DNA of 56,332 nucleotides, taken from positions 1-56,332 of the forward strand of contig CAIWTU010000117.1 in assembly GCA_903915655.1 (NCBI GenBank), written 5' to 3'. The notes under the pieces are model-generated. The model worked only from the letters and a program-made list of their open reading frames with translations. It did no database searches and was not told the origin of the DNA. Every line of letters starts with the position of its first letter. Within the stretch, counting starts at the first letter, position 1. This document shows positions 1 to 56,332 of the stretch, one piece after another. The translations under genes were made by a program, and so were the position numbers. This stretch comes from an uncultured Geobacter sp. (lineage in GTDB: Bacteria; Desulfobacterota; Desulfuromonadia; Geobacterales; Geobacteraceae).

Positions 1-96
1 AATATCGCGAAGAAATGGACCCTGCCGATCAGAGACTGGAAAGCTGCCATGAATCGTTTTTCTATTCTTTTTGAAGACAGACTGCCGAATCTTTAA
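1..96 (+). pseudogene. IS256-family (mutator-type) transposase, C-terminal end only
   Basis: Frame 1 is open from the first base and encodes about 31 residues before TAA at 94-96. The residues KKWTLPIRDW and a terminal FEDRL are the characteristic end of IS256/mutator transposases. Only the tail lies in the window, so it may be an intact gene cut by the window edge rather than a broken one. About 15 bases after the stop lies a sequence typical of the terminal inverted repeat of these elements (about 110-142). Identification rests on recall of the family C-terminus. Confidence 0.7.
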
Positions 97-109
97 AACC
101 GAAACCCAG

Positions 110-142
110 TACCATTTACACAAAACTATTTACAGGCCCTTG
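110..142. repeat. Probable right terminal inverted repeat of the IS256-like element
   Basis: The bases catttacacaaaactattta, about 14 bases after the transposase stop, resemble the acacaaaa-type terminal repeat that ends IS256-family elements. The partner repeat lies outside the window, so neither the exact boundary nor a target duplication can be seen. Confidence 0.4.
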
Positions 143-315
143 AAGGTATCAGATCATATCGCAACGTTTTCAAATCACCTCTTTTAAACATGGAGAATCT
201 CCTCTAAACATACCGGCTTGAGAGACTTTTCAGTTATATGGCCCAACAACATACAAAGTCTACCATTTCAGACAGCGTCAACCCTCACCCAAAAACCGTC
301 TTTTTTTGGACATTG

Positions 316-2457
316 CTAAACAGGCAGTTCGCCTACTTCAATCAAAAGACGTTTCCCGCTCGGGGTCCGCGTCATAAGGTTTGTCAATCTGCGGCATAAC
401 TGTTCCTGGGCAAGCCGATGTCTTGGCTGTTGCAGGGCTTCCAGCCTAACCGTTACTGCTGTTTTGGATGACTTGATCCAGCCGTGGCAATTGGTGATTG
501 CATAAAACAAATCTACCAACTCGTTTTTATCGTTAAAGTGCGGACTTAACCACTCAATCATCTGCTTTCTGGCATTCCAGACCGATATCGTCACAAAATC
601 AAACAGATATTTACCCTCATTGTCAATCCGTTTGAAGGATTTGTAATCCTCCAGTGTCGATACGTCCACCCGTGGCTCAAGCTGCTTTTTCTCTTCTCTT
701 AGCTTTGACAACACTGTCTCGTTTTCAGCAATAGTGCGCTGAAGCTTTTCTCTGATACTGTTTTGGCGGGGAACTCCATCGCCATTTAGCGCTTCCCTGG
801 CTTTTGACAGTTTTCGGTAAAGCTTGCCAAGTTCCGTCTTAATCCCTCCGATAAGAGTTTCTTTTGCTTTGATCTCCGGATTAGCTATGTCCTGACTGTC
901 ACTCTTAACTACCTGGAAGCCTGGATGATAGTCCAAAGGATGGCGATCCTTCAGATGCTTGAAGGTATTTTCCGATCTCCCCCAGCAACTAAGAATGGTA
1001 CGGGCGCATTCTTCTGTGGTCATGTTAGCAGCACCTGTCCATGCGAGTCCACATGTTTTGCGGTTGCTGGTTTTGTCCCACAGATAAATCCGCCGTAGAG
1101 TTATACCCTTCTTTCGTTGCTCTCTCTTCGTTTCATTTTCGTCGGATCCTGCATCTGATTCATTTTTGGCGGCAACCATGATCTTTTCGCCTTCAAAGAC
1201 CGCATACTCCTTGCCATTCACTTCAAACACGGAGCTGAATTGACTGTCATCAACGACCGCAAGTTTTATTGGGTCTACATGCTTTTCCCAGGCCACAAAG
1301 GGGGTTTTACTATCAATCAGGCTCTCAAAAAAATCAAAACCATCCCCCTCACAATCAAATACCTGTACGGGTTGTTGGGGGATATCATCCTGCCACTTCT
1401 TACCCAAGGTGACAATATGAGTACGCAAGTCCCCTTTGCCTTCCTGTATGTCAAAATCCACTATGCGACCACTGCCGTCACAGGTCACCATGGCGGTCCT
1501 GCCCGGTACGGGCATACGCCTTTGTGTGCTGTAGGCAGAATGAACACGATGTTTGCCACTGTAGGGCAAAAGGTGGCCATCGGTAAACCAGACCGAAAAT
1601 CCCACCAGGCCGCATTGAATCTGATGCCGGAAGTAATCTGTAAGTAAAGCGCCGCTGGCTTTCAGGTTTGCAGCATTGTAAAACCACTCCCAAATCGTGG
1701 GCTTGGAAACGATACGTTTTATACCGAGCAGCACTCCTGCTTCTCTCCCCCGAATATGCTTCAGTTGTTCGATAGAACGGGTATTGGTTGCTGCCATCAA
1801 AACAAAAACCATTAAGATCCGATACGCTTCGCCAAAGTATCCCATTATCAAGCGGAGCCAATCAGATTGACTGATCAGTGTTATCAGATATAGAAATACT
1901 CCAGCATAGCGGGTCTTTTCCCAATCGTGTTCTTCGGCAAAAAGGAGATCTTGATTTGCTACCTCTGCTATCTTGCCCGTATTCCCGGCAAGAGAGAGCG
2001 GTAATAACTCCTGCTGTGCTAAGATTTCTTCTCGTTCTTTGGCACGTAGTTCCGCTACTTTCTGCGCTTTGTTGCCATTTGACAGCTCTTCCTTGTGCAA
2101 CTGGCACTCCTTGCGGCGATCCTTGCTTTCGCTGACCCTGTACCCTTGAATCAAACCCTCTTTGCCAAAGTGAGTGCGAATATCGAGGTGATTATCTATA
2201 GTCTGGCGACTTACACCAAGTGCTTTGGCAAGATATGATTTGCTTGCGCCCAAATCTACTGTATCGACAATAAAGAGCCGCTTGGCAACACGATCATTTA
2301 AATCAACATTCCTTACCAAAACACCTCGATGGTAAAGCATCACTCTTGAGGGTTTTTTACCTTGTGCGCCAAAAACTTCAAGAAACAGAATTGAGCCTAA
2401 GGGGATTTGCTTGTTCTTGTTTTCTTGAGCGTCATCAAAGAGAGCTTCAGATTCCAT
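316..2457 (-). CDS. Large DDE-type transposase of an unassigned family
   Basis: A 713-residue protein with an N-terminal helix-turn-helix around residues 70-92 (SYLAKALGVSRQTIDNH) and a likely RNase H-fold catalytic core. Candidate catalytic residues are D293 (FTDGH), D368 (VFDCEGDGF) and E496 in GRSENTFKHL, the usual R-x-E-N-x-F-K surround of the last catalytic Glu in many transposases. A charged, probably coiled-coil stretch lies near residues 560-610. The start ATG at 2457 is preceded by a weak purine-rich stretch. I could not define terminal inverted repeats: TTGGACAT occurs at both ends, but not in a collinear arrangement with other end matches. The neighbours are other mobile-element remnants. 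The transposase call is fairly secure from the motif spacing; the IS family is not assigned. Confidence 0.65.
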   Translation of the reverse strand: MESEALFDDAQENKNKQIPLGSILFLEVFGAQGKKPSRVMLYHRGVLVRNVDLNDRVAKRLFIVDTVDLGASKSYLAKALGVSRQTIDNHLDIRTHFGKEGLIQGYRVSESKDRRKECQLHKEELSNGNKAQKVAELRAKEREEILAQQELLPLSLAGNTGKIAEVANQDLLFAEEHDWEKTRYAGVFLYLITLISQSDWLRLIMGYFGEAYRILMVFVLMAATNTRSIEQLKHIRGREAGVLLGIKRIVSKPTIWEWFYNAANLKASGALLTDYFRHQIQCGLVGFSVWFTDGHLLPYSGKHRVHSAYSTQRRMPVPGRTAMVTCDGSGRIVDFDIQEGKGDLRTHIVTLGKKWQDDIPQQPVQVFDCEGDGFDFFESLIDSKTPFVAWEKHVDPIKLAVVDDSQFSSVFEVNGKEYAVFEGEKIMVAAKNESDAGSDENETKREQRKKGITLRRIYLWDKTSNRKTCGLAWTGAANMTTEECARTILSCWGRSENTFKHLKDRHPLDYHPGFQVVKSDSQDIANPEIKAKETLIGGIKTELGKLYRKLSKAREALNGDGVPRQNSIREKLQRTIAENETVLSKLREEKKQLEPRVDVSTLEDYKSFKRIDNEGKYLFDFVTISVWNARKQMIEWLSPHFNDKNELVDLFYAITNCHGWIKSSKTAVTVRLEALQQPRHRLAQEQLCRRLTNLMTRTPSGKRLLIEVGELPV

Positions 2458-2676
2458 ATGTCACCCTTTCGTTTGCGGATGACATAATGTGCAGCAAAAA
2501 AGCTTAAATCGCAATTTTAAAGACTAACTTTATTGCACTGTTCGGTTTTTACTTATCTAATTTAATGATATGTCCAATTAATGGGCTAAACTCAAATGCC
2601 CAGTTTAACACCGGATCGCCGTCGGTGCTGGCTTCGCCATCTGCTCAGTTTAGCAGGTTTACGAGGTCTGCAATTA

Positions 2677-3114
2677 TTAAATCGCATCTCTTCCTCGTTC
2701 ATTTGTTCGTATCTTCACGATGTCATCAACCGTTGACACGAAAATCTTCCCATCGCCCGTATTACCGGTATGTGCGAATTTCTGAATCAGATTGACGACT
2801 TTATCAACCATCTCGTCATTTACAACAACTTCTAGTTGAATGCGCGGGATGAACTCCACCATTTCATAGACTATTTTGTCTGTTGCATTCTTGGCCCTGC
2901 CTTTAGGATACAGCCCTGCCTTGATTCTGCCCGCCTCGCGTATTCCTTTCTCCTCACAGAGCGCTTTCAAGTCGCCGTTGTTCTGCAAAGAGAATTGCAC
3001 TGTTTGTCGGAGATTGAAGATCTTTTCCGCAGCTAAAGCCTTGTCACTACATGTTAAAATCCATATGGCCAGGAACAGGAAGACCGTTCCCGTTAAAGAA
3101 AAATTTCGTACCAA
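2677..3114 (-). pseudogene. In-frame chimera: TolC/CzcC-type efflux protein N-terminus joined to PII-type regulator C-terminus
   Basis: The 145-residue frame has two unrelated halves. Residues 1 to about 70 carry a signal peptide (cleavage near ALAA) and the opening helix of an outer-membrane efflux protein, including LRQTVQFSLQNNGDLKAL and REAGRIKAGLYP. Residues about 72-145 match the second half of a GlnB/PII-like protein: EFIPRIQLEVVVNDEMVDKV, then TGNTGDGKIFV and a terminal IRTNERGRDAI. In Geobacter-type genomes czcC, czcB, czcA and a PII-like gene often sit in one operon. The simplest inference is one deletion from early czcC to mid-PII that removed the pump and happened to keep frame. 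Half a PII with a secretion signal is unlikely to work as a PII trimer. The upstream gene at 3246-3611 is the usual first gene of such operons. Confidence 0.7.
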
Positions 3115-3245
3115 GATTAATTACCTCCATGTCGGATTAATACGTTTTGCGATTGATGTTTGATTTAATTAGAAAAATGGAAAGGGATGCGCTCAGGGCG
3201 CAATGCTCCCCTTCGTAATTCAGGATGAAAAACTCTTTTGGCTTG

Positions 3246-3611
3246 CTAGACGAGGATATGCGGGGGTATGAACTTGGAAAGGTATACTTCGGGTAAATGC
3301 TTAAATGGATCAGACGTGATCATATCCAAAACGATGGGTTTATAATAAAGCTGAAACTGTTGAATGGTCAGAGGCGCATGACAAGCACAGTTCATACAGG
3401 TATCGCAACAATCTAAATCTTTATGTTCTTCGAGAGGGGAACCAGGACAGTGGTGGGATACGGAATTTTCCAAAGACGAAGCTTGATCACTTGCCGATAT
3501 CACATGACTTTGCTTGGCATGAGCATTTTCGTGGACGCCATTGATCGTGACGGTCAGCATGACCACTAGAATAATCAACGAAAGAAATTTCAGGCGGATT
3601 AATTTTCGCAT
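3246..3611 (-). CDS. Small exported Cys/His-rich protein, first gene of a metal-efflux operon remnant
   Basis: A 121-residue protein with a hydrophobic N-terminal signal (about residues 8-25) and a central metal-binding-looking stretch (HHCPGSP, then DCCDTCMNCACHAP). The C-terminus is conserved-looking (LPEVYLSKFIPPHIL). Similar small proteins commonly precede CusC/CzcC genes in Geobacter relatives, so a role in periplasmic metal binding is inferred, not shown. It lies 131 bases upstream of the TolC-PII chimera on the same strand. A good promoter (3625-3653) ends only about 14 bases before the ATG and no clear ribosome-binding site is visible, so the message may be nearly leaderless. Confidence 0.65.
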   Translation of the reverse strand: MRKLIRLKFLSLIILVVMLTVTINGVHENAHAKQSHVISASDQASSLENSVSHHCPGSPLEEHKDLDCCDTCMNCACHAPLTIQQFQLYYKPIVLDMITSDPFKHLPEVYLSKFIPPHILV

Positions 3612-3624
3612 AAATTATTTTTGA

Positions 3625-3653
3625 ATTATGTCCGGCTCTTCCCAAACTGTCAA
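3625..3653 (-). promoter_or_regulatory. Sigma-70-type promoter of the Cys/His-rich protein gene
   Basis: On the minus strand TTGACA (3648-3653), a 17-base spacer and CATAAT (3625-3630) make a near-consensus promoter just upstream of the ATG at 3611. The implied 5' leader is only several bases. Confidence 0.55.
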
Positions 3654-3984
3654 GAGCTTATTAAATATTACAACTACGGATTTTGAACGATGTAAACCAT
3701 TAGATATAATTAAGAAAACATTCTTGAATACGCCACTAAACAGTTGAATCGTCGAGGACGGCAAACTCTGGAAAATTTTTGATAAGCTCTTTTCCCTGCC
3801 TTGCCGCGACAGTTATCCCTGGTTCGGAGATATTGTGACGTCGTGCGGTGTCGACTCTGCGATGGCCGGATAGGTAGGCCATGTGGCATACGATACTTTG
3901 CGCGTTCACCAAGCTTAGCGCCCGCGTACGCTAGATCAATTCCCTTTCCCTTCCGTCACATCAAACGTTATCACATCATCTCAA
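3654..3984. other. Gap without a recognised gene
   Basis: AT-rich at first, then about 52% GC. It contains only short open frames that resemble nothing I know. It lies between the metal-efflux remnant and an IS4-like relic, so it probably contains decayed mobile DNA, but no motif supports a more specific call. Confidence 0.3.
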
Positions 3985-4293
3985 TGATCACAGTCATCAA
4001 CAGCACTGGTCGCCCATACCAACATTGTCTTCTGTCGCTACATCATGCTGGCGCTGGCTCGGCGTATAAACAAAGACCCCAGAACCTTGGGCACACTGTT
4101 CCATCCCGGGTGCGATGAACTACGACAGGCGAGCTTTAATGAAGCAATGCAGCAGAAGCTGACCCTTCTCCAAAACCTTGCCAGGGACTTCCTTGGACTG
4201 ACCTCTGCCCAGATTGAGAACCTGTTGCAAAAATTCATTGCCGAAGTGACACCTCTGTCCCGGCGGCATCTGCTTCTTCCAGCACCATTATAA
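3985..4293 (+). pseudogene. Remnant of an IS4-like DDE transposase C-terminus
   Basis: One frame reads through an in-frame TGA near 3985-3987 and then encodes STALVAHTNIVFCRYIMLAL followed by RINKDPRTLGTLFHPGCDEL and a helical tail. This pattern (a xALVAHT-IV-RYIMLAL helix, then DPRTLG-LF--CDEL) is what I recall at the C-terminal end of certain IS4-family transposases. The catalytic core is absent. Without a search the family assignment is tentative, but a stop-interrupted piece between mobile-element genes fits a decayed insertion sequence. Confidence 0.45.
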
Positions 4294-4396
4294 GCTGCCA
4301 AATGAACAATATCGGCGCATTTACCTGCCAATCCAGACAAGATAGTTAAGTCAGTTTGATTAGTTGACTTGGTTAAAAACCAATCGAACCTTTCAC

Positions 4397-5497
4397 TTAC
4401 AATTTGTGCTCAATCCACCCGCCACCAATAACCTTATCTCCATCGTAGAAAACAACCGCCTGACCCGGCGTTACCGATTTCTCAGGCTCCTGGAAGCGGA
4501 CCTCAACACGATTGCGGGACAGAGGTGTAATAACAGAGGGAACCGGGTTATGGCGGTACCGGATTTTGCAGAGCGCTACCAGGGGAGAAAGTGGTTCATT
4601 AATCGCCCAGTTCACATCACCTGCAGAGAGGCCGGTACTGCAAAGCTCGTCCCGATGCCCCACCAGCACTTCGCGCCTCTCCGCGTCAACTCCCAGAACA
4701 TATAGGGGGTGCGGCCAGGCAATGCCCAAACCTTTTCGCTGGCCAATGGTATAGCGGTATATCCCTTCATGGTGCCCCAGAATTTTCCCCGAACTGTCGA
4801 CAATATTACCTGACAGTTCCCCTTCACCACGCTCACTCTCCAGAAATTGGACATAATCGTCGTTGGAAACGAAACAGATATCCTGGCTTTCACCTTTTTT
4901 GGCAACGGGCAGTTCAAACTCCACGGCAAGCCGGCGGACCTCCTGCTTGGTCAGGCTTCCAAGCGGGAAAAGGACCCGTGACATCTGTTCCTGGGTAAGA
5001 GTGAAGAGAAAATACGACTGATCCTTGCCAGCATCCTTCCCTTTGTGGATCTGGAACATACCTGAACTGTCCTGTTCCAGCCTTGCATAGTGTCCGGTTG
5101 CCAGATAATCAGCCCCCAGTGAACGTGCCTTGTCCAGTAGTACTCCAAATTTCAGGTTCTGATTGCAGCGGATACAGGGATTAGGTGTCCGGCCGCAGAA
5201 ATATTCGTCTACAAATCCATCGACAACCAGCTTGCGGAACTCCGCCTGATAGTTGACCACATGAAATGGAATATCAAGCTTATTGGCAACTCTTCCGGCG
5301 TCGAAGAGATCCTCGAGGGTGCAGCATGGACGGGACTCCTCCTCGCCTGCATGGCTGATGTTCCCTTTGTCCCAGAGCTGCATGGTAACACCGATTACGT
5401 CATACCCCTGTTTTTTCAGGAGCGCCGCGGCTACCGACGAATCCACCCCGCCGCTCATCGCTATAACAACCCGCTTCGGTCTATTATCTGTTGTCAA
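4397..5497 (-). CDS. mnmA: tRNA-specific 2-thiouridylase MnmA
   Basis: This 366-residue enzyme puts sulfur on U34 of the tRNAs for Lys, Glu and Gln, using sulfur relayed from a cysteine desulfurase and ATP activation. The PP-loop SGGVDSS is at residues 15-21. The catalytic pair is C108 (NPCIRC) and C208 (GESQDICF), and the ATGHYAR and GKDQSYFL motifs are present. Length is normal. The start is a TTG codon at 5495-5497, preceded by gagg at a suitable distance; the encoded start is TTDNRPKR. It lies 127 bases downstream of metC on the same strand, so it may be read with the sulfur-assimilation genes or from its own promoter. Confidence 0.95.
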
Positions 5498-5624
5498 AAC
5501 TTATTCCTCTTTCAACTATTGCTTTGGTGATTTATATATAAACCCTGCTGTAGGGACGATCCTTGCTCTCTGATCGCACAAATCGGGGAGGCAGGAGGTC
5601 TGCCCCTGCATTACATTCGACGTT

Positions 5625-6761
5625 TTACCCATTGATCAGCCGGTCCAATTCCTTTATCATGTCCCCGCTATCCTCCAGCCCCAGCGACAGACGGACTAAC
5701 GTATCGGAAATCCCCCTGGCCTTACGCTCTTCGCACGGCATTGAAGCATGGGACATCTTCGCCGGATAGGAGATAATACTTTCCACCCCGCCGAGGCTTA
5801 CGGCAAAAGCCGCCAGTTTGCAGTTCTCCAGGAGCTTTCTGGTCAAGTCCAGGGTATCCAGGGTAAAGGAAAGAACGGCGCCGGGACCGGAAGACTGCCT
5901 GTTATGCACGTCAAAACCGGGATGCGCCTGCAATCCCGGATAATAGACATCCTTCACCCTCTCCTGTCTGGTCAGCCAATCCGCTACGGCAATGGCGGTC
6001 CGCTGGCTCTCATCGATACGCACTTTCAGGGTTTTCAGCCCCCTGAGCACCAGCCAGGCATCCTGTGGGCCGAGGATTGCCCCGAAGGCATTCTGGATAA
6101 AACGGATCCGTGAACCGAGTTCCTTCTCCTTCACTACGGCCAACCCGCAAATTACATCGGTATGACCGTTCAGAAACTTGGTGCCGCTATGGAGCACAAT
6201 ATCGCAACCCAGATCGAGCGGACGCTGCAGATAGGGAGTCATAAAGGTGTTGTCCACCATGGTGATGATCCCCTGTTCACGGGCAATCTCAGCAGCCGCT
6301 TTCAGATCGGTAATCTTCAGCAGCGGGTTGGACGGTGTTTCCAGGAAGAGACCTTTGGTCTCAGGACGAATTGCCGCCCGGATATTCTCCGGGATAGTGG
6401 CATCGACAAAGGTAACAGTTATTCCAAGGCGACTGAAGAGGGTGGTCAGGACGCGATAGGTCCCACCATAGACGTCCTCGCACACCACAAGGTGGTCGCC
6501 GGGCGAAAATAACAGCAATATTGAAGAGATGGCCGCCATTCCCGATGCAAAGGCAAAGCCGCGGGTGCCGTTCTCAAGCAGGGCTATCGTTTCCTCCAAC
6601 GCCTCACGGGTAGGATTGTCGGAACGGGCATAATCATATTTGCCGAAATGGTCCACCGAATCCTGCTGATAGGTCGAGACCTGGTAGATTGGTATGCTCA
6701 AACCCTTGGTAAACGGGTCGATTTCATGGCCGTTATGCAGTAGCCTGGTGCCGAATTTCAT
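5625..6761 (-). CDS. metC: Cys/Met metabolism PLP enzyme, MetC-like (cystathionine beta-lyase)
   Basis: A 378-residue PLP enzyme of the Cys/Met metabolism family. The PLP lysine is K195 in HSGTKFLNGH, and the substrate-site motifs YDYARSDNPTR (residues 42-52) and FASGMAA (residues 71-77) are present. The sequence resembles Bacillus subtilis MetC more than MetI (for example FMTPYLQRPLDLGCDIVLHS), so cystathionine beta-lyase is the preferred call, but cystathionine gamma-lyase activity cannot be excluded. A clear ribosome-binding site (aggagaaaatt) precedes the ATG. It lies 26 bases behind metI and is probably cotranscribed with it under the SAM riboswitch. Confidence 0.85.
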   Translation of the reverse strand: MKFGTRLLHNGHEIDPFTKGLSIPIYQVSTYQQDSVDHFGKYDYARSDNPTREALEETIALLENGTRGFAFASGMAAISSILLLFSPGDHLVVCEDVYGGTYRVLTTLFSRLGITVTFVDATIPENIRAAIRPETKGLFLETPSNPLLKITDLKAAAEIAREQGIITMVDNTFMTPYLQRPLDLGCDIVLHSGTKFLNGHTDVICGLAVVKEKELGSRIRFIQNAFGAILGPQDAWLVLRGLKTLKVRIDESQRTAIAVADWLTRQERVKDVYYPGLQAHPGFDVHNRQSSGPGAVLSFTLDTLDLTRKLLENCKLAAFAVSLGGVESIISYPAKMSHASMPCEERKARGISDTLVRLSLGLEDSGDMIKELDRLING

Positions 6762-6787
6762 AATTTTCTCCTGAGTTTATAATCGAT

Positions 6788-7921
6788 TCACTCAAACGCC
6801 TGCGCCAGATCTCCGATCAGATCATCTACGTACTCGATTCCTACAGACAAGCGGAGCAGCCGATTGTTAATACCCAGCCGTTGCCTGATTTCCGGCAGGA
6901 TGTCGGCATGGGTCTGCACCTCGGGAAAAGTAATCAGCGTCTCCACCCCCCCGAGGCTCTCGGCGAACGATATCAGGCGGGTCTTGAGTAAGAGCGGCTT
7001 GATCAGGGTCGGGTCAACAACTTCAAAGGCAATCATGCCACCGAACCCTCGCGCCTGTTTTTTCAGCAGGGCGTGGCCGGGATGGAGGGGCAGGCCGGGA
7101 TAAAACACCTTCCCCACTTTCGGATGTGCATCCAGCCACTCGGCAATCTTCATGGCATTTTCCTGCTGCCGGTCAAGCCTGACCCCAAGGGTCTTCATCC
7201 CCCGGATTACCAGCCACGAATCATGAGGACCTAGCACTGCGCCAACAGAATTTTGCAGAAAATAGACCTTCTCCGCCAGTTCTTTCTCTTTCACAACCGC
7301 CACCCCTGCTACGGTATCGTTATGACCGGCCAGGTATTTTGTGGCGCTGTACACCGATATATCCGCACCCATCTCCAGGGGTTGCAGCAGATACGGAGTC
7401 AGGAAGGTGTTGTCGACAATAGAGAGAATACCACGCGACCGGCACAACTCAGCCAATCTTCTTATATCAGCCACCTTCAGGAGAGGATTGGTAAGGGATT
7501 CGACGAACAACCCTTTTGTCTCCGGTCTGATCGCCTGCTCAACGGCTTTTATATCACTGGTATCAACATAGGTAAAGCTCAGATCGTACATGCTGAATAT
7601 CTGTTCGAACAGACGGTAAGTTCCACCGTACAAATCTTCCGTCACTATCAGATGATCACCCTTGTGGAAAAGAAGGAGCAGGTTGGTAATTGCTGCCATA
7701 CCTGATGAATAGGCGAATCCGCGCACTCCTCCGTCCAGACGGGCAATCCCCTCTTCCAGCGCCTGCCTGGTGGGGTTTCCCGAGCGACTGTAATCATAAC
7801 CGGTACTCTCTCCCAGTCCGGGATGCTTGAATGTCGCCGTCTGATAAACGGGCATGGTTACCGCGCCTGTTCGCTGATCCCAATATAATCCGATCTGTGC
7901 TGCTTGAGTGGAAATATCCAT
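6788..7921 (-). CDS. metI: Cys/Met metabolism PLP enzyme, MetI-like (cystathionine gamma-synthase/O-acetylhomoserine thiolyase)
   Basis: A 377-residue PLP enzyme with K195 in YSATKYLAGH and YDYSRSGNPTR (residues 42-52). Residues such as RHxG-like GLGESTGYDYSR and DLYGGTYRLFE match Bacillus MetI, which combines O-acetylhomoserine with cysteine or sulfide. It is the first gene after a SAM-I riboswitch (7983-8089) and its terminator, which is strong independent support for a role in methionine synthesis. The ribosome-binding site aaggaggga is at 7924-7932. Gene pairing metI-metC is a known Gram-positive arrangement and also occurs in Geobacter relatives. Confidence 0.88.
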   Translation of the reverse strand: MDISTQAAQIGLYWDQRTGAVTMPVYQTATFKHPGLGESTGYDYSRSGNPTRQALEEGIARLDGGVRGFAYSSGMAAITNLLLLFHKGDHLIVTEDLYGGTYRLFEQIFSMYDLSFTYVDTSDIKAVEQAIRPETKGLFVESLTNPLLKVADIRRLAELCRSRGILSIVDNTFLTPYLLQPLEMGADISVYSATKYLAGHNDTVAGVAVVKEKELAEKVYFLQNSVGAVLGPHDSWLVIRGMKTLGVRLDRQQENAMKIAEWLDAHPKVGKVFYPGLPLHPGHALLKKQARGFGGMIAFEVVDPTLIKPLLLKTRLISFAESLGGVETLITFPEVQTHADILPEIRQRLGINNRLLRLSVGIEYVDDLIGDLAQAFE

Positions 7922-7937
7922 CTACTCCCTCCTTAAA

Positions 7938-7977
7938 ATAATAATCCCCTTCCGGGGTTCACGGAAGGGGATTATTC
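7938..7977 (-). terminator. Intrinsic terminator of the SAM riboswitch
   Basis: On the minus strand the stem aataatccccttccg / cggaaggggattatt with a short loop is followed by attttaagg, directly before the metI ribosome-binding site. It is the expression platform: SAM binding upstream would favour this hairpin and stop transcription before metI. Confidence 0.85.
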
Positions 7978-7982
7978 ATTCC

Positions 7983-8089
7983 CTTCCTATCTCCCGGAAC
8001 CTTACGGTTCCGCAGGATTTGGCACCTTCCCTTTTCAGGGGGTTGCCGGGCATCGTCGGGCCAGTCCCTCCGCCGCTCTTGATAAGAAG
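7983..8089 (-). promoter_or_regulatory. SAM-I (S-box) riboswitch aptamer
   Basis: Minus-strand RNA begins CUUCUUAUC and ends GAUAGGAAG, which pair as helix P1. Between them lie the S-box conserved segments in order: cttatcaagagcggcggagg, gactggcccgacgatgcccg, gcaacc, then ggtgccaaatcctgc and a P4-like hairpin gaaccgtaaggttc. The terminator and metI follow. This is a clear match to the SAM-I consensus as I know it, and it implies repression of metI-metC when S-adenosylmethionine is plentiful. Confidence 0.95.
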
Positions 8090-8247
8090 TCTTCTTATTC
8101 AATTATTGTTGAGTATAATACAAGAGATAATATATAATTTCAATAAATTCTTACATTATTTTTGTAGTTTTTAAATTTTAGCATTACCACAATACCGGTA
8201 AGCTATACTTACCATATTTTTTCCCGGTTAATTTTTCAAAATTCCAT

Positions 8248-8276
8248 AAAAAAAGCCCCGATTTTCACCGGGGCTT
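8248..8276 (-). terminator. Intrinsic terminator after rpsU
   Basis: On the minus strand agccccg / cggggct stem with a tgaaaat loop is followed by a run of seven T, 29 bases after the rpsU stop codon. Confidence 0.85.
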
Positions 8277-8304
8277 CACAATCCAAATAGATAAGTTAAA
8301 TATA

Positions 8305-8505
8305 TCAATCACGTTCAGGACGTTTGAATCTCAGGGCCTTCCGTCTCCGTCTTGCCGCCTCCAACTGTTTACGTTTCTTTTTTACAGAGGGTTTTTCAAA
8401 ATATCGTCTATTTCTAAGCTCTTTTAAAATCCCATCCTTCTGGATGTTACGCTTCATATCCCGAAGCGCTTTTTCGATATCAGTTCCGTGTACGATTATA
8501 TCCAA
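8305..8505 (-). CDS. rpsU: 30S ribosomal protein S21, TTG start
   Basis: The product is S21, a small basic protein of the 30S platform that assists initiation. It has the family core FEKPSVKKKRKQLEAARRRR and a basic C-terminus. I place the start at TTG 8503-8505 (66 residues, beginning MDIIVHGTDIEKAL). The strong ribosome-binding site aaggag lies nine bases before it. The in-frame ATG at 8512-8514 touches that site and would leave no spacing, and family members normally begin at the DIIV-type strand. A terminator follows. Its leader contains another hairpin at 8641-8676. Confidence 0.92.
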   Translation of the reverse strand: MDIIVHGTDIEKALRDMKRNIQKDGILKELRNRRYFEKPSVKKKRKQLEAARRRRKALRFKRPERD

Positions 8506-8640
8506 TGAGTTCATCTCCTTCCATGACCGAAAAATTTGCCCCGCCAAAATCTGCATTATTTCTTCCGAAGCTTTTTTGGAGAAGGCCTTTAATAGTATTT
8601 AACTGTTCGATGTCATTTGAACAGTTTATCCACCTCAGCC

Positions 8641-8676
8641 AAACAAAAACCCAGGGTCCCTTAAAGAGCCTGGGTA
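8641..8676 (-). terminator. Terminator-like hairpin in the region upstream of rpsU
   Basis: On the minus strand acccagg ... cctgggt is followed by ttttgtttgg. It sits about 136 bases before the rpsU start and about 120 bases after the cysK terminator, with no protein gene in between. It could attenuate rpsU or end a short untranslated RNA made from 8680-8790. I do not recognise an RNA family in that stretch. Confidence 0.5.
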
Positions 8677-8796
8677 AGCCTAACTTCAAAAGTGTCTGCA
8701 CCTTACCACACAAGATCGGCTTTGTATGCAAAATAGTGCTACGAAGAATTATCTGTACCCCTGCCAGCTCTCTTATGCCGCTATGATGAGCCGAGT

Positions 8797-8838
8797 TAAA
8801 AAAATAAAGGGGTAGCCACGGTGCCGGCTATCCCCTTT
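8797..8838 (-). terminator. Intrinsic terminator after cysK
   Basis: On the minus strand aaaggggatagcc / ggctacccctt stem is followed by tattttttt, 33 bases after the cysK stop. Confidence 0.85.
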
Positions 8839-8870
8839 ACGCCTGATTACGATATCGATTTCCTTCCAGG

Positions 8871-9800
8871 TTACGACTCCTGGAACAGCGCAGTACTCAG
8901 ATACCGCTCACCCGTATCAGGAAGGATAACCACAATCAGCTTCCCCTTGTTTTCCGGTCGCTTTGCCACCTGCAGTGCGGCAAATGCAGCAGCGCCTGAG
9001 GAAATGCCAACCAGCAGCCCCTCTTTCTTCGCCAGCAACAGTCCGGTGGCAAAGGCTTCTTCATTCCGGACCTTATATACCTCATCTATGATGCCGGTAT
9101 TGAGCACATCGGGTACAAAGCCTGCCCCGATCCCCTGAATCTTGTGCGGACCAGCCTCCCCTCCGGAAAGGACCGGCGAATCGGACGGCTCCACCGCTAT
9201 AACCTTGAAACCGGGCTTCCGCTCTTTAAGGAGCTCGCCGACACCGGTAATTGTCCCACCGGTACCAACCCCTCCAATCAGTATATCTACCTGGCCATCG
9301 GTGTCTTCCCAAATCTCTTCTGCGGTAGTCGTCCGATGTATAGCCGGATTAGCCGGATTCTTGAATTGCTGTGGTAGAAATGAGTTTGGCGTCTGACTGG
9401 CAAGCTCTTCTGCCTTCTCAATCGCCCCCTTCATCCCTTTCGCTCCCGGAGTCAGAACCAGCTCTGCGCCGTAGGCCTTCAGAAGGTTTCGCCGCTCTAC
9501 GCTCATGGTGTCAGGCATGGTGAGGATAAGCCTGTAACCTCGTACGGCCGCCACTAAAGCAAGTGCAATACCGGTGTTTCCGCTGGTTGGCTCAATAATA
9601 ACGGAATCCTTGTTCAGAAGCCCCTTTTCTTCACCGTCCCTGATCATGCTGAATCCAATCCGGTCCTTGACACTTCCACCAGGATTAAACGATTCCAGTT
9701 TTGCAACTACCTCGGCTCCGCTACTGCCATTTACGCCTTGCAGGCGAAGAAGCGGCGTTCTGCCGATCAGTTCCGTCAGGTTGTTGTATATTTTTGCCAT
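8871..9800 (-). CDS. cysK: Cysteine synthase A (O-acetylserine sulfhydrylase)
   Basis: A 309-residue cytosolic PLP enzyme that makes cysteine from O-acetylserine and sulfide. PLP lysine is K45 (NPGGSVKDR), the substrate loop is TSGNTG (about 72-77), and the phosphate-binding loop is GGVGTGGT. Length is typical. The ribosome-binding site aaaggag and ATG 9798-9800 agree. It has its own promoter with an overlapping palindrome (9860-9888) and its own terminator, and completes a sulfur-amino-acid cluster with metI, metC and mnmA. CysM or cystathionine beta-synthase-like activity is less likely from the motifs. Confidence 0.95.
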
Positions 9801-9859
9801 GATATCAATTTCTCCTTTTATTTAGTTCAAACTTTGCTGATATTTTAACTGTGAATACA

Positions 9860-9888
9860 TAATTACTTTAATACAGTAATCTTGTCAA
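9860..9888 (-). promoter_or_regulatory. cysK promoter with overlapping palindromic operator
   Basis: On the minus strand TTGACA (9883-9888), a 17-base spacer and TAATTA (9860-9865) form a good promoter. A 19-base palindrome, attactgtattaaagtaat, occupies 9862-9880, covering the spacer and the edge of the -10 box. Its size and AT-rich character recall Rrf2-family (CymR/IscR-like) operators that repress cysteine genes in other bacteria; the identity of the regulator is inference. Confidence 0.55.
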
Positions 9889-10066
9889 GTTATTTTTGTA
9901 TATTGTATATTATTTCACTTTCAAAACTTATCAATTTACCCCTTAGCACCCTTACAAAGATAAGCTTCGATCCTCTCCAAGGCAGATAGCGGTCTGATTT
10001 TTGACCGTCACTCAGAGAACACCGTCGCTGAAGGGTAATTTAGAACACCGGGAAATCATCGTTTTA

Positions 10067-10095
10067 TTGCAAAGATTATTAATACGCGATATATA
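10067..10095 (+). promoter_or_regulatory. Probable promoter of the MarC-family gene
   Basis: TTGCAA (10067-10072), 17 bases, TATATA (10090-10095), about 75 bases before the gene start. The rest of 9889-10169 shows nothing recognisable. Confidence 0.4.
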
Positions 10096-10169
10096 ACAAT
10101 GGAGAAAGAGTTGAACTACCTTCTCTGTTTTATCGAAAAAAGCGGAATCATAATAGTCTGGAAGAGACG

Positions 10170-10799
10170 GTGCGCGAAATGCTGGAGTGGTCAGAATACG
10201 TAAAAATTTTTACAGCCCTGCTAGCGATCCTTAATCCGTGGGGCGCATTACCTCTGTTCCTCGCAATAACCTCCAACTCCTCCAAGGATGAAAGGAAGCA
10301 TATAGTCCGGACCATCGGCCTCTCAGTGGCTATCGTTCTAACTATAACCGCCCTGATTGGAGAAAAACTCCTCCTCTTTTTCGGCATTTCCGTCGCTTCT
10401 TTTCAGGTCGGAGGGAGCATACTACTCCTCCTGACGGCAATCGAAATGATGCACGGGAAGGCAAAAAGGGGGGAAGAAGCCGAGTTTGCGATGGATATGG
10501 GTAGTGTTGCGGTTGTTCCTTTAAGCGTACCGCTCATAGCCGGGCCCGGCAGCATCTCAACTGTAATAATCTACGTGAACCTCTCCAATAGCTTGGCTCA
10601 TCTGGCGATAATCATCGTCTGCATCCTGCTGGCGGCATTGTTGACATGGTTGATACTCAGGGCGGCTCAGCAAGTCGGAAATTTTATCGGGGTCATTGGC
10701 CTCAACATCGCCAGCCGGCTGATGGGACTGTTGCTCTCGGCAATAGCCGTCGAGTTCTTCGCCCATGGCATTGTGAAGCTCCTGCCCGGTCTTTCCTGA
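10170..10799 (+). CDS. MarC/UPF0056 family inner-membrane protein
   Basis: A 209-residue protein with about six transmembrane helices and the family landmarks LNPWGALPLFLAIT near the N-terminus and PLSVPLIAGPGSISTVI near the middle. The family (MarC, YhgN, YchE) is widespread, and its transport role is not well established; amino-acid transport has been proposed. The start is GTG 10170 after ggaagagac; an ATG three codons in (10179) is an alternative. It is a single gene on its strand, facing an anti-sigma gene. Confidence 0.85.
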   Translation: MREMLEWSEYVKIFTALLAILNPWGALPLFLAITSNSSKDERKHIVRTIGLSVAIVLTITALIGEKLLLFFGISVASFQVGGSILLLLTAIEMMHGKAKRGEEAEFAMDMGSVAVVPLSVPLIAGPGSISTVIIYVNLSNSLAHLAIIIVCILLAALLTWLILRAAQQVGNFIGVIGLNIASRLMGLLLSAIAVEFFAHGIVKLLPGLS

Positions 10800-10844
10800 C
10801 TTGACCATAGGGAAGAGTCCAGATTGCAGTACAAAAATCGGATG

Positions 10845-11882
10845 TTAACGCCCTTTGTCGATAACCACTATTATTTCAGTCAGTTTGCCCACCCCATCGG
10901 GAATCGATCCTTTTTCCGTAATCACGCCGAAAAGTCTCAGTCTGGTGATAAACTCCCTTATTTTCTCTCCTTCAATCAGGGCGGTAAAGAGAGTGGCATT
11001 TACAGGCGGCTCTTTGCTGACAATCCTCCCCCCAAGCCGCAAAACCTCCTTCTCGATCTCCCTTCCGGCAAGTGATATTTCTCTGGTTTCAAGGTTCAGC
11101 GAGAAAGGGGTTTCCGGTTTTACCCGCACTGATTTCGACATCAGCGGGTAAGAACTCCGTTTTCCCATCTTCGACTCATCGGCAGTCAAATCGGGGAATT
11201 GCATCGACTTTTCGGCCTGCGGGGAGGGGAGCGTGGGTACCTCGACCTTCTTCATCACCTCGAGTGAATGCTCAAGAGACGGTACGGCTTTATTTGCTGA
11301 GGAAAGAGGAGTATCAACCACCGCTGCTGGTGGTTGAGCTGTTGCGAGCACCCCCGCTTCCCTTGCCGGATGTAGCTGTTTTTGCGCCATCTGTTTTGAG
11401 GTATGAACTTTACCTCCGGTTTTCTCCTTCGCCAACGCCTTCTTCATAGGCGCTGCCGAAGGGAGGGACGGCGGCGGCGCTTCAGGCACTCTTCCACGGT
11501 ATTCTTCCCGTGCGGGAGGCTCTAAAAGTCCCATCTGCGGCTGGACTGTCCTGAAGAGCAGGTACCCGGTTACGGTAATCAGGACCAATGCTATTGCTTG
11601 AACTGGAAGTTTTATAAGAAACGAAAAGAATATGCGCCGTAACATGCCTGCCTTCTTTTCGGCCTCCTCATCAAGAAGATTCAAAATCTTCCGCGCCATC
11701 CATGCGGGCGGTTCAAACTCTTCAAGATTTTTTAAATGATCGACAGTCTTCGTCAGATCCTTAAGGGCATGAGTGCATATCCGGCACGATCCGAGATGTT
11801 CTTCGATAATGACCCTTTCCTCGGAAGAAACGGCGTCATCCAGGTAGGCTGAAAGCTTTTGTCGTATATCGGCATGCTTCAT
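10845..11882 (-). CDS. Zinc-finger (zf-HC2) anti-sigma factor with proline-rich periplasmic domain
   Basis: A 345-residue membrane protein. Residues 1-60 form a zinc-binding anti-sigma domain (H29 with C33 and C36, in HLGSCRICTHAL). A transmembrane helix spans about 92-110 (VQAIALVLITVTGYLLF). The remaining 235 residues should lie outside the cytoplasm: a long Pro/Ala/Lys-rich linker and a folded-looking C-terminal domain (about 245-345) that resembles the DUF4349-like sensor ends of other anti-sigma factors. Its ATG overlaps the TGA of the sigma gene, so the two are translationally coupled. The signal sensed is unknown. Confidence 0.8.
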   Translation of the reverse strand: MKHADIRQKLSAYLDDAVSSEERVIIEEHLGSCRICTHALKDLTKTVDHLKNLEEFEPPAWMARKILNLLDEEAEKKAGMLRRIFFSFLIKLPVQAIALVLITVTGYLLFRTVQPQMGLLEPPAREEYRGRVPEAPPPSLPSAAPMKKALAKEKTGGKVHTSKQMAQKQLHPAREAGVLATAQPPAAVVDTPLSSANKAVPSLEHSLEVMKKVEVPTLPSPQAEKSMQFPDLTADESKMGKRSSYPLMSKSVRVKPETPFSLNLETREISLAGREIEKEVLRLGGRIVSKEPPVNATLFTALIEGEKIREFITRLRLFGVITEKGSIPDGVGKLTEIIVVIDKGR

Positions 11883-12493
11883 AAAAGATCACCGAGCTTT
11901 CTTCTCAGGCAGTCCCGAATCGTTTCCCGTGCCCGTGACAACCGTGATTTAACCGTCCCCAAGGCCAGTTTCAATATGACACCGATCTCCTCATAGGAAA
12001 ATTCCTGCATGTCCCGCAATACCAATATTTCCCGAAAATCATTTTCAAGGAGGCTTATACATTCCTGCACCTTCCGCCGGACATCATGCTGCTCCATTTG
12101 CTCCTGGGCTGAGGGGGCGTTTGATGGTGGGTCCGAAACCATGGAGCCGCCAGCGCTCTTGATCGGCTCGTCGAGGGAATAAATCTCATGATAACGTCGC
12201 CCCTGCAGCTGTTTCAGCCTGTTCCGTCCAAGATTCACGGTTATTGCCGTCAACCAGGTCAAAAAAGTCGCATCACCACGAAACTTGCGGATCCCGCGAT
12301 AAGCAGATAAAAAGGATTCCTGAACGGTTTCAACGGCATCCTCATAATTCCCGGTTATCCTGAAGGCAATATTGAACATTCGCTTCTGATATTTATACAC
12401 CAGCAGCTCAAAGGCATCGAGGTCCCCCTTTTTGCACAAAGAGACCTCAACCTCGTCCTCGTCAGGCAATCTGCACTTTTTAAGACTCGTCAT
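11879..12493 (-). CDS. ECF-type RNA polymerase sigma factor (RpoE-like)
   Basis: A 204-residue extracytoplasmic-function sigma factor. Region 2 contains ELLVYKYQKRMFNIAFRITG and a DAVETVQESFLSAYRGIRKF segment for the -10 element. Region 4 contains LVLRDMQEFSYEEIGVIL and LGTVKSRLSRARETI for the -35 element. I prefer ATG 12493; TTG 12502, three codons upstream, is also possible and neither has a strong ribosome-binding site. A GGAAC-18-GTCC pair just upstream resembles an ECF promoter and would fit autoregulation, but it ends at the start codon, so it is weak. Confidence 0.88.
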   Translation of the reverse strand: MTSLKKCRLPDEDEVEVSLCKKGDLDAFELLVYKYQKRMFNIAFRITGNYEDAVETVQESFLSAYRGIRKFRGDATFLTWLTAITVNLGRNRLKQLQGRRYHEIYSLDEPIKSAGGSMVSDPPSNAPSAQEQMEQHDVRRKVQECISLLENDFREILVLRDMQEFSYEEIGVILKLALGTVKSRLSRARETIRDCLRRKLGDLL

Positions 12494-12655
12494 ATTGGAC
12501 AATCGTAGAGTATAATTTGTTCCAGAATCTCACTTTTCTCACTCCAGAGTTGGTGAATTCGTAATGCCGGCATCAAATACGGCTCGATTAAGATGCTGAG
12601 ACCGACATAAACCTCGACTTCACAACCGCTTTAAGAGCAGAGCTCTACTGTGGCA

Positions 12656-13030
12656 TTATTTAGCTAACTTCACATCCGTAGCAAAATATTCAGTCTCTCC
12701 GAAGCAACTGGTCGGAACCCCCTTGTGCTGTTCATAGGTCAGGCTCACCGGTTTGCCAATGGCGCCGAGCAGACGCCGCGCCAGTAAATCGTTGCGAACC
12801 GTAAAGAGAAATTTTTCTGGAACCGTACCGGGCATCAGAGCCATTGTCAACTCGCCTTCCCATGTTTTGCAGATCCACCCTTTACTGGAAAATTTAGTGA
12901 TGTACCCGGCGCGCTCCCCCGCAGAAAAGCTCCAGGTCAGCGCAGCCCAGATGTAGAGTAGAAAACCTGACACCGGAAGTAAAACCACCGCACAGATGAT
13001 GAACCGCTTTCTGGATTTCGTCATTGTCAT
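12656..13030 (-). CDS. Conserved membrane-anchored protein of unknown function
   Basis: A 124-residue protein: basic N-terminus, one transmembrane helix (about 11-30), then an extracytoplasmic domain with conserved-looking SFSAGERAGYITKFSSKGW, CKTWEGEL, KFLFTVRND, VSLTYEQHKG and PTSCFGETEYF. Two cysteines (in WICKTWEG and PTSCFGE) could form a disulfide. I recognise it as a widespread family often annotated as hypothetical or mis-annotated as 6-phosphogluconate dehydrogenase. The start ATG 13028-13030 is chosen because gaggaggaa lies at good spacing; a longer open frame upstream lacks such a site. Confidence 0.7.
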   Translation of the reverse strand: MTMTKSRKRFIICAVVLLPVSGFLLYIWAALTWSFSAGERAGYITKFSSKGWICKTWEGELTMALMPGTVPEKFLFTVRNDLLARRLLGAIGKPVSLTYEQHKGVPTSCFGETEYFATDVKLAK

Positions 13031-13359
13031 ACTATTCCTCCTCATGAAGTAATGTAGAATAACTACTGTTTCATTATATTTGGACTGACGAGATTGCAGT
13101 TTTTTGATTATACCATACAGCCCTCCCTGGCAAAAACCATCGTCAAGAAAACTGGCATCGGCTTTAAAGAGAGGCGGGGAATTCATGCCTGAAAAAGGAA
13201 TACCATAAAATCCGCCCGTAGATACAGGGAAATAATACTTTTGCTGAATGAGCCTCTTGCAAAAGTATTCCCCCTTTTCCTTGACGGAGGGGGATAAGAG
13301 GATCGTGAGTTGCATCGATTTTTATCTAAGACAGGCAGCAGAAAGGGAGGGGAAAGTAG

Positions 13360-13389
13360 TTGACGTTGGTCAGAGTTGCTTGCTATGCT
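13360..13389 (+). promoter_or_regulatory. Probable promoter of the exported protein gene at 13486
   Basis: TTGACG (13360-13365), 18 bases, TATGCT (13384-13389), about 97 bases before the ATG. Confidence 0.35.
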
Positions 13390-13485
13390 ACCAGCATTAT
13401 CTCTCTGGAAGGGTTGAGCAAGGAGTCAGACAAGCGATGAAGCAAACGGGAGACCATCCCGAAACAAAAAAAGGAGGTATCTTTT

Positions 13486-13923
13486 ATGAAACATGTACTA
13501 AAGTTGGCTCTTCTGGTTCTGGTAACCTGTTTTTCTATTTCCGGTCCGGCCTTCAGCCAGGACAAACCGGATGCTACCGTCAAACTCTCGGAGGGACAGA
13601 TTGCCATAGGGATCGGCTACAGTTGGGGAAACGGCATTATAACCTTTAAAGGGCAAGATTATCCTTTCAAGGTCCGCGGGATATCTGTCGTTGATGTTGG
13701 TATCAGCAGAGCGGATGCAACCGGCAGTGTCTTTAAACTGAAAAACCTCGAAGACTTTAACGGGACCTACACCACCGCCTCGGCAGAGGCCACGGTTGCG
13801 GGAGGCGCAGGCGGCATTACGATGGAGAATCAGAACGGGGTCGTAATCAGACTCGTAGCCACAACACAGGGTGTGAATTTCAAGCTCGCACTTGAAGGGG
13901 TAAAGCTTACACTGACAAAATAG
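13486..13923 (+). CDS. Small exported protein of unknown function
   Basis: A 145-residue protein with a signal peptide (cleavage near AFSQ, about residue 25). The mature part is Gly- and beta-rich, with YPFKVRGISVVDVGISRADA, NLEDFNGTYT, a Gly-rich AGGAGGITM turn and GVNFKLALEGVKLTL. It resembles small periplasmic or outer-membrane-associated hypothetical proteins of other Proteobacteria; no enzymatic motif is visible. The ribosome-binding site aaaggaggt is strong. An inverted repeat at 14008-14051 separates it from the convergent queH gene. Confidence 0.7.
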   Translation: MKHVLKLALLVLVTCFSISGPAFSQDKPDATVKLSEGQIAIGIGYSWGNGIITFKGQDYPFKVRGISVVDVGISRADATGSVFKLKNLEDFNGTYTTASAEATVAGGAGGITMENQNGVVIRLVATTQGVNFKLALEGVKLTLTK

Positions 13924-14007
13924 GATAACCCCATGATCAACTCTTTCCAAAGACAATGAACAGAAAAACTTTTTCAATTGGTCAAGCCGCTTTGACTGGC
14001 CTTTTTC

Positions 14008-14051
14008 TGCGTTACTGTCGCAAGCCGTTCAACGGACTGCGGCAGTAACGC
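14008..14051. repeat. Inverted repeat between convergent genes
   Basis: gcgttactgtcgca pairs with tgcggcagtaacgc, with an inner ccgttcaacgg hairpin. Neither side has a T-run directly after the stem, so it may be a weak bidirectional terminator or a simple extragenic palindrome. Confidence 0.5.
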
Positions 14052-14076
14052 TCAAGACGAGCCGGCCTCAGAAGGG

Positions 14077-14682
14077 TCAGAGATCAGCACTGTTACCCTC
14101 CGCAACCGGGTCACCTGGCGCGTACCGCTCCTTCTCGCTGTAGATACAGCCACAGTACTGCTGGCGATACAACCCGTACGACTTCGAGAGGCAAATCCCC
14201 TCCTGCCAGCCACGACGAAAATCGTCATAATGAAAATCGACCCCGTACTTACCGCCTGCCTCCTGACCCAACTCCCTGACAGAGTCGTGATGCTGGTATC
14301 TGCTGTAGAGCAGTGTTGAGGTGAAATACCCAAAGCCGCGTGAGGAAGCAACCTCGGCAGTTTTATCCAGTCGGGATGAATAACAGTAGCGGCACCTCTC
14401 ATCCGGTCTCACGGCCACCGCAGCCAGGAAATCCTCCAGCCGGTAGTCATCACTGTAAATAACCGACAATGCGACCTTCTCTGCGTAGGCAACCACCGAA
14501 TCGAGCCGTCGGCGAAATTCCTGGTAGGGATGGATATTGTTATTGAAAAAGAAACCTGTCACCTCCACCCCAGCGGCTCTCATCTCCGCAACAGGATAGA
14601 TCGCACATGGCGCACAGCAGATATGAAGAAGTAGACCGGTACCTTTCTCTATCATTTTTTCAACATAGCACATTTCAGCCAA
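14077..14682 (-). CDS. queH: Epoxyqueuosine reductase QueH
   Basis: QueH (formerly DUF208) reduces epoxyqueuosine to queuosine in tRNA without cobalamin. The 201-residue sequence has the iron-sulfur and metal-site cysteines C22, C23, C26 (HICCAPC), C97 and C100 (RCRYC), and C177 and C179 (QQYCGC), plus the conserved YSRYQHHD segment. Length is typical. It is a single-gene unit on the minus strand. The start ATG may be one of several in the first 11 residues (for example at residue 4 or 10); the choice does not affect the motifs. Confidence 0.93.
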   Translation of the reverse strand: MAEMCYVEKMIEKGTGLLLHICCAPCAIYPVAEMRAAGVEVTGFFFNNNIHPYQEFRRRLDSVVAYAEKVALSVIYSDDYRLEDFLAAVAVRPDERCRYCYSSRLDKTAEVASSRGFGYFTSTLLYSRYQHHDSVRELGQEAGGKYGVDFHYDDFRRGWQEGICLSKSYGLYRQQYCGCIYSEKERYAPGDPVAEGNSADL

Positions 14683-15003
14683 CTCGAAAACAGAAAACCG
14701 TCACGTGACAGACTGGGCAGGCTGAAGCGTCACAGATGGACAATCGCTCTCACAATCGGGTCGGGCCGAAAAGAGTGGAGCTTGAAAGAGTTGACTCATA
14801 TCTGCAATAGCCTGATTTTACACTCGACTCTGCGCGAGGAACTGCCGCTTCGAGATTAGTCTGTCATCGAAGATTGACATGGAGCCTGCAGCAGTGTATG
14901 AAGAGTAAGTCCGATTTTACAGTTCCAGATCCGGTACAACTCCCCGATAGACATCTAAGGTCCCAATCTCTGCAATATTCTGTTAATAGAGCCGGAGGAA
15001 AAA
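14683..15003. other. Intergenic gap between divergent queH and the Old Yellow Enzyme gene
   Basis: No open frame of interest and no recognisable RNA. The last bases carry a good ribosome-binding site (ggagg, 14993-14997) for the next gene. Promoters of both genes must lie here, but I cannot pick convincing boxes. Confidence 0.4.
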
Positions 15004-16068
15004 ATGAGTACCCTCTTTACACCTTTTACCCTGCGCAAGATCACTTTCCGCAACAGGATCTTTGTCTCCCCCATGTGCCAGTATTCAAGCCATGACGGGA
15101 TCCCCACCAACTGGCACCTTGTCCACCTCGGAAGCCGTGCGGTCGGAGGCGCCGGTCTCGTCATGGCTGAAGCCACGGCAGTCAGCCCTGAAGGGAGGAT
15201 AAGCCCCGACGACAGCGGCCTCTGGAGCGACAATCATAGTGTGGCATTCCGCCCTGTCACCGACTTTATTACTGAGCAGGGGGCGATTCCTGGAGTCCAG
15301 CTCGCTCATGCCGGCCGCAAGGCATCTACTGACGCCCCCTGGCGTGGCGGCGGCCCCTTGAATGAAGGTGAGCGCGGCTGGCAACCACTCGCCCCCACTC
15401 CGATACCCTTTGATTCGGGCCATCCGTTACCGCGGGGATTGACATACGACAACCTTGACGAAATAGAGGAACAGTTCGTAAGCGCGACAAAGCGTGCGGT
15501 TACAGCCGGTTTCAAGGTTGTCGAGATCCACCTGGCCCACGGCTACCTCCTCCACCAATTCCTCTCCCCGCTTACCAACAGGCGGCAGGATGAATACGGC
15601 GGGAGTCTCGAGAATCGGCTCCGCTTTCCTCTGCGGATAGTGCGCTCTGCAAGGGAGGCTTGGCCCGCAAACCTGCCGCTCTTCGTACGGATCTCCGCCA
15701 CCGACTGGGCCAACGGTGGGTGGGACCTCGGACAGTCCGTCCTCCTTGTCCGTCGACTGAAGTTGCTCGGCGTCGACCTTGTCGACTGCTCTTCCGGATT
15801 TGCCGTGCCAAGCGAGACCATTCCGTTCGGCCCGGGATTTCAGGTCCCTTTTGCTGCCGCCATACGGAAGGAGACCGGCATCGCCACAGGTACGGTCGGC
15901 CTCATCACCGACCCGGCCCAGGCCGAGCAGATTGTTGCCACCGGTCAGGCCGATGCCGTCTTCCTGGCGAGACAGATACTTCGCGACCCCTACTGGCCGC
16001 TCCATGCAGCCCGTTCCCTCGGAGTCGACATCACCTGGCCGAACCAGTACATCCGAGCAAAAAATTGA
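15004..16068 (+). CDS. NADH:flavin oxidoreductase, Old Yellow Enzyme family (YqjM/NamA type)
   Basis: A 354-residue FMN enzyme with a TIM barrel. C25 in SPMCQYSS is the redox-tuning cysteine typical of YqjM-like (thermophilic-type) Old Yellow Enzymes. QLAHAGRKA, HLAHGYLLHQFLSPL and NRRQDEYGGSLENR are the usual active-site and FMN motifs. It reduces activated C=C bonds of enones or related electrophiles with NAD(P)H; the physiological substrate is unknown. Length is typical. No neighbour hints at a pathway. Confidence 0.92.
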   Translation: MSTLFTPFTLRKITFRNRIFVSPMCQYSSHDGIPTNWHLVHLGSRAVGGAGLVMAEATAVSPEGRISPDDSGLWSDNHSVAFRPVTDFITEQGAIPGVQLAHAGRKASTDAPWRGGGPLNEGERGWQPLAPTPIPFDSGHPLPRGLTYDNLDEIEEQFVSATKRAVTAGFKVVEIHLAHGYLLHQFLSPLTNRRQDEYGGSLENRLRFPLRIVRSAREAWPANLPLFVRISATDWANGGWDLGQSVLLVRRLKLLGVDLVDCSSGFAVPSETIPFGPGFQVPFAAAIRKETGIATGTVGLITDPAQAEQIVATGQADAVFLARQILRDPYWPLHAARSLGVDITWPNQYIRAKN

Positions 16069-16191
16069 TCCTGGATTCGGCAGTTGAAGGGCTCCTCCGT
16101 TGACAGCTGACGGCCTCTTTCTGCGGCTCCAGGCTCATTTATCTACCGCCGATAAACTCACCCTTCGAGTTCAGACAATATCGGCCTAAGG

Positions 16192-16268
16192 CCTGCCGGA
16201 ATGACAATTATTTCGACTTTTGCAAAAAACTTATGCTGTAACCTTATATTTTAGAGATTCCGGCAGGT
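16192..16268. repeat. Inverted repeat pair (11-bp arms) upstream of the ABC-F gene
   Basis: cctgccggaat (16192-16202) and attccggcagg (16258-16268) are exact reverse complements separated by 55 bases. It resembles a pair of small extragenic palindromic units. The last arm lies about 30 bases before the ABC-F start. Confidence 0.5.
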
Positions 16269-16297
16269 CGTTTTAGCTGCTTGGAAAAGGGGTTTTT

Positions 16298-18172
16298 GTG
16301 GCGCTTATCACATTACGGAATGTCAGAGTGGCTTTCGGCGGTCCGATGCTGCTTGATGGAATCAATCTGCAACTGGAGGAAGGTGACCGACTCTGCCTGA
16401 TGGGGCGGAACGGCACCGGAAAATCGACACTGATGAAGCTGATCTCCGGTGAAATCAGCCCTGACGAAGGGGATATCTCCCGCCGTCAGGGACTTCGTGT
16501 GGCGCTCGTATCCCAGGAGATACCGCAGGGGCTTGCAGGTTCGGTCTTCGATATTGTAGCTGGAGGAATGGGAAATGCGGCCGAACTTCTGGCGGAGTAT
16601 CACCATCTTGGGCACCGCCTGGCAGCCGAGGGTGGAGTTGAGCTGCTGAAACGGCTCGAGTCCCTGCAGAAGGCGCTCGAGGATGCCGGCGGGTGGCGTC
16701 TCCACCAGGAGGTGGAGCGGATATTGACACGTCTTCAGCTCCTCCCGGACGAGGAATTCGCCTCCCTTTCCGGAGGTACGAAGCGCCGCGCTCTCCTGGC
16801 CCGGGCCCTTGTCTCCGAGCCCGACATCCTCCTTCTCGACGAACCGACCAACCATCTGGACATCAGCACGATCATCTGGCTGGAAGATTTCCTTCTGAAA
16901 AGCGTTAAAACCTGCTTATTCGTGACCCACGACCGCAGCTTTGCGAGGAAGCTGGCAAACCGGATCGCTGAAATGGATCGCGGCAAGATCTATGCCTGGT
17001 CCTGCGGCTACGACTCTTTTGTCGAGAGGCGCGAAGCGCTGCTGGAAGCGGAACTTGTCCGAGAGACCCTGTTCGACAAAAAGCTGGCACAGGAAGAAGT
17101 ATGGGTCCGGCAGGGCATCAAAGCCCGGCGCACAAGAAACGAAGGGAGGGTCAGGGCCCTCAGGAAAATGCGGGTGGAGCGTAGCGAACGCCGGCAGCGA
17201 ACCGGTACTGCGAATATCCAGCTCCAGGGTGCCGAGCGTTCCGGAAGGATGGTAGTGGAGGCGGAAGGGGTATCCTTTGCCTACGACAACCGACCGGTGA
17301 TCAGGGAGCTGAACACCACCATCATGCGGGGCGACAAGGTAGGGATTATCGGCCCCAACGGCTCGGGGAAGACCACCCTTCTGCGCCTCCTCCTTGGAGA
17401 ACTGCCCCCCGGGAACGGGACAGTCCGCCTTGGCAGCCGTCGGGAGGTTCTCTATTTCGACCAGCTGCGGGAACAGCTCGACCTTGACAAGTCCGTGATC
17501 GAGAATGTGGGAGAGGGGAACGATACCCTCATCATCAACGGCAGAAGCCGGCACATCATCGGGTACCTGCAGGATTTTCTTTTCACCCCGGAAAGGGCCC
17601 GGAGCCCGGTTCAGATCCTCTCCGGAGGTGAGCGGAACCGGCTCCTGCTGGCCAAGCTCTTTACCCGCCCCTCCAACGTCCTGGTTATGGACGAACCGAC
17701 CAATGACCTCGATGCAGAGACCCTCGAACTCCTGGAGGAACTCCTCCTCGAATATCCGGGCACACTCCTTCTGGTGAGCCATGACCGGGAGTTTCTGAAT
17801 AATGTGGTAACAAGCACGCTGGTTCTCGCCGATGGCGGAGTGGTTCGGGAGTATGTGGGAGGTTACGACGACTGGCTCAGGCAGGAGGGTGAAGCCCTCC
17901 CCGCAATGGCTGCTACCCCGGTAAAACCTCGCAGACAGGGAGAGCGCCCCCGCAAGCTCACCTTCAAGGAAGAACGGGAGCTGGAATCACTTCCGGAGAT
18001 AATAGGAGAACTGGAGAGAGAGCAGGAGGGGCTGCACAAGACCCTTGCGGACCCGGAGTTCTATCGAACTGCGGGAAGCGAGGTGGCAATCCTGAATACG
18101 CGACTGCAGACCCTGGAGAGTGAACTGACCGAGGCCTACCTGCGCTGGGAAGAGCTTGACGCGATTGCATAG
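16298..18172 (+). CDS. uup: ABC-F family ATPase, Uup-like
   Basis: A soluble 624-residue protein with two ATPase domains and no membrane segments. Walker A sites are GRNGTGKST (about 36-44) and GPNGSGKTT; signature and Walker B motifs are LSGGTKRR/LLLDEPTNHLD and LSGGERNR/VMDEPTNDLD. Between them is the ABC-F interdomain linker. The C-terminal helical domain (about 540-620, rich in Glu and Leu) is typical of Uup, which acts at the ribosome and affects transposon excision and DNA structure tolerance. The start is GTG 16298. A terminator follows at 18174. Confidence 0.88.
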   Translation: MALITLRNVRVAFGGPMLLDGINLQLEEGDRLCLMGRNGTGKSTLMKLISGEISPDEGDISRRQGLRVALVSQEIPQGLAGSVFDIVAGGMGNAAELLAEYHHLGHRLAAEGGVELLKRLESLQKALEDAGGWRLHQEVERILTRLQLLPDEEFASLSGGTKRRALLARALVSEPDILLLDEPTNHLDISTIIWLEDFLLKSVKTCLFVTHDRSFARKLANRIAEMDRGKIYAWSCGYDSFVERREALLEAELVRETLFDKKLAQEEVWVRQGIKARRTRNEGRVRALRKMRVERSERRQRTGTANIQLQGAERSGRMVVEAEGVSFAYDNRPVIRELNTTIMRGDKVGIIGPNGSGKTTLLRLLLGELPPGNGTVRLGSRREVLYFDQLREQLDLDKSVIENVGEGNDTLIINGRSRHIIGYLQDFLFTPERARSPVQILSGGERNRLLLAKLFTRPSNVLVMDEPTNDLDAETLELLEELLLEYPGTLLLVSHDREFLNNVVTSTLVLADGGVVREYVGGYDDWLRQEGEALPAMAATPVKPRRQGERPRKLTFKEERELESLPEIIGELEREQEGLHKTLADPEFYRTAGSEVAILNTRLQTLESELTEAYLRWEELDAIA

Positions 18173-18173
18173 A

Positions 18174-18195
18174 ACCCGTTAAACGGGTCTTTTCC
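18174..18195 (+). terminator. Intrinsic terminator after the ABC-F gene
   Basis: acccg ttaaa cgggt followed by ctttt, right after the stop codon. The stem is short but GC-rich. Confidence 0.6.
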
Positions 18196-18218
18196 GGAGG
18201 CTCCGAATCGGAAACCGA

Positions 18219-18605
18219 TCAGTTTTGCCGATGCCGGGCATGACGTTCGGCCATGAACTGATCATATTTTTTCTGCTGGTCAGGTCTGAGTATCTTCCTT
18301 ACCTCCAACCGACCATTCTCAAGTACCGTCTTCATCTGCGGACGGAACTGCTTCTTTATTTCCTTCATTTCCGCCTCTGTCCTGCCGATTACGGTCTGAA
18401 TGGCGGCACGCTGTCGCCCGTCGAGCTCGAGCCTCTCACTCAGGCGCTTGAGCAGAATTTCTTCGCGCATTCCAGGTTTGCCACTTACAAATTTTTCCAT
18501 CCGTGACTTGCACGAGATATGCGTGGCCACGGCGCCACAGGCAATTCCAAGCAGGAATATAAGCAAAATTCCGAGGACAGCCTTAACATCTTTCATATCA
18601 TTCAC
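18219..18605 (-). CDS. Membrane-anchored CnrX/Spy-like periplasmic sensor
   Basis: A 128-residue protein with an N-terminal anchor (about 9-28) and an all-helical periplasmic part. It has LSERLELDGRQRAAIQTVI and LRPDQQKKYDQFMAERHARH, the paired LTxxQ-like motifs of the Spy/CpxP/CnrX superfamily. Its position as third gene after an ECF sigma factor and a small single-pass membrane protein matches cnrH-cnrY-cnrX logic: the periplasmic sensor controls the anti-sigma factor. Metal sensing is inferred from the fold only. Its start overlaps the preceding gene by eight bases. Confidence 0.65.
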   Translation of the reverse strand: MNDMKDVKAVLGILLIFLLGIACGAVATHISCKSRMEKFVSGKPGMREEILLKRLSERLELDGRQRAAIQTVIGRTEAEMKEIKKQFRPQMKTVLENGRLEVRKILRPDQQKKYDQFMAERHARHRQN

Positions 18606-18903
18606 CCTCCAGATACGCTACGACCTGATAGTCATCATTACCATTGGCAATAGCCGAAAAGATATCTGTCGAGCTCCAACCCTCAAAAATTAGGCTTACG
18701 CTACCGAGGATAATAAAAGCGAAAACAAATATTGGCACAAGCCGCCAGGTCCAGGAAAACCATGTCTGCCTGCTTTCCCTTTTTTCCCGGAGAGAGGCAA
18801 GGAGACGGTTTTCAAAGAACTCTTCTATAGCGGATGTCTCTGCCCTGACCGAACGTGCCGCCGAAAAAAACCGGTCAAGCCTTTCGTCCCTATTATCGTT
18901 CAT
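18598..18903 (-). CDS. Small single-pass membrane protein, probable anti-sigma factor
   Basis: A 101-residue protein with about 48 charged cytoplasmic residues, a transmembrane helix (about 50-72) and a short extracytoplasmic tail. There is no zinc-finger motif. It overlaps the sigma gene by 11 bases and the Spy-like gene by 8, so all three are translationally coupled. Size and topology resemble CnrY-type anti-sigma factors. Function is inferred from the arrangement. Confidence 0.65.
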   Translation of the reverse strand: MNDNRDERLDRFFSAARSVRAETSAIEEFFENRLLASLREKRESRQTWFSWTWRLVPIFVFAFIILGSVSLIFEGWSSTDIFSAIANGNDDYQVVAYLEGE

Positions 18904-19456
18904 GGCTCTCCTCCAGAATTCTTTTCAGTTCCTTACGCGCCCGGTGCGCCCTGACCTTGACATTCCCCTCACTCCAGGAGGTCAGCGCCGACACCTCACG
19001 CACCGTCTTCTCTTCAAGCTCAAGGAGTGTAATGATCAGACGCTCATCAGGGCGGAGCTTCGCTAATGCCCAGGTGAGCAATTCATGGGCATGCCATGCC
19101 TCCTGCCGCGACTCTACCGAATAATCTCTCACTTCAAACGTCAGGTCGTGCAGGGGAGTATGGTTCCTGGCCCGTCTGTTCCTGCGCAAGGTGTCGTAAC
19201 AGGTACGTACCGTTATACGTGTCAGCCAGTTCTCGAAAGGGGCATCGTTTCGAAACCCCTCAAGATTTTCGTAAGCCTTGATGAAGACCTCCTGGCAGAT
19301 ATCTTCCAACTCGTCACCATCGCGGGCAAAACGGGCGGAAAGAGAGAATACCCTCCGTTTATACCTGGCCACAAGGTGGGCGAACGCATCATCATCTCCC
19401 CGTAGCGTGGCCAGGATGAGAGATTCGTCAGCTGTTTCGATTTTTTCACCATCCAT
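18893..19456 (-). CDS. ECF-type RNA polymerase sigma factor (Cnr-like module)
   Basis: A 187-residue sigma factor. Region 2 has DELEDICQEVFIKAYENLEGF and the region 2.4 motif APFENWLTRITVRTCYDTLRR. Region 4 has LIITLLELEEKTVREVSALT and SEGNVKVRAHRARKELKRIL. ATG 19454-19456 lies after aagctggaacgg, a modest ribosome-binding site. It heads a tightly overlapping three-gene unit. It is a different branch from the sigma factor at 11879-12493. Confidence 0.88.
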   Translation of the reverse strand: MDGEKIETADESLILATLRGDDDAFAHLVARYKRRVFSLSARFARDGDELEDICQEVFIKAYENLEGFRNDAPFENWLTRITVRTCYDTLRRNRRARNHTPLHDLTFEVRDYSVESRQEAWHAHELLTWALAKLRPDERLIITLLELEEKTVREVSALTSWSEGNVKVRAHRARKELKRILEESHER

Positions 19457-19691
19457 GTGCCGTTCCAGCTTTCTTTAAGCTGACTGACCTCAAGGAGGGA
19501 ATGCGTCGATATCTCATTCCAGCACCCAGAAGGGAGGGGAAATCCTCAATTTACCGTCAGCATACCTTACTCCTTTCCGAGATTCAGCGCTCTTCCGACC
19601 CTACCATGGCCCCGGAGAAGGGCCCTTTCATTACGAAAGACGAGATAGTGTCATAAATGGTTACGAAAAAAATTTTGTGCGGAAGAACAGA

Positions 19692-20519
19692 CTAGCTACG
19701 CAGCGTTATCCCTGCATCACTCAGGATAATAAGCCCTTCCTTATAGAGTCCGCCTACCGTTCTTTTAAAGGTTTTTTTGCTCATCCTAAGAACTTCGGAA
19801 ATAACTTCAGGAGGGCTCTTGTCGTTCAGCGGCAAAAAACCGCCGTTTTCCGTCACTGCTTTAAGGATCTTCCCCCTCGCCTCCATCAGGTCATTGCAGC
19901 CGCTTTTCCTAAGGGTTACGTCGATCTTCCGGTCATCACGAATTTTTTTCACGTATCCAGCAAGACGTTCCCCGAGAGGAGGTTTGTCATAAAGTTCATC
20001 CCTGAAGAGTAGACCGGTATAGCGGTTGTTTATGATAACCTTCGCCCCAAGATCGGTAAACTCGTAGATCATCAGTTCAACTTCATCCCCTCCCCGGAGA
20101 GACACATTTTCCTCTTCGAGAAATTTGCCTATTTTCGCCGAGGCTGCTATCCTGCCACTTTTGTCCAGATAGACCCTTACAAGATGCCTTTCACCTTTTC
20201 TCATCTCTTCCGGTTGCTCGGAAAACGGCGCCAAAAGGTCCTTGCCGAGACCCCAGTCGAGAAATGCCCCATAGCGACCGGCCTCTTTTACTTCCAGAAG
20301 AGCGAACTCTCCCAACTCTGCCTTTGGCTTGAGCCTGGTCGCAACCGGCCTCCCTTCCGGGTCGGTATAAATGAATACGGCTATACTCTCGCCCGGTTTC
20401 GCGGAGGGGTGAAGTTCGGTCGGGGGGAGGAGGAGCACCCCTTCTTCAGTCTCAAGATACGCACCTTCAGCGGTAATGGCCTTGATCTTCAGCCGATTGG
20501 TCCTGCCTATGGCCAGCAT
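19692..20519 (-). CDS. CvfB-like S1-domain RNA-binding protein
   Basis: A 275-residue protein with tandem OB/S1-like domains and a C-terminal winged helix, as in CvfB/YitL. Telling segments are FALLEVKEAGRYGAFLDWGL, KDLLAPFSEQ, IYEFTDLGAKVIINNRYTGL and the helix-turn-helix SEVLRMSKKTFKRTVGGLYK. It probably binds RNA in the cytoplasm; targets are unknown. The start ATG 20517-20519 follows aaaggag at good spacing; the open frame extends 32 codons upstream, but that part overlaps the next gene and looks non-coding. Confidence 0.82.
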   Translation of the reverse strand: MLAIGRTNRLKIKAITAEGAYLETEEGVLLLPPTELHPSAKPGESIAVFIYTDPEGRPVATRLKPKAELGEFALLEVKEAGRYGAFLDWGLGKDLLAPFSEQPEEMRKGERHLVRVYLDKSGRIAASAKIGKFLEEENVSLRGGDEVELMIYEFTDLGAKVIINNRYTGLLFRDELYDKPPLGERLAGYVKKIRDDRKIDVTLRKSGCNDLMEARGKILKAVTENGGFLPLNDKSPPEVISEVLRMSKKTFKRTVGGLYKEGLIILSDAGITLRS

Positions 20520-20568
20520 GCTGCTCCTTTCTCGTTTTCGGAGGGAAACCATCTCTCCAGAGACTCTC

Positions 20569-21024
20569 TCAAACTCCGCAACGGAGGAGCTTTTTGCCAC
20601 CCTGGAAGAGGACATGCATCTTGTTCGGCTTGACGATGAGAGTTACCAGGCCGATCCCGAAAGCAGTATGCTGCACCAGATCGTTCAGCTTGAATTTAGC
20701 GTTCATTTCATACATTATGGCTTGGTCAACCTGCATGGAGGGAAGGAGAGATTCCCATTCCTCTTTATCGGCAATATCCGGGTCCTTTTTTGTCTTGCGG
20801 GGGGGAGATACCGTTTTACTTGCCGCTTTACCTGCCGATTTTCCCCCGATCACCACCTTCGCTTCAGCGGGCTGGCGGTAATTATGAATCCCCCGGCAGG
20901 TATTGCACTCCACGCGCACAACCTTCTCCCCTACCATGGCAACTATTCTATGGTTCATGACTTCACGGCATTTTGTGCACCGTGCCTCAATAATGTCTCC
21001 CGCAGACAACTTTCTGGTAATCAT
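20569..21024 (-). CDS. Zinc-ribbon protein of unknown function
   Basis: A 151-residue protein with an N-terminal four-cysteine ribbon (CTKC ... CNTC), a Lys/Ser/Pro-rich linker (about 55-85) and a small C-terminal beta domain (FKLNDLVQHTAFGIGLVTLI, then KMHVLFQGGKKLLRC) that looks like a CarD/Tudor- or DUF3553-type barrel. Such combinations suggest nucleic-acid or RNA-polymerase binding, but no function is established. Start ATG 21022-21024 has ggagcg upstream. It is 49 bases ahead of the CvfB-like gene and probably in one operon. Confidence 0.7.
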   Translation of the reverse strand: MITRKLSAGDIIEARCTKCREVMNHRIVAMVGEKVVRVECNTCRGIHNYRQPAEAKVVIGGKSAGKAASKTVSPPRKTKKDPDIADKEEWESLLPSMQVDQAIMYEMNAKFKLNDLVQHTAFGIGLVTLIVKPNKMHVLFQGGKKLLRCGV

Positions 21025-21269
21025 TCTAGCGCTCCCTTGTTTATGACAGTCCCTTTCAAAAGCAAAAGGGGCCAAGCTGGGAGCTTAACCCCTTATATAT
21101 ATCAATTTGCATCCGGAAACAGTTCTTCCCCGCCCGAGCTTACTTCCCATTCTGATTTTGTCTTTCATCTTCGAGAAAATCGAAACGTCAAGGAGCGGAA
21201 GGGTTAACCACTGCGAACAAAACTGACTGATTTCTTTAAAAGTTAACACATCGACCAAGACAATGCAAT

Positions 21270-21301
21270 AGGCTTCTGTTACAGACAAGAAACAGAAGCC
21301 T
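21270..21301. repeat. Inverted repeat (hairpin) in an intergenic region
   Basis: aggcttctgtt and aacagaagcct are exact complements around a 10-base loop. It lacks a clear T-run on either strand. The rest of 21025-21521 shows no gene I can support. Confidence 0.5.
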
Positions 21302-21521
21302 TCGGAAGAGTCGGATTTTCGGTAGCAGTTCAACCATTTACTCTATTGCGTGACCCTTTTCCAGAGAAACGCCTCTGCATGATTTTTCACTCTTGCATCG
21401 GCAGCCCACGGGATGATATAACAAAAAGCGGCTGATTCTCGCGGCGGTTCCTCCCCCAGCCGGTTTTTGTGATTAAAGTCGGGGAGTTTACGGCCCATAA
21501 CCAGGGAAGAGAGGTAACGGA

Positions 21522-22711
21522 GTGCTATCCTCTCCCTTAACGGAGCGATTCTTGAGATACCATCATATTTCCCTACCGACCCGGAGATTAACCTCTTTCC
21601 GCATCGCGACCCTCGCTCTCTCCATCCTCCTCGTAGTTGCCGGCTGTACAGACAAAAAAACCACCACGGCAAAAGCCCCGAACATCGGGGGGGGGGTGCA
21701 AAAACTGCAAACTACAGCAGCGCAACTACCCCGACAGAGAAAGGAGCGGTCTTCAGCGTGAATAGCTCTGCAACCGTCCGGGGGGAGAAGTCGCTTCCGA
21801 AGAGGAGAGCTAAAGGGGTGCCGACAGCAGTCGCGACAACGGACAACATAAAATACAAGGCGGGCGAGGACCCCGGATTTGCCAGACAGAGGGGGTGGCC
21901 GGTGAACGCCCCGACGCCGCTGCCTGGTTCTATACTACCGAGGAAACGGGTCGTTGCCTATTATGGCAACCCCCTGAGCAAGAGGATGGGGGTGCTGGGA
22001 GAATACCAGAAAACCGACATGCTGCACCGACTGAAGCTCGAAGCTGCGCGATGGGAAGGGGCAGATCCGGCGCATCCGGTACAACCGGCACTCCACCTCG
22101 TCGCAGTGGTGGCGCAGGGGACGCCGGGAAAGGCCGGGAACTACAGGATGATCATGCCGGACACGGTCATAAACCAGGTGCACGGATGGGCCAGGGAGGC
22201 AAACGCCCTCCTTTTCATCGACATACAGACCGGGCATGAAAGCATCCGGACTATCCTTCCGCGCTTCGAGTGGCTCCTGAAGAATCCGGACGTGCATCTC
22301 GGGATCGACCCGGAGTTCAACCTGGTCAAGAGCAGGGCAAAACCTGGAACCAAGATAGGTACCTACGACGCTTCAGAGATCAACTACGTCACAGGTTACC
22401 TGAAGGATATCGTGCGGAAGTACAATCTCCCACCGAAGGTATTGACGGTGCACAGATTCACGCGTAATGGGGTTACAGGCTATAGGAACATCGTTCTCCG
22501 CCCGGAGGTACAGATTGTTATCAACATGGATGGCTGGGGCGCACCCTGGCTGAAGCGGGACTCGTACAAGGATTATGTGGTGTCCGAACCGGTACAGTTC
22601 ACCGGATTCAAGCTCTTCTATCACAACGACACCAAGAAGGGGGATCCGCTCTTAACACCGAAGGAGGTTCTCCAACTGAAGCCGGAACCGCTTTACATCC
22701 AGTACCAGTGA
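21522..22711 (+). pseudogene. Lipoprotein gene split by a G10 tract (possible phase-variable or frameshifted gene)
   Basis: Two overlapping frames together make one protein. The first (GTG 21522) encodes a lipoprotein signal, LALSILLVVAGC, lipidated on the Cys of AGCTDKK. Ten consecutive G (21687-21696) follow; after them that frame becomes low-complexity and stops at 21761. The frame that encodes the rest (to 22711) is open through the G tract and continues with GAKTANYSSATTPTEKGAVF. One extra G would join them into a lipoprotein of about 396 residues. The main domain has VVAYYGNPLSKRMGVLGEY, PALHLVAVVAQGTPG, IDIQTGHES and GIDPEFNL and looks like a conserved (beta/alpha)-type exported domain of unknown function. 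As written, the distal frame could only start at GTG 21758 without a signal. The stop-side neighbour lysE is convergent. Confidence 0.7.
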
Positions 22712-22718
22712 GCGGTGG

Positions 22719-23339
22719 CTATCTTTCCGCCAGGGCAAGCCTTACTGCAAGGGAGAAAAAAACTCCGGCAGTCAACCAGTCAAAGTACTTGGCTATCCTC
22801 GGCCTGGTCAGAAGTAAACTGCCGATAGCTCCCGAAAAATATCCGATAATGCTGAAAATGATGGCACCCTGCACCATGAAGATTCCCCCGAGCATCAGAA
22901 TCCGGAGGGGGACATGCTTACTGTCAGGGGCGACAAACTGGGGGAGAAACGCCAGAAAGAACATGGTCACCTTGGGATTGAGTACGTTCATGATAAAACC
23001 CCGCCTGAACAGGGCAGCAGGGGCCCCGTCATCAGCTGCCTGGAGCCTGATGGGCGTACGCTCTTTCAGCGTTTTGCAGGCAAGGTAGAGCAGGTACGCG
23101 ACGCCGGCAAACTTCACGGCATTGAAGGCGATGACCGACGAATAGAGGAGCGCCGAGAGTCCGAATGCCGCTGCAGTTGTATGGACGCTCACCCCGCTGC
23201 ACATGCCAAGGGCGGTAATGATGGCAGGTTTCCTGCCACGGGAGATCCCCTGGGTCAAGACAAAGATGTTATCCGGGCCGGGTGCTATGGTGAGGGCAAT
23301 TGATGCGCCCAGAAAGTAGAGCAGCGTAGATAATGTCAC
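22719..23339 (-). CDS. LysE/RhtB-family amino-acid exporter
   Basis: A 206-residue inner-membrane protein with about six helices. APGPDNIFVLTQGISRGRKPA near the N-terminus is the LysE-family signature, and NPKVTMFFLAFLPQFV is the central conserved block. It probably exports amino acids or similar small molecules; substrate unknown. Ribosome-binding site aaaggagaatc precedes the ATG. Confidence 0.9.
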   Translation of the reverse strand: MTLSTLLYFLGASIALTIAPGPDNIFVLTQGISRGRKPAIITALGMCSGVSVHTTAAAFGLSALLYSSVIAFNAVKFAGVAYLLYLACKTLKERTPIRLQAADDGAPAALFRRGFIMNVLNPKVTMFFLAFLPQFVAPDSKHVPLRILMLGGIFMVQGAIIFSIIGYFSGAIGSLLLTRPRIAKYFDWLTAGVFFSLAVRLALAER

Positions 23340-23606
23340 AGATTCTCCTTTCGTTTTTACAGAATTATCATCACTGAAGGTCAGAACTCAAGCAAAAATG
23401 AAAGGGCCCAGTGCATGTTGCGACAGATCGCATTTCATCAATGAGCCTGATTAGCGTCAAAAAGCGGGTGCAATAAATTTATCCCCACGCCACAATCGAG
23501 CCGTTTGCCTCTATCTTTTCCCGAGATAAAGTAACCATCAGCACTATCCCCGCACAGGCGCCTTTTTTCCGGTGGGGGTGGTTTCAATAGAAAGGTGGGC
23601 CTTGTC

Positions 23607-25580
23607 ATGCCTTTTCACTACAGCGATTACCCCTTCATAAAATGCCTTAATCCACTCTTTGAAAAAGTCATATCGGAAAGCCCTTTCCTCAACATAGATT
23701 CCCTCTTGATCCCCTCTCCTTATATTATGGACAAAACCATAGATATCGATTATGAGCAGAGCCTTGTCTGGGAAGAAGAGGGCGAACTGCTCGGATATCT
23801 TCTTGTCTACTCGACTCCCGACAAAAAGAAGTTCCATATCTATAAACAGGTAACCAGTCCTTTCGGGCGGGGAAAGGGTATCGGATCTGCCTTTCTCGAA
23901 TTTCTGGCGAACAGGGTTGATGCCGATTCGCGGGTCTACCTCTTTGTATGGGAAAAACTGATCAGTTCCATAGATTTTTTCCAGAGCAAAGGGCTTGCCT
24001 TTGAAGACATTATTGTATACCGCAAGATGAAATTCCATCTGATGTCAGCCAGGGCAGAAGCAATACGGGACAAGATAATTCTGGCCAATAAAAAAGATTT
24101 TTCCGTCACCGAGGAAGTTGGTAAAGTTCGTCATGACGCAAAAAAATCGATGAAAGTCCTGTTCGATATGGTATCGATGCTCTCCGAGGACAATTTCAAC
24201 AAGGTGACGGAAGATATCAACCGAGAGACCACCGCACTCCTGAACACCCTCAATACGTATGAGGACAAGATCAGGCATTACCACAAGGTATTTATCAAAG
24301 AGTTGATAACTGAACGCGTTATTCCATTTATCGAGGCGGCCGACATCCCCTGCGAAATCCGCCTGGTTCTGGAATCAAAGATCCCCAACGTGATCGGGAA
24401 TTACATGAACTACAGCCGCGCATTGATAAATATAGTAGCAAACTCCCTTGATGCGATAAGGGCGACCGGCAGTCGGGGCCTCATCGAATTTACGCTGGGG
24501 GAGCAGAATGATAATGTCACCCTCACCATCCGGGATAATGGGATCGGTATCGATGCAAACAGACTGAAAAAAGGGGAAGATTCCCTTCCTCTGTTTGTTG
24601 GAAAGACCACCAAACATGGCATCACCGGTGAAGGTATCGGTACACAGCAGATTTTTTCAACCTTCGGGGCTGACAATATCATGGTGGAGAGCAAGTCGCA
24701 GGAATTCACCAAATGGACAATCTCTTTGCCGAAAAGCACCAGAAAGGAGACTGTGCTGCTGACTGATCTAGGATCCAGATATATGCGGTTCATTAAATCT
24801 ACCCAGAAGATAGAAATCAACCGGAAGAGCAGCAAAACAGAAATTTCCATATTTATCTGGCAGCTCAGGCAGATGGAAATATTCAGCTTTGACCTTATCT
24901 ACCAGTTCAGCAGGTACAATAATGTCCGCGACATTTTTCGAAACATCCTCCTCTACAGGTATGGCGGAAAACACTTTGATTTTTTGAAAACAGAATTGAG
25001 AAAGTGCCGGATCGATAACGAGGTGATCAGATCGTGGCTGATGGGTATAAATAAACGGATAAAGCGGATTGAAACTTATATCACCGAGCAGGTCCCTTTT
25101 GATGAATATAAAGAGATATTATTTAAGAGTTACGGGCAGGCGATCGACCGTACCATCATCTTCACTCTCGATCCTGATAACGGCCGATTCTTTGCGACAG
25201 ATCGAAAACTTGCCGAACACCTTGATTTTGTCCCATACCTCTCCAGAGAGCGTGATCAGCTGTTGCGAGGTGAATTTATCGGCGATGTCAAAACCTCCAC
25301 AAGCCCGATCTTCCTCGGTGTCTGGTCGGTTACGGATCTCCAGGATCTCCACCTCAAGTTGAAACTCATACAAAAGGGGGCCCGGCAGTTGACCCGGATG
25401 GGGCTGGAAAAAGACAAACGCCTTTCATTCTACAACACAACCTATAATTCAAGCGATAAAGAAATAAATACATTCAAAACGACCACCCTCGGTGAAATGG
25501 CTTCCATGGGAGAGGAGGAGTTGAACCAGCTGATTACTCCGGCTGACAGCGAGATAAACAGCCTGGTCTTTGCGGACTGA
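23607..25580 (+). CDS. GNAT acetyltransferase - histidine-kinase-like ATPase fusion protein
   Basis: A 657-residue soluble protein with three parts. Residues 1 to about 145 form a GNAT fold, with the acetyl-CoA loop SPFGRGKGIGSAFLEFLANR. Residues about 160-385 form a histidine-kinase-like module: a dimerisation-helix candidate with H176 in VGKVRHDAKKSMK, the N box NIVANSLDAI (about 275-284), the G1 box DNGIGID (about 310-316) and the G2 box GEGIGT (about 341-346). The last 270 residues match nothing I know. There is no membrane helix or receiver domain. ATG 23607 is chosen because aaaggtgg lies just before it; GTG 23595 lies inside that site. No partner gene is adjacent. Kinase activity, acetyltransferase activity and the link between them are inferred. 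Confidence 0.72.
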   Translation: MPFHYSDYPFIKCLNPLFEKVISESPFLNIDSLLIPSPYIMDKTIDIDYEQSLVWEEEGELLGYLLVYSTPDKKKFHIYKQVTSPFGRGKGIGSAFLEFLANRVDADSRVYLFVWEKLISSIDFFQSKGLAFEDIIVYRKMKFHLMSARAEAIRDKIILANKKDFSVTEEVGKVRHDAKKSMKVLFDMVSMLSEDNFNKVTEDINRETTALLNTLNTYEDKIRHYHKVFIKELITERVIPFIEAADIPCEIRLVLESKIPNVIGNYMNYSRALINIVANSLDAIRATGSRGLIEFTLGEQNDNVTLTIRDNGIGIDANRLKKGEDSLPLFVGKTTKHGITGEGIGTQQIFSTFGADNIMVESKSQEFTKWTISLPKSTRKETVLLTDLGSRYMRFIKSTQKIEINRKSSKTEISIFIWQLRQMEIFSFDLIYQFSRYNNVRDIFRNILLYRYGGKHFDFLKTELRKCRIDNEVIRSWLMGINKRIKRIETYITEQVPFDEYKEILFKSYGQAIDRTIIFTLDPDNGRFFATDRKLAEHLDFVPYLSRERDQLLRGEFIGDVKTSTSPIFLGVWSVTDLQDLHLKLKLIQKGARQLTRMGLEKDKRLSFYNTTYNSSDKEINTFKTTTLGEMASMGEEELNQLITPADSEINSLVFAD

Positions 25581-25831
25581 CTCTCACCCGATCCGGTCGA
25601 AAGGAGTACCGTTGCTTCAGAGGCGCAACTTGTGCTGTCTCCCTTATACGCCCTCCAGAACATCCCCTATCCAGGCAGGGAGGTCAGTGATTGAATTCGA
25701 AAATCTGCCTGGGATTTCCCACAGCGGTTGTTTGTAATAAATTGGCAAACCGATGGAAAATCGTTTCTTCTTTGCTCGATTTTATGATAAATAAACCTGA
25801 CACAATCAAACAGATCTAAAGGAGAAACGCA

Positions 25832-26347
25832 ATGACCAGTGAAAACAATCCCCAGGTTATGATAGAAACCTCGGCGGGAAATATCAAAATCGAACTTTTC
25901 AAGGATAAATCCCCCATAAGCGTCCGTAACTTTCTTTCCTATGTGAATGAAGGTTTCTATGATGGTCTGGTATTTCACCGCGTCATCAAAAATTTCATGA
26001 TCCAGGGTGGCGGCATGGACGCTTCGATGCAGGAGAAAAAGACCCGGTTTGCCATCAAGAACGAGGCCGCCAATGGCCTCACCAACAAGCGTGGCACCCT
26101 GGCCATGGCCAGGACCGGCGTTATCGACAGCGCGACCTCCCAATTTTTTATCAACGTTCAGGACAATAACTTTCTGGACTACAGGGGGAAAACCCCGGAC
26201 CTGTTCGGTTATGCTGTCTTCGGTCAGGTTCTGGAAGGGATGGAAATCGTTGATGCAATCCGTGAAGTAAAAACCGGCTCCAAGGGAGGTCATGGCGACG
26301 TTCCACTGGAGCCGGTTACAATCCTCTCGGCGAAAATCGCCGGATAG
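25832..26347 (+). CDS. Peptidyl-prolyl cis-trans isomerase, cyclophilin type
   Basis: A 171-residue cytoplasmic cyclophilin without signal peptide. Active-site motifs are [13 protein letters not shown] (Arg and Phe of the catalytic face), [18 protein letters not shown] and [17 protein letters not shown]. It most resembles PpiB. Strong ribosome-binding site aaaggag. A shared hairpin terminator at 26370 separates it from the convergent superoxide reductase gene. Confidence 0.93.
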
Positions 26348-26369
26348 TCCCTGAGGCAAAGAGAGAAAA

Positions 26370-26397
26370 GAGACCTTTATTCAGGTCTCACCCTTTT
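26370..26397. terminator. Bidirectional terminator between cyclophilin and superoxide reductase genes
   Basis: gagacct / aggtctc with a six-base loop. The plus strand continues acccttttg; the minus strand continues ttttctcttt, so the minus direction looks stronger. The stem overlaps the end of the minus-strand gene. Confidence 0.7.
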
Positions 26398-26768
26398 GCC
26401 GACCAGAGCCCATGCAGGTTGCAGTAAGCTCGTGCCGTTATTTCCTTATCCGCAAGGTTAAAACTCCTTTCGGGAAGATCACCCGGCTTCAGGTACTGGC
26501 GACAGCTCTTCCCTTCAACGACAATTTCTATCCATTCGATATAGTGTTTTTCTTCCATCGGGTGGGGAATACTCCCCACCTTTACTTTCCTCAGATTATC
26601 ACTTTTTTCTATGACCGGAACATGTTTTTCCAGTGAGGCCTCAACACTATTTTCGAGCATCAACTTCATCGGCTGGTTGCAGCAGACCAGTTCACCACCC
26701 CCTCCATGCACCACTTCGACGATGTTCCCACATATTTCACATTTGTAGATCCCAAGCACTTTTGCCAT
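26388..26768 (-). CDS. dfx: Desulfoferrodoxin (superoxide reductase)
   Basis: A 126-residue, two-iron superoxide reductase that detoxifies superoxide in anaerobes without making oxygen. The N-terminal desulforedoxin centre has CEICGN and VCCNQP (four Cys). The catalytic iron centre has [20 protein letters not shown] and the Cys-His pair CNLHGLW. Length and residues are complete. Ribosome-binding site aggagg precedes the ATG. It sits 30 bases downstream of tldD and may be read from the same promoter. Confidence 0.95.
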
Positions 26769-26798
26769 ACTTCCTCCTGTCCTGTTTAATGTTAGCGG

Positions 26799-28181
26799 TC
26801 AAACCGCGCCGCCAACTATGATTTCCGAAATGAGGAGGGTCGGCTGCGCATCGGAAACCGGCACACCCTGCCCGTCTTTACCGCACGTACCGATACCAAA
26901 CCCCAGATCGTTACCGACTTTCTCAACTTTTTTCAAAACCTCCGGGCCATTGCCTGTAAGTGTGGCGCCCCGTACCGGCTCGGCAATAGAGCCCTTTTCG
27001 ATAAGATACCCTTCGGATACGTCAAAGACAAAATCTCCATTAACGGTATTGACCTGTCCTCCCCCCATTTTTTTGACATAAAGACCGCGCTCCACCCCCC
27101 GTATGATCGCATCGGGACTCGATTCGCCCGGAGCGATGAGGGTATTGGACATCCGGACGATCGGTTTGGTCTGGTAGGACTCCCGCCTGCCATTGCCGGT
27201 GGAGGAACAGCCATCCTTCATAGCGGAAAGTCTGTCATACATGTAAGCCTTGAGTATGCCGTTTTCCACCAGCACGGTTCTCTCCCCGGCTCGCCCTTCA
27301 TCATCAAAGGAAAAAGAACCCCTGGCATAAGGGATGGTGGCGTCATCGACAACGGTTATCAGTGGTGAGGCAACCTGCATCCCTATTTTGCCACTGTAAA
27401 TAGATAGCCCCGACTGCGCCAGATCCGCTTCGAGGCCATGTCCGATTGCTTCATGCACCATTGTGCCGCCTGCCTCCGAGGAAAGGATCACAGGCATGGT
27501 TCCGGCCGGAGCCTTACGCGCCGTCAACATCAGCAGAGCCCTGCGGGCTGCCGTCTCCGCAATCTGTTCGGGGCGGTTCTCTTCGAATAATTCGAATCCG
27601 CAAAGGCTTCCCACCGGTTCATAACCGGTCTGGATAACATTACCGTCTGAAGCAACCACCTGCACCATGAAGAGTGTACTTGTCCTGCCGGTTTCCACGA
27701 ATTCACCAAGTGAGTTGGCTAACTGCGTATTGAGCCTGCCGTCCCTGTAGACCGTCATCACCTGACGGACCCTTGGATCGATCCCCCTGGCAACGTGGTT
27801 TGCCAGGTTTACCAGCGTCACTTTCTCCTGAAGCGGAATACCTTCAGGCGGCTTTCTGATGTCAAAACCGTGGCAGACAATCTTCCTGCGCATATCCAGG
27901 AGAACACCGGGTCCCTTCCCATTTACGGCACGGCTGACAGTTTCCGCAAGGGCGAGAAGAGCCTGTTCGGTTATATCGTTGGTATAGGCGTAGGATGTTC
28001 TCAATCCCGCTATGACACGGATACCGACGCCCCGATCCGCTCCGGTAATGACCCTTTCTATCTTGTCGTCTTCACAGACTATGGAAGCGGAGGACCCTTC
28101 CTCGAAGTATATATCGGCAAATTCACCCCCATTAGACAACGCTCTGCCGAGGATACGGGAGAGATTCATATTATCAAGCAT
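26799..28181 (-). CDS. tldD: TldD-type metalloprotease (PmbA/TldD family)
   Basis: A 460-residue protein of the TldD subunit type; TldD with PmbA (TldE) forms a zinc protease that cleaves unfolded peptides. The metal motif HEAIGHGLEAD (HExxxH) is present, showing this is the catalytic subunit. GTCGKDGQGVPVSDAQPTLL near the C-terminus is typical. PmbA is not in the window. The gene overlaps the preceding DUF4911-like gene by 8 bases. Confidence 0.93.
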   Translation of the reverse strand: MLDNMNLSRILGRALSNGGEFADIYFEEGSSASIVCEDDKIERVITGADRGVGIRVIAGLRTSYAYTNDITEQALLALAETVSRAVNGKGPGVLLDMRRKIVCHGFDIRKPPEGIPLQEKVTLVNLANHVARGIDPRVRQVMTVYRDGRLNTQLANSLGEFVETGRTSTLFMVQVVASDGNVIQTGYEPVGSLCGFELFEENRPEQIAETAARRALLMLTARKAPAGTMPVILSSEAGGTMVHEAIGHGLEADLAQSGLSIYSGKIGMQVASPLITVVDDATIPYARGSFSFDDEGRAGERTVLVENGILKAYMYDRLSAMKDGCSSTGNGRRESYQTKPIVRMSNTLIAPGESSPDAIIRGVERGLYVKKMGGGQVNTVNGDFVFDVSEGYLIEKGSIAEPVRGATLTGNGPEVLKKVEKVGNDLGFGIGTCGKDGQGVPVSDAQPTLLISEIIVGGAV

Positions 28182-28488
28182 CGATCTTTTTCTCCTGACG
28201 GGAGTGGACTCTCCAGAAATCGTGAGAACCTTCAGGGAAAGGTATCTCGGTAATCGTTATTTCATCCTTCAGGCCCCGTAGCAGGAGCTCCGCTTCAGCT
28301 GTAAATCCGGCCGGAACGCTCAACAGCACAATACCATTCCTGCCGTCAACGGTGCTGAGAGTGGCCAGCCCTTCATATGACTCAACGATAAAATGGAGGT
28401 ATGCAATATCCTTCCGGTTGACTTTGAAACAGCGTTTGGTGAGAGAATGAAAGCTTTGCAAAGTTACTCCGCTAAGATTAACCGACAT
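28174..28488 (-). CDS. DUF4911-like small protein
   Basis: A 104-residue protein with VNRKDIAYLHFIVESYEGLA and VPAGFTAEAELLLRGLKDEI, the pattern I associate with DUF4911 proteins found beside tldD or tRNA-related genes in Deltaproteobacteria. Function unknown. The start is uncertain: ATG 28488 is used here, an in-frame TTG nine codons later has ggag at proper spacing, and the frame is open 27 codons further upstream. It is coupled to tldD. Confidence 0.6.
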   Translation of the reverse strand: MSVNLSGVTLQSFHSLTKRCFKVNRKDIAYLHFIVESYEGLATLSTVDGRNGIVLLSVPAGFTAEAELLLRGLKDEITITEIPFPEGSHDFWRVHSRQEKKIDA

Positions 28489-28810
28489 ATATCGCTGCCT
28501 GGCCAACCCGCCTCTGGTAATTGTGACATCCTTACAGTGTACCGTGGGACCTTCTCCATGTAAACGCAAAAAATTCCAGAGAGGCCAGAAAGATGGCGAA
28601 CGTAGCCGGCTGGAGAGACTAAAACCGGCATTCTGGCCAGCAACTGCCGGACAATGTCGAGGTAGAGAATGAATCAGATAAAATCTGCGGTGACCGGTAA
28701 ATCATCTATGGTAATCTTTACGCAAAACCCTTATTATCGCCAGCGATGCACTATGATTGTCTCGCTGATTCTCAAAAACAATCGTCTTTTCAGTCCGGAT
28801 GGAGGCATCT

Positions 28811-29479
28811 ATGACCAGAAATTGCCTTGTGCAATTAATCGTAGTGATAATTTTATCGATAGCAGCCACAATTCTTATCGCTGCATCAGGAATGGATCTG
28901 AAGGTCTCCAGCTTCTTCTACGTCCCGGGCGGCGGGTTTATCTACGGGGACCGGCAACCGTGGCATACCCTCTACCACTTTGGCGTCTGGCCTGCGTATA
29001 TCATGGTATTTACCGCGCTACTGTTTCTGCTCATCAGCTTTTTCCGTAAAGGAGTCGGCAGCTACCGGAAGAAAGCCGTTTTTCTGATTCTCTTTATCCT
29101 GCTGGGACCAGGATTGCTGGTCAATGTCTGCTTCAAGGATCATTGGGGCCGTCCCCGGCCGCGCCAGATAGCGGAATTCGGGGGGACACAGACGTTTCAC
29201 CACCCCTGGCAGAAAGACCATCTTCCTCAATGCAAATCATTCCCCTGCGGTCATGCTGCGGCGGCAATTTATCTGATAGCCCCTTTTTTCCTGCTCCGCC
29301 GGACCAGCCGTTACCACGCACTGGCCTGGCTGACAGTCGGGATTGGCTACTGGATAATCATGGGCGCCGCGCGCATTGTACAGGGGGGGCATTTCGTCAG
29401 CGATGTTCTCTGGAGCGGCGCTATCGTCTACCTGACGGGAGTTCTCCTGGCGGATCTCATGAAGCTTGATTCCGGGTAG
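28811..29479 (+). CDS. PAP2-family membrane phosphatase
   Basis: A 222-residue integral membrane protein with about six helices and the three phosphatase motifs KDHWGRPRP, CKSFPCGHAAAA and RIVQGGHFVSDVLW. The catalytic His are in CGHA and GGHF. Substrates could be lipid A phosphate (LpxE/LpxF-like) or undecaprenyl pyrophosphate; the extended lumenal loop before CGHA is like lipid A phosphatases, but this is inference. Start ATG 28811 has ggagg five bases upstream; an ATG at 28799 overlaps that site. Confidence 0.88.
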   Translation: MTRNCLVQLIVVIILSIAATILIAASGMDLKVSSFFYVPGGGFIYGDRQPWHTLYHFGVWPAYIMVFTALLFLLISFFRKGVGSYRKKAVFLILFILLGPGLLVNVCFKDHWGRPRPRQIAEFGGTQTFHHPWQKDHLPQCKSFPCGHAAAAIYLIAPFFLLRRTSRYHALAWLTVGIGYWIIMGAARIVQGGHFVSDVLWSGAIVYLTGVLLADLMKLDSG

Positions 29480-29498
29480 CGATCAGGAGCGGTTTCGT

Positions 29499-30725
29499 TT
29501 ATTTTTCCCGCCTGATGAGGTCATACTTTTCTACCGGGAAAGGAACCCGGAAAGAAATTCTCTGGTTCGGATGGGCAATCTGGAGAGAAGACCCGCCCGG
29601 TATGGTCTTTTCTCCAGGAGCTGACATCTCCTGCAACCTGTACAGATTCGAAGAAAGGCCTCTTCCGATGAACTCCAGAGTGTCACCAACGGCAAGCCTG
29701 TTCCGTGCTTCGACGACAATTTCACCGTTAACCCCTGCCTCCTCGACTATCCCGACAAAATCCCAGGTCCTTATATAGCTGGAATGATACTCCCGGTCGC
29801 TTTTCCCTGGACGGCCGAACAGGAAACCGGTGGTATAACCTCGATGGCTTATCTTATGCAGTTCTTCCAGCATTTCCGGCCGGAGACGATAGCATTCCGG
29901 GGCTTCGAAGTAGCGGTCCAGCGCCTCCCGGTAGACCCGCACAACCGACGCCAGGTAATGTATACCTTTCATCCGGCCTTCAATTTTCAGGGAATCAACC
30001 CCGGACGAGACGAGTTCCGGCAGATATTCCAGCAGACAGAGATCTTTGGAATTGAAGATAAAGGTGCCTGTCCCATCTTCCAGAACCGGAAAATACTCTC
30101 CAGGTCTCTGCTCTTCGACCAGGGCGTAATTCCAGCGGCAAGGATGTGCACACTCACCGGCATTGGCATCCCTTCCCGTCATTACACTGGAAAGGAGACA
30201 GCGGCCGGAATAGGATATGCACATGGCGCCATGGACAAACATCTCCAGCCCGAGATTAACCCGTTGCCTGACTTCACTGATCCCGGCCAGCGACATTTCC
30301 CTCGCCAGGTTGACCCGCTCGACCCCCTGTTTTTCCCAGAATTGCGCACTACGCCAGTTAGTGGTGTTTGCCTGGGTCGAGAGATGGAGCGCCCGCTGCG
30401 GGGAAAGCTCCCTGACCATATCTATGACTCCGGGATCAGCGACGATATAGGCGTCAAAGGGGAGAGGGGCAATATCTTCCAGATAGCGGTAAAACCCTGG
30501 CAGGTCACCATTATCGGGAAAACTGTTGACGGTCAGATAGACCTTGACGTTGCGGTCATGGGCGTAACTGACAGCTGCCGCCATTTCTTCCAGAGAGAAA
30601 TTATCGGCGAGACTCCTCAGATTGTACGATTGCCCTCCGAGATAGACTGCATCCGCGCCGTAATGAACGGCAATCCGCAACTTTTCGAAGTTTCCAGCAG
30701 GGGCAAGAAGTTCGGGTTTTTTCAA
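29499..30725 (-). CDS. U32-family protein (tRNA/rRNA hydroxylation type)
   Basis: A 408-residue protein starting MKKPELLAPAGNFEKL, with GADAVYLGG, NSFPDNG and the family signature EMFVHGAMCISYSGRCLLSS, followed by CAHPCRWNY; these conserved cysteines bind an iron-sulfur cluster. U32 members are annotated as peptidases, but TrhP/RlhA relatives make 5-hydroxycytidine or 5-hydroxyuridine in RNA with prephenate. Which substrate applies cannot be told. Length matches the YegQ/TrhP size class. Confidence 0.88.
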   Translation of the reverse strand: MKKPELLAPAGNFEKLRIAVHYGADAVYLGGQSYNLRSLADNFSLEEMAAAVSYAHDRNVKVYLTVNSFPDNGDLPGFYRYLEDIAPLPFDAYIVADPGVIDMVRELSPQRALHLSTQANTTNWRSAQFWEKQGVERVNLAREMSLAGISEVRQRVNLGLEMFVHGAMCISYSGRCLLSSVMTGRDANAGECAHPCRWNYALVEEQRPGEYFPVLEDGTGTFIFNSKDLCLLEYLPELVSSGVDSLKIEGRMKGIHYLASVVRVYREALDRYFEAPECYRLRPEMLEELHKISHRGYTTGFLFGRPGKSDREYHSSYIRTWDFVGIVEEAGVNGEIVVEARNRLAVGDTLEFIGRGLSSNLYRLQEMSAPGEKTIPGGSSLQIAHPNQRISFRVPFPVEKYDLIRREK

Positions 30726-30911
30726 GAAATTAATAATCCTTCCAAAGATCAGCCGGTTGAGGTGAAATCAAGGGTAAAACTTCACCTGACACAGGTTCAT
30801 GGCTGGGGTAAAGAGACCCACCCCTTTAAACTCGAATCCACTTTTCACCTGTTCACTCCAAAAAGGTACCATATTATTCAAACCATTAAAACCAAAAACA
30901 GAGCTTTCTTC

Positions 30912-30939
30912 TTGACAAAAAAAACGAAATGGCTTTAAT
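30912..30939 (+). promoter_or_regulatory. Promoter upstream of the lysM-dprA-topA operon
   Basis: TTGACA (30912-30917), 16 bases, TTTAAT (30934-30939). A second possible start is the extended -10 tggtataat with TATAAT at 30984-30989. The 30726-31151 gap otherwise holds no recognisable gene; the leader to the first ATG would be about 160-210 bases. Confidence 0.5.
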
Positions 30940-31151
30940 TGTGTTTAATAATCCACTTGAGTGACTATGCGCCAAAGAGCTGGTATAATTCTAATTTCGT
31001 AGGGCTGAAAATAGTCGGCGCAGGATAAGAATCCATGCATCGCAATTGGATTATAGAAACAGTACTGCCCATCCCTGCTGCAAACCTTAAGACGGCAAGA
31101 CTCCTCGACCACTGTCGCAGCCGTCAGCAAACAACAACTTGTGAGGTGCGT

Positions 31152-32150
31152 ATGAAAAGAATCCATATTGCGTTATTACTCCTGCTCTCCACCACTATTC
31201 TCCCTCTCTCAGCCCTCTCCCAGCAGGAAGAACCGACCATCTACATAATCAAGAAAGGGGACACCTTGTGGGGGATTTCGGACCGCTTTCTCAAAGATCC
31301 TTTCTACTGGCCCGATCTCTGGTCACGGAACCAGAAAATAACCAATCCACACCTGGTTTACCCTGGACAAAAACTGAAGGTTTTCTCCGACCGAATCGAG
31401 TTTGTCGAAGCGACAGCTCCTAGTGCGAAAAATGCCACGCCTAATGGGCCCCTGGCAGAAATGGCCGAGGAAAAAGCATTCCTGGTAAACGGGAGCGAAG
31501 GCTTTCTCCTCGAAAAGGAACAGCAACCTGCAGGAATTATTGTTGCGACCCTGCACGACAAGCTGATGGTGGGAACCGAAGATCTCGTCTATACCAATAT
31601 CGGCAAAAACAGCGGGGCGAAAGCAGGCAACGACTTTTCCATTTTCAAAAAACTCAACAAGGTAAAGCACCCCGTTACAAATGAATTCCTTGGTTGGCGG
31701 GTGGCTTCGCTCGGCACATTGAAACTTTCCGAACTGACGGAAAAGAATTCGAGTGCGATGATAATCAGCTCATACCGGGAAATAGATACAGATTCATATC
31801 TGATGCCATACCGTGACCGAAAGCGTGAAATCAATCTGAAATCCGCCATGAAAAACCTGACTGGTTACATTGTGGAAACGAAAGGGAACATGCTCTCTAT
31901 CGGCACGGGGGATGTAACCTACCTCGATCTCGGGAAAACCGATGGCCTCTCTATTGGCAATCTTTTGTACATTGTAAGGGATCCTCATCCTGGCACGTTT
32001 AACGCGGAAAGCTCGGCAGGCGCCCTCCCGAGAATGGTGATAGGCGCGGTTGTCGTGGTTGAGACCGGGAATAGAACCTCCACGGGACTGGTAATCAAAA
32101 GCAGCGAAGAGATCTACAGGGGAGACAAGGTCGAACTGATAATGAATTAG
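31152..32150 (+). CDS. Exported LysM-domain protein
   Basis: A 332-residue protein with a signal peptide (cleavage near ALSQ, about residue 24) and one LysM domain (about 28-80: YIIKKGDTLWGISDRFL, then KITNPHLVYPGQKLKV), which binds peptidoglycan. The rest contains two similar beta-rich repeats with a GTEDLVYTNIGKNSGAKAG / GTGDVTYLDLGKTDGLSIG pattern. Start ATG 31152 follows gaggtg; upstream in-frame codons look non-coding. It stands just before dprA, an arrangement also seen in Geobacter relatives. Confidence 0.85.
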   Translation: MKRIHIALLLLLSTTILPLSALSQQEEPTIYIIKKGDTLWGISDRFLKDPFYWPDLWSRNQKITNPHLVYPGQKLKVFSDRIEFVEATAPSAKNATPNGPLAEMAEEKAFLVNGSEGFLLEKEQQPAGIIVATLHDKLMVGTEDLVYTNIGKNSGAKAGNDFSIFKKLNKVKHPVTNEFLGWRVASLGTLKLSELTEKNSSAMIISSYREIDTDSYLMPYRDRKREINLKSAMKNLTGYIVETKGNMLSIGTGDVTYLDLGKTDGLSIGNLLYIVRDPHPGTFNAESSAGALPRMVIGAVVVVETGNRTSTGLVIKSSEEIYRGDKVELIMN

Positions 32151-32205
32151 AGGGGTGCGCCGCAAGAGGGACCGGTCCACTGACGCCCCTTTTGAATTAA
32201 CCACT

Positions 32206-33282
32206 ATGGATAATTTTTTCTGGTTTGCACTCAAAGCGATTCCCTCTGTCGGAAACGTCACCTTTCGGCGACTGCTCGACCATTTCTCAACACCGGAGCG
32301 GGTTCTCAAGGCATCTGCGGCTGAACTTGCCTGCGTCAAAGGTCTCCACCAGGAGGTTATCGGCGCCATATTGGGTTATGATTACAGACCGGCAGCAGAA
32401 CTCGAATGCAGATCTGTGGCCACTGCCGGCGTAACAGTTATCAATATCCTCTCCGACAAATATCCGAATCTTCTCCTCCAGATTCCAGACCCACCTCCCT
32501 ATCTCTACGTCAAAGGGGAACTGCTCCCCTCTGAGCCAGCAATCGCCATCGTCGGGTCACGCCAGGCCTCTCCCTATGGCATGATGGTTACCGAGAAGCT
32601 GGCGTGTGAGCTTGCGGAGAACGGCATTACCGTAGTTTCGGGCATGGCCCGTGGAATCGACACCGCTGCCCACCGGGGCGCCCTGAAAGGGGGGGGCCGA
32701 AGCATCGGAGTACTCGGTTGCGGGATTGATATCCACTATCCTCTCGAAAATCTTAAACTTTTTTTCGACCTGCCGGAAAGAGGGGCGCTGGTATCAGAAT
32801 TCCCTATGGGAAGCACGCCCCGTGCCGAAAATTTCCCACGCCGCAACCGCATCATCAGCGGCCTCTGCCGCGGTGTACTGGTAGTCGAAGCGGCTGAGAA
32901 GAGTGGGTCACTGATCACCGCCCGTTACGCCCTGGAGCAGGGACGTGAGGTCTTTGCCATCCCGGGGAACATCACGAACAAAAGCAGCAGGGGGACCAAT
33001 CTGCTCATCAAGCAGGGAGCAAGGCTGGTTGACGGAATTGGAGATATCCTGGAAGAATTCCATTTCAGGGAGAAGAGAGGCGCCTTTACCTCCTACCCAA
33101 TCTGTACGCTTGCCCCGCTGGAAGCAGCCGTGTATACTCTTCTATCCGGGGAGCCTCTCCATATAGACGAGATCATCGTAAAAAGCGCGTTGACAGTGGG
33201 TGAAGTTTCCGCTATTTTACTTCGCCTGGAACTTAACGGGATGCTGTTACAGCTTCCGGGCAAAATCTACACCGTCGCATGA
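32206..33282 (+). CDS. dprA: DNA-processing protein DprA
   Basis: A 358-residue DprA. The N-terminus has a helix-hairpin-helix/SAM-like part (KAIPSVGNVTFRRLLDHF), the Rossmann core has IVGSRQASPYG, SGMARGIDTAAHRGAL and SGSLITARYALEQGREVFAI, and the C-terminus is a winged helix. DprA loads RecA on incoming single strands during transformation. Start ATG 32206 is chosen because the protein then begins like homologues; GTG 32155 would place the codon inside the gagggg stretch. Confidence 0.93.
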   Translation: MDNFFWFALKAIPSVGNVTFRRLLDHFSTPERVLKASAAELACVKGLHQEVIGAILGYDYRPAAELECRSVATAGVTVINILSDKYPNLLLQIPDPPPYLYVKGELLPSEPAIAIVGSRQASPYGMMVTEKLACELAENGITVVSGMARGIDTAAHRGALKGGGRSIGVLGCGIDIHYPLENLKLFFDLPERGALVSEFPMGSTPRAENFPRRNRIISGLCRGVLVVEAAEKSGSLITARYALEQGREVFAIPGNITNKSSRGTNLLIKQGARLVDGIGDILEEFHFREKRGAFTSYPICTLAPLEAAVYTLLSGEPLHIDEIIVKSALTVGEVSAILLRLELNGMLLQLPGKIYTVA

Positions 33283-33390
33283 TTTGCGGAAAGGCCGCAG
33301 AAACAGATCTTGTTGTCAGCCCGAACGGGCAGTAAATTCAATTAAAGAGACTGATGGAAGCTTTAATTCCACTCTCTTCTCGGTGATGCC

Positions 33391-35661
33391 ATGTCGCGCA
33401 ATCTGGTAATAGTAGAATCTCCTGCAAAGGCCAAAACCATAGAAAAATTTCTCGGCAGCGATTACACGGTCCTGGCCTCTTACGGTCACGTCCGTGCCCT
33501 TCCGAGCAAACAGGGGTCGGTCGATGTGAATAACGATTTCGAACCGAAATATGCCGTTCTCCCGGAGAGCAAGAAACATATACAGTTGATCAAAAAAGAT
33601 TTGCAGAAAGCTGACACGCTCCTCCTCGCAACTGACCCCGACCGGGAGGGGGAAGCAATAGCCTGGCATCTGCTGGCAGCGCTGGACCTTGGCAAGAACA
33701 AATCAAAGATTACTGTGAAGCGGGTCGCTTTTCATGAAATCACCAGGGATGCCATCCTCCACGCCGTCAGCAACCCACGCGACATATCAGTCAATCTGGT
33801 CGATGCTCAGCAGGCCCGCTCGGTCCTTGATTATCTTGTCGGTTTCAACCTTTCACCCTTTTTATGGAAAAAAATCCGTTACGGGTTATCGGCCGGACGT
33901 GTCCAGTCGGTTGCGCTTCGCCTCATCTGTGAAAGGGAAAAGGAGATCAAGGCTTTCATCGTGCGGGAATACTGGACTATCTCCGCAAATCTTGCGAATG
34001 CCGCGAAACAGGATTTTACCGCCAATCTTGTGGAGACCGTCGACGGCAGACTCGGCAAATTCGACATCCCGGACAAAGAGTCAGCCGACCTTCGCCTGAA
34101 GGCTCTGGAAGGGTGCGTCTACAAGGTGGAGAAGGTTACCCGAAGCGAACGGAAACGGCTTCCGGCCCCACCCTTTACCACTTCGACACTGCAGCAGGAG
34201 GCAGCGCGCAAACTCGGCTTCTCCGCAAAAAAAACAATGTCGATAGCGCAAAAACTCTATGAAGGAATTGATGTAGGCGAAGGAGAAATGGGCCTTATCA
34301 CCTATATGCGCACCGACAGCGTGGTCCTTTCCCAACTGGCGCTTACAGAGGCCAGGGAGTTGATAACCGGCATGTACGGCAAAGAGTATGCCCTGGCAAA
34401 ACCCCGCTACTTCAAAAACAAGGCAAAGAATGCACAGGAGGCCCACGAAGCGGTCCGGCCGACCTATATCGCAAAGACCCCCCAAAGCGTCAAGCAGTTT
34501 CTCTCCCCCGACCAGTACAAATTGTATGACCTGATATGGAAAAGAACTGTTGCCTGTCAAATGGCTGAAGCACTTCTGGACCAGACATCCGCAGATATCG
34601 GCGCAGGAAACGGTCACCGGTTCAGGGCCACCGGAACAGTTATCCGCTTCCCCGGATTCATGAAACTTTATATCGAGGGTACAGATGATGACCTATCCGA
34701 GAAAGAAGGAATGCTACCTGCGCTGACCGAAGGCGAGAGACTTGACCTTTTCAAGCTCCTTTCCGAACAGCATTTCACACAGCCGCCGCCACGCTACACC
34801 GAGGCCACCCTGGTGAAAACTCTCGAGGAATACGGGATCGGACGCCCCTCAACCTATGCGTCGATCATGAACACACTGCTGGAACGAAAATACGTCAAAC
34901 TTGACAAGAAGCGCTTCACTCCCGAAGATGTCGGCATGGTTGTGAACGACCTGCTGGTGAAACATTTCACCCGCTACGTTGACTACAATTTCACCGCTCG
35001 CCTGGAAGAAGAGCTCGACCAGATTTCCAGAGGGGAAAAGAGCTGGAAGCCCCTGCTGCACGAATTCTGGGAACCTTTCAATACGCTCCTTCACCAGAAA
35101 GAGGGAGAGGTTACCAAGGCAGAACTGACCACCGAGGCAACCGACGAGATCTGTCCCGAATGCGGGCACCACCTGGTCGTGAAACTTGGTAAATTCGGCA
35201 GATTTTACGCCTGTTCCGGTTATCCCGAATGCAAATTCATCCGCCCCCTGGAAAAAGAGGGGAAGGCTCTGGAGGAGTCGGTCCTTTCCGAGGAAAAGTG
35301 CGATAAATGCGGGACACAGATGCTGATTAAGGATGGAAGATATGGCAAATACCTGGCCTGCTCCGCCTATCCTGCCTGTAAAAACATCCAGCCACTCGTC
35401 AAGCCGAAGGGAACCGGCGTGACCTGCCCGGAATGCGCACAGGGGGAGTTGATGGAGAAAAAATCACGTTACGGCAAAATGTTTTACTCCTGCAACCGCT
35501 ATCCGGAATGCAAGTTCGCCCTTTGGGACAAACCGGTGGAGCAGCCCTGCCCCACCTGCGGCTTTCCCCTCCTCGTCCAGAAGGTTTACAAACGTACCGG
35601 AGCCTTCCTCAAGTGCCCCAAGGAAGGGTGTGATTACAAGAAAGGAAATGAAACTGAGTAA
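33391..35661 (+). CDS. topA: DNA topoisomerase I
   Basis: A 756-residue type IA topoisomerase that relaxes negative supercoils. TOPRIM motifs are [15 protein letters not shown] and [13 protein letters not shown]; the catalytic tyrosine is in [10 protein letters not shown]. Four C-terminal zinc ribbons follow (CPECGHH, CDKCGTQ, CPECAQG, CPTCGFP), which is on the full side for bacterial TopA. The last codons overlap the start of trmFO. It is part of the lysM-dprA-topA-trmFO-maf-yggS row. Confidence 0.97.
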
Positions 35662-37069
35662 CTCCCATCTGGATAACAGCGAGGTGAAACCCTCCTCAAT
35701 AACCATTATAGGTGGCGGCCTTGCCGGTTGTGAGGCGGCGTGGCAGGCAGCGAGCCGCAACATTCCGGTGACCCTGTTCGAGATGAAACCAGACACCTTT
35801 TCCCCGGCACATTCCCTCCCCTCACTTGCCGAACTTGTCTGCTCCAATTCCCTGAGGGGCGAATCGCTGGAAAATGCCGTGGGTCTCCTCAAGGAAGAGC
35901 TCCGACAGCTCGGCTCACTCTTTATGGAAGGGGCCTACGCCACCCGCGTACCCGCCGGTGGCGCCCTGGCAGTCGACCGCGAACTCTTCTCGCTATACCT
36001 GTCTCAAAAGATCGAGGCGCATCCGCTGATAACGGTGCGGCGTGAAGAAGTTGTCCGCATCCCTGAAACCGGGATCGTAATCATCGCCTCGGGTCCGCTC
36101 ACCAGCGCTCCGCTCGCGGCTGCAATCGGCGAGTTGACAGGTCCCTATCTCTATTTCTACGACGCCATAGCCCCCATTGTCAGCGCAGCATCACTCGACC
36201 GGAACAAGGTATTTGCAGCATCCCGCTACGGCAAGGGAGATGGGGATGATTACCTCAACTGCCCCATGGATGCCGACCGGTATGACACCTTTGTCAATGA
36301 ACTGCTGAATGCGGAAAAATTTCCGTCCCGGGATTTTGAAAAGGTTATCCATTTTGAAGGATGCATGCCGATTGAGGAAATGGCGAGACGTGGTCATGAA
36401 ACTCTCCGCTACGGACCGATGAAGCCGGTCGGTCTTCTTGACCCGCGCAGCGGGAAAGAGCCGCATGCGGTTGTGCAGCTGCGTCTCGAAAACAGGGATG
36501 CCACCCTCTACAATCTGGTCGGTTTTCAAACCAAACTTACCTATCCGGAGCAGAAGAAAATCTTCCGGCTGATACCAGGGCTCGAACAGGCAGAGTTCGT
36601 ACGACTCGGCTCCATGCACAGGAACACCTTTATCAATTCTCCCCACCTTCTCAGCGACACCCTCTCACTTAAAACCGATCCACGCATCCTTTTTGCCGGC
36701 CAGATCACCGGGGTGGAGGGGTATGTGGAATCGGCCGCCAGCGGCTTCCTTGCCGGGGTCAACGCCGCACTACTGGCTACGGGGAACGTTCTGACGACAC
36801 CCCCGCCAACATCGGCCATCGGCGCTCTTGTCCGCCACATAACCAGCACGGACCATAAACATTTCCAGCCTATGAACGTAAATTATGGCCTCTTCCTGGA
36901 GCTCCCCGGCAGAGTGCACAAAAAAGAGAGGCGGCAGAAACTTGCCGAACGCGCCTTGGTCGCTATGGCTGCATGGCGGGAGCAATTACAATTGCAGGGA
37001 GAGAATTCCCCTGCCGATCCGCGAGCAACCAGAGCAGCCCCGCCAGATGTAAACCATGAACAGGGATAA
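35648..37069 (+). CDS. trmFO: Methylenetetrahydrofolate-tRNA (uracil-5-)-methyltransferase TrmFO
   Basis: This flavoprotein makes m5U54 in tRNA using methylenetetrahydrofolate and NAD(P)H. The FAD-binding start [18 protein letters not shown], the family motif [13 protein letters not shown] and the C-terminal [10 protein letters not shown]-like stretch ([19 protein letters not shown]) identify it. The start ATG 35648 overlaps the topA end by 14 bases; GTG 35630 is an alternative. About 473 residues, slightly longer at the C-terminus than usual (a low-complexity tail). Earlier names are Gid or TrmFO. Confidence 0.95.
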
Positions 37070-37835
37070 AAATAACCAGGAAATATCGGTAATCGGCAGG
37101 CTCTTTTCTCTGGAAGCGCTGCTGGTTGTTATGGGGGTTCTCTCCCTCGCTTCCGGAATATTCGTCCAGGATACCGTCAGGTTATCCCTTGGGGCCTCGA
37201 TTCTCGGGGGACTGGCTTTACTGGTTTTTTTTAGAAGAAAGGGAAAAAGAAGAATGCATCACACCCCCTCGAATATTATCCTCGCTTCAGCATCACCCCG
37301 CCGGGCGGAGCTGCTCGATTCCGCAGGAATTAAGTTCCGGGTACTTCCGAGCGGCATTCCCGAGGATACCCTTTCGGGAGAGAGACCGGAAGAGCACGTA
37401 GTACGACTGGCTCGCGAAAAGGCTCTCGACGTAGCGAAAAAGAGTGACGGCCGCTTCTTTATAGGTGCAGATACGGTTGTGGTATGCGAAGGAGAAATCA
37501 TGGGGAAACCGGCTGACAGCCTCGACGCAGAACGTATGCTCGAAAAGCTTTCCGGGGTCGGCCATGAGGTAATTACCGGTTTTGCCTTGTACGACAAGGA
37601 GAAGGATGCCTTAAACGGAGAGGCGGTCAAAACCAGGGTTTACTTCAAGACCCTGAACAGTGAAGAAATACGCGTCTACATTGCATCAGGCTGCCCGTTA
37701 GACAAGGCAGGCGCCTACGCCATTCAGGGTGGGGCCGCATATATGATCAGGAAAATCGAGGGATCGTATTCGAATGTCGTAGGACTGCCGCTCTGCGAGG
37801 TTGTCGAGGCCTTGCACAAGGCAGGGGCTATTTAG
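37056..37835 (+). CDS. maf: Maf-like nucleotide pyrophosphatase with N-terminal membrane hairpin
   Basis: Residues 67-259 are a complete Maf (septum-formation inhibitor-like) nucleoside triphosphate pyrophosphatase: [39 protein letters not shown] and [12 protein letters not shown]. The first 66 residues form two predicted membrane helices (about 16-37 and 43-60) followed by the basic stretch RRKGKRR. A separate start at ATG 37254 (residue 67) is possible, with gaaagggaaaaagaag upstream, so the cell may make a membrane-anchored form, a free form or both. It overlaps the end of trmFO by 14 bases. Confidence 0.85.
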
Positions 37836-37938
37836 TTTAACATCCGGAAACTCCGTATCTGAAACTATTCAAATTGTCTTCCTCGGGTTCACGGATCATT
37901 ACGCTCAACGCAGAATTTGTTCAGGGTCGGGTTACCAT

Positions 37939-38622
37939 ATGTCTATAGCCACAAACATATACGAAATCAATCGCAGGATAAGCTCTGCTGCCCTCAGGGT
38001 CGGTCGCGATCCGGCAACTATCCGTCTGGTCGCCGCTTCCAAGACCTGGCCCGCAGAAGGCGTTACAGAGGCTGCAGAGGCGGGTCAACTGATTTTCGGT
38101 GAAAACTATGTCCAGGAATTACTGGCAAAGGCACTCCATGTAAAGGAACCGATTGAATGGCACTTCATAGGCGCCCTGCAGAGCAACAAGGTAAAACAGC
38201 TTGCAGGGGTTGTATCGTTGATCCATTCCGTAGACCGGCTTTCCCTTGCAGAGGAGATCGAAAAACAGTGGGGTAAACTCGGAGAGCTTTGCAACGTGCT
38301 CGTTGAGGTGAATCTCTCCGGAGAAGAGACCAAATCGGGCACATCCTCGGCTGAAGCCGCAAGGCTTGTCCGGGAGGTTGCCCGGCTTCCGCATCTCCGG
38401 ATCAGAGGTTTGATGACCATGCCCCAGTTTTTTGACCAGCCAGAGGAGGCACGTCTCTCCTTTCGGTCATTGAGAGAGCTTTCGGAAATTATAACCGCCG
38501 AGAACATCCCCAATGTCGAGATGGATGAACTTTCGATGGGGATGTCTGGTGATTTCGAGGTTGCCGTCGAAGAAGGCGCTACACTGGTGAGGGTTGGAAC
38601 TGCGATCTTCGGGTATCGCTAG
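37939..38622 (+). CDS. yggS: YggS-family PLP-binding protein
   Basis: A 227-residue PLP homeostasis protein (PLPBP/YggS) with the PLP lysine in LVAASKTWP, the motif GENYVQELLAKA, WHFIGALQSNKVK and the terminal LSMGMSGDFEVAVEEGATLVRVGTAIFG (cited in pieces). Start ATG 37939 makes the usual length; the longer frame to 37801 overlaps maf. Convergent with lptD, 24 bases apart. Confidence 0.93.
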   Translation: MSIATNIYEINRRISSAALRVGRDPATIRLVAASKTWPAEGVTEAAEAGQLIFGENYVQELLAKALHVKEPIEWHFIGALQSNKVKQLAGVVSLIHSVDRLSLAEEIEKQWGKLGELCNVLVEVNLSGEETKSGTSSAEAARLVREVARLPHLRIRGLMTMPQFFDQPEEARLSFRSLRELSEIITAENIPNVEMDELSMGMSGDFEVAVEEGATLVRVGTAIFGYR

Positions 38623-38646
38623 GCGACTGCAAGCTCCCCCGCGCAA

Positions 38647-40713
38647 TCAGAAAGCCTTTATCTTGGCAAGTGGGCCAAGACCGGCCATGGTAAAGTTTAC
38701 GAAGAAATTCCGATTACCCCGCCTCTCCCCGTAGGAAAAGATTATCCCCCAGCACTGTTGCTTGTATTCGATGGAATAATAGGATTCCAGCATTGACCCA
38801 CTGTCAACCGAGTAACGTCCGTTAAAATTGAGCAGAAAAGGCTTCAGCAGGGCAACCGACACCTTTCCCTCCAGGTACTCGAACTGGGTACGCGTGAAAT
38901 GATAGCCCGCCGAGACCAGGTTCCCTTTGTCGTCAGCGACATTGACGGCGACTTCCGTGCTGGAAAAGTTGGTTCGATTGGGATTGTAACGACTGTCGGT
39001 CATAAAAGAAAGGTGCTTGAGAGGTTTAATCTGCGCCTCAATCCTTATGTCGGAGAAAGGGTCAAGATCTTGGTACGCTGTAAGAAGGTCACGACGGGAA
39101 CCGCTGAAGTCATAACCCTGAGAAAGTTTCAGGTAGGCAAGGGTACGGTAGTCGGAAGTTTCATCGCCGGAAACAAATTTGCCGGTAAGATAGTTTGTAA
39201 TAGAATATGTAGCCATATTCTGCGCGACAACTCTGTCGTTGTAATCAAAAAACGGGAGCGAGGACTGGTCTCCTTTAGCCAGATAGGAGTATCCGACCTC
39301 AGGCATAATAACATGCTGTACCTTGCGCAGGTCTTTCCAGCCAATCTCATAAACCCTTGCCAGGGTGGAAGAAACAGTGAAGCCTCCGTCCATGAGCCCT
39401 GACTCGCGAAAAACCGCAATATTTCCGCCTTCGCCGGTATTATAGAGGCGGGACCTAAAGCCGACCCAGGCTGCGGTCTCCACTTCTTCGACAGGAGTGT
39501 AATAAAACGTCGCCCTCGGGTGCAGATCGACCCGCTGTCCGCTGACTCCCCGCTCACGGTAAAAGTTCGTAAAATTGGAGTCCAGCGAAAAATAGAACGG
39601 AATAGCCCCGAATCTCTGCTTCACGGCGGTAAAAGTAATCAATGGCAGTTTCTGCAGGGTATCCGCGTTGGAAGTGGCTTCCAGATTCTGACTGAGGCGC
39701 AGTTCCGGAGTAAGGGAGAACCTCTGCCATCGTTTTGTCATAAAAATGTTACTGTCGACACTCTTGCGGTTGTAATCCCCGAAGGTTTCGGTGAAATCCC
39801 GATAATAGTTGCGATCCGAAACGTAGCTAAAGTCTGACTTGAACGTTATCGAAGGAGAGAATGCCTCCTGATGCCTCTCGCTGAACTCGCCTCGGAACCT
39901 TTCCTGCTTCGTATCATAGATCAAAAATCCTTTAAAGCTCCCCTCACTGCCGGTTTTCCTTATATATTGATAATCTGCGCCTGCCCCTACCCCCCTCTTG
40001 CTCATGTATTTCAGATTGAACGTAACGTCCTGACTGGGGGAGATTGCCCAATAGAAGGGAACGGAGACATTCGTTCCTGTTATGGTCGAGGTACCTATTA
40101 CCGGGATAAGAAAGCCTGACTGGCGTTCGCGTCTAAGGGGAAAAAGCATATAGGGGAGATAAAGTACCGGCACATCCTTGATATAGAAGAGTACATTCTT
40201 GCCGGACGCGTACTCTCCAAGTGTCACGTCGAGGGTGCTGGCGCTGAACTTCCAGCTTGGGACCTCTCCGTCACAAAAGGTAAAACTCCCTTTGTCGATG
40301 TGATAATCTTCATCCCCCTCCTTTTCCATCTTTTCCCCGCGAAGATGGACATTCGCCTGTTTCATGAAAAGGTAGCCATCCTTTGCCACCCCTTTGCCAC
40401 TCTTAATATCGAGGGTAAGCTGTTCCGTCCGGAGCGTATCGTTATACCGCTTCAGAAAAACCTTTCCCTTGGCTTCCGCAGTATTTTGACCCTGGTTCAG
40501 CAATGCGCTGTCGGCGAAAAGGGTTGCATCGTCCCATTCAAGCTTGACACTTCCTATCGCTTTGTAGCTGTCGCTACTTTTTTCATAGGTCAGGCTATCG
40601 GCTTGAATAGATATTGACCCGGTCTCTTTCTCACTTGCCGCGGCCACGGGACGGGGGGAGAAAGAAACTATCAGGAATAGTAGTGTCAGGAATATGGTCG
40701 AGTATTTTATCAT
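38647..40713 (-). CDS. lptD: LPS-assembly protein LptD
   Basis: A 688-residue outer-membrane protein that inserts lipopolysaccharide at the cell surface with LptE. It has a signal peptide (cleavage near VAAAS), an N-terminal OstA/LptA-like beta-jellyroll (SIQADSLTYEKSSDSYKAIG) and a beta-barrel LptD C-terminus. Only two Cys are seen in the mature protein (FTFCDGE and KQQCWGI), fewer than the four of E. coli LptD, so the disulfide pattern must differ. It ends the trpA-accD-folC-lptD row, 12 bases after folC. Confidence 0.92.
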   Translation of the reverse strand: MIKYSTIFLTLLFLIVSFSPRPVAAASEKETGSISIQADSLTYEKSSDSYKAIGSVKLEWDDATLFADSALLNQGQNTAEAKGKVFLKRYNDTLRTEQLTLDIKSGKGVAKDGYLFMKQANVHLRGEKMEKEGDEDYHIDKGSFTFCDGEVPSWKFSASTLDVTLGEYASGKNVLFYIKDVPVLYLPYMLFPLRRERQSGFLIPVIGTSTITGTNVSVPFYWAISPSQDVTFNLKYMSKRGVGAGADYQYIRKTGSEGSFKGFLIYDTKQERFRGEFSERHQEAFSPSITFKSDFSYVSDRNYYRDFTETFGDYNRKSVDSNIFMTKRWQRFSLTPELRLSQNLEATSNADTLQKLPLITFTAVKQRFGAIPFYFSLDSNFTNFYRERGVSGQRVDLHPRATFYYTPVEEVETAAWVGFRSRLYNTGEGGNIAVFRESGLMDGGFTVSSTLARVYEIGWKDLRKVQHVIMPEVGYSYLAKGDQSSLPFFDYNDRVVAQNMATYSITNYLTGKFVSGDETSDYRTLAYLKLSQGYDFSGSRRDLLTAYQDLDPFSDIRIEAQIKPLKHLSFMTDSRYNPNRTNFSSTEVAVNVADDKGNLVSAGYHFTRTQFEYLEGKVSVALLKPFLLNFNGRYSVDSGSMLESYYSIEYKQQCWGIIFSYGERRGNRNFFVNFTMAGLGPLAKIKAF

Positions 40714-40725
40714 AGATACAGGGGG

Positions 40726-42000
40726 TTACCCTCTGAAAGGTTCGAATTTTTCCGACAAGAGTAGGGCCCTTGCTTCACCTGCAGTATAGAGTGAGCCGCA
40801 GACAAGAATAAGGTCCCGTGACTCCGCCATCCGCAGTGCAATTTCCAGACCTTCAGCAACAGATCCTCCGTCAATGACGTTTACTCCCGCAGTCCGGCAG
40901 AGAGAGGCAAGCTTTTCAGAGGAAAAGGCGCGAGGAATACAGGGAGAGACCGTTATCACCTGATCAACCAGCGGCAGGAGTGAATCCAGAATTCCCTGAA
41001 CGTCCTTGCTCTCCATGATTCCGGCAACCAGGATGAGTCTTTCATGAGGGACCTCCAAGAGGGCTTCAGCCAAAGCTGCCGCACCTGCCGGGTTATGAGC
41101 TCCATCAAGAAGTATCCGTTCAGGAACGGTCAACAGTTCCATCCTGCCAGGCCAGAAGGCCGCCTCTACCCCCACCCTTGCCGCGCCCTGGTCAACCCCG
41201 AGGCCCGAAGCGGAAAGGAGCTCCGCAGCAAAAAGCGCAGAAGCCGCATTTACCATCTGGTAACGTCCGCCGATACCGGGCTTGAGACCGTGCATGATCC
41301 AGTTCAGACCAGAGTAATCGAGCCTCCCCTCTTGCCAGAACGAAAAAAAATCCTTGCCGAAACAGAATAGCGGAGAGTGGAGTAGGCCGGAGAGATCATT
41401 GATCACGGCCAGAGCCTCCGGCGATTGCACCGAAGTGACTACAGGGCGGCCAGGCTTTATTATCCCCCCCTTTTCCCCGGCAACCAGGGAAATAGTTTCC
41501 CCCAGATATTCGCAATGGTCAAGGGCAATAGGAGTAATGATAGAAAGGAGTCCTGAAGCCACATTGGTTGCATCAAGACGCCCCCCCATGCCGACTTCCA
41601 TAATTGCCGCATCTACTTTCTCTTCGGCAAAATAGAGATAGGCCATTGCAGTAGCCAGTTCAAAAAATGTGGTTCCTGGAGGCGCGGCTGCAATTACCCT
41701 CTCCGCCACGGAAACAACGTCCGACTCGGTTATTTCGACTCCGTTTATACGGAACCGTTCCGTAAAGTGAATCAGGTGGGGTGACGAAAACAACCCGACC
41801 CTGTATCCTCCCGAAGTGAGAATTGCCGAAAGGAAGGCTGCCGTAGAGCCTTTGCCATTGGTGCCGGCCAGATGGATGACATTCAACCTCTTCTCCGGAT
41901 TTGACAGCCTGTTCAGGAGAGTTCGTATCCTTTCAAGTCCGGGCTTCATTCCGAAACGTCCGAGGGAGTAGATATATGTGAGAAGATCCCGATAGGTCAT
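40726..42000 (-). CDS. folC: Bifunctional folylpolyglutamate/dihydrofolate synthase
   Basis: A 424-residue Mur-ligase-type enzyme that adds glutamate to folates. It has the ATP loop GTNGKGSTAAF, the motif SSPHLIHFTERFRINGVEI, and DGAHNPAGAAALAEALLE. Length is typical. It is 11 bases behind accD and 12 bases ahead of lptD. Confidence 0.95.
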   Translation of the reverse strand: MTYRDLLTYIYSLGRFGMKPGLERIRTLLNRLSNPEKRLNVIHLAGTNGKGSTAAFLSAILTSGGYRVGLFSSPHLIHFTERFRINGVEITESDVVSVAERVIAAAPPGTTFFELATAMAYLYFAEEKVDAAIMEVGMGGRLDATNVASGLLSIITPIALDHCEYLGETISLVAGEKGGIIKPGRPVVTSVQSPEALAVINDLSGLLHSPLFCFGKDFFSFWQEGRLDYSGLNWIMHGLKPGIGGRYQMVNAASALFAAELLSASGLGVDQGAARVGVEAAFWPGRMELLTVPERILLDGAHNPAGAAALAEALLEVPHERLILVAGIMESKDVQGILDSLLPLVDQVITVSPCIPRAFSSEKLASLCRTAGVNVIDGGSVAEGLEIALRMAESRDLILVCGSLYTAGEARALLLSEKFEPFRG

Positions 42001-42011
42001 GGGTAAAAAAA

Positions 42012-42857
42012 TCAGTGCGACAGCATCTTTAATACACGGGCTATCGTCTGCTTCAGCTCTTTCCTTGGGACAATGATATCGATCATGCCATGCTCAAGAA
42101 GATATTCGGCCCGCTGGAACCCTTCGGGGAGTTTTTGCCTGATGGTCTGCTCTATGACCCGTGGTCCGGCAAAACCGATCAAGGCCTTCGGTTCTGCCAT
42201 ATTGACGTCCCCCAGCATGGCAAAACTGGCCGTCACCCCTCCTGTCGTAGGGTCGGTGAGGACCGAGATATAGGGCAGACACTGTTTGCGCAATTTCGCC
42301 AGGGCCGCCGAGGTCTTCGCCATTTGCATAAGAGAAAGAATACTTTCCTGCATCCGCGCCCCCCCGGATGCAGAAAATATGACCACGGGAGTACCGCTTT
42401 TTATGGCGCGCTCGACAAGTCTGGTAATCTTCTCCCCCACGACACTCCCCATGCTGCCACCCATGAACGAGAATTCGAAGGCTGCAACCTGGACAGGGAC
42501 TCCGTCAATAGTTCCCGCGCAGGAGATGACGGCTTCCTTCGTATTACCCTTCGCAATAGCGGCATCTATCCGCTCCTGGTAGCTCTTGGAATCCCTGAAA
42601 TCAAGAAAATCTACCGGCTGCATATCTGCGTCGAATTCCACGCCGCTCCCCTCGTCAAGAATAATCTCCAACCGCCTCTTCGCCGTGACACGGAAGTGAT
42701 GGTCGCATTTCGGGCATACATTCAGATTGATCTCTATCTCCTTAGAGTAGATAACCCCCTGACAGGACGGACATTTTGTCCAGAGCCCTTCCGGCACATG
42801 AACCCTCTTTCCTTCCTTACGAAGAAGCGGCGCCTTTTCCTTTTTGAACCAGCTCAT
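42012..42857 (-). CDS. accD: Acetyl-CoA carboxylase carboxyltransferase subunit beta
   Basis: A 281-residue subunit with AccA forming the carboxyltransferase that makes malonyl-CoA. The zinc ribbon is CPSCQG ... CPKCDHH (residues about 29-51). The crotonase-like core includes SASGGARMQESILSLMQMAK and TDPTTGGVTASFAMLGD. Tightly spaced: 4 bases after trpA and 11 before folC. Confidence 0.97.
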   Translation of the reverse strand: MSWFKKEKAPLLRKEGKRVHVPEGLWTKCPSCQGVIYSKEIEINLNVCPKCDHHFRVTAKRRLEIILDEGSGVEFDADMQPVDFLDFRDSKSYQERIDAAIAKGNTKEAVISCAGTIDGVPVQVAAFEFSFMGGSMGSVVGEKITRLVERAIKSGTPVVIFSASGGARMQESILSLMQMAKTSAALAKLRKQCLPYISVLTDPTTGGVTASFAMLGDVNMAEPKALIGFAGPRVIEQTIRQKLPEGFQRAEYLLEHGMIDIIVPRKELKQTIARVLKMLSH

Positions 42858-42861
42858 ATCC

Positions 42862-43662
42862 TTACCCCTTGATGCCCGCTTTCAGAGAGGAGACAAAATT
42901 CACGACATTTTTCTTAAGCTCTTCCCCCTGATAATTTTCAAAGTATTTAACCAGGGCGCTTCCGACCACAACCCCATCAGCAAATGAAGCAACCTCTCCT
43001 GCCTGTTCCGGAGTGGATATGCCGAATCCGACAATTACCGGCAGATGGCTCTTCTCCATTATTTTCCCGACCTCTTCGGGGAGGGATGAAGAAACATCTT
43101 TTCGGGCGCCCGTTACACCAGTGACCGAGACATAGTAAATAAAACCACGCCCCGATTTCAGCGCCCTGTTTATCCTCTCATCGCTTGATGTCGGCGCCAG
43201 AAGGGAAATGATATCGAGCCCCTTGCTACGGGCAACCAGGGTAAACCCTTCCTTTTCGGCTTCCTCAGGCGGCAAGTCCACCAGAAGAACCCCATCGACA
43301 CCCGAGGCAACGGCTTCCGCCGCAAAGCGCTCCGTTCCGTACAGGTAGACAGGATTATAATACCCCATCAGGACTATCGGTATCTCCGTCTGCCCCCTCA
43401 CCGATTTCACCATTTCCAGTATAAGCGGCAGGGTCGTGCCTGCTGCAAGGGCCCTTTCCGAGGAAAGCTGGATAGTCGGGCCATCGGCCATCGGGTCGGA
43501 AAAGGGAACGCCAAGTTCAATAATGTCCGCGCCTGCCTTATCCATCGCCAAGATCAGCTCTGCGGTGGTTGCCAGATCGGGATCTCCGGCCGTAATAAAA
43601 ACTGTCAGGGCCTTTTCACCCGCCCCTTTTAATTTTTCGAATCTCTTCTGAATTCTGCTCAT
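42862..43662 (-). CDS. trpA: Tryptophan synthase alpha chain
   Basis: A 266-residue TIM-barrel subunit that splits indole-glycerol phosphate. Catalytic Glu is in [16 protein letters not shown] and Asp in [24 protein letters not shown] is the phosphate-binding region. trpB is not immediately upstream; instead the chemoreceptor gene ends 13 bases before it. Expression must come from that gene's transcript or a promoter inside it. Confidence 0.96.
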
Positions 43663-43675
43663 TGGCTGCGCCTGC

Positions 43676-45841
43676 CTATCCTTTCAGCCTGAAACTGCTG
43701 ATATCTTTTTCGATTTTTTCTATCTGCACTGCGAGCCCTGTCACGGTGTCATCCAGAACCGTAACCGCCTCGAAATTCTCATCCGTCGACTTCTGTATTT
43801 CCTCCACCGCATAGACAATCTGCTCACTTCCCTTTGCCTGTTCATCACAGGCACGCTTGATCTGCCGGATCATATTTGTTATATTTTCTGTCGACTCGGC
43901 AATCAGCCCCCCCACCTTGCTCTGTTCCCGGGTCGAGGAGCGCACCTGACAGGTAAGCCCTTTCATCCTCTCAACGGCAGTCATAATAAGTTCGCTCCCC
44001 CTGGTCTGCTCACGGGTAGCGCTTGCAATCTGCATGATCATGTCGGTAACATGCTCAACGGAAGCCCTTATCCTCTGGCTTCCTTCTGCCTGCTCAGCGG
44101 CGGCCTTGGCAATTTCACCAACCTGATCGGTCGACATTTTTACACCCTGGACGATCTTGTTAAGGGCCTCCCCCGATTTTTGCGACAACGACTCTCCATC
44201 TGCAATGCTCTTCTCTGCCTGATCTATCGCGTCAACCGCACGACGCGTCTCTTCCTGCACACCCTTGATAAGCTGTGCTATCTCGCGGGTAGATCTGCTG
44301 GTTCGATCGGCCAATTCCCTTATCTCATCGGCGACAACCGCAAACCCCTTGCCCTGATCGCCCGCCTGTGCGGCAATGATAGCGGCATTCAGCGCCAACA
44401 GGTTGGTCTGCTCGGCCACCTCATCGATTACCGAAAGGATAGCGCCAATGTCATTGGCCCTCCTAGACAAGGTTACAATCACCTCGGAGGTAATCCCAGA
44501 GGAACGCCTTATTTCCTGCATCCCCTTTATGGTAGCCTCGACGGAGGTCTTACCCTCCTCGGCGTCACGCTGTACCTTCTCGGATATGGCTGCAGAATTT
44601 ATGGTATTCTTCTCTACCTGCCGGATGGACGAATCCATCTGCACGACAGAAGAGGCTGTTACTGCGGAAGAATCTATCAGACTCTGCACGCTGATGCCGA
44701 TCTGCTTGATTGCAGCGGTCATTTCGACGATGGACGACGTAACATCCTCAACGGTTTGCGCCAGGGTTTCAACGTTTATGGCAACCTCTTCGACGCTGGC
44801 GGCCATCTCCAGTATCGAGGAGGAGTTCTCAGAGGCAGAGAAGGAGAGGCTGTCAACACCCTGTGCGACCCCTCTGACCGAAGCATTTATCTCCATGATA
44901 GCAGCAGATGTCTCGCTTATCCGGTTTGCCTTGACCTCGGACCCATTGCTGACCCTCCTGGCTGTCTCGGAAATGGTCCGGGAGATGCGGGTCAATTCCT
45001 TGATGACGGAATGATTTCTCTCGATCAGCGAACTGAAACATCCGACCATACCGTTGAACGAATTGGCCAGATTGGCAATTTCATCCTCTGATGTAACCGG
45101 AAAATCAACTGCGAGATCGCCATCGAGGGCAGCTCTCGCAATCTCCGATCCTTTTACGATGGGACGGGTGATCCCGGTCAAGATTCCCCAAAGTAACAGG
45201 AGGACAAGGAGCACGACTATCACGCTCGAAACGAATGTCGAAATAATAGCCTGCCTGACCAGCAGAGCTCTCTTCGCTGTCAGCATATCGGCTTCCGCTT
45301 TCAGGGTAGTCAGCATCCCTTCCAGCTGCCCGGAAATTTTCTCATATCTGGCAGCCTGAATAGTCGCAGCCACTCCCCTGGCGCGCAACAGGTCTCCCCT
45401 TTGCACTGCGGGCAAGAGTTCATTCGCCGAGGTTGAGGCCAACTCGCTCCAGGTCCCCTCTGTCTCGAGCAGAGCCGATCTGAATTTCGGATCTTCAGTA
45501 TGCCTCAATATCGCCGCAAATCCGGAATCTATACTTTTGTTGAGCCCTTTCAGAAACGAGCGGGTCCGCTCCCCCCTAGCAGCGTCGGTTTCTTCAACCA
45601 GATTGACTTCCGTCGCACGCGCCTTTTGTATGTCGGCATTCAGACGTAATACATTTCCAAGAGTTCCCCTTACATTTTCCAACCTTACGTAGCTGTTGCC
45701 ACCTGTCCCTACCTCTTTCAGGAGAGTTGAACCTCTCGCCATAAGGAGAATAAAGCCGATGGTTACTATCGATAAAACAGCGAAGAGCTTTGTTCCAAGT
45801 TTCATTTTCCTGCCGAATAACAGAACATCAATAAAACCCAT
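43676..45841 (-). CDS. Methyl-accepting chemotaxis protein
   Basis: A 721-residue chemoreceptor. An N-terminal helix (about 20-38) and a second helix (about 200-220) flank a four-helix-type periplasmic domain; a HAMP domain follows ([20 protein letters not shown]). The long cytoplasmic coiled coil carries the tip sequence [20 protein letters not shown] and [20 protein letters not shown]. The AAIIAAQAG form, where most receptors have AAIEAARAG, is typical of the longer-heptad receptor classes common in Geobacter. Start ATG 45841 follows ggagg by six bases. Ligand unknown. Confidence 0.92.
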
Positions 45842-46137
45842 CCTGTTCCTCCCAACCTGGCATGCCGTACTCAGAACATTTATGCATGGCACGGAAAGTG
45901 CCGGAAATATCAGAAAACCTGTGCACTTGTAGCATCAGCGGCTCTTTTTTTCAAGGTAAAAATAGCCAAGTCGCCTCTTACCGGAAAAGAGGATTCAGTT
46001 GCGCTTCTCGACAGCTAAAGGGAGGATCTCCTTTGCCGGAGAGATCGGGAGGGAGAAATGCATAGATCTTTCCGGCGGAATTTTGAAGCGAAGATGCGCG
46101 CGATCCCTCTGCAATATTATACTGGATAAGATTATCA
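45842..46137. other. Intergenic gap between the chemoreceptor gene and selC
   Basis: It should contain the promoter of the minus-strand chemoreceptor gene. A small hairpin ggcacggaaagtgcc lies about 45890-45904. No gene, RNA or clear sigma-54 or sigma-28 box was recognised. Confidence 0.35.
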
Positions 46138-46165
46138 TTGACTTACGTAGGCCAATATATATAAT
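46138..46165 (+). promoter_or_regulatory. Promoter of the selenocysteine tRNA gene
   Basis: TTGACT (46138-46143), 16 bases, then a perfect TATAAT (46160-46165), about eight bases before the mature tRNA 5' end. Confidence 0.7.
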
Positions 46166-46173
46166 TCGGACAC

Positions 46174-46271
46174 GGAAGCGCGTCAGTCGCTGGTGGGCTG
46201 CCCGGTCTTCAAAACCGGTGTGGGGGGTGAGAAACTTCCCGGGTGGGTTCGATTCCCATGCGCTTCCGCCA
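46174..46271 (+). tRNA. selC: tRNA-Sec (anticodon UCA)
   Basis: A 98-base tRNA with an eight-pair acceptor stem ggaagcgc / gcgcttcc, discriminator g and encoded CCA. The anticodon stem-loop cccggtcttcaaaaccgg has anticodon TCA, the extra arm tggggggtgagaaacttccc is long, and the T arm gtgggttcgattcccat is standard. The long acceptor, long extra arm and UCA anticodon are specific to selenocysteine tRNA. It implies that this organism decodes UGA as selenocysteine; selA, selB and selD are not in the window. The 3' end is directly followed by an integrase relic, so the gene probably served as an integration site. Confidence 0.97.
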
Positions 46272-46287
46272 GATTTTCCCTTTATAA

Positions 46288-46545
46288 TCATTCAGTTCCA
46301 AATTTCTCCACCCCGACTTTCGCAAAACTTTCGCAATTAAGAAAAGAATTGAACGACTTGTTGAAGTTCTTTTCGATAAAATCCCGACCAAAATATTCAA
46401 GCATGCACGGTGCGTCCTTCTCCAAATCTTCCACCTATTTGCCATACCTTTCGTAAACCATCTTTTTTGTGCTCTGGCCAGCGCTCAGTATCATCTGAAG
46501 CATGAAAAGAGTGCAGCCAGGATAATTCGCGGGTCAGTACTAATG
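46288..46545 (-). pseudogene. Tyrosine-recombinase (integrase) C-terminal relic beside selC
   Basis: On the minus strand one frame reads MILSAGQSTKKMVYERYGK, a TAG stop, then VEDLEKDAPCMLEYFG and on to TGA at 46288-46290, 17 bases from the tRNA end. The SAGQ and KMVYERYGKYVE blocks are familiar from phage-type integrases. In intact homologues a segment with the GH..xKMVY region separates SAGQ from KMVYERYG; here it seems shortened, so there is probably an internal deletion in addition to the nonsense codon. The upstream catalytic part is missing. An integrase ending at a tRNA 3' end is the normal layout of an integrated element. Confidence 0.65.
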
Positions 46546-46632
46546 GCTTGGAGCCCCACCACTTGCCGAGGCTGTTCAGTGGTTTTCCGACATAGGGGAG
46601 TCGTTTTCCAACGATAGCGGACCGACGGGGAA

Positions 46633-47064
46633 TTGTACTTCCAGGAGAGCGAGTTGGGACAGCAGTTTTGCGAGGCAATCTGGTACGTCTCAGAGCCCGG
46701 AGAAGAAATCTCCCAGCAGCAAATAGCTTCAGCCATCGACATTTTGATCTCGCGGGAAAAATTATCCTTCCACTCGGCCCTTGCAAAAGTGACTGCCTCA
46801 CAGATGGGATTCCTCAATGCCCTGGCGGTGATTGGTGGCAAGGCTCCAACCTCAAAAGAGTTCCTTGTAAGCCTTTTCATGTGGCTGTATGATGTTGTCT
46901 GCTTTGACGAAATTTCCGGAGTTTCCTTCGACCAGAAGGATGGTGTCAACATAATGAAGGGATACATGGAGTCGGGTGAATTCAGCCGCGGTAAAGAAAG
47001 CATCCGGGCTGACGTTCTTGTTTTCGAATGTATGCCAACCTTCCGCTTGAAAACCGAACGTTGA
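46633..47064 (+). pseudogene. In-frame chimera of an AAA-ATPase C-terminus and a BREX BrxL-like fragment
   Basis: The 143-residue frame has two parts. The first (about residues 8-83) looks like the winged-helix end of a prokaryotic AAA ATPase: LGQQFCEAIWYVSEPGEEIS, LAKVTASQMGFLNALA and GGKAPTSKEFLVS. The second (about 88-127) matches the Walker B region of BrxL, the Lon-like protein of BREX phage-defence systems: YDVVCFDEISGVSFDQKDGV and NIMKGYMESGEFSRGKESI. After that the sequence departs from BrxL. Neither part is functional alone. Joining in one frame suggests a deletion between two genes of a former defence island. Start as a gene is doubtful (TTG). Family calls are from memory. Confidence 0.6.
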
Positions 47065-47380
47065 AAGAGCTGAACGAACATATGCTCATGGAGACCAAGG
47101 GGTGCGCGGGGGATTGCGGCGTCATCGGCATCCTGGGCATTTTTGGAACAGGGGTGATCGCCATGTGCGGCATAGGGCCGAGCGCCATCAGCATTAATAA
47201 AGCGCCGCTTTTACTTTACTACATGTTCACGAAACCGCTGACACGCAGGTAAATTTCTGGTACAATTACACAGCTAGCTGGCCTGCCTTCCGAGGCGGGA
47301 GTCACACCCGCTGGATTATACGACCTTGTCTGGCAGCACTAGACTGTTGTCCCAGGAACTTTTATTTGAATCCAATTGTC
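47065..47380. other. Relic DNA with a possible group II intron fragment
   Basis: The first half holds an open frame (47028-47252, plus) with a Gly-rich hydrophobic stretch (GVIGILGIFGTGVIAMCGIG) that I do not recognise. On the minus strand at about 47270-47370 the sequence tccagcgggtgtgactcccg, then cctcggaaggcaggccagct, resembles the domain I portion of bacterial group II introns (the ggtgtga-tcccnnctcgg pattern). No reverse-transcriptase frame is present. The call is weak. Confidence 0.3.
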
Positions 47381-47465
47381 TGATAGCTGTAGCCAAAAAA
47401 TCAGTACGAGGGAGGGACGGATGAGAACGGGGTTGGGGCGCCTTCTTTCTGTAATGGAGGGTAAG

Positions 47466-48299
47466 ATGAAGAGGATGAAGACGTTTTATCTGATCGTGGT
47501 TTTTGCAGTCAGCGCCTTGCCGTTTTCCCCTGCATACGCTCAGACCATCCCCGAAGAGGCCCGTCGTTACATGGCGCGTGGTCAGGCAGCGGTGGAGATG
47601 GCGAAATCACCGGAGGAGTACGATTCTGCCATAAAGCAATTCCAAAAAGCCGCAGAACTAGCCCCAGCCTGGCCGGAGCCCCACTACAATCTGGCCCTTC
47701 TTCAGGAAAAGAAGGGAAAACTTAAGGAGGCCGCTGCGAGCCTCCGGGAATATCTCCGCCTTGCCCCGGACGCTCCCGATGCCGCAAAGCTGCAGGAGCA
47801 GATCTACAAACTTGAGTATAAGGCTGAGCAGCTGCTCACCTTGCCGGAGATTATCGACCTGCTGGTTAACAATCGCTTCCGGGGGGTCAAGGGGCACTTC
47901 AAATTAGTCAACCTCAAGGGGGTCCCCTTTGGATGGGGTAGTCCCTGCCGGCTCAAGGCAAGGGATGGACAACTGCTGGCTTGTGAATCTGACCCGGTTT
48001 CACTTACCCCCTGCATGACTGGCAAAAATAGGGAAGATATGGACGCATGTCTGGAGAGTCTATGTCAGTGTCAGCCTGTTGACTTCGACGGTAGAAAGCT
48101 TGAATACGAATGTAACTATCATCATTGCCCCGGCTATGAAAAGAACAATTCTTGCCCCTGGAAGTTCTCATACAGTCGAGACATTGTCTCGACCTCCCCA
48201 CTAAAAATCAGAACAAAGGAACTCCGTTCGGTCCTGTATGGTGGCAGCGCCAGGGTGGAGGAATATGAATATTTAGGGGAGTGGGTCAATCAGGATTAA
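47466..48299 (+). CDS. Exported TPR protein with Cys-rich C-terminal domain
   Basis: A 277-residue protein with a signal peptide (cleavage near AYAQ, about residue 25), two or three tetratricopeptide repeats (about 30-110: YDSAIKQFQKAAELAPAWPE, PHYNLALLQEKKGKLKEAAA) and a C-terminal domain of about 130 residues with roughly nine cysteines, including CLESLCQCQPV and CNYHHCPGY. The Cys-rich part may be disulfide-bonded in the periplasm; I know no family for it. Start ATG 47466 follows ggaggg. It lies at the edge of the relic zone and stands alone. Confidence 0.72.
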   Translation: MKRMKTFYLIVVFAVSALPFSPAYAQTIPEEARRYMARGQAAVEMAKSPEEYDSAIKQFQKAAELAPAWPEPHYNLALLQEKKGKLKEAAASLREYLRLAPDAPDAAKLQEQIYKLEYKAEQLLTLPEIIDLLVNNRFRGVKGHFKLVNLKGVPFGWGSPCRLKARDGQLLACESDPVSLTPCMTGKNREDMDACLESLCQCQPVDFDGRKLEYECNYHHCPGYEKNNSCPWKFSYSRDIVSTSPLKIRTKELRSVLYGGSARVEEYEYLGEWVNQD

Positions 48300-48457
48300 C
48301 GAAAAGGGGAAAGGTTTCCCATTCTGCCCACAGAGTGTTTTCCGGGGTTCGCTTGTTCATTGGGGAAGCCCATGACTGCCAATTTGATGCTTGCTGCTAA
48401 TAATACGCTGCCCTGCTATGCACTTACCACAAATCAATATTTGGCGGCGCTCTTTCG

Positions 48458-51400
48458 TTACAGTTGATGAATAAACACGTTGTCTTTCAAGTTCAGGGAT
48501 TGAGCCGCTTCCCGTATCTGGCCATGGTGCGTAAACAGGATCACCTGAGTCTTTTCAGCAAGGGTAGCCAAGGACTTTAAGGTTGCTTTTGAACGTTCGT
48601 CGTCGAAATTTATGAGGATGTCATCGACTATAAAAGGCATTGGTTCGCTCGATTGGACGCGCCATTCGAGGGTAGCAAGCCGTAAGGCCAGGTAGAGTTG
48701 GTCGCGAGTTCCGGAACTCATTCCCTCGACCTGTAACCAAACACCATTGGAGCGAACGCCTATCAATATCGGCTGTCCATGGTCGTCAATGTCGGTACGC
48801 AGCCCGTTAAATGCTCCCTGGGTAAGTTCTTTGAAATACCTGGAAGCAATTTTCAGAACAGGGTCCTGATTTTCGGCACGATATCGTTCGATCTCTTCCC
48901 TTAGTATTTTTGTGGCTAGCTTTACTCGAATGTAGCGCTCCGTGAGACGTCGAATCTTAGCCAATGCCTGTTGTGAGGCTTCCGCCAGTTCCGCCGCCTT
49001 GCCGCTGCCATCCATACGGGCAAGCTCGTTTTTCTCCCGGCCAATGGTTTCGGACAACCGAATAATTTCCGGATCAATCCTCACAGCAATTTCGTTACTA
49101 AACCCCTCGATTCGACCTGGCAGATCATCCGGGTCAACTTCTTGGGCTTCTGCTTCAATCTCGGCAAGTGATACCCCTTCAGCAATACTAGCCAGTGTTT
49201 CCCCTACTTCCTCCAATTTTTCCCTTAATTTCAGTAATTCGATGGAGCGCCTTTCGGCCTCGTTAAGCTGCTCCTCAGTCTCGCAGCCAGCCAATTGACG
49301 GAGCGCGGTGATCTGTTCATCGATACTGGCCAAACCGGTACGAGCTTCAAGGATGGATATATTTAGCGAGTCGATCTCTTCACTATATTTCTGCACAAGC
49401 GCCTGGTCCTGGCTGGCCCGCGCAAGAAGACTCTTTAACTGTGACACAGCCTGAGGGGCATCAAGACCGGCAATGTCCGGGGCAATCTCTTTTACCAATT
49501 CCAGAACAGTCCCCTCCAACTCACTTGCGTCCCGATCGATACCTTCGATGCGTTTACGAAACTCATCGGCTTCCTTGAGCTTTTCAAAGCACCCTTGAAG
49601 GGTCTCTATGAAGTCAATTGCCTCGGCAGGAAGGGTCTTGCTCTCAATACCGAGCGGAGTCACAGCTCCTACCCAAAGAGACTGCCACTGTTTAAGTTCT
49701 TCTTCAGCATCATCAAGGTCTTGGCGGGCAGTTTCCTTGGCGTTTTCAAGATCGCGAAGTTTACCATCCTGTGTCTCACGTCGGGACTTTTCTCCTTGCA
49801 ACCGCTGTAAAAGGTCCTCGGCAATCTGTACCGGTGAGGAGAGCTCTTCACCGGGAAATTCTCGCTGTTCGCCTACCAAAGCTAGCTCAGCAATAAGGAT
49901 TGCCCGCAGTTCTGTGCGTTTGGTTTCTCGGCCCTCTACTTCCTTGGCAACCTTACCTGCTTCCTCAACCTGAAAACGGAGCTTGTCAAAGCTGTTGAGC
50001 CATGCTTGCATTTCACGGGGAGGTAATGGAGCAATGGCACAAGGGGCCCAAAGCTCCTGCCAACGACGAGAGAGATCAGACAAGGTCGAGTCAAAACTCT
50101 CCAGTTGCGTTTTCAGCTCAAGCAGGCGTTTTCCGATTCCCTCGGCTCGTGCTTTCAGGGAAGCATGCTTTTGGACACGATCAGCCTCCCGATACAGACG
50201 GTCGGACGTCTGATCAGAGACAGCTACCAGCCTTTCATAAGCATCAGGAAGTGGTTGCTCAGGATCATAGTCACGGCTTTCTGCGACAACATCCTCTCCC
50301 TGCAGCCATTGACGTCGCAGTAACTGCCAGCCATGATCACGGCGACCTCGTAACTGATTTAGGTCCTCTTCGGTGGGAACTTCCGCTGCATATTCTATTT
50401 CGTGAAGCTGCTCAGCAAGCTGTGCCAGCTCGATTTCAAGCTGCTCACTATCGGATTGTACCTGCCGTTTTTCGTCAACAGTTGAACGGAACTCTTCTTC
50501 ATACCGGTGCACTGTTTCCAGTAGAGGGATCGCAAGTTGCCCTACCTGGTCCAACGAACCGCTCCAAAGCCCAAGGCGGTTCAAGGAATCTGTACACCCC
50601 CTTTGAGCGTGAAATAAAATTTGCCGTTTAGCCGTTATCTCCGTATCCAGATCTCCTGCCTTCTGTACCAGCAAGACCGCCTGAGTCAGCTTCCTGACAT
50701 CGGCGACAGGGGATAGTTGCTGCTGCTTGTTTTGAGCTTTTTCAAGCTCCTTAGTGGCTGTTTGAACTAGACGACCGCCCTTATGCACACCCTGAACAAG
50801 AGCTTCGTGCCTTGCGCCAAGGGTCTGAATAGACTTACGCTTCGCCAGGCTAGGGCGCAATAGTTCGACCTCATCAATCGACATCCCCGGTCTGATCTGT
50901 TTCAGGAGATTACCAGCATCAGTGCGGCTACCAATTCTTCGTCCGACCAGTATAGGTCGGTCAGCTTTTGCTTTATGATACTGCCCTAGTTCTTGGTGTG
51001 CCTTCTCTATTGCCTCGGCATGATCCAGAAGTCCCTGATTAAAAGAGACCCCTTTTCTTTTCTCTTCCAGATCGTTTGAGCGGCTTTTTTCTGTTTCAAA
51101 GTTGTTTCGGGTATCTCTCTCCTGTTGTTCCAGGTTTCTTCGTCGTTCTCCAAAGTCAGCAGGGAGAACGACGACATCGCCAAGCTCTGCCAACCTCTCC
51201 AGAAGACTCCTTCGTTGACCGAGATATGGTAATGCCTGCTTCAAGCGCTCAAGTTGCCGTTTCTCCCTGTTCAGCTTACTCCGCAACTCGTTAACATCCT
51301 CCAGTTTTTTGGCTGCATCGTCGAGAGCCCGCTGGTGGTCTTGCCACTCGCGACTTGAAAGGGTCACCTGTTTTATTTGTGCCTGCAGCTCCTTATATTG

Positions 51401-51961
51401 ACTCAAGACTACTGTGATTGCCTGACTCGACCCCCGAGGCCTGAAGAGGCTGTCCCCTTCACTTTCCAGATCAGCCACTATGGATTTCAGAGAGGCAAGT
51501 CCTGTCCCAGCTGCAAACAGGGCCTGACCCACTTCGCCCTGTTGATCCAGTATGCCTTGTCCACCCTTTACCAAGGTCTCATGATCTATTCCGTACAGGG
51601 TGGTGAAGAGATCCTGTTCAATGCCATGTAAAAATGGGTTAAGCAGCGCTGGATCAAGAGGATTGTCATTAATATCAAATAGGTTGTTTTTGTTTTTCTT
51701 TCTGCGAAGAAAAGCCAACTCGTGGCCGTCACTCCCTTGCAGGCAGCCACCGACTAAAAGTTGATCGTAGGAATGAATAAAATTATCACCTGTGCGGGGA
51801 GGGAACCCAAAGAACAGTGCCTGAAGCGCTCTCAAGGAACTGCTCTTGCCTGCCTCATTAGGACCGTACACTATATGCAGACCTGGGAGGTGCGAAGAAA
51901 AATCGAGGATACGATCCGAAAAAGGGCCAAACGCCTTCATCTCCAGCCGTTTAATTCGCAT
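48458..51961 (-). CDS. SMC-like ATPase, YhaN family (SbcC-type partner)
   Basis: A 1167-residue ATPase of the SbcC/Rad50-like group. The Walker A GPNEAGKSS (about 33-41) follows a VYG strand. The long middle is heptad-rich coiled coil (about 180-1030). The C-terminus has the signature MSSGTRDQLYLALRLATLEW and Walker B PFIVDDILINFDDERSK. No zinc hook CxxC was seen at the coiled-coil apex. N-terminal LKAFGPFSD-type start (MKAFGPFSDRILDFSSHLPG) and the HSYDQLLVGG segment fit YhaN. It is coupled to the upstream nuclease by an 11-base overlap. Role: probably DNA-end processing or repair. Confidence 0.85.
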   Translation of the reverse strand: MRIKRLEMKAFGPFSDRILDFSSHLPGLHIVYGPNEAGKSSSLRALQALFFGFPPRTGDNFIHSYDQLLVGGCLQGSDGHELAFLRRKKNKNNLFDINDNPLDPALLNPFLHGIEQDLFTTLYGIDHETLVKGGQGILDQQGEVGQALFAAGTGLASLKSIVADLESEGDSLFRPRGSSQAITVVLSQYKELQAQIKQVTLSSREWQDHQRALDDAAKKLEDVNELRSKLNREKRQLERLKQALPYLGQRRSLLERLAELGDVVVLPADFGERRRNLEQQERDTRNNFETEKSRSNDLEEKRKGVSFNQGLLDHAEAIEKAHQELGQYHKAKADRPILVGRRIGSRTDAGNLLKQIRPGMSIDEVELLRPSLAKRKSIQTLGARHEALVQGVHKGGRLVQTATKELEKAQNKQQQLSPVADVRKLTQAVLLVQKAGDLDTEITAKRQILFHAQRGCTDSLNRLGLWSGSLDQVGQLAIPLLETVHRYEEEFRSTVDEKRQVQSDSEQLEIELAQLAEQLHEIEYAAEVPTEEDLNQLRGRRDHGWQLLRRQWLQGEDVVAESRDYDPEQPLPDAYERLVAVSDQTSDRLYREADRVQKHASLKARAEGIGKRLLELKTQLESFDSTLSDLSRRWQELWAPCAIAPLPPREMQAWLNSFDKLRFQVEEAGKVAKEVEGRETKRTELRAILIAELALVGEQREFPGEELSSPVQIAEDLLQRLQGEKSRRETQDGKLRDLENAKETARQDLDDAEEELKQWQSLWVGAVTPLGIESKTLPAEAIDFIETLQGCFEKLKEADEFRKRIEGIDRDASELEGTVLELVKEIAPDIAGLDAPQAVSQLKSLLARASQDQALVQKYSEEIDSLNISILEARTGLASIDEQITALRQLAGCETEEQLNEAERRSIELLKLREKLEEVGETLASIAEGVSLAEIEAEAQEVDPDDLPGRIEGFSNEIAVRIDPEIIRLSETIGREKNELARMDGSGKAAELAEASQQALAKIRRLTERYIRVKLATKILREEIERYRAENQDPVLKIASRYFKELTQGAFNGLRTDIDDHGQPILIGVRSNGVWLQVEGMSSGTRDQLYLALRLATLEWRVQSSEPMPFIVDDILINFDDERSKATLKSLATLAEKTQVILFTHHGQIREAAQSLNLKDNVFIHQL

Positions 51962-53210
51962 GTCGCCCCCCCTGCTGGATCTTGGCTGTGAGCAGATCCC
52001 TCACTTCATCACGTAAGATGGCAAGCTCCTCTTCTCTTGGCGAAAAGGGGTCGTCATCGCTCAACAGTTCGGGAGGCAGTTTACTCCGTATTTGCTCAAA
52101 TTCTGGGATAAGATCGATAAGACGTGACGTTTCGAACTGAATTCCTTCGACGGACTTCTGCAGGGCGGCTAGTGGTGAGTCATCGGCAAACTCTTCGAGG
52201 AGCTGCTGTTCCTTGCAGCTGTTGAAAATAATTTTTTCGATCCATACGTCACCAAGGCTGGCGGCGACAGCTCGGAACTCTTCATGCCAGTGAGTTGTAT
52301 TCTCATGAAGTCTGCGATGAAGTGGTGTAGTTCCCTCCAGAACTAGGCGAACTGCCAGCGGACGCCCGTCGGAGCGCGACCTTTCAGACTCAAACGTTTC
52401 CCTAACCATTTCAAGGAGGGCCTCGGGCTTGTCACATTTACCGAGATCAAGCCGGCAATGGGACCAGCGCAGGACATCCAACTCTCTTGTTACAACCGAC
52501 ACTATCCGGTTGTCCTCGACTGACACCAGGGTGCAGCCTTTCGCTCCGGTTTCGCGGATATGCCTCCCCTGAATATTTCCCGGGAAAACGACCCAGGGGT
52601 CAGTGGCAATTTCCTCCCTTTGATGCACATGCCCCAACGCCCAATACTGGTACCCCTTCGAACGAAGGGCATCAAGAGTACAGGGAGCATAGGGATCATG
52701 ACCTGGGCGTCCGTTCAGACTGGTGTGAAGAAGTCCTATATTGAAGAGACTGGAATCACCTTGAGGATAATTCTGTGTCAAGTCATCTGCGACGGCCCGA
52801 GAGGAAAAACTGTGGCCATGTATGGCAACTCCAAGGTAATCAAGGATACGGCTTTCACACTTTCGGTGTGAAAACAGCGTGACGTTGTCGGGGAGGTTCA
52901 GGGCACGGGTGATCTGACTCGCCGCGTCGTGGTTGCCGGAGATCATAAAAACCGGGATTCCGGCATCTCTCAGGCGCCCCATGCGATTTACAAAATAGAT
53001 TCCGGTATTGTAGTCCTTCCACTCTCCATCGTAGAGATCACCGGCCAGCAAAACAAATGCGACTTCTTCATCGATGGCCAGGTCAATGAGGTTATCAAAT
53101 GCTCGTCTTGCCGCCCCACGAATCTGCTCAACCGGCGCATCCTGGTAAACTTCAAGCCCCTTTAAAGGGCTGTCAAGGTGGATGTCGGCAGCATGTATGA
53201 ACATATACAA
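51951..53210 (-). CDS. SbcD/YhaO-like metallophosphoesterase nuclease
   Basis: A 419-residue calcineurin-fold phosphoesterase of the Mre11/SbcD group. Metal ligands are in AADIHLDSPLKG, LLAGDLYDGEW, MISGNHDA and ALGHVHQRE. The C-terminal part (about 270-419) is the capping and ATPase-binding region. The pair resembles Bacillus YhaO-YhaN. Start TTG 53208-53210 lies nine bases after aaaggag; an in-frame ATG two codons later is the alternative. It overlaps the upstream nucleotidyltransferase frame by 49 bases. Confidence 0.87.
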   Translation of the reverse strand: MYMFIHAADIHLDSPLKGLEVYQDAPVEQIRGAARRAFDNLIDLAIDEEVAFVLLAGDLYDGEWKDYNTGIYFVNRMGRLRDAGIPVFMISGNHDAASQITRALNLPDNVTLFSHRKCESRILDYLGVAIHGHSFSSRAVADDLTQNYPQGDSSLFNIGLLHTSLNGRPGHDPYAPCTLDALRSKGYQYWALGHVHQREEIATDPWVVFPGNIQGRHIRETGAKGCTLVSVEDNRIVSVVTRELDVLRWSHCRLDLGKCDKPEALLEMVRETFESERSRSDGRPLAVRLVLEGTTPLHRRLHENTTHWHEEFRAVAASLGDVWIEKIIFNSCKEQQLLEEFADDSPLAALQKSVEGIQFETSRLIDLIPEFEQIRSKLPPELLSDDDPFSPREEELAILRDEVRDLLTAKIQQGGRHAN

Positions 53211-53566
53211 TGAAGTGTTCTCCTTTGACAGGACGAAAGAAGCATCGTCACATCTACCAGATCAACCTTAAATTTTTCACTGAAACCGCTGGCAAAGGCA
53301 ACCGCCCGGTAATACGCGGCGGAAGGGATTCCCCAGACGGAAAGATCGATGTCGGACCGCCTCTGAAAATCACCCCCGGCGTAGGAGCCGAACAGCAGTA
53401 CCCTGCTCGCTCCGAATCGTGACTTGAGTTCCTTTGCTATGGAATCGGCCACGGCCCTACCCTCATCAGCCGGATCCGGTCTTGGAACAGCTCCTGAGTC
53501 TGTCCGATCAGGTCGGTATTTCTTCAGAAATGCCGGGGATATATCTCTTGCCGTGCGAGAAGGCAT
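53162..53566 (-). CDS. Minimal nucleotidyltransferase (MNT-like), with an abnormal C-terminus
   Basis: A 134-residue protein whose core (about 42-105) is an MNT-type nucleotidyltransferase: SRVLLFGSYAGGDFQRRSDI followed by DLSVWGI, giving the GS and DxD catalytic pattern, and KVDLVDV as the third acidic strand. After KVDLVDV the family normally has a short helical end; here the frame runs on through the ribosome-binding site and start of the nuclease gene and gives an unconvincing tail. That suggests a small frameshift or truncation near 53250. MNT proteins usually pair with HEPN toxins, but no HEPN gene is present. Confidence 0.6.
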   Translation of the reverse strand: MPSRTARDISPAFLKKYRPDRTDSGAVPRPDPADEGRAVADSIAKELKSRFGASRVLLFGSYAGGDFQRRSDIDLSVWGIPSAAYYRAVAFASGFSEKFKVDLVDVTMLLSSCQRRTLHCICSYMLPTSTLTAL

Positions 53567-53720
53567 GGGCCGGTTCCTTTACCATGAAAATGTTTTTTCA
53601 TTATAAACTTAACAATTCCTAAAATCCATAAATTCCTACATCTTTTTTTCGTTACCAGAACCAGGACACTTCCGAGATTTCCTGTTGCTAACCCGTATTT
53701 TTGATCGTATTATCTGCACC

Positions 53721-53950
53721 ATGCCAAGAATTGCACGCATCGGTTGTCACCCCAGGAACGGAGCGCTTATGCCGAGTTTGTCAGAGATGAAGATGAAGAG
53801 ACAGACAGTGCAATCCGCCGAGCCACCAGAACCGGACGACCATATGGAACGGATCAATTTATAGATCAGCTGGAATTTCTGTTGAATCAGCAATTAAGAC
53901 CTGGAAAACCGGGGAGACCAGCAAAAACAGGGACGTGTCCAGAGTTTTAG
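53721..53950 (+). pseudogene. REP-associated tyrosine transposase (RAYT/TnpA_REP) deletion remnant
   Basis: ATG 53721 starts MPRIARI, the normal beginning of a RAYT protein. The next recognisable bit is its C-terminus in another frame: SPQERSAYAEFVRDEDEETD, then RRATRTGRPYGTDQFIDQLE and LRPGKPGRPAKTG. The catalytic middle (HUH motif and tyrosine, usually about 150 residues) is missing. A single deletion between the two ends with a frame change explains it. It lies next to a long palindrome (54014-54089), the kind of repeat such transposases mobilise. Confidence 0.7.
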
Positions 53951-54013
53951 GAGGTTAGTCAATCTTTTAAGAAAGTCCCCTACCCGTACTTACCCGTCCT
54001 TTTGAGGCCTGAT

Positions 54014-54089
54014 CGTAGGGGCGAACCTTCTGTTCGCCCTGATTGTGGCGCCGATTTAAAGACGGGCGATCAGAAGGATCGCCCCTACG
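54014..54089. repeat. Long palindromic extragenic element (REP/BIME-like)
   Basis: The 26-base arms at 54014-54039 and 54064-54089 are inverted repeats with only two mismatches, around a 24-base centre. Each arm is itself a hairpin (ggcga accttctg ttcgcc in the first). The sequence cgtaggggcgaaccttctg and its partner is a common extragenic palindrome type. It is close to a RAYT remnant. The rest of 53951-54238 shows no gene. Confidence 0.75.
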
Positions 54090-54238
54090 GCAGGTTGGAC
54101 GGATCCATTGTCCTGATAAATACAGTGATAACTTGGCGACCCCATACCCTCACTAATAATCGAATTGTGAAACTGTAATGTCGGGATTGCAAAATCATAA
54201 TACCACGATATAATCTGCGAGCGATATCGGAGGTTGAA

Positions 54239-54330
54239 ATGATGCGCGCTCGACTAAAGTTGTTACCGGGACAAAAAGAGACAAAAGGGACAAAAAACTG
54301 TTGAAGAAATATACAACTCGCAACAGGTAA
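54239..54330 (+). pseudogene. Frameshifted start of a small hypothetical protein
   Basis: A good ribosome-binding site (ggagg) precedes ATG ATG at 54239. The frame gives MMRARLKLLPGQKETKGTKN and then stops; the next frame continues KKLLKKYTTRNR. Together this resembles the first part of a small protein family (RLKLKPGQKGTKKLLEKYG-type) often found next to mobile elements. Only the first third remains. Low certainty. Confidence 0.4.
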
Positions 54331-54504
54331 TAATGCACGCGCAGCCCTAAATAATGGACTTAAAAAAGTGATTACCTGGAAGCCCCCATCTTCTCTGACC
54401 CCAATGTTCTTACTACTTAGATATGGACAGCGCCATATCATATGAGATAACTTCTGAAACTGGCTTATCTGTTACACTAAAAAACAGACAATCAGGAGTC
54501 CGAT

Positions 54505-56196
54505 ATGAACAACGATCCCTTTCCCCCTCGCCTCCCTTCCCACCTTCGTGGGCATGCACTTCTGGAGGATCCACTCTATAACAAAGGAACAGCATTCACC
54601 GATGAGGAGAGGGAGAAACTTGGCCTGACAGGGTTGCTGCCCCCGCATGTCGATTCGATGGCGGAGCAGGTGATGAGAGCTTACGACGCGTTTCAGGAGA
54701 TGGAGACCGACCTTCACAAACACATCTACCTGCGTCAGCTCCAGGACGCCAATGAAGTGCTTTTCTGCCGGTTGCTCGCTGAGCATATCGAGGAGATGCT
54801 CCCCATCGTCTATACCCCGACCGTGGGTCTGGGCTGCCAGCTATTTAGCCACATCTACCGGCGGCCGCGGGGATTGTTCATCTCCTACCCGAATCGCGAC
54901 CGCATCCGCCAGATGCTTGCCAACCGACCAAACCCGGATGTGGATGTCATCGTCGTCACGGACGGCGAGCGGATCCTCGGCATTGGCGATCAGGGTATAG
55001 GCGGCATGGGCATCCCTATCGGCAAGCTGTCTCTCTACACGCTCATCGGCGGTATCCACCCCAGCCGCACCCTCCCCATTATTCTGGATGTGGGGACCAA
55101 CAACCAAGAGCGGCTCTCAGATCCGTTGTACATGGGCTGGCGTCACGAACGCATTGCCGGCGAAGAGTATTATGCGTTCATCGACCTGTTCGTGGCGGCC
55201 GTCAAGGAAGAACTTCCTTCCGTATGTCTCCAATGGGAAGATTTCGCCACACCACACGCACGCCCCCTCCTGCAAAAGTACCGTGATGAATTGCTGACCT
55301 TCAATGACGATATCCAGGGAACTGCAGCCGTCGTCCTCGGGGCGATTATGGGGGCGATCGATGTCACCGGGCGGCCGTTTCAGGAACAGCAGATTGTCAT
55401 CCTCGGCGCAGGTTCAGCGGGCATTGGTGTAGCAGACTACCTGCGGGCGGCCATGATCAGACAGGGCCTGAGCGAGGCCGAGGCGAGGAGCCGTTTCTTC
55501 ATCGTGGACAGGGACGGCCTGCTCCAGAACAAACGCGGGGATCTCGTGCCGGAACAGGCCGTTTATGCCCAGCCGTGGGACAGGATTGCCAACTGGCCCA
55601 AAACCATGAACGGCGCCACCGGTCTGGCCGACGTCATCAACTCGATAGACGCAACGGTGCTCATCGGCCTCTCCACTGTAAACGGCGCTTTTAGTGAACC
55701 GATTGTACGCGCTATGGCTGCAAAGGTGGAACGGCCCATCATTTTCCCCCTGTCTAATCCCACGAGCAACTCCGAGGCGAAGGGGGAGGATCTTATCCAC
55801 TGGACAGAGGGCCGTGCTCTGGTGGCGAGCGGTTCGCCTTTTGCCCCCGTCGAATGGCAGGGGAGGAAGATTCGCATCGCCCAATGTAATAACGTCTATA
55901 TTTTCCCGGCCGTCGGCCTTGCGCTTGCCGCCTCTGGCGCCAGGCGCGTGACCGACGCCATGATGATCGCCGCAGCGGAGGAACTCGGGAAAAATTCCCC
56001 GGCCATCAAGGACCCCCACGGGGCGCTCCTTCCGGCCCTCACGGAGGTGCGGGAGGCGGCAGCCAAAATCGCCGTGGCCGTCGGTTTGCAGGCTATCCAA
56101 GACGGCGTGGCCCCCGCACTATCCGAAGACGACCTCCGCCGGCGCATCGAGGGGTTACAATGGCGGCCGGAATATCAGACATATCTGTATATTTAG
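54505..56196 (+). CDS. maeA: NAD-dependent malic enzyme (oxaloacetate-decarboxylating)
   Basis: A 563-residue malic enzyme of the large SfcA/MaeA type, which turns malate into pyruvate and CO2. Conserved blocks are PIVYTPTVGLGCQ (catalytic Tyr), VVTDGERILGIGDQGIGGMG, NDDIQGTAAVVLGAI, the dinucleotide fold ILGAGSAGIGVADYL and PIIFPLSNPTSNSEA. Length matches E. coli MaeA closely. Ribosome-binding site aggag at good spacing. The GC-rich composition is higher than in the flanking relic DNA. Its stop codon TAG runs straight into the palindromic repeats. Confidence 0.95.
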   Translation: MNNDPFPPRLPSHLRGHALLEDPLYNKGTAFTDEEREKLGLTGLLPPHVDSMAEQVMRAYDAFQEMETDLHKHIYLRQLQDANEVLFCRLLAEHIEEMLPIVYTPTVGLGCQLFSHIYRRPRGLFISYPNRDRIRQMLANRPNPDVDVIVVTDGERILGIGDQGIGGMGIPIGKLSLYTLIGGIHPSRTLPIILDVGTNNQERLSDPLYMGWRHERIAGEEYYAFIDLFVAAVKEELPSVCLQWEDFATPHARPLLQKYRDELLTFNDDIQGTAAVVLGAIMGAIDVTGRPFQEQQIVILGAGSAGIGVADYLRAAMIRQGLSEAEARSRFFIVDRDGLLQNKRGDLVPEQAVYAQPWDRIANWPKTMNGATGLADVINSIDATVLIGLSTVNGAFSEPIVRAMAAKVERPIIFPLSNPTSNSEAKGEDLIHWTEGRALVASGSPFAPVEWQGRKIRIAQCNNVYIFPAVGLALAASGARRVTDAMMIAAAEELGKNSPAIKDPHGALLPALTEVREAAAKIAVAVGLQAIQDGVAPALSEDDLRRRIEGLQWRPEYQTYLYI

Positions 56197-56332
56197 TAAG
56201 TTAGAAGTTATTTCCTGCGATTTACAGCAGAAAATAACTTCGTAAACTTACTTATCCCTTTTTAGGGGTTAGTAAGTTAGAAGTTATTTCCTGCGATTTA
56301 CAGCAGAAAATAACTTCGTAAACTTACTTATC
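56195..56332. repeat. Tandem palindromic repeats at the end of the window
   Basis: Two copies of the same unit lie 76 bases apart (56195-56254 and 56271-56332); copy two runs to the last base. Each copy is an inverted repeat: gtaagttagaagttatttcc with ggaaataacttcgtaaacttac-like complement around a small loop, with few mismatches. The 16-base spacer is tcccttttta ggggtt. The first copy begins one base before the end of the malic-enzyme stop codon. The hairpin could end transcription. More copies may follow beyond the window. Confidence 0.85.

Follow-up and report, generated by a model that had tools for sequence, protein, structure and literature searches.

A fused open frame and its surroundings

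The minus strand of the window (the whole stretch of DNA analysed, 56,332 nucleotides) carries at positions 2677-3114 one uninterrupted open frame, which starts with TTG and encodes 145 amino acids followed by a stop. Residues 1-70 correspond to the start of czcC, and residues 71-145 to residues 39-113 of a 113-residue PII protein that is encoded behind czcA in relatives. The features are listed below (numbers preceded by G and L denote genomes and loci, respectively).

2677-3114, minus strand: fused open frame, CzcC residues 1-70 followed by PII residues 39-113 (open frame, Pfam, protein search, codon comparison)
2905-3114, minus strand: CzcC part, a signal-peptide-like start and about 41 more outer-membrane efflux residues (61-65% identity to CzcC starts of relatives)
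2680-2904, minus strand: PII part, i.e. the T-loop region, beta3-alpha2-beta4 and the C-terminus, with PII residues 1-38 lost (at most 88% identity, Pfam P-II)
2902-2907, minus strand: junction CCT/AAA, where AA (2904-2903) fits both parents (codon comparison, blastn boundaries)
3246-3611, minus strand: intact gene for a small Cys/His-rich protein of 121 amino acids, the gene before czcC in relatives (72.6% amino acid identity to G001)
3250-3320, minus strand: putative second recombination zone, G001-like upstream and G008/G107/G020-like downstream (identity per 50 columns)
3625-3653, minus strand: promoter-like site, TTGACA-17-CATAAT, 11 of 12 consensus bases (consensus match only)

The first-pass annotation had described the frame as two halves of different origin joined without a frame change, and had proposed that each be searched separately. 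In a protein search of 117 genomes (the window's own and 116 other relatives) the CzcC start and the PII part were each matched alone. The best match of the PII part was to G105 (residues 69-145, 88% identity, E 1.1e-40), while the first 71 residues, among the matches listed, were 61-65% identical to seven sites spread over five relatives, three in G018 and one each in G004, G008, G107 and G020 (best E 6.5e-25); the open frame there has 439-471 codons at six sites and 151 codons at one, which is near a contig end. Judged by sequence similarity, both parent assignments are far beyond chance. Moreover, the Pfam P-II profile matched residues 71-139 with 54.6 bits (cut-off 25); intact relatives span profile positions 1-102 and the fusion only 36-102 of 102, yet it scores above the gathering threshold. 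Residues 1-74 gave no match to Pfam or NCBIfam, and thus no outer membrane efflux domain, a domain that the intact CzcC proteins of G008 and G001 carry (192 and 164 bits). With residues 1-38 missing, the fusion does not have the complete beta-alpha-beta-beta-alpha-beta fold of a PII protein, and with 70 residues of CzcC it does not have the efflux domain over approximately 430 residues that marks CzcC/TolC-type proteins. Together with the codon comparison given below, these matches bear out the different origin of the two halves and their joining in one frame.

The small Cys/His-rich gene upstream was matched in 23 of 29 loci; its product is signal-peptide-like and stands at the head of metal operons, and it has no Pfam family and no meaningful NCBIfam match. 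Ahead of it lies the promoter-like site. A promoter scan gave 4 sites of any quality where 3.5 were expected, so the site count carries no meaning; in G001, hexamers and spacing are identical upstream of the same small gene. An inverted repeat, GCTCTT...AAGAGC (3635-3660, minus strand), overlaps the promoter-like site, is by eye partly kept in G001, and is a possible operator.

The operon in relatives, the junction and a mosaic

The first-pass annotation had assumed an ancestral order czcC-czcB-czcA-PII and had called for a comparison of the locus. Among the 29 loci compared (26 distinct places) intact operons of this kind were found, and their gene order and domains agree with that assumption. 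Specifically, L055 (G008), L058 (G001, a relative of the same genus), L066 (G002) and L033 have the order small protein-CzcC-CzcB-CzcA-PII, followed by a lipoprotein-like gene. The products comprise 121-125 (small protein), 428-432 (CzcC), 402-425 (CzcB), 1033-1034 (CzcA) and 113 (PII) amino acids, with the PII protein of L055 given as 121 amino acids from a start farther away. In L055 and L058 the products carry, in order, the Pfam OEP, HlyD-type, ACR_tran and P-II domains. The CzcA of L055 passes the NCBIfam CusA/CzcA heavy-metal model (1151 bits, cut-off 701); its CzcC is below all NCBIfam cut-offs and its CzcB passes the general RND adaptor family only and not the CzcB model, and the letters B and C are therefore assigned from position in the operon and from the general domain.

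At 14 distinct places (17 rows) both parts lie on one strand with the points corresponding to the junction 5521-5826 nt apart; the PII is at least 70% identical in 11 of these, where the spacing is 5598-5826 nt. The other 12 places include some with one part only or cut by contig ends; in L033, L037 and L040 the small gene and PII are present and no CzcC start was matched by the query. Tandem PII-type genes were seen in L036 (8001-8587), L038 (6152-6738) and L067 (3049-3635); they share 78-82% and 40-44% identity with the query part and, in the first two loci, follow a czcC start at a distance of about 5.7 kb.

Codon by codon, the window tracks CzcC through AAG GCA GGG CTG TAT CCT AA and PII from AAA GGC AGG GCC AAG AAT onward. 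At this point CzcC relatives have CCN AAY CCN and PII genes of the same type GGY AAR plus a variable codon; since these share nothing more, the overlap is limited to the two bases AA. Independent blastn matches to the two parents meet at 2903/2904. The start signals of the fusion, TTG and a GGAGGT box, are those of intact czcC genes: the box precedes the czcC start in every one of 18 relative rows (two of which are one place), and 17 of them have TTG at the aligned start, which is extrapolated without gaps in rows whose match began at residue 3-9. In the remaining row (L038), which comes from a gapped match, the TTG is further on.

The single deletion proposed in the first-pass annotation is an incomplete picture, as it missed the second recombination zone near 3250-3320. 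Per 50-column block, identity to G001 is 72-92% between about 3660 and about 3320 of the window, with G008, G107 and G020 at 60% or below; from about 3267 down to the junction G008, G107 and G020 are closer than G001, except in one 8-column block. The C-terminus of the small protein is FIPPHILV, shared with G008 and G107, whereas G001 has FIPPQNHA. Because the identity switches in this zone and the C-terminus is G008/G107-like, an exchange between two operon types probably took place on top of the deletion. The crossover zone falls inside the conserved 3' end of the small gene. Three contigs of relatives (G107:C58, G107:C20 and G018:C24) begin within this gene or some 110 bases ahead of it, which suggests repeated sequence at the small gene.

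Probable loss of the operon and fate of the joined frame

The genome that holds the window is a 3.36 Mb draft of 171 contigs, rated 100% complete, with eight ACR_tran proteins. A cognate CzcA was not found in it (best match 37% identical), and neither was anything more than 24% identical to CzcC beyond residue 71. The operon DNA of G001 matched this genome only at the two flanks of the deletion and in two short stretches from the far end of the G001 sequence. An intact PII of the fusion's type is likewise absent, the other P-II places in the genome being 50% or 47% identical or giving a weak 26-bit match. As the operon remainder was not found in the genome, a deletion is favoured over a misassembly, and the absent pump genes together with the spacing at the 14 places support the multi-kilobase deletion that the first-pass annotation had put forward. 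Its length would probably be 5.6-5.8 kb.

In our judgement the fused frame is most probably the relic of a recent in-frame deletion and not a new protein. In the ancestral state a metal-efflux operon would have encoded a small secreted-type protein, CzcC, CzcB, CzcA and PII. Illegitimate recombination at the 2-base overlap would then have taken out czcB and czcA in full, together with PII codons 1-38 and about five sixths of czcC.

As part of this reading, we favour a deletion that stayed inside a single operon. A larger deletion between two neighbouring czc operons, one providing the czcC start and the other PII, is a variant compatible with a relic. The CzcC start and the PII part of the fusion have their nearest counterparts in different relatives, which counts against a single-operon origin; the locus is already a mosaic near the small gene, some relatives (G018, G107) have several such operons, and the CzcC start of the same-genus relative G001 is only 48% identical to that of the window. 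Against this, a czcC start and a PII of these kinds (53-66% and 70-84%, respectively) stand together in single operons of G008, G011 and G029, and we regard the two-operon variant as rather unlikely.

In the relic itself, the promoter-like site, the ribosome-binding site and the conserved TTG start have been retained. Transcription of the frame and synthesis of its product may therefore continue, and the product may be sent to the Sec system, so that both expression and export are plausible. By eye, its N-terminus has a hydrophobic stretch and an ALA-AE type site, and a low-confidence model places a helix at residues 7-25. Lacking the initial half of the PII fold and almost the whole of CzcC, the product would probably neither fold nor work, and be degraded. 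PII residues 1-38, lost in the fusion, form beta1-alpha1-beta2 in the AlphaFold model of the intact G001 PII that served as control (pLDDT 71.5, pTM 0.65; 14 rows). The fusion reached a mean pLDDT of 49.2 and a pTM of 0.24 from an alignment of both families with only 21 rows; in these models, of a kind little informative on truncated domains, its product gets no confident fold.

The fusion was found in a single genome. Both parts in one open frame were seen neither in the 116 other relatives, among the matches listed, nor in 140 other genomes of the order (a set that overlaps the relatives). No fused homologue was present in 10 loci of a genome-contig collection, in 21 plasmid records (0 with 80% coverage) or among viral contigs (0), and a degenerate junction pattern occurred in 1 of 58 genomes, i.e. 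the window's own. Homologues of the full 145-residue protein, named in the first-pass annotation as the sign of a real family, were thus looked for in relatives, order, plasmids and viral contigs, and none was found. One candidate, G031:C78 (residues 15-145, 38%, one TGA), turned out to be an ordinary GlnB-type PII gene with stops in frame upstream, and matches in G045, G096 and G114 that start at residues 50, 57 or 66 are taken as PII-only extensions.

To the window branch we gave a separate omega in a codon model of the PII part (75 codons, 28 rows) and the CzcC part (69 codons, 9 rows). Background branch lengths were estimated a single time, with one omega and at most 25 iterations, and kept fixed thereafter; L053, which is the window itself, and L028, which runs into a contig end, were removed beforehand. 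For the PII part the best grid value was about 0.08 versus 0.104 for the background (95% range about 0.02-0.3; lnL drop 7.6 at omega 1), and for the CzcC part about 0.35 versus 0.328 (range about 0.15-0.85, read off the grid; lnL drop 2.7 at omega 1). Neither part thus gave a signal of decay on the window's branch, and the deletion is therefore recent relative to the split from the sampled relatives, or selection continued; the data fit either. If the frame has been neutral since the deletion, the PII result limits that time to about 1/5-1/4 of the branch, and the CzcC result sets hardly any limit. In the PII part none of 30 columns invariant among 27 other sequences is altered, and compared with 14 intact PII proteins the kept part departs at 2 of 40 invariant positions (V77 and Y81; fusion L109 and F113). 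Of the 24 CzcC columns without variation among 8 other starts, 2 are altered in the fusion (A38T, E40Q); scored likewise by leave-one-out, single intact CzcC relatives show 0-8 altered columns. Around the window the branching of the CzcC tree is not resolved (support 0.006); in the PII tree the window clusters with eight others (0.868).

These data bear on the reading that selection has retained the joined protein, which would then be an exported PII derivative or a decoy under the old operon promoter. The frame is unbroken by stop or frameshift and its PII part is as conserved as in intact genes, as continued selection would give, and this counts against a relic; omega near background for both parts and the unaltered invariant PII columns point the same way. 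However, the conservation may predate the fusion, because the window branch may be mostly pre-deletion time, and the single carrier genome, the lack of a confident fold and the altered CzcC and PII positions argue against retention, the CzcC changes being within the span of intact relatives. The first-pass annotation had left open a relic or a protein under selection and had proposed dN/dS as a check: omega, now estimated on the window branch, cannot separate a recent deletion from selection, and although the sequence fits either and does not decide, the relic is favoured by the absence of a confident fold and the single carrier. Retention by selection is, in our judgement, very unlikely, and the same holds for a newborn gene in the sense of an exported protein of two thirds of PII and a CzcC leader, maintained by selection under the old metal-operon promoter.

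An assembly error linking two unrelated stretches is likewise highly improbable: many of the draft's contigs end in shared repeat, but the joint shares only 2 bases, too few for an assembler overlap, and the missing pieces are nowhere else in an assembly rated complete. A real protein family is dismissed, since only the window's own match spans both parts in one frame among the matches listed.

Two elements lie between the contig start and the fused frame. The sequence of window positions 1-141, at the start of the contig, occurs at 16 other places in the genome, 12 of them contig starts, and is probably the terminus of a multi-copy element at which the assembly breaks. Positions 316-2457 (minus strand) encode a 713-amino acid transposase-like protein (Pfam Transposase_29, 35.4 bits, cut-off 27), present as a single copy in its own genome and not found in 96 other relatives (E 1e-30) or in plasmids; a search for a terminal inverted repeat gave nothing convincing, only one weak 19-base candidate. 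An IS-adjacent deletion was considered and rejected: this gene did not directly make the joint, because it lies beyond the stop of the fused frame and not at the junction.

Comparison with known systems

Read as a deletion relic, the locus is a clean case in which the loss of an operon has left an in-frame chimera whose start signals are intact. It illustrates the origin of fused frames and the way in which a family search may label a relic as a P-II protein; were the protein kept, this would be gene birth caught in the act. Among the literature matches listed, titles and abstract openings gave no CzcC-PII fusion, which is a weak negative.

According to one report, PII-NG proteins are encoded together with a CzcABC pump, the G. 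sulfurreducens PII-NG gene GSU2134 lies beside czcABC (GSU2135-2137), and this counterpart is raised under cobalt stress (PMC7726332). The C-terminal 75 residues of the fusion are of the PII type found behind czcA, the likeness to GSU2134 being one of the neighbourhood described there. In contrast to PII-NG, the fusion lacks the first 38 residues and has a signal-peptide-like start added, and it is not encoded with its pump genes, no cognate czcA having been found in the genome.

With the CzcC-type outer-membrane factor of heavy-metal RND pumps the fusion shares the start codon, ribosome-binding site, signal-peptide-like start and approximately 41 further residues; it differs in being without the remaining approximately 360 residues and without a match to the efflux domain. 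Deletion-derived chimeric pseudogenes form when an internal deletion joins gene ends at a tiny overlap. The fusion resembles these in that two gene ends of one operon are joined at such an overlap, and differs from them in having stayed in frame, for which there was about one chance in three.
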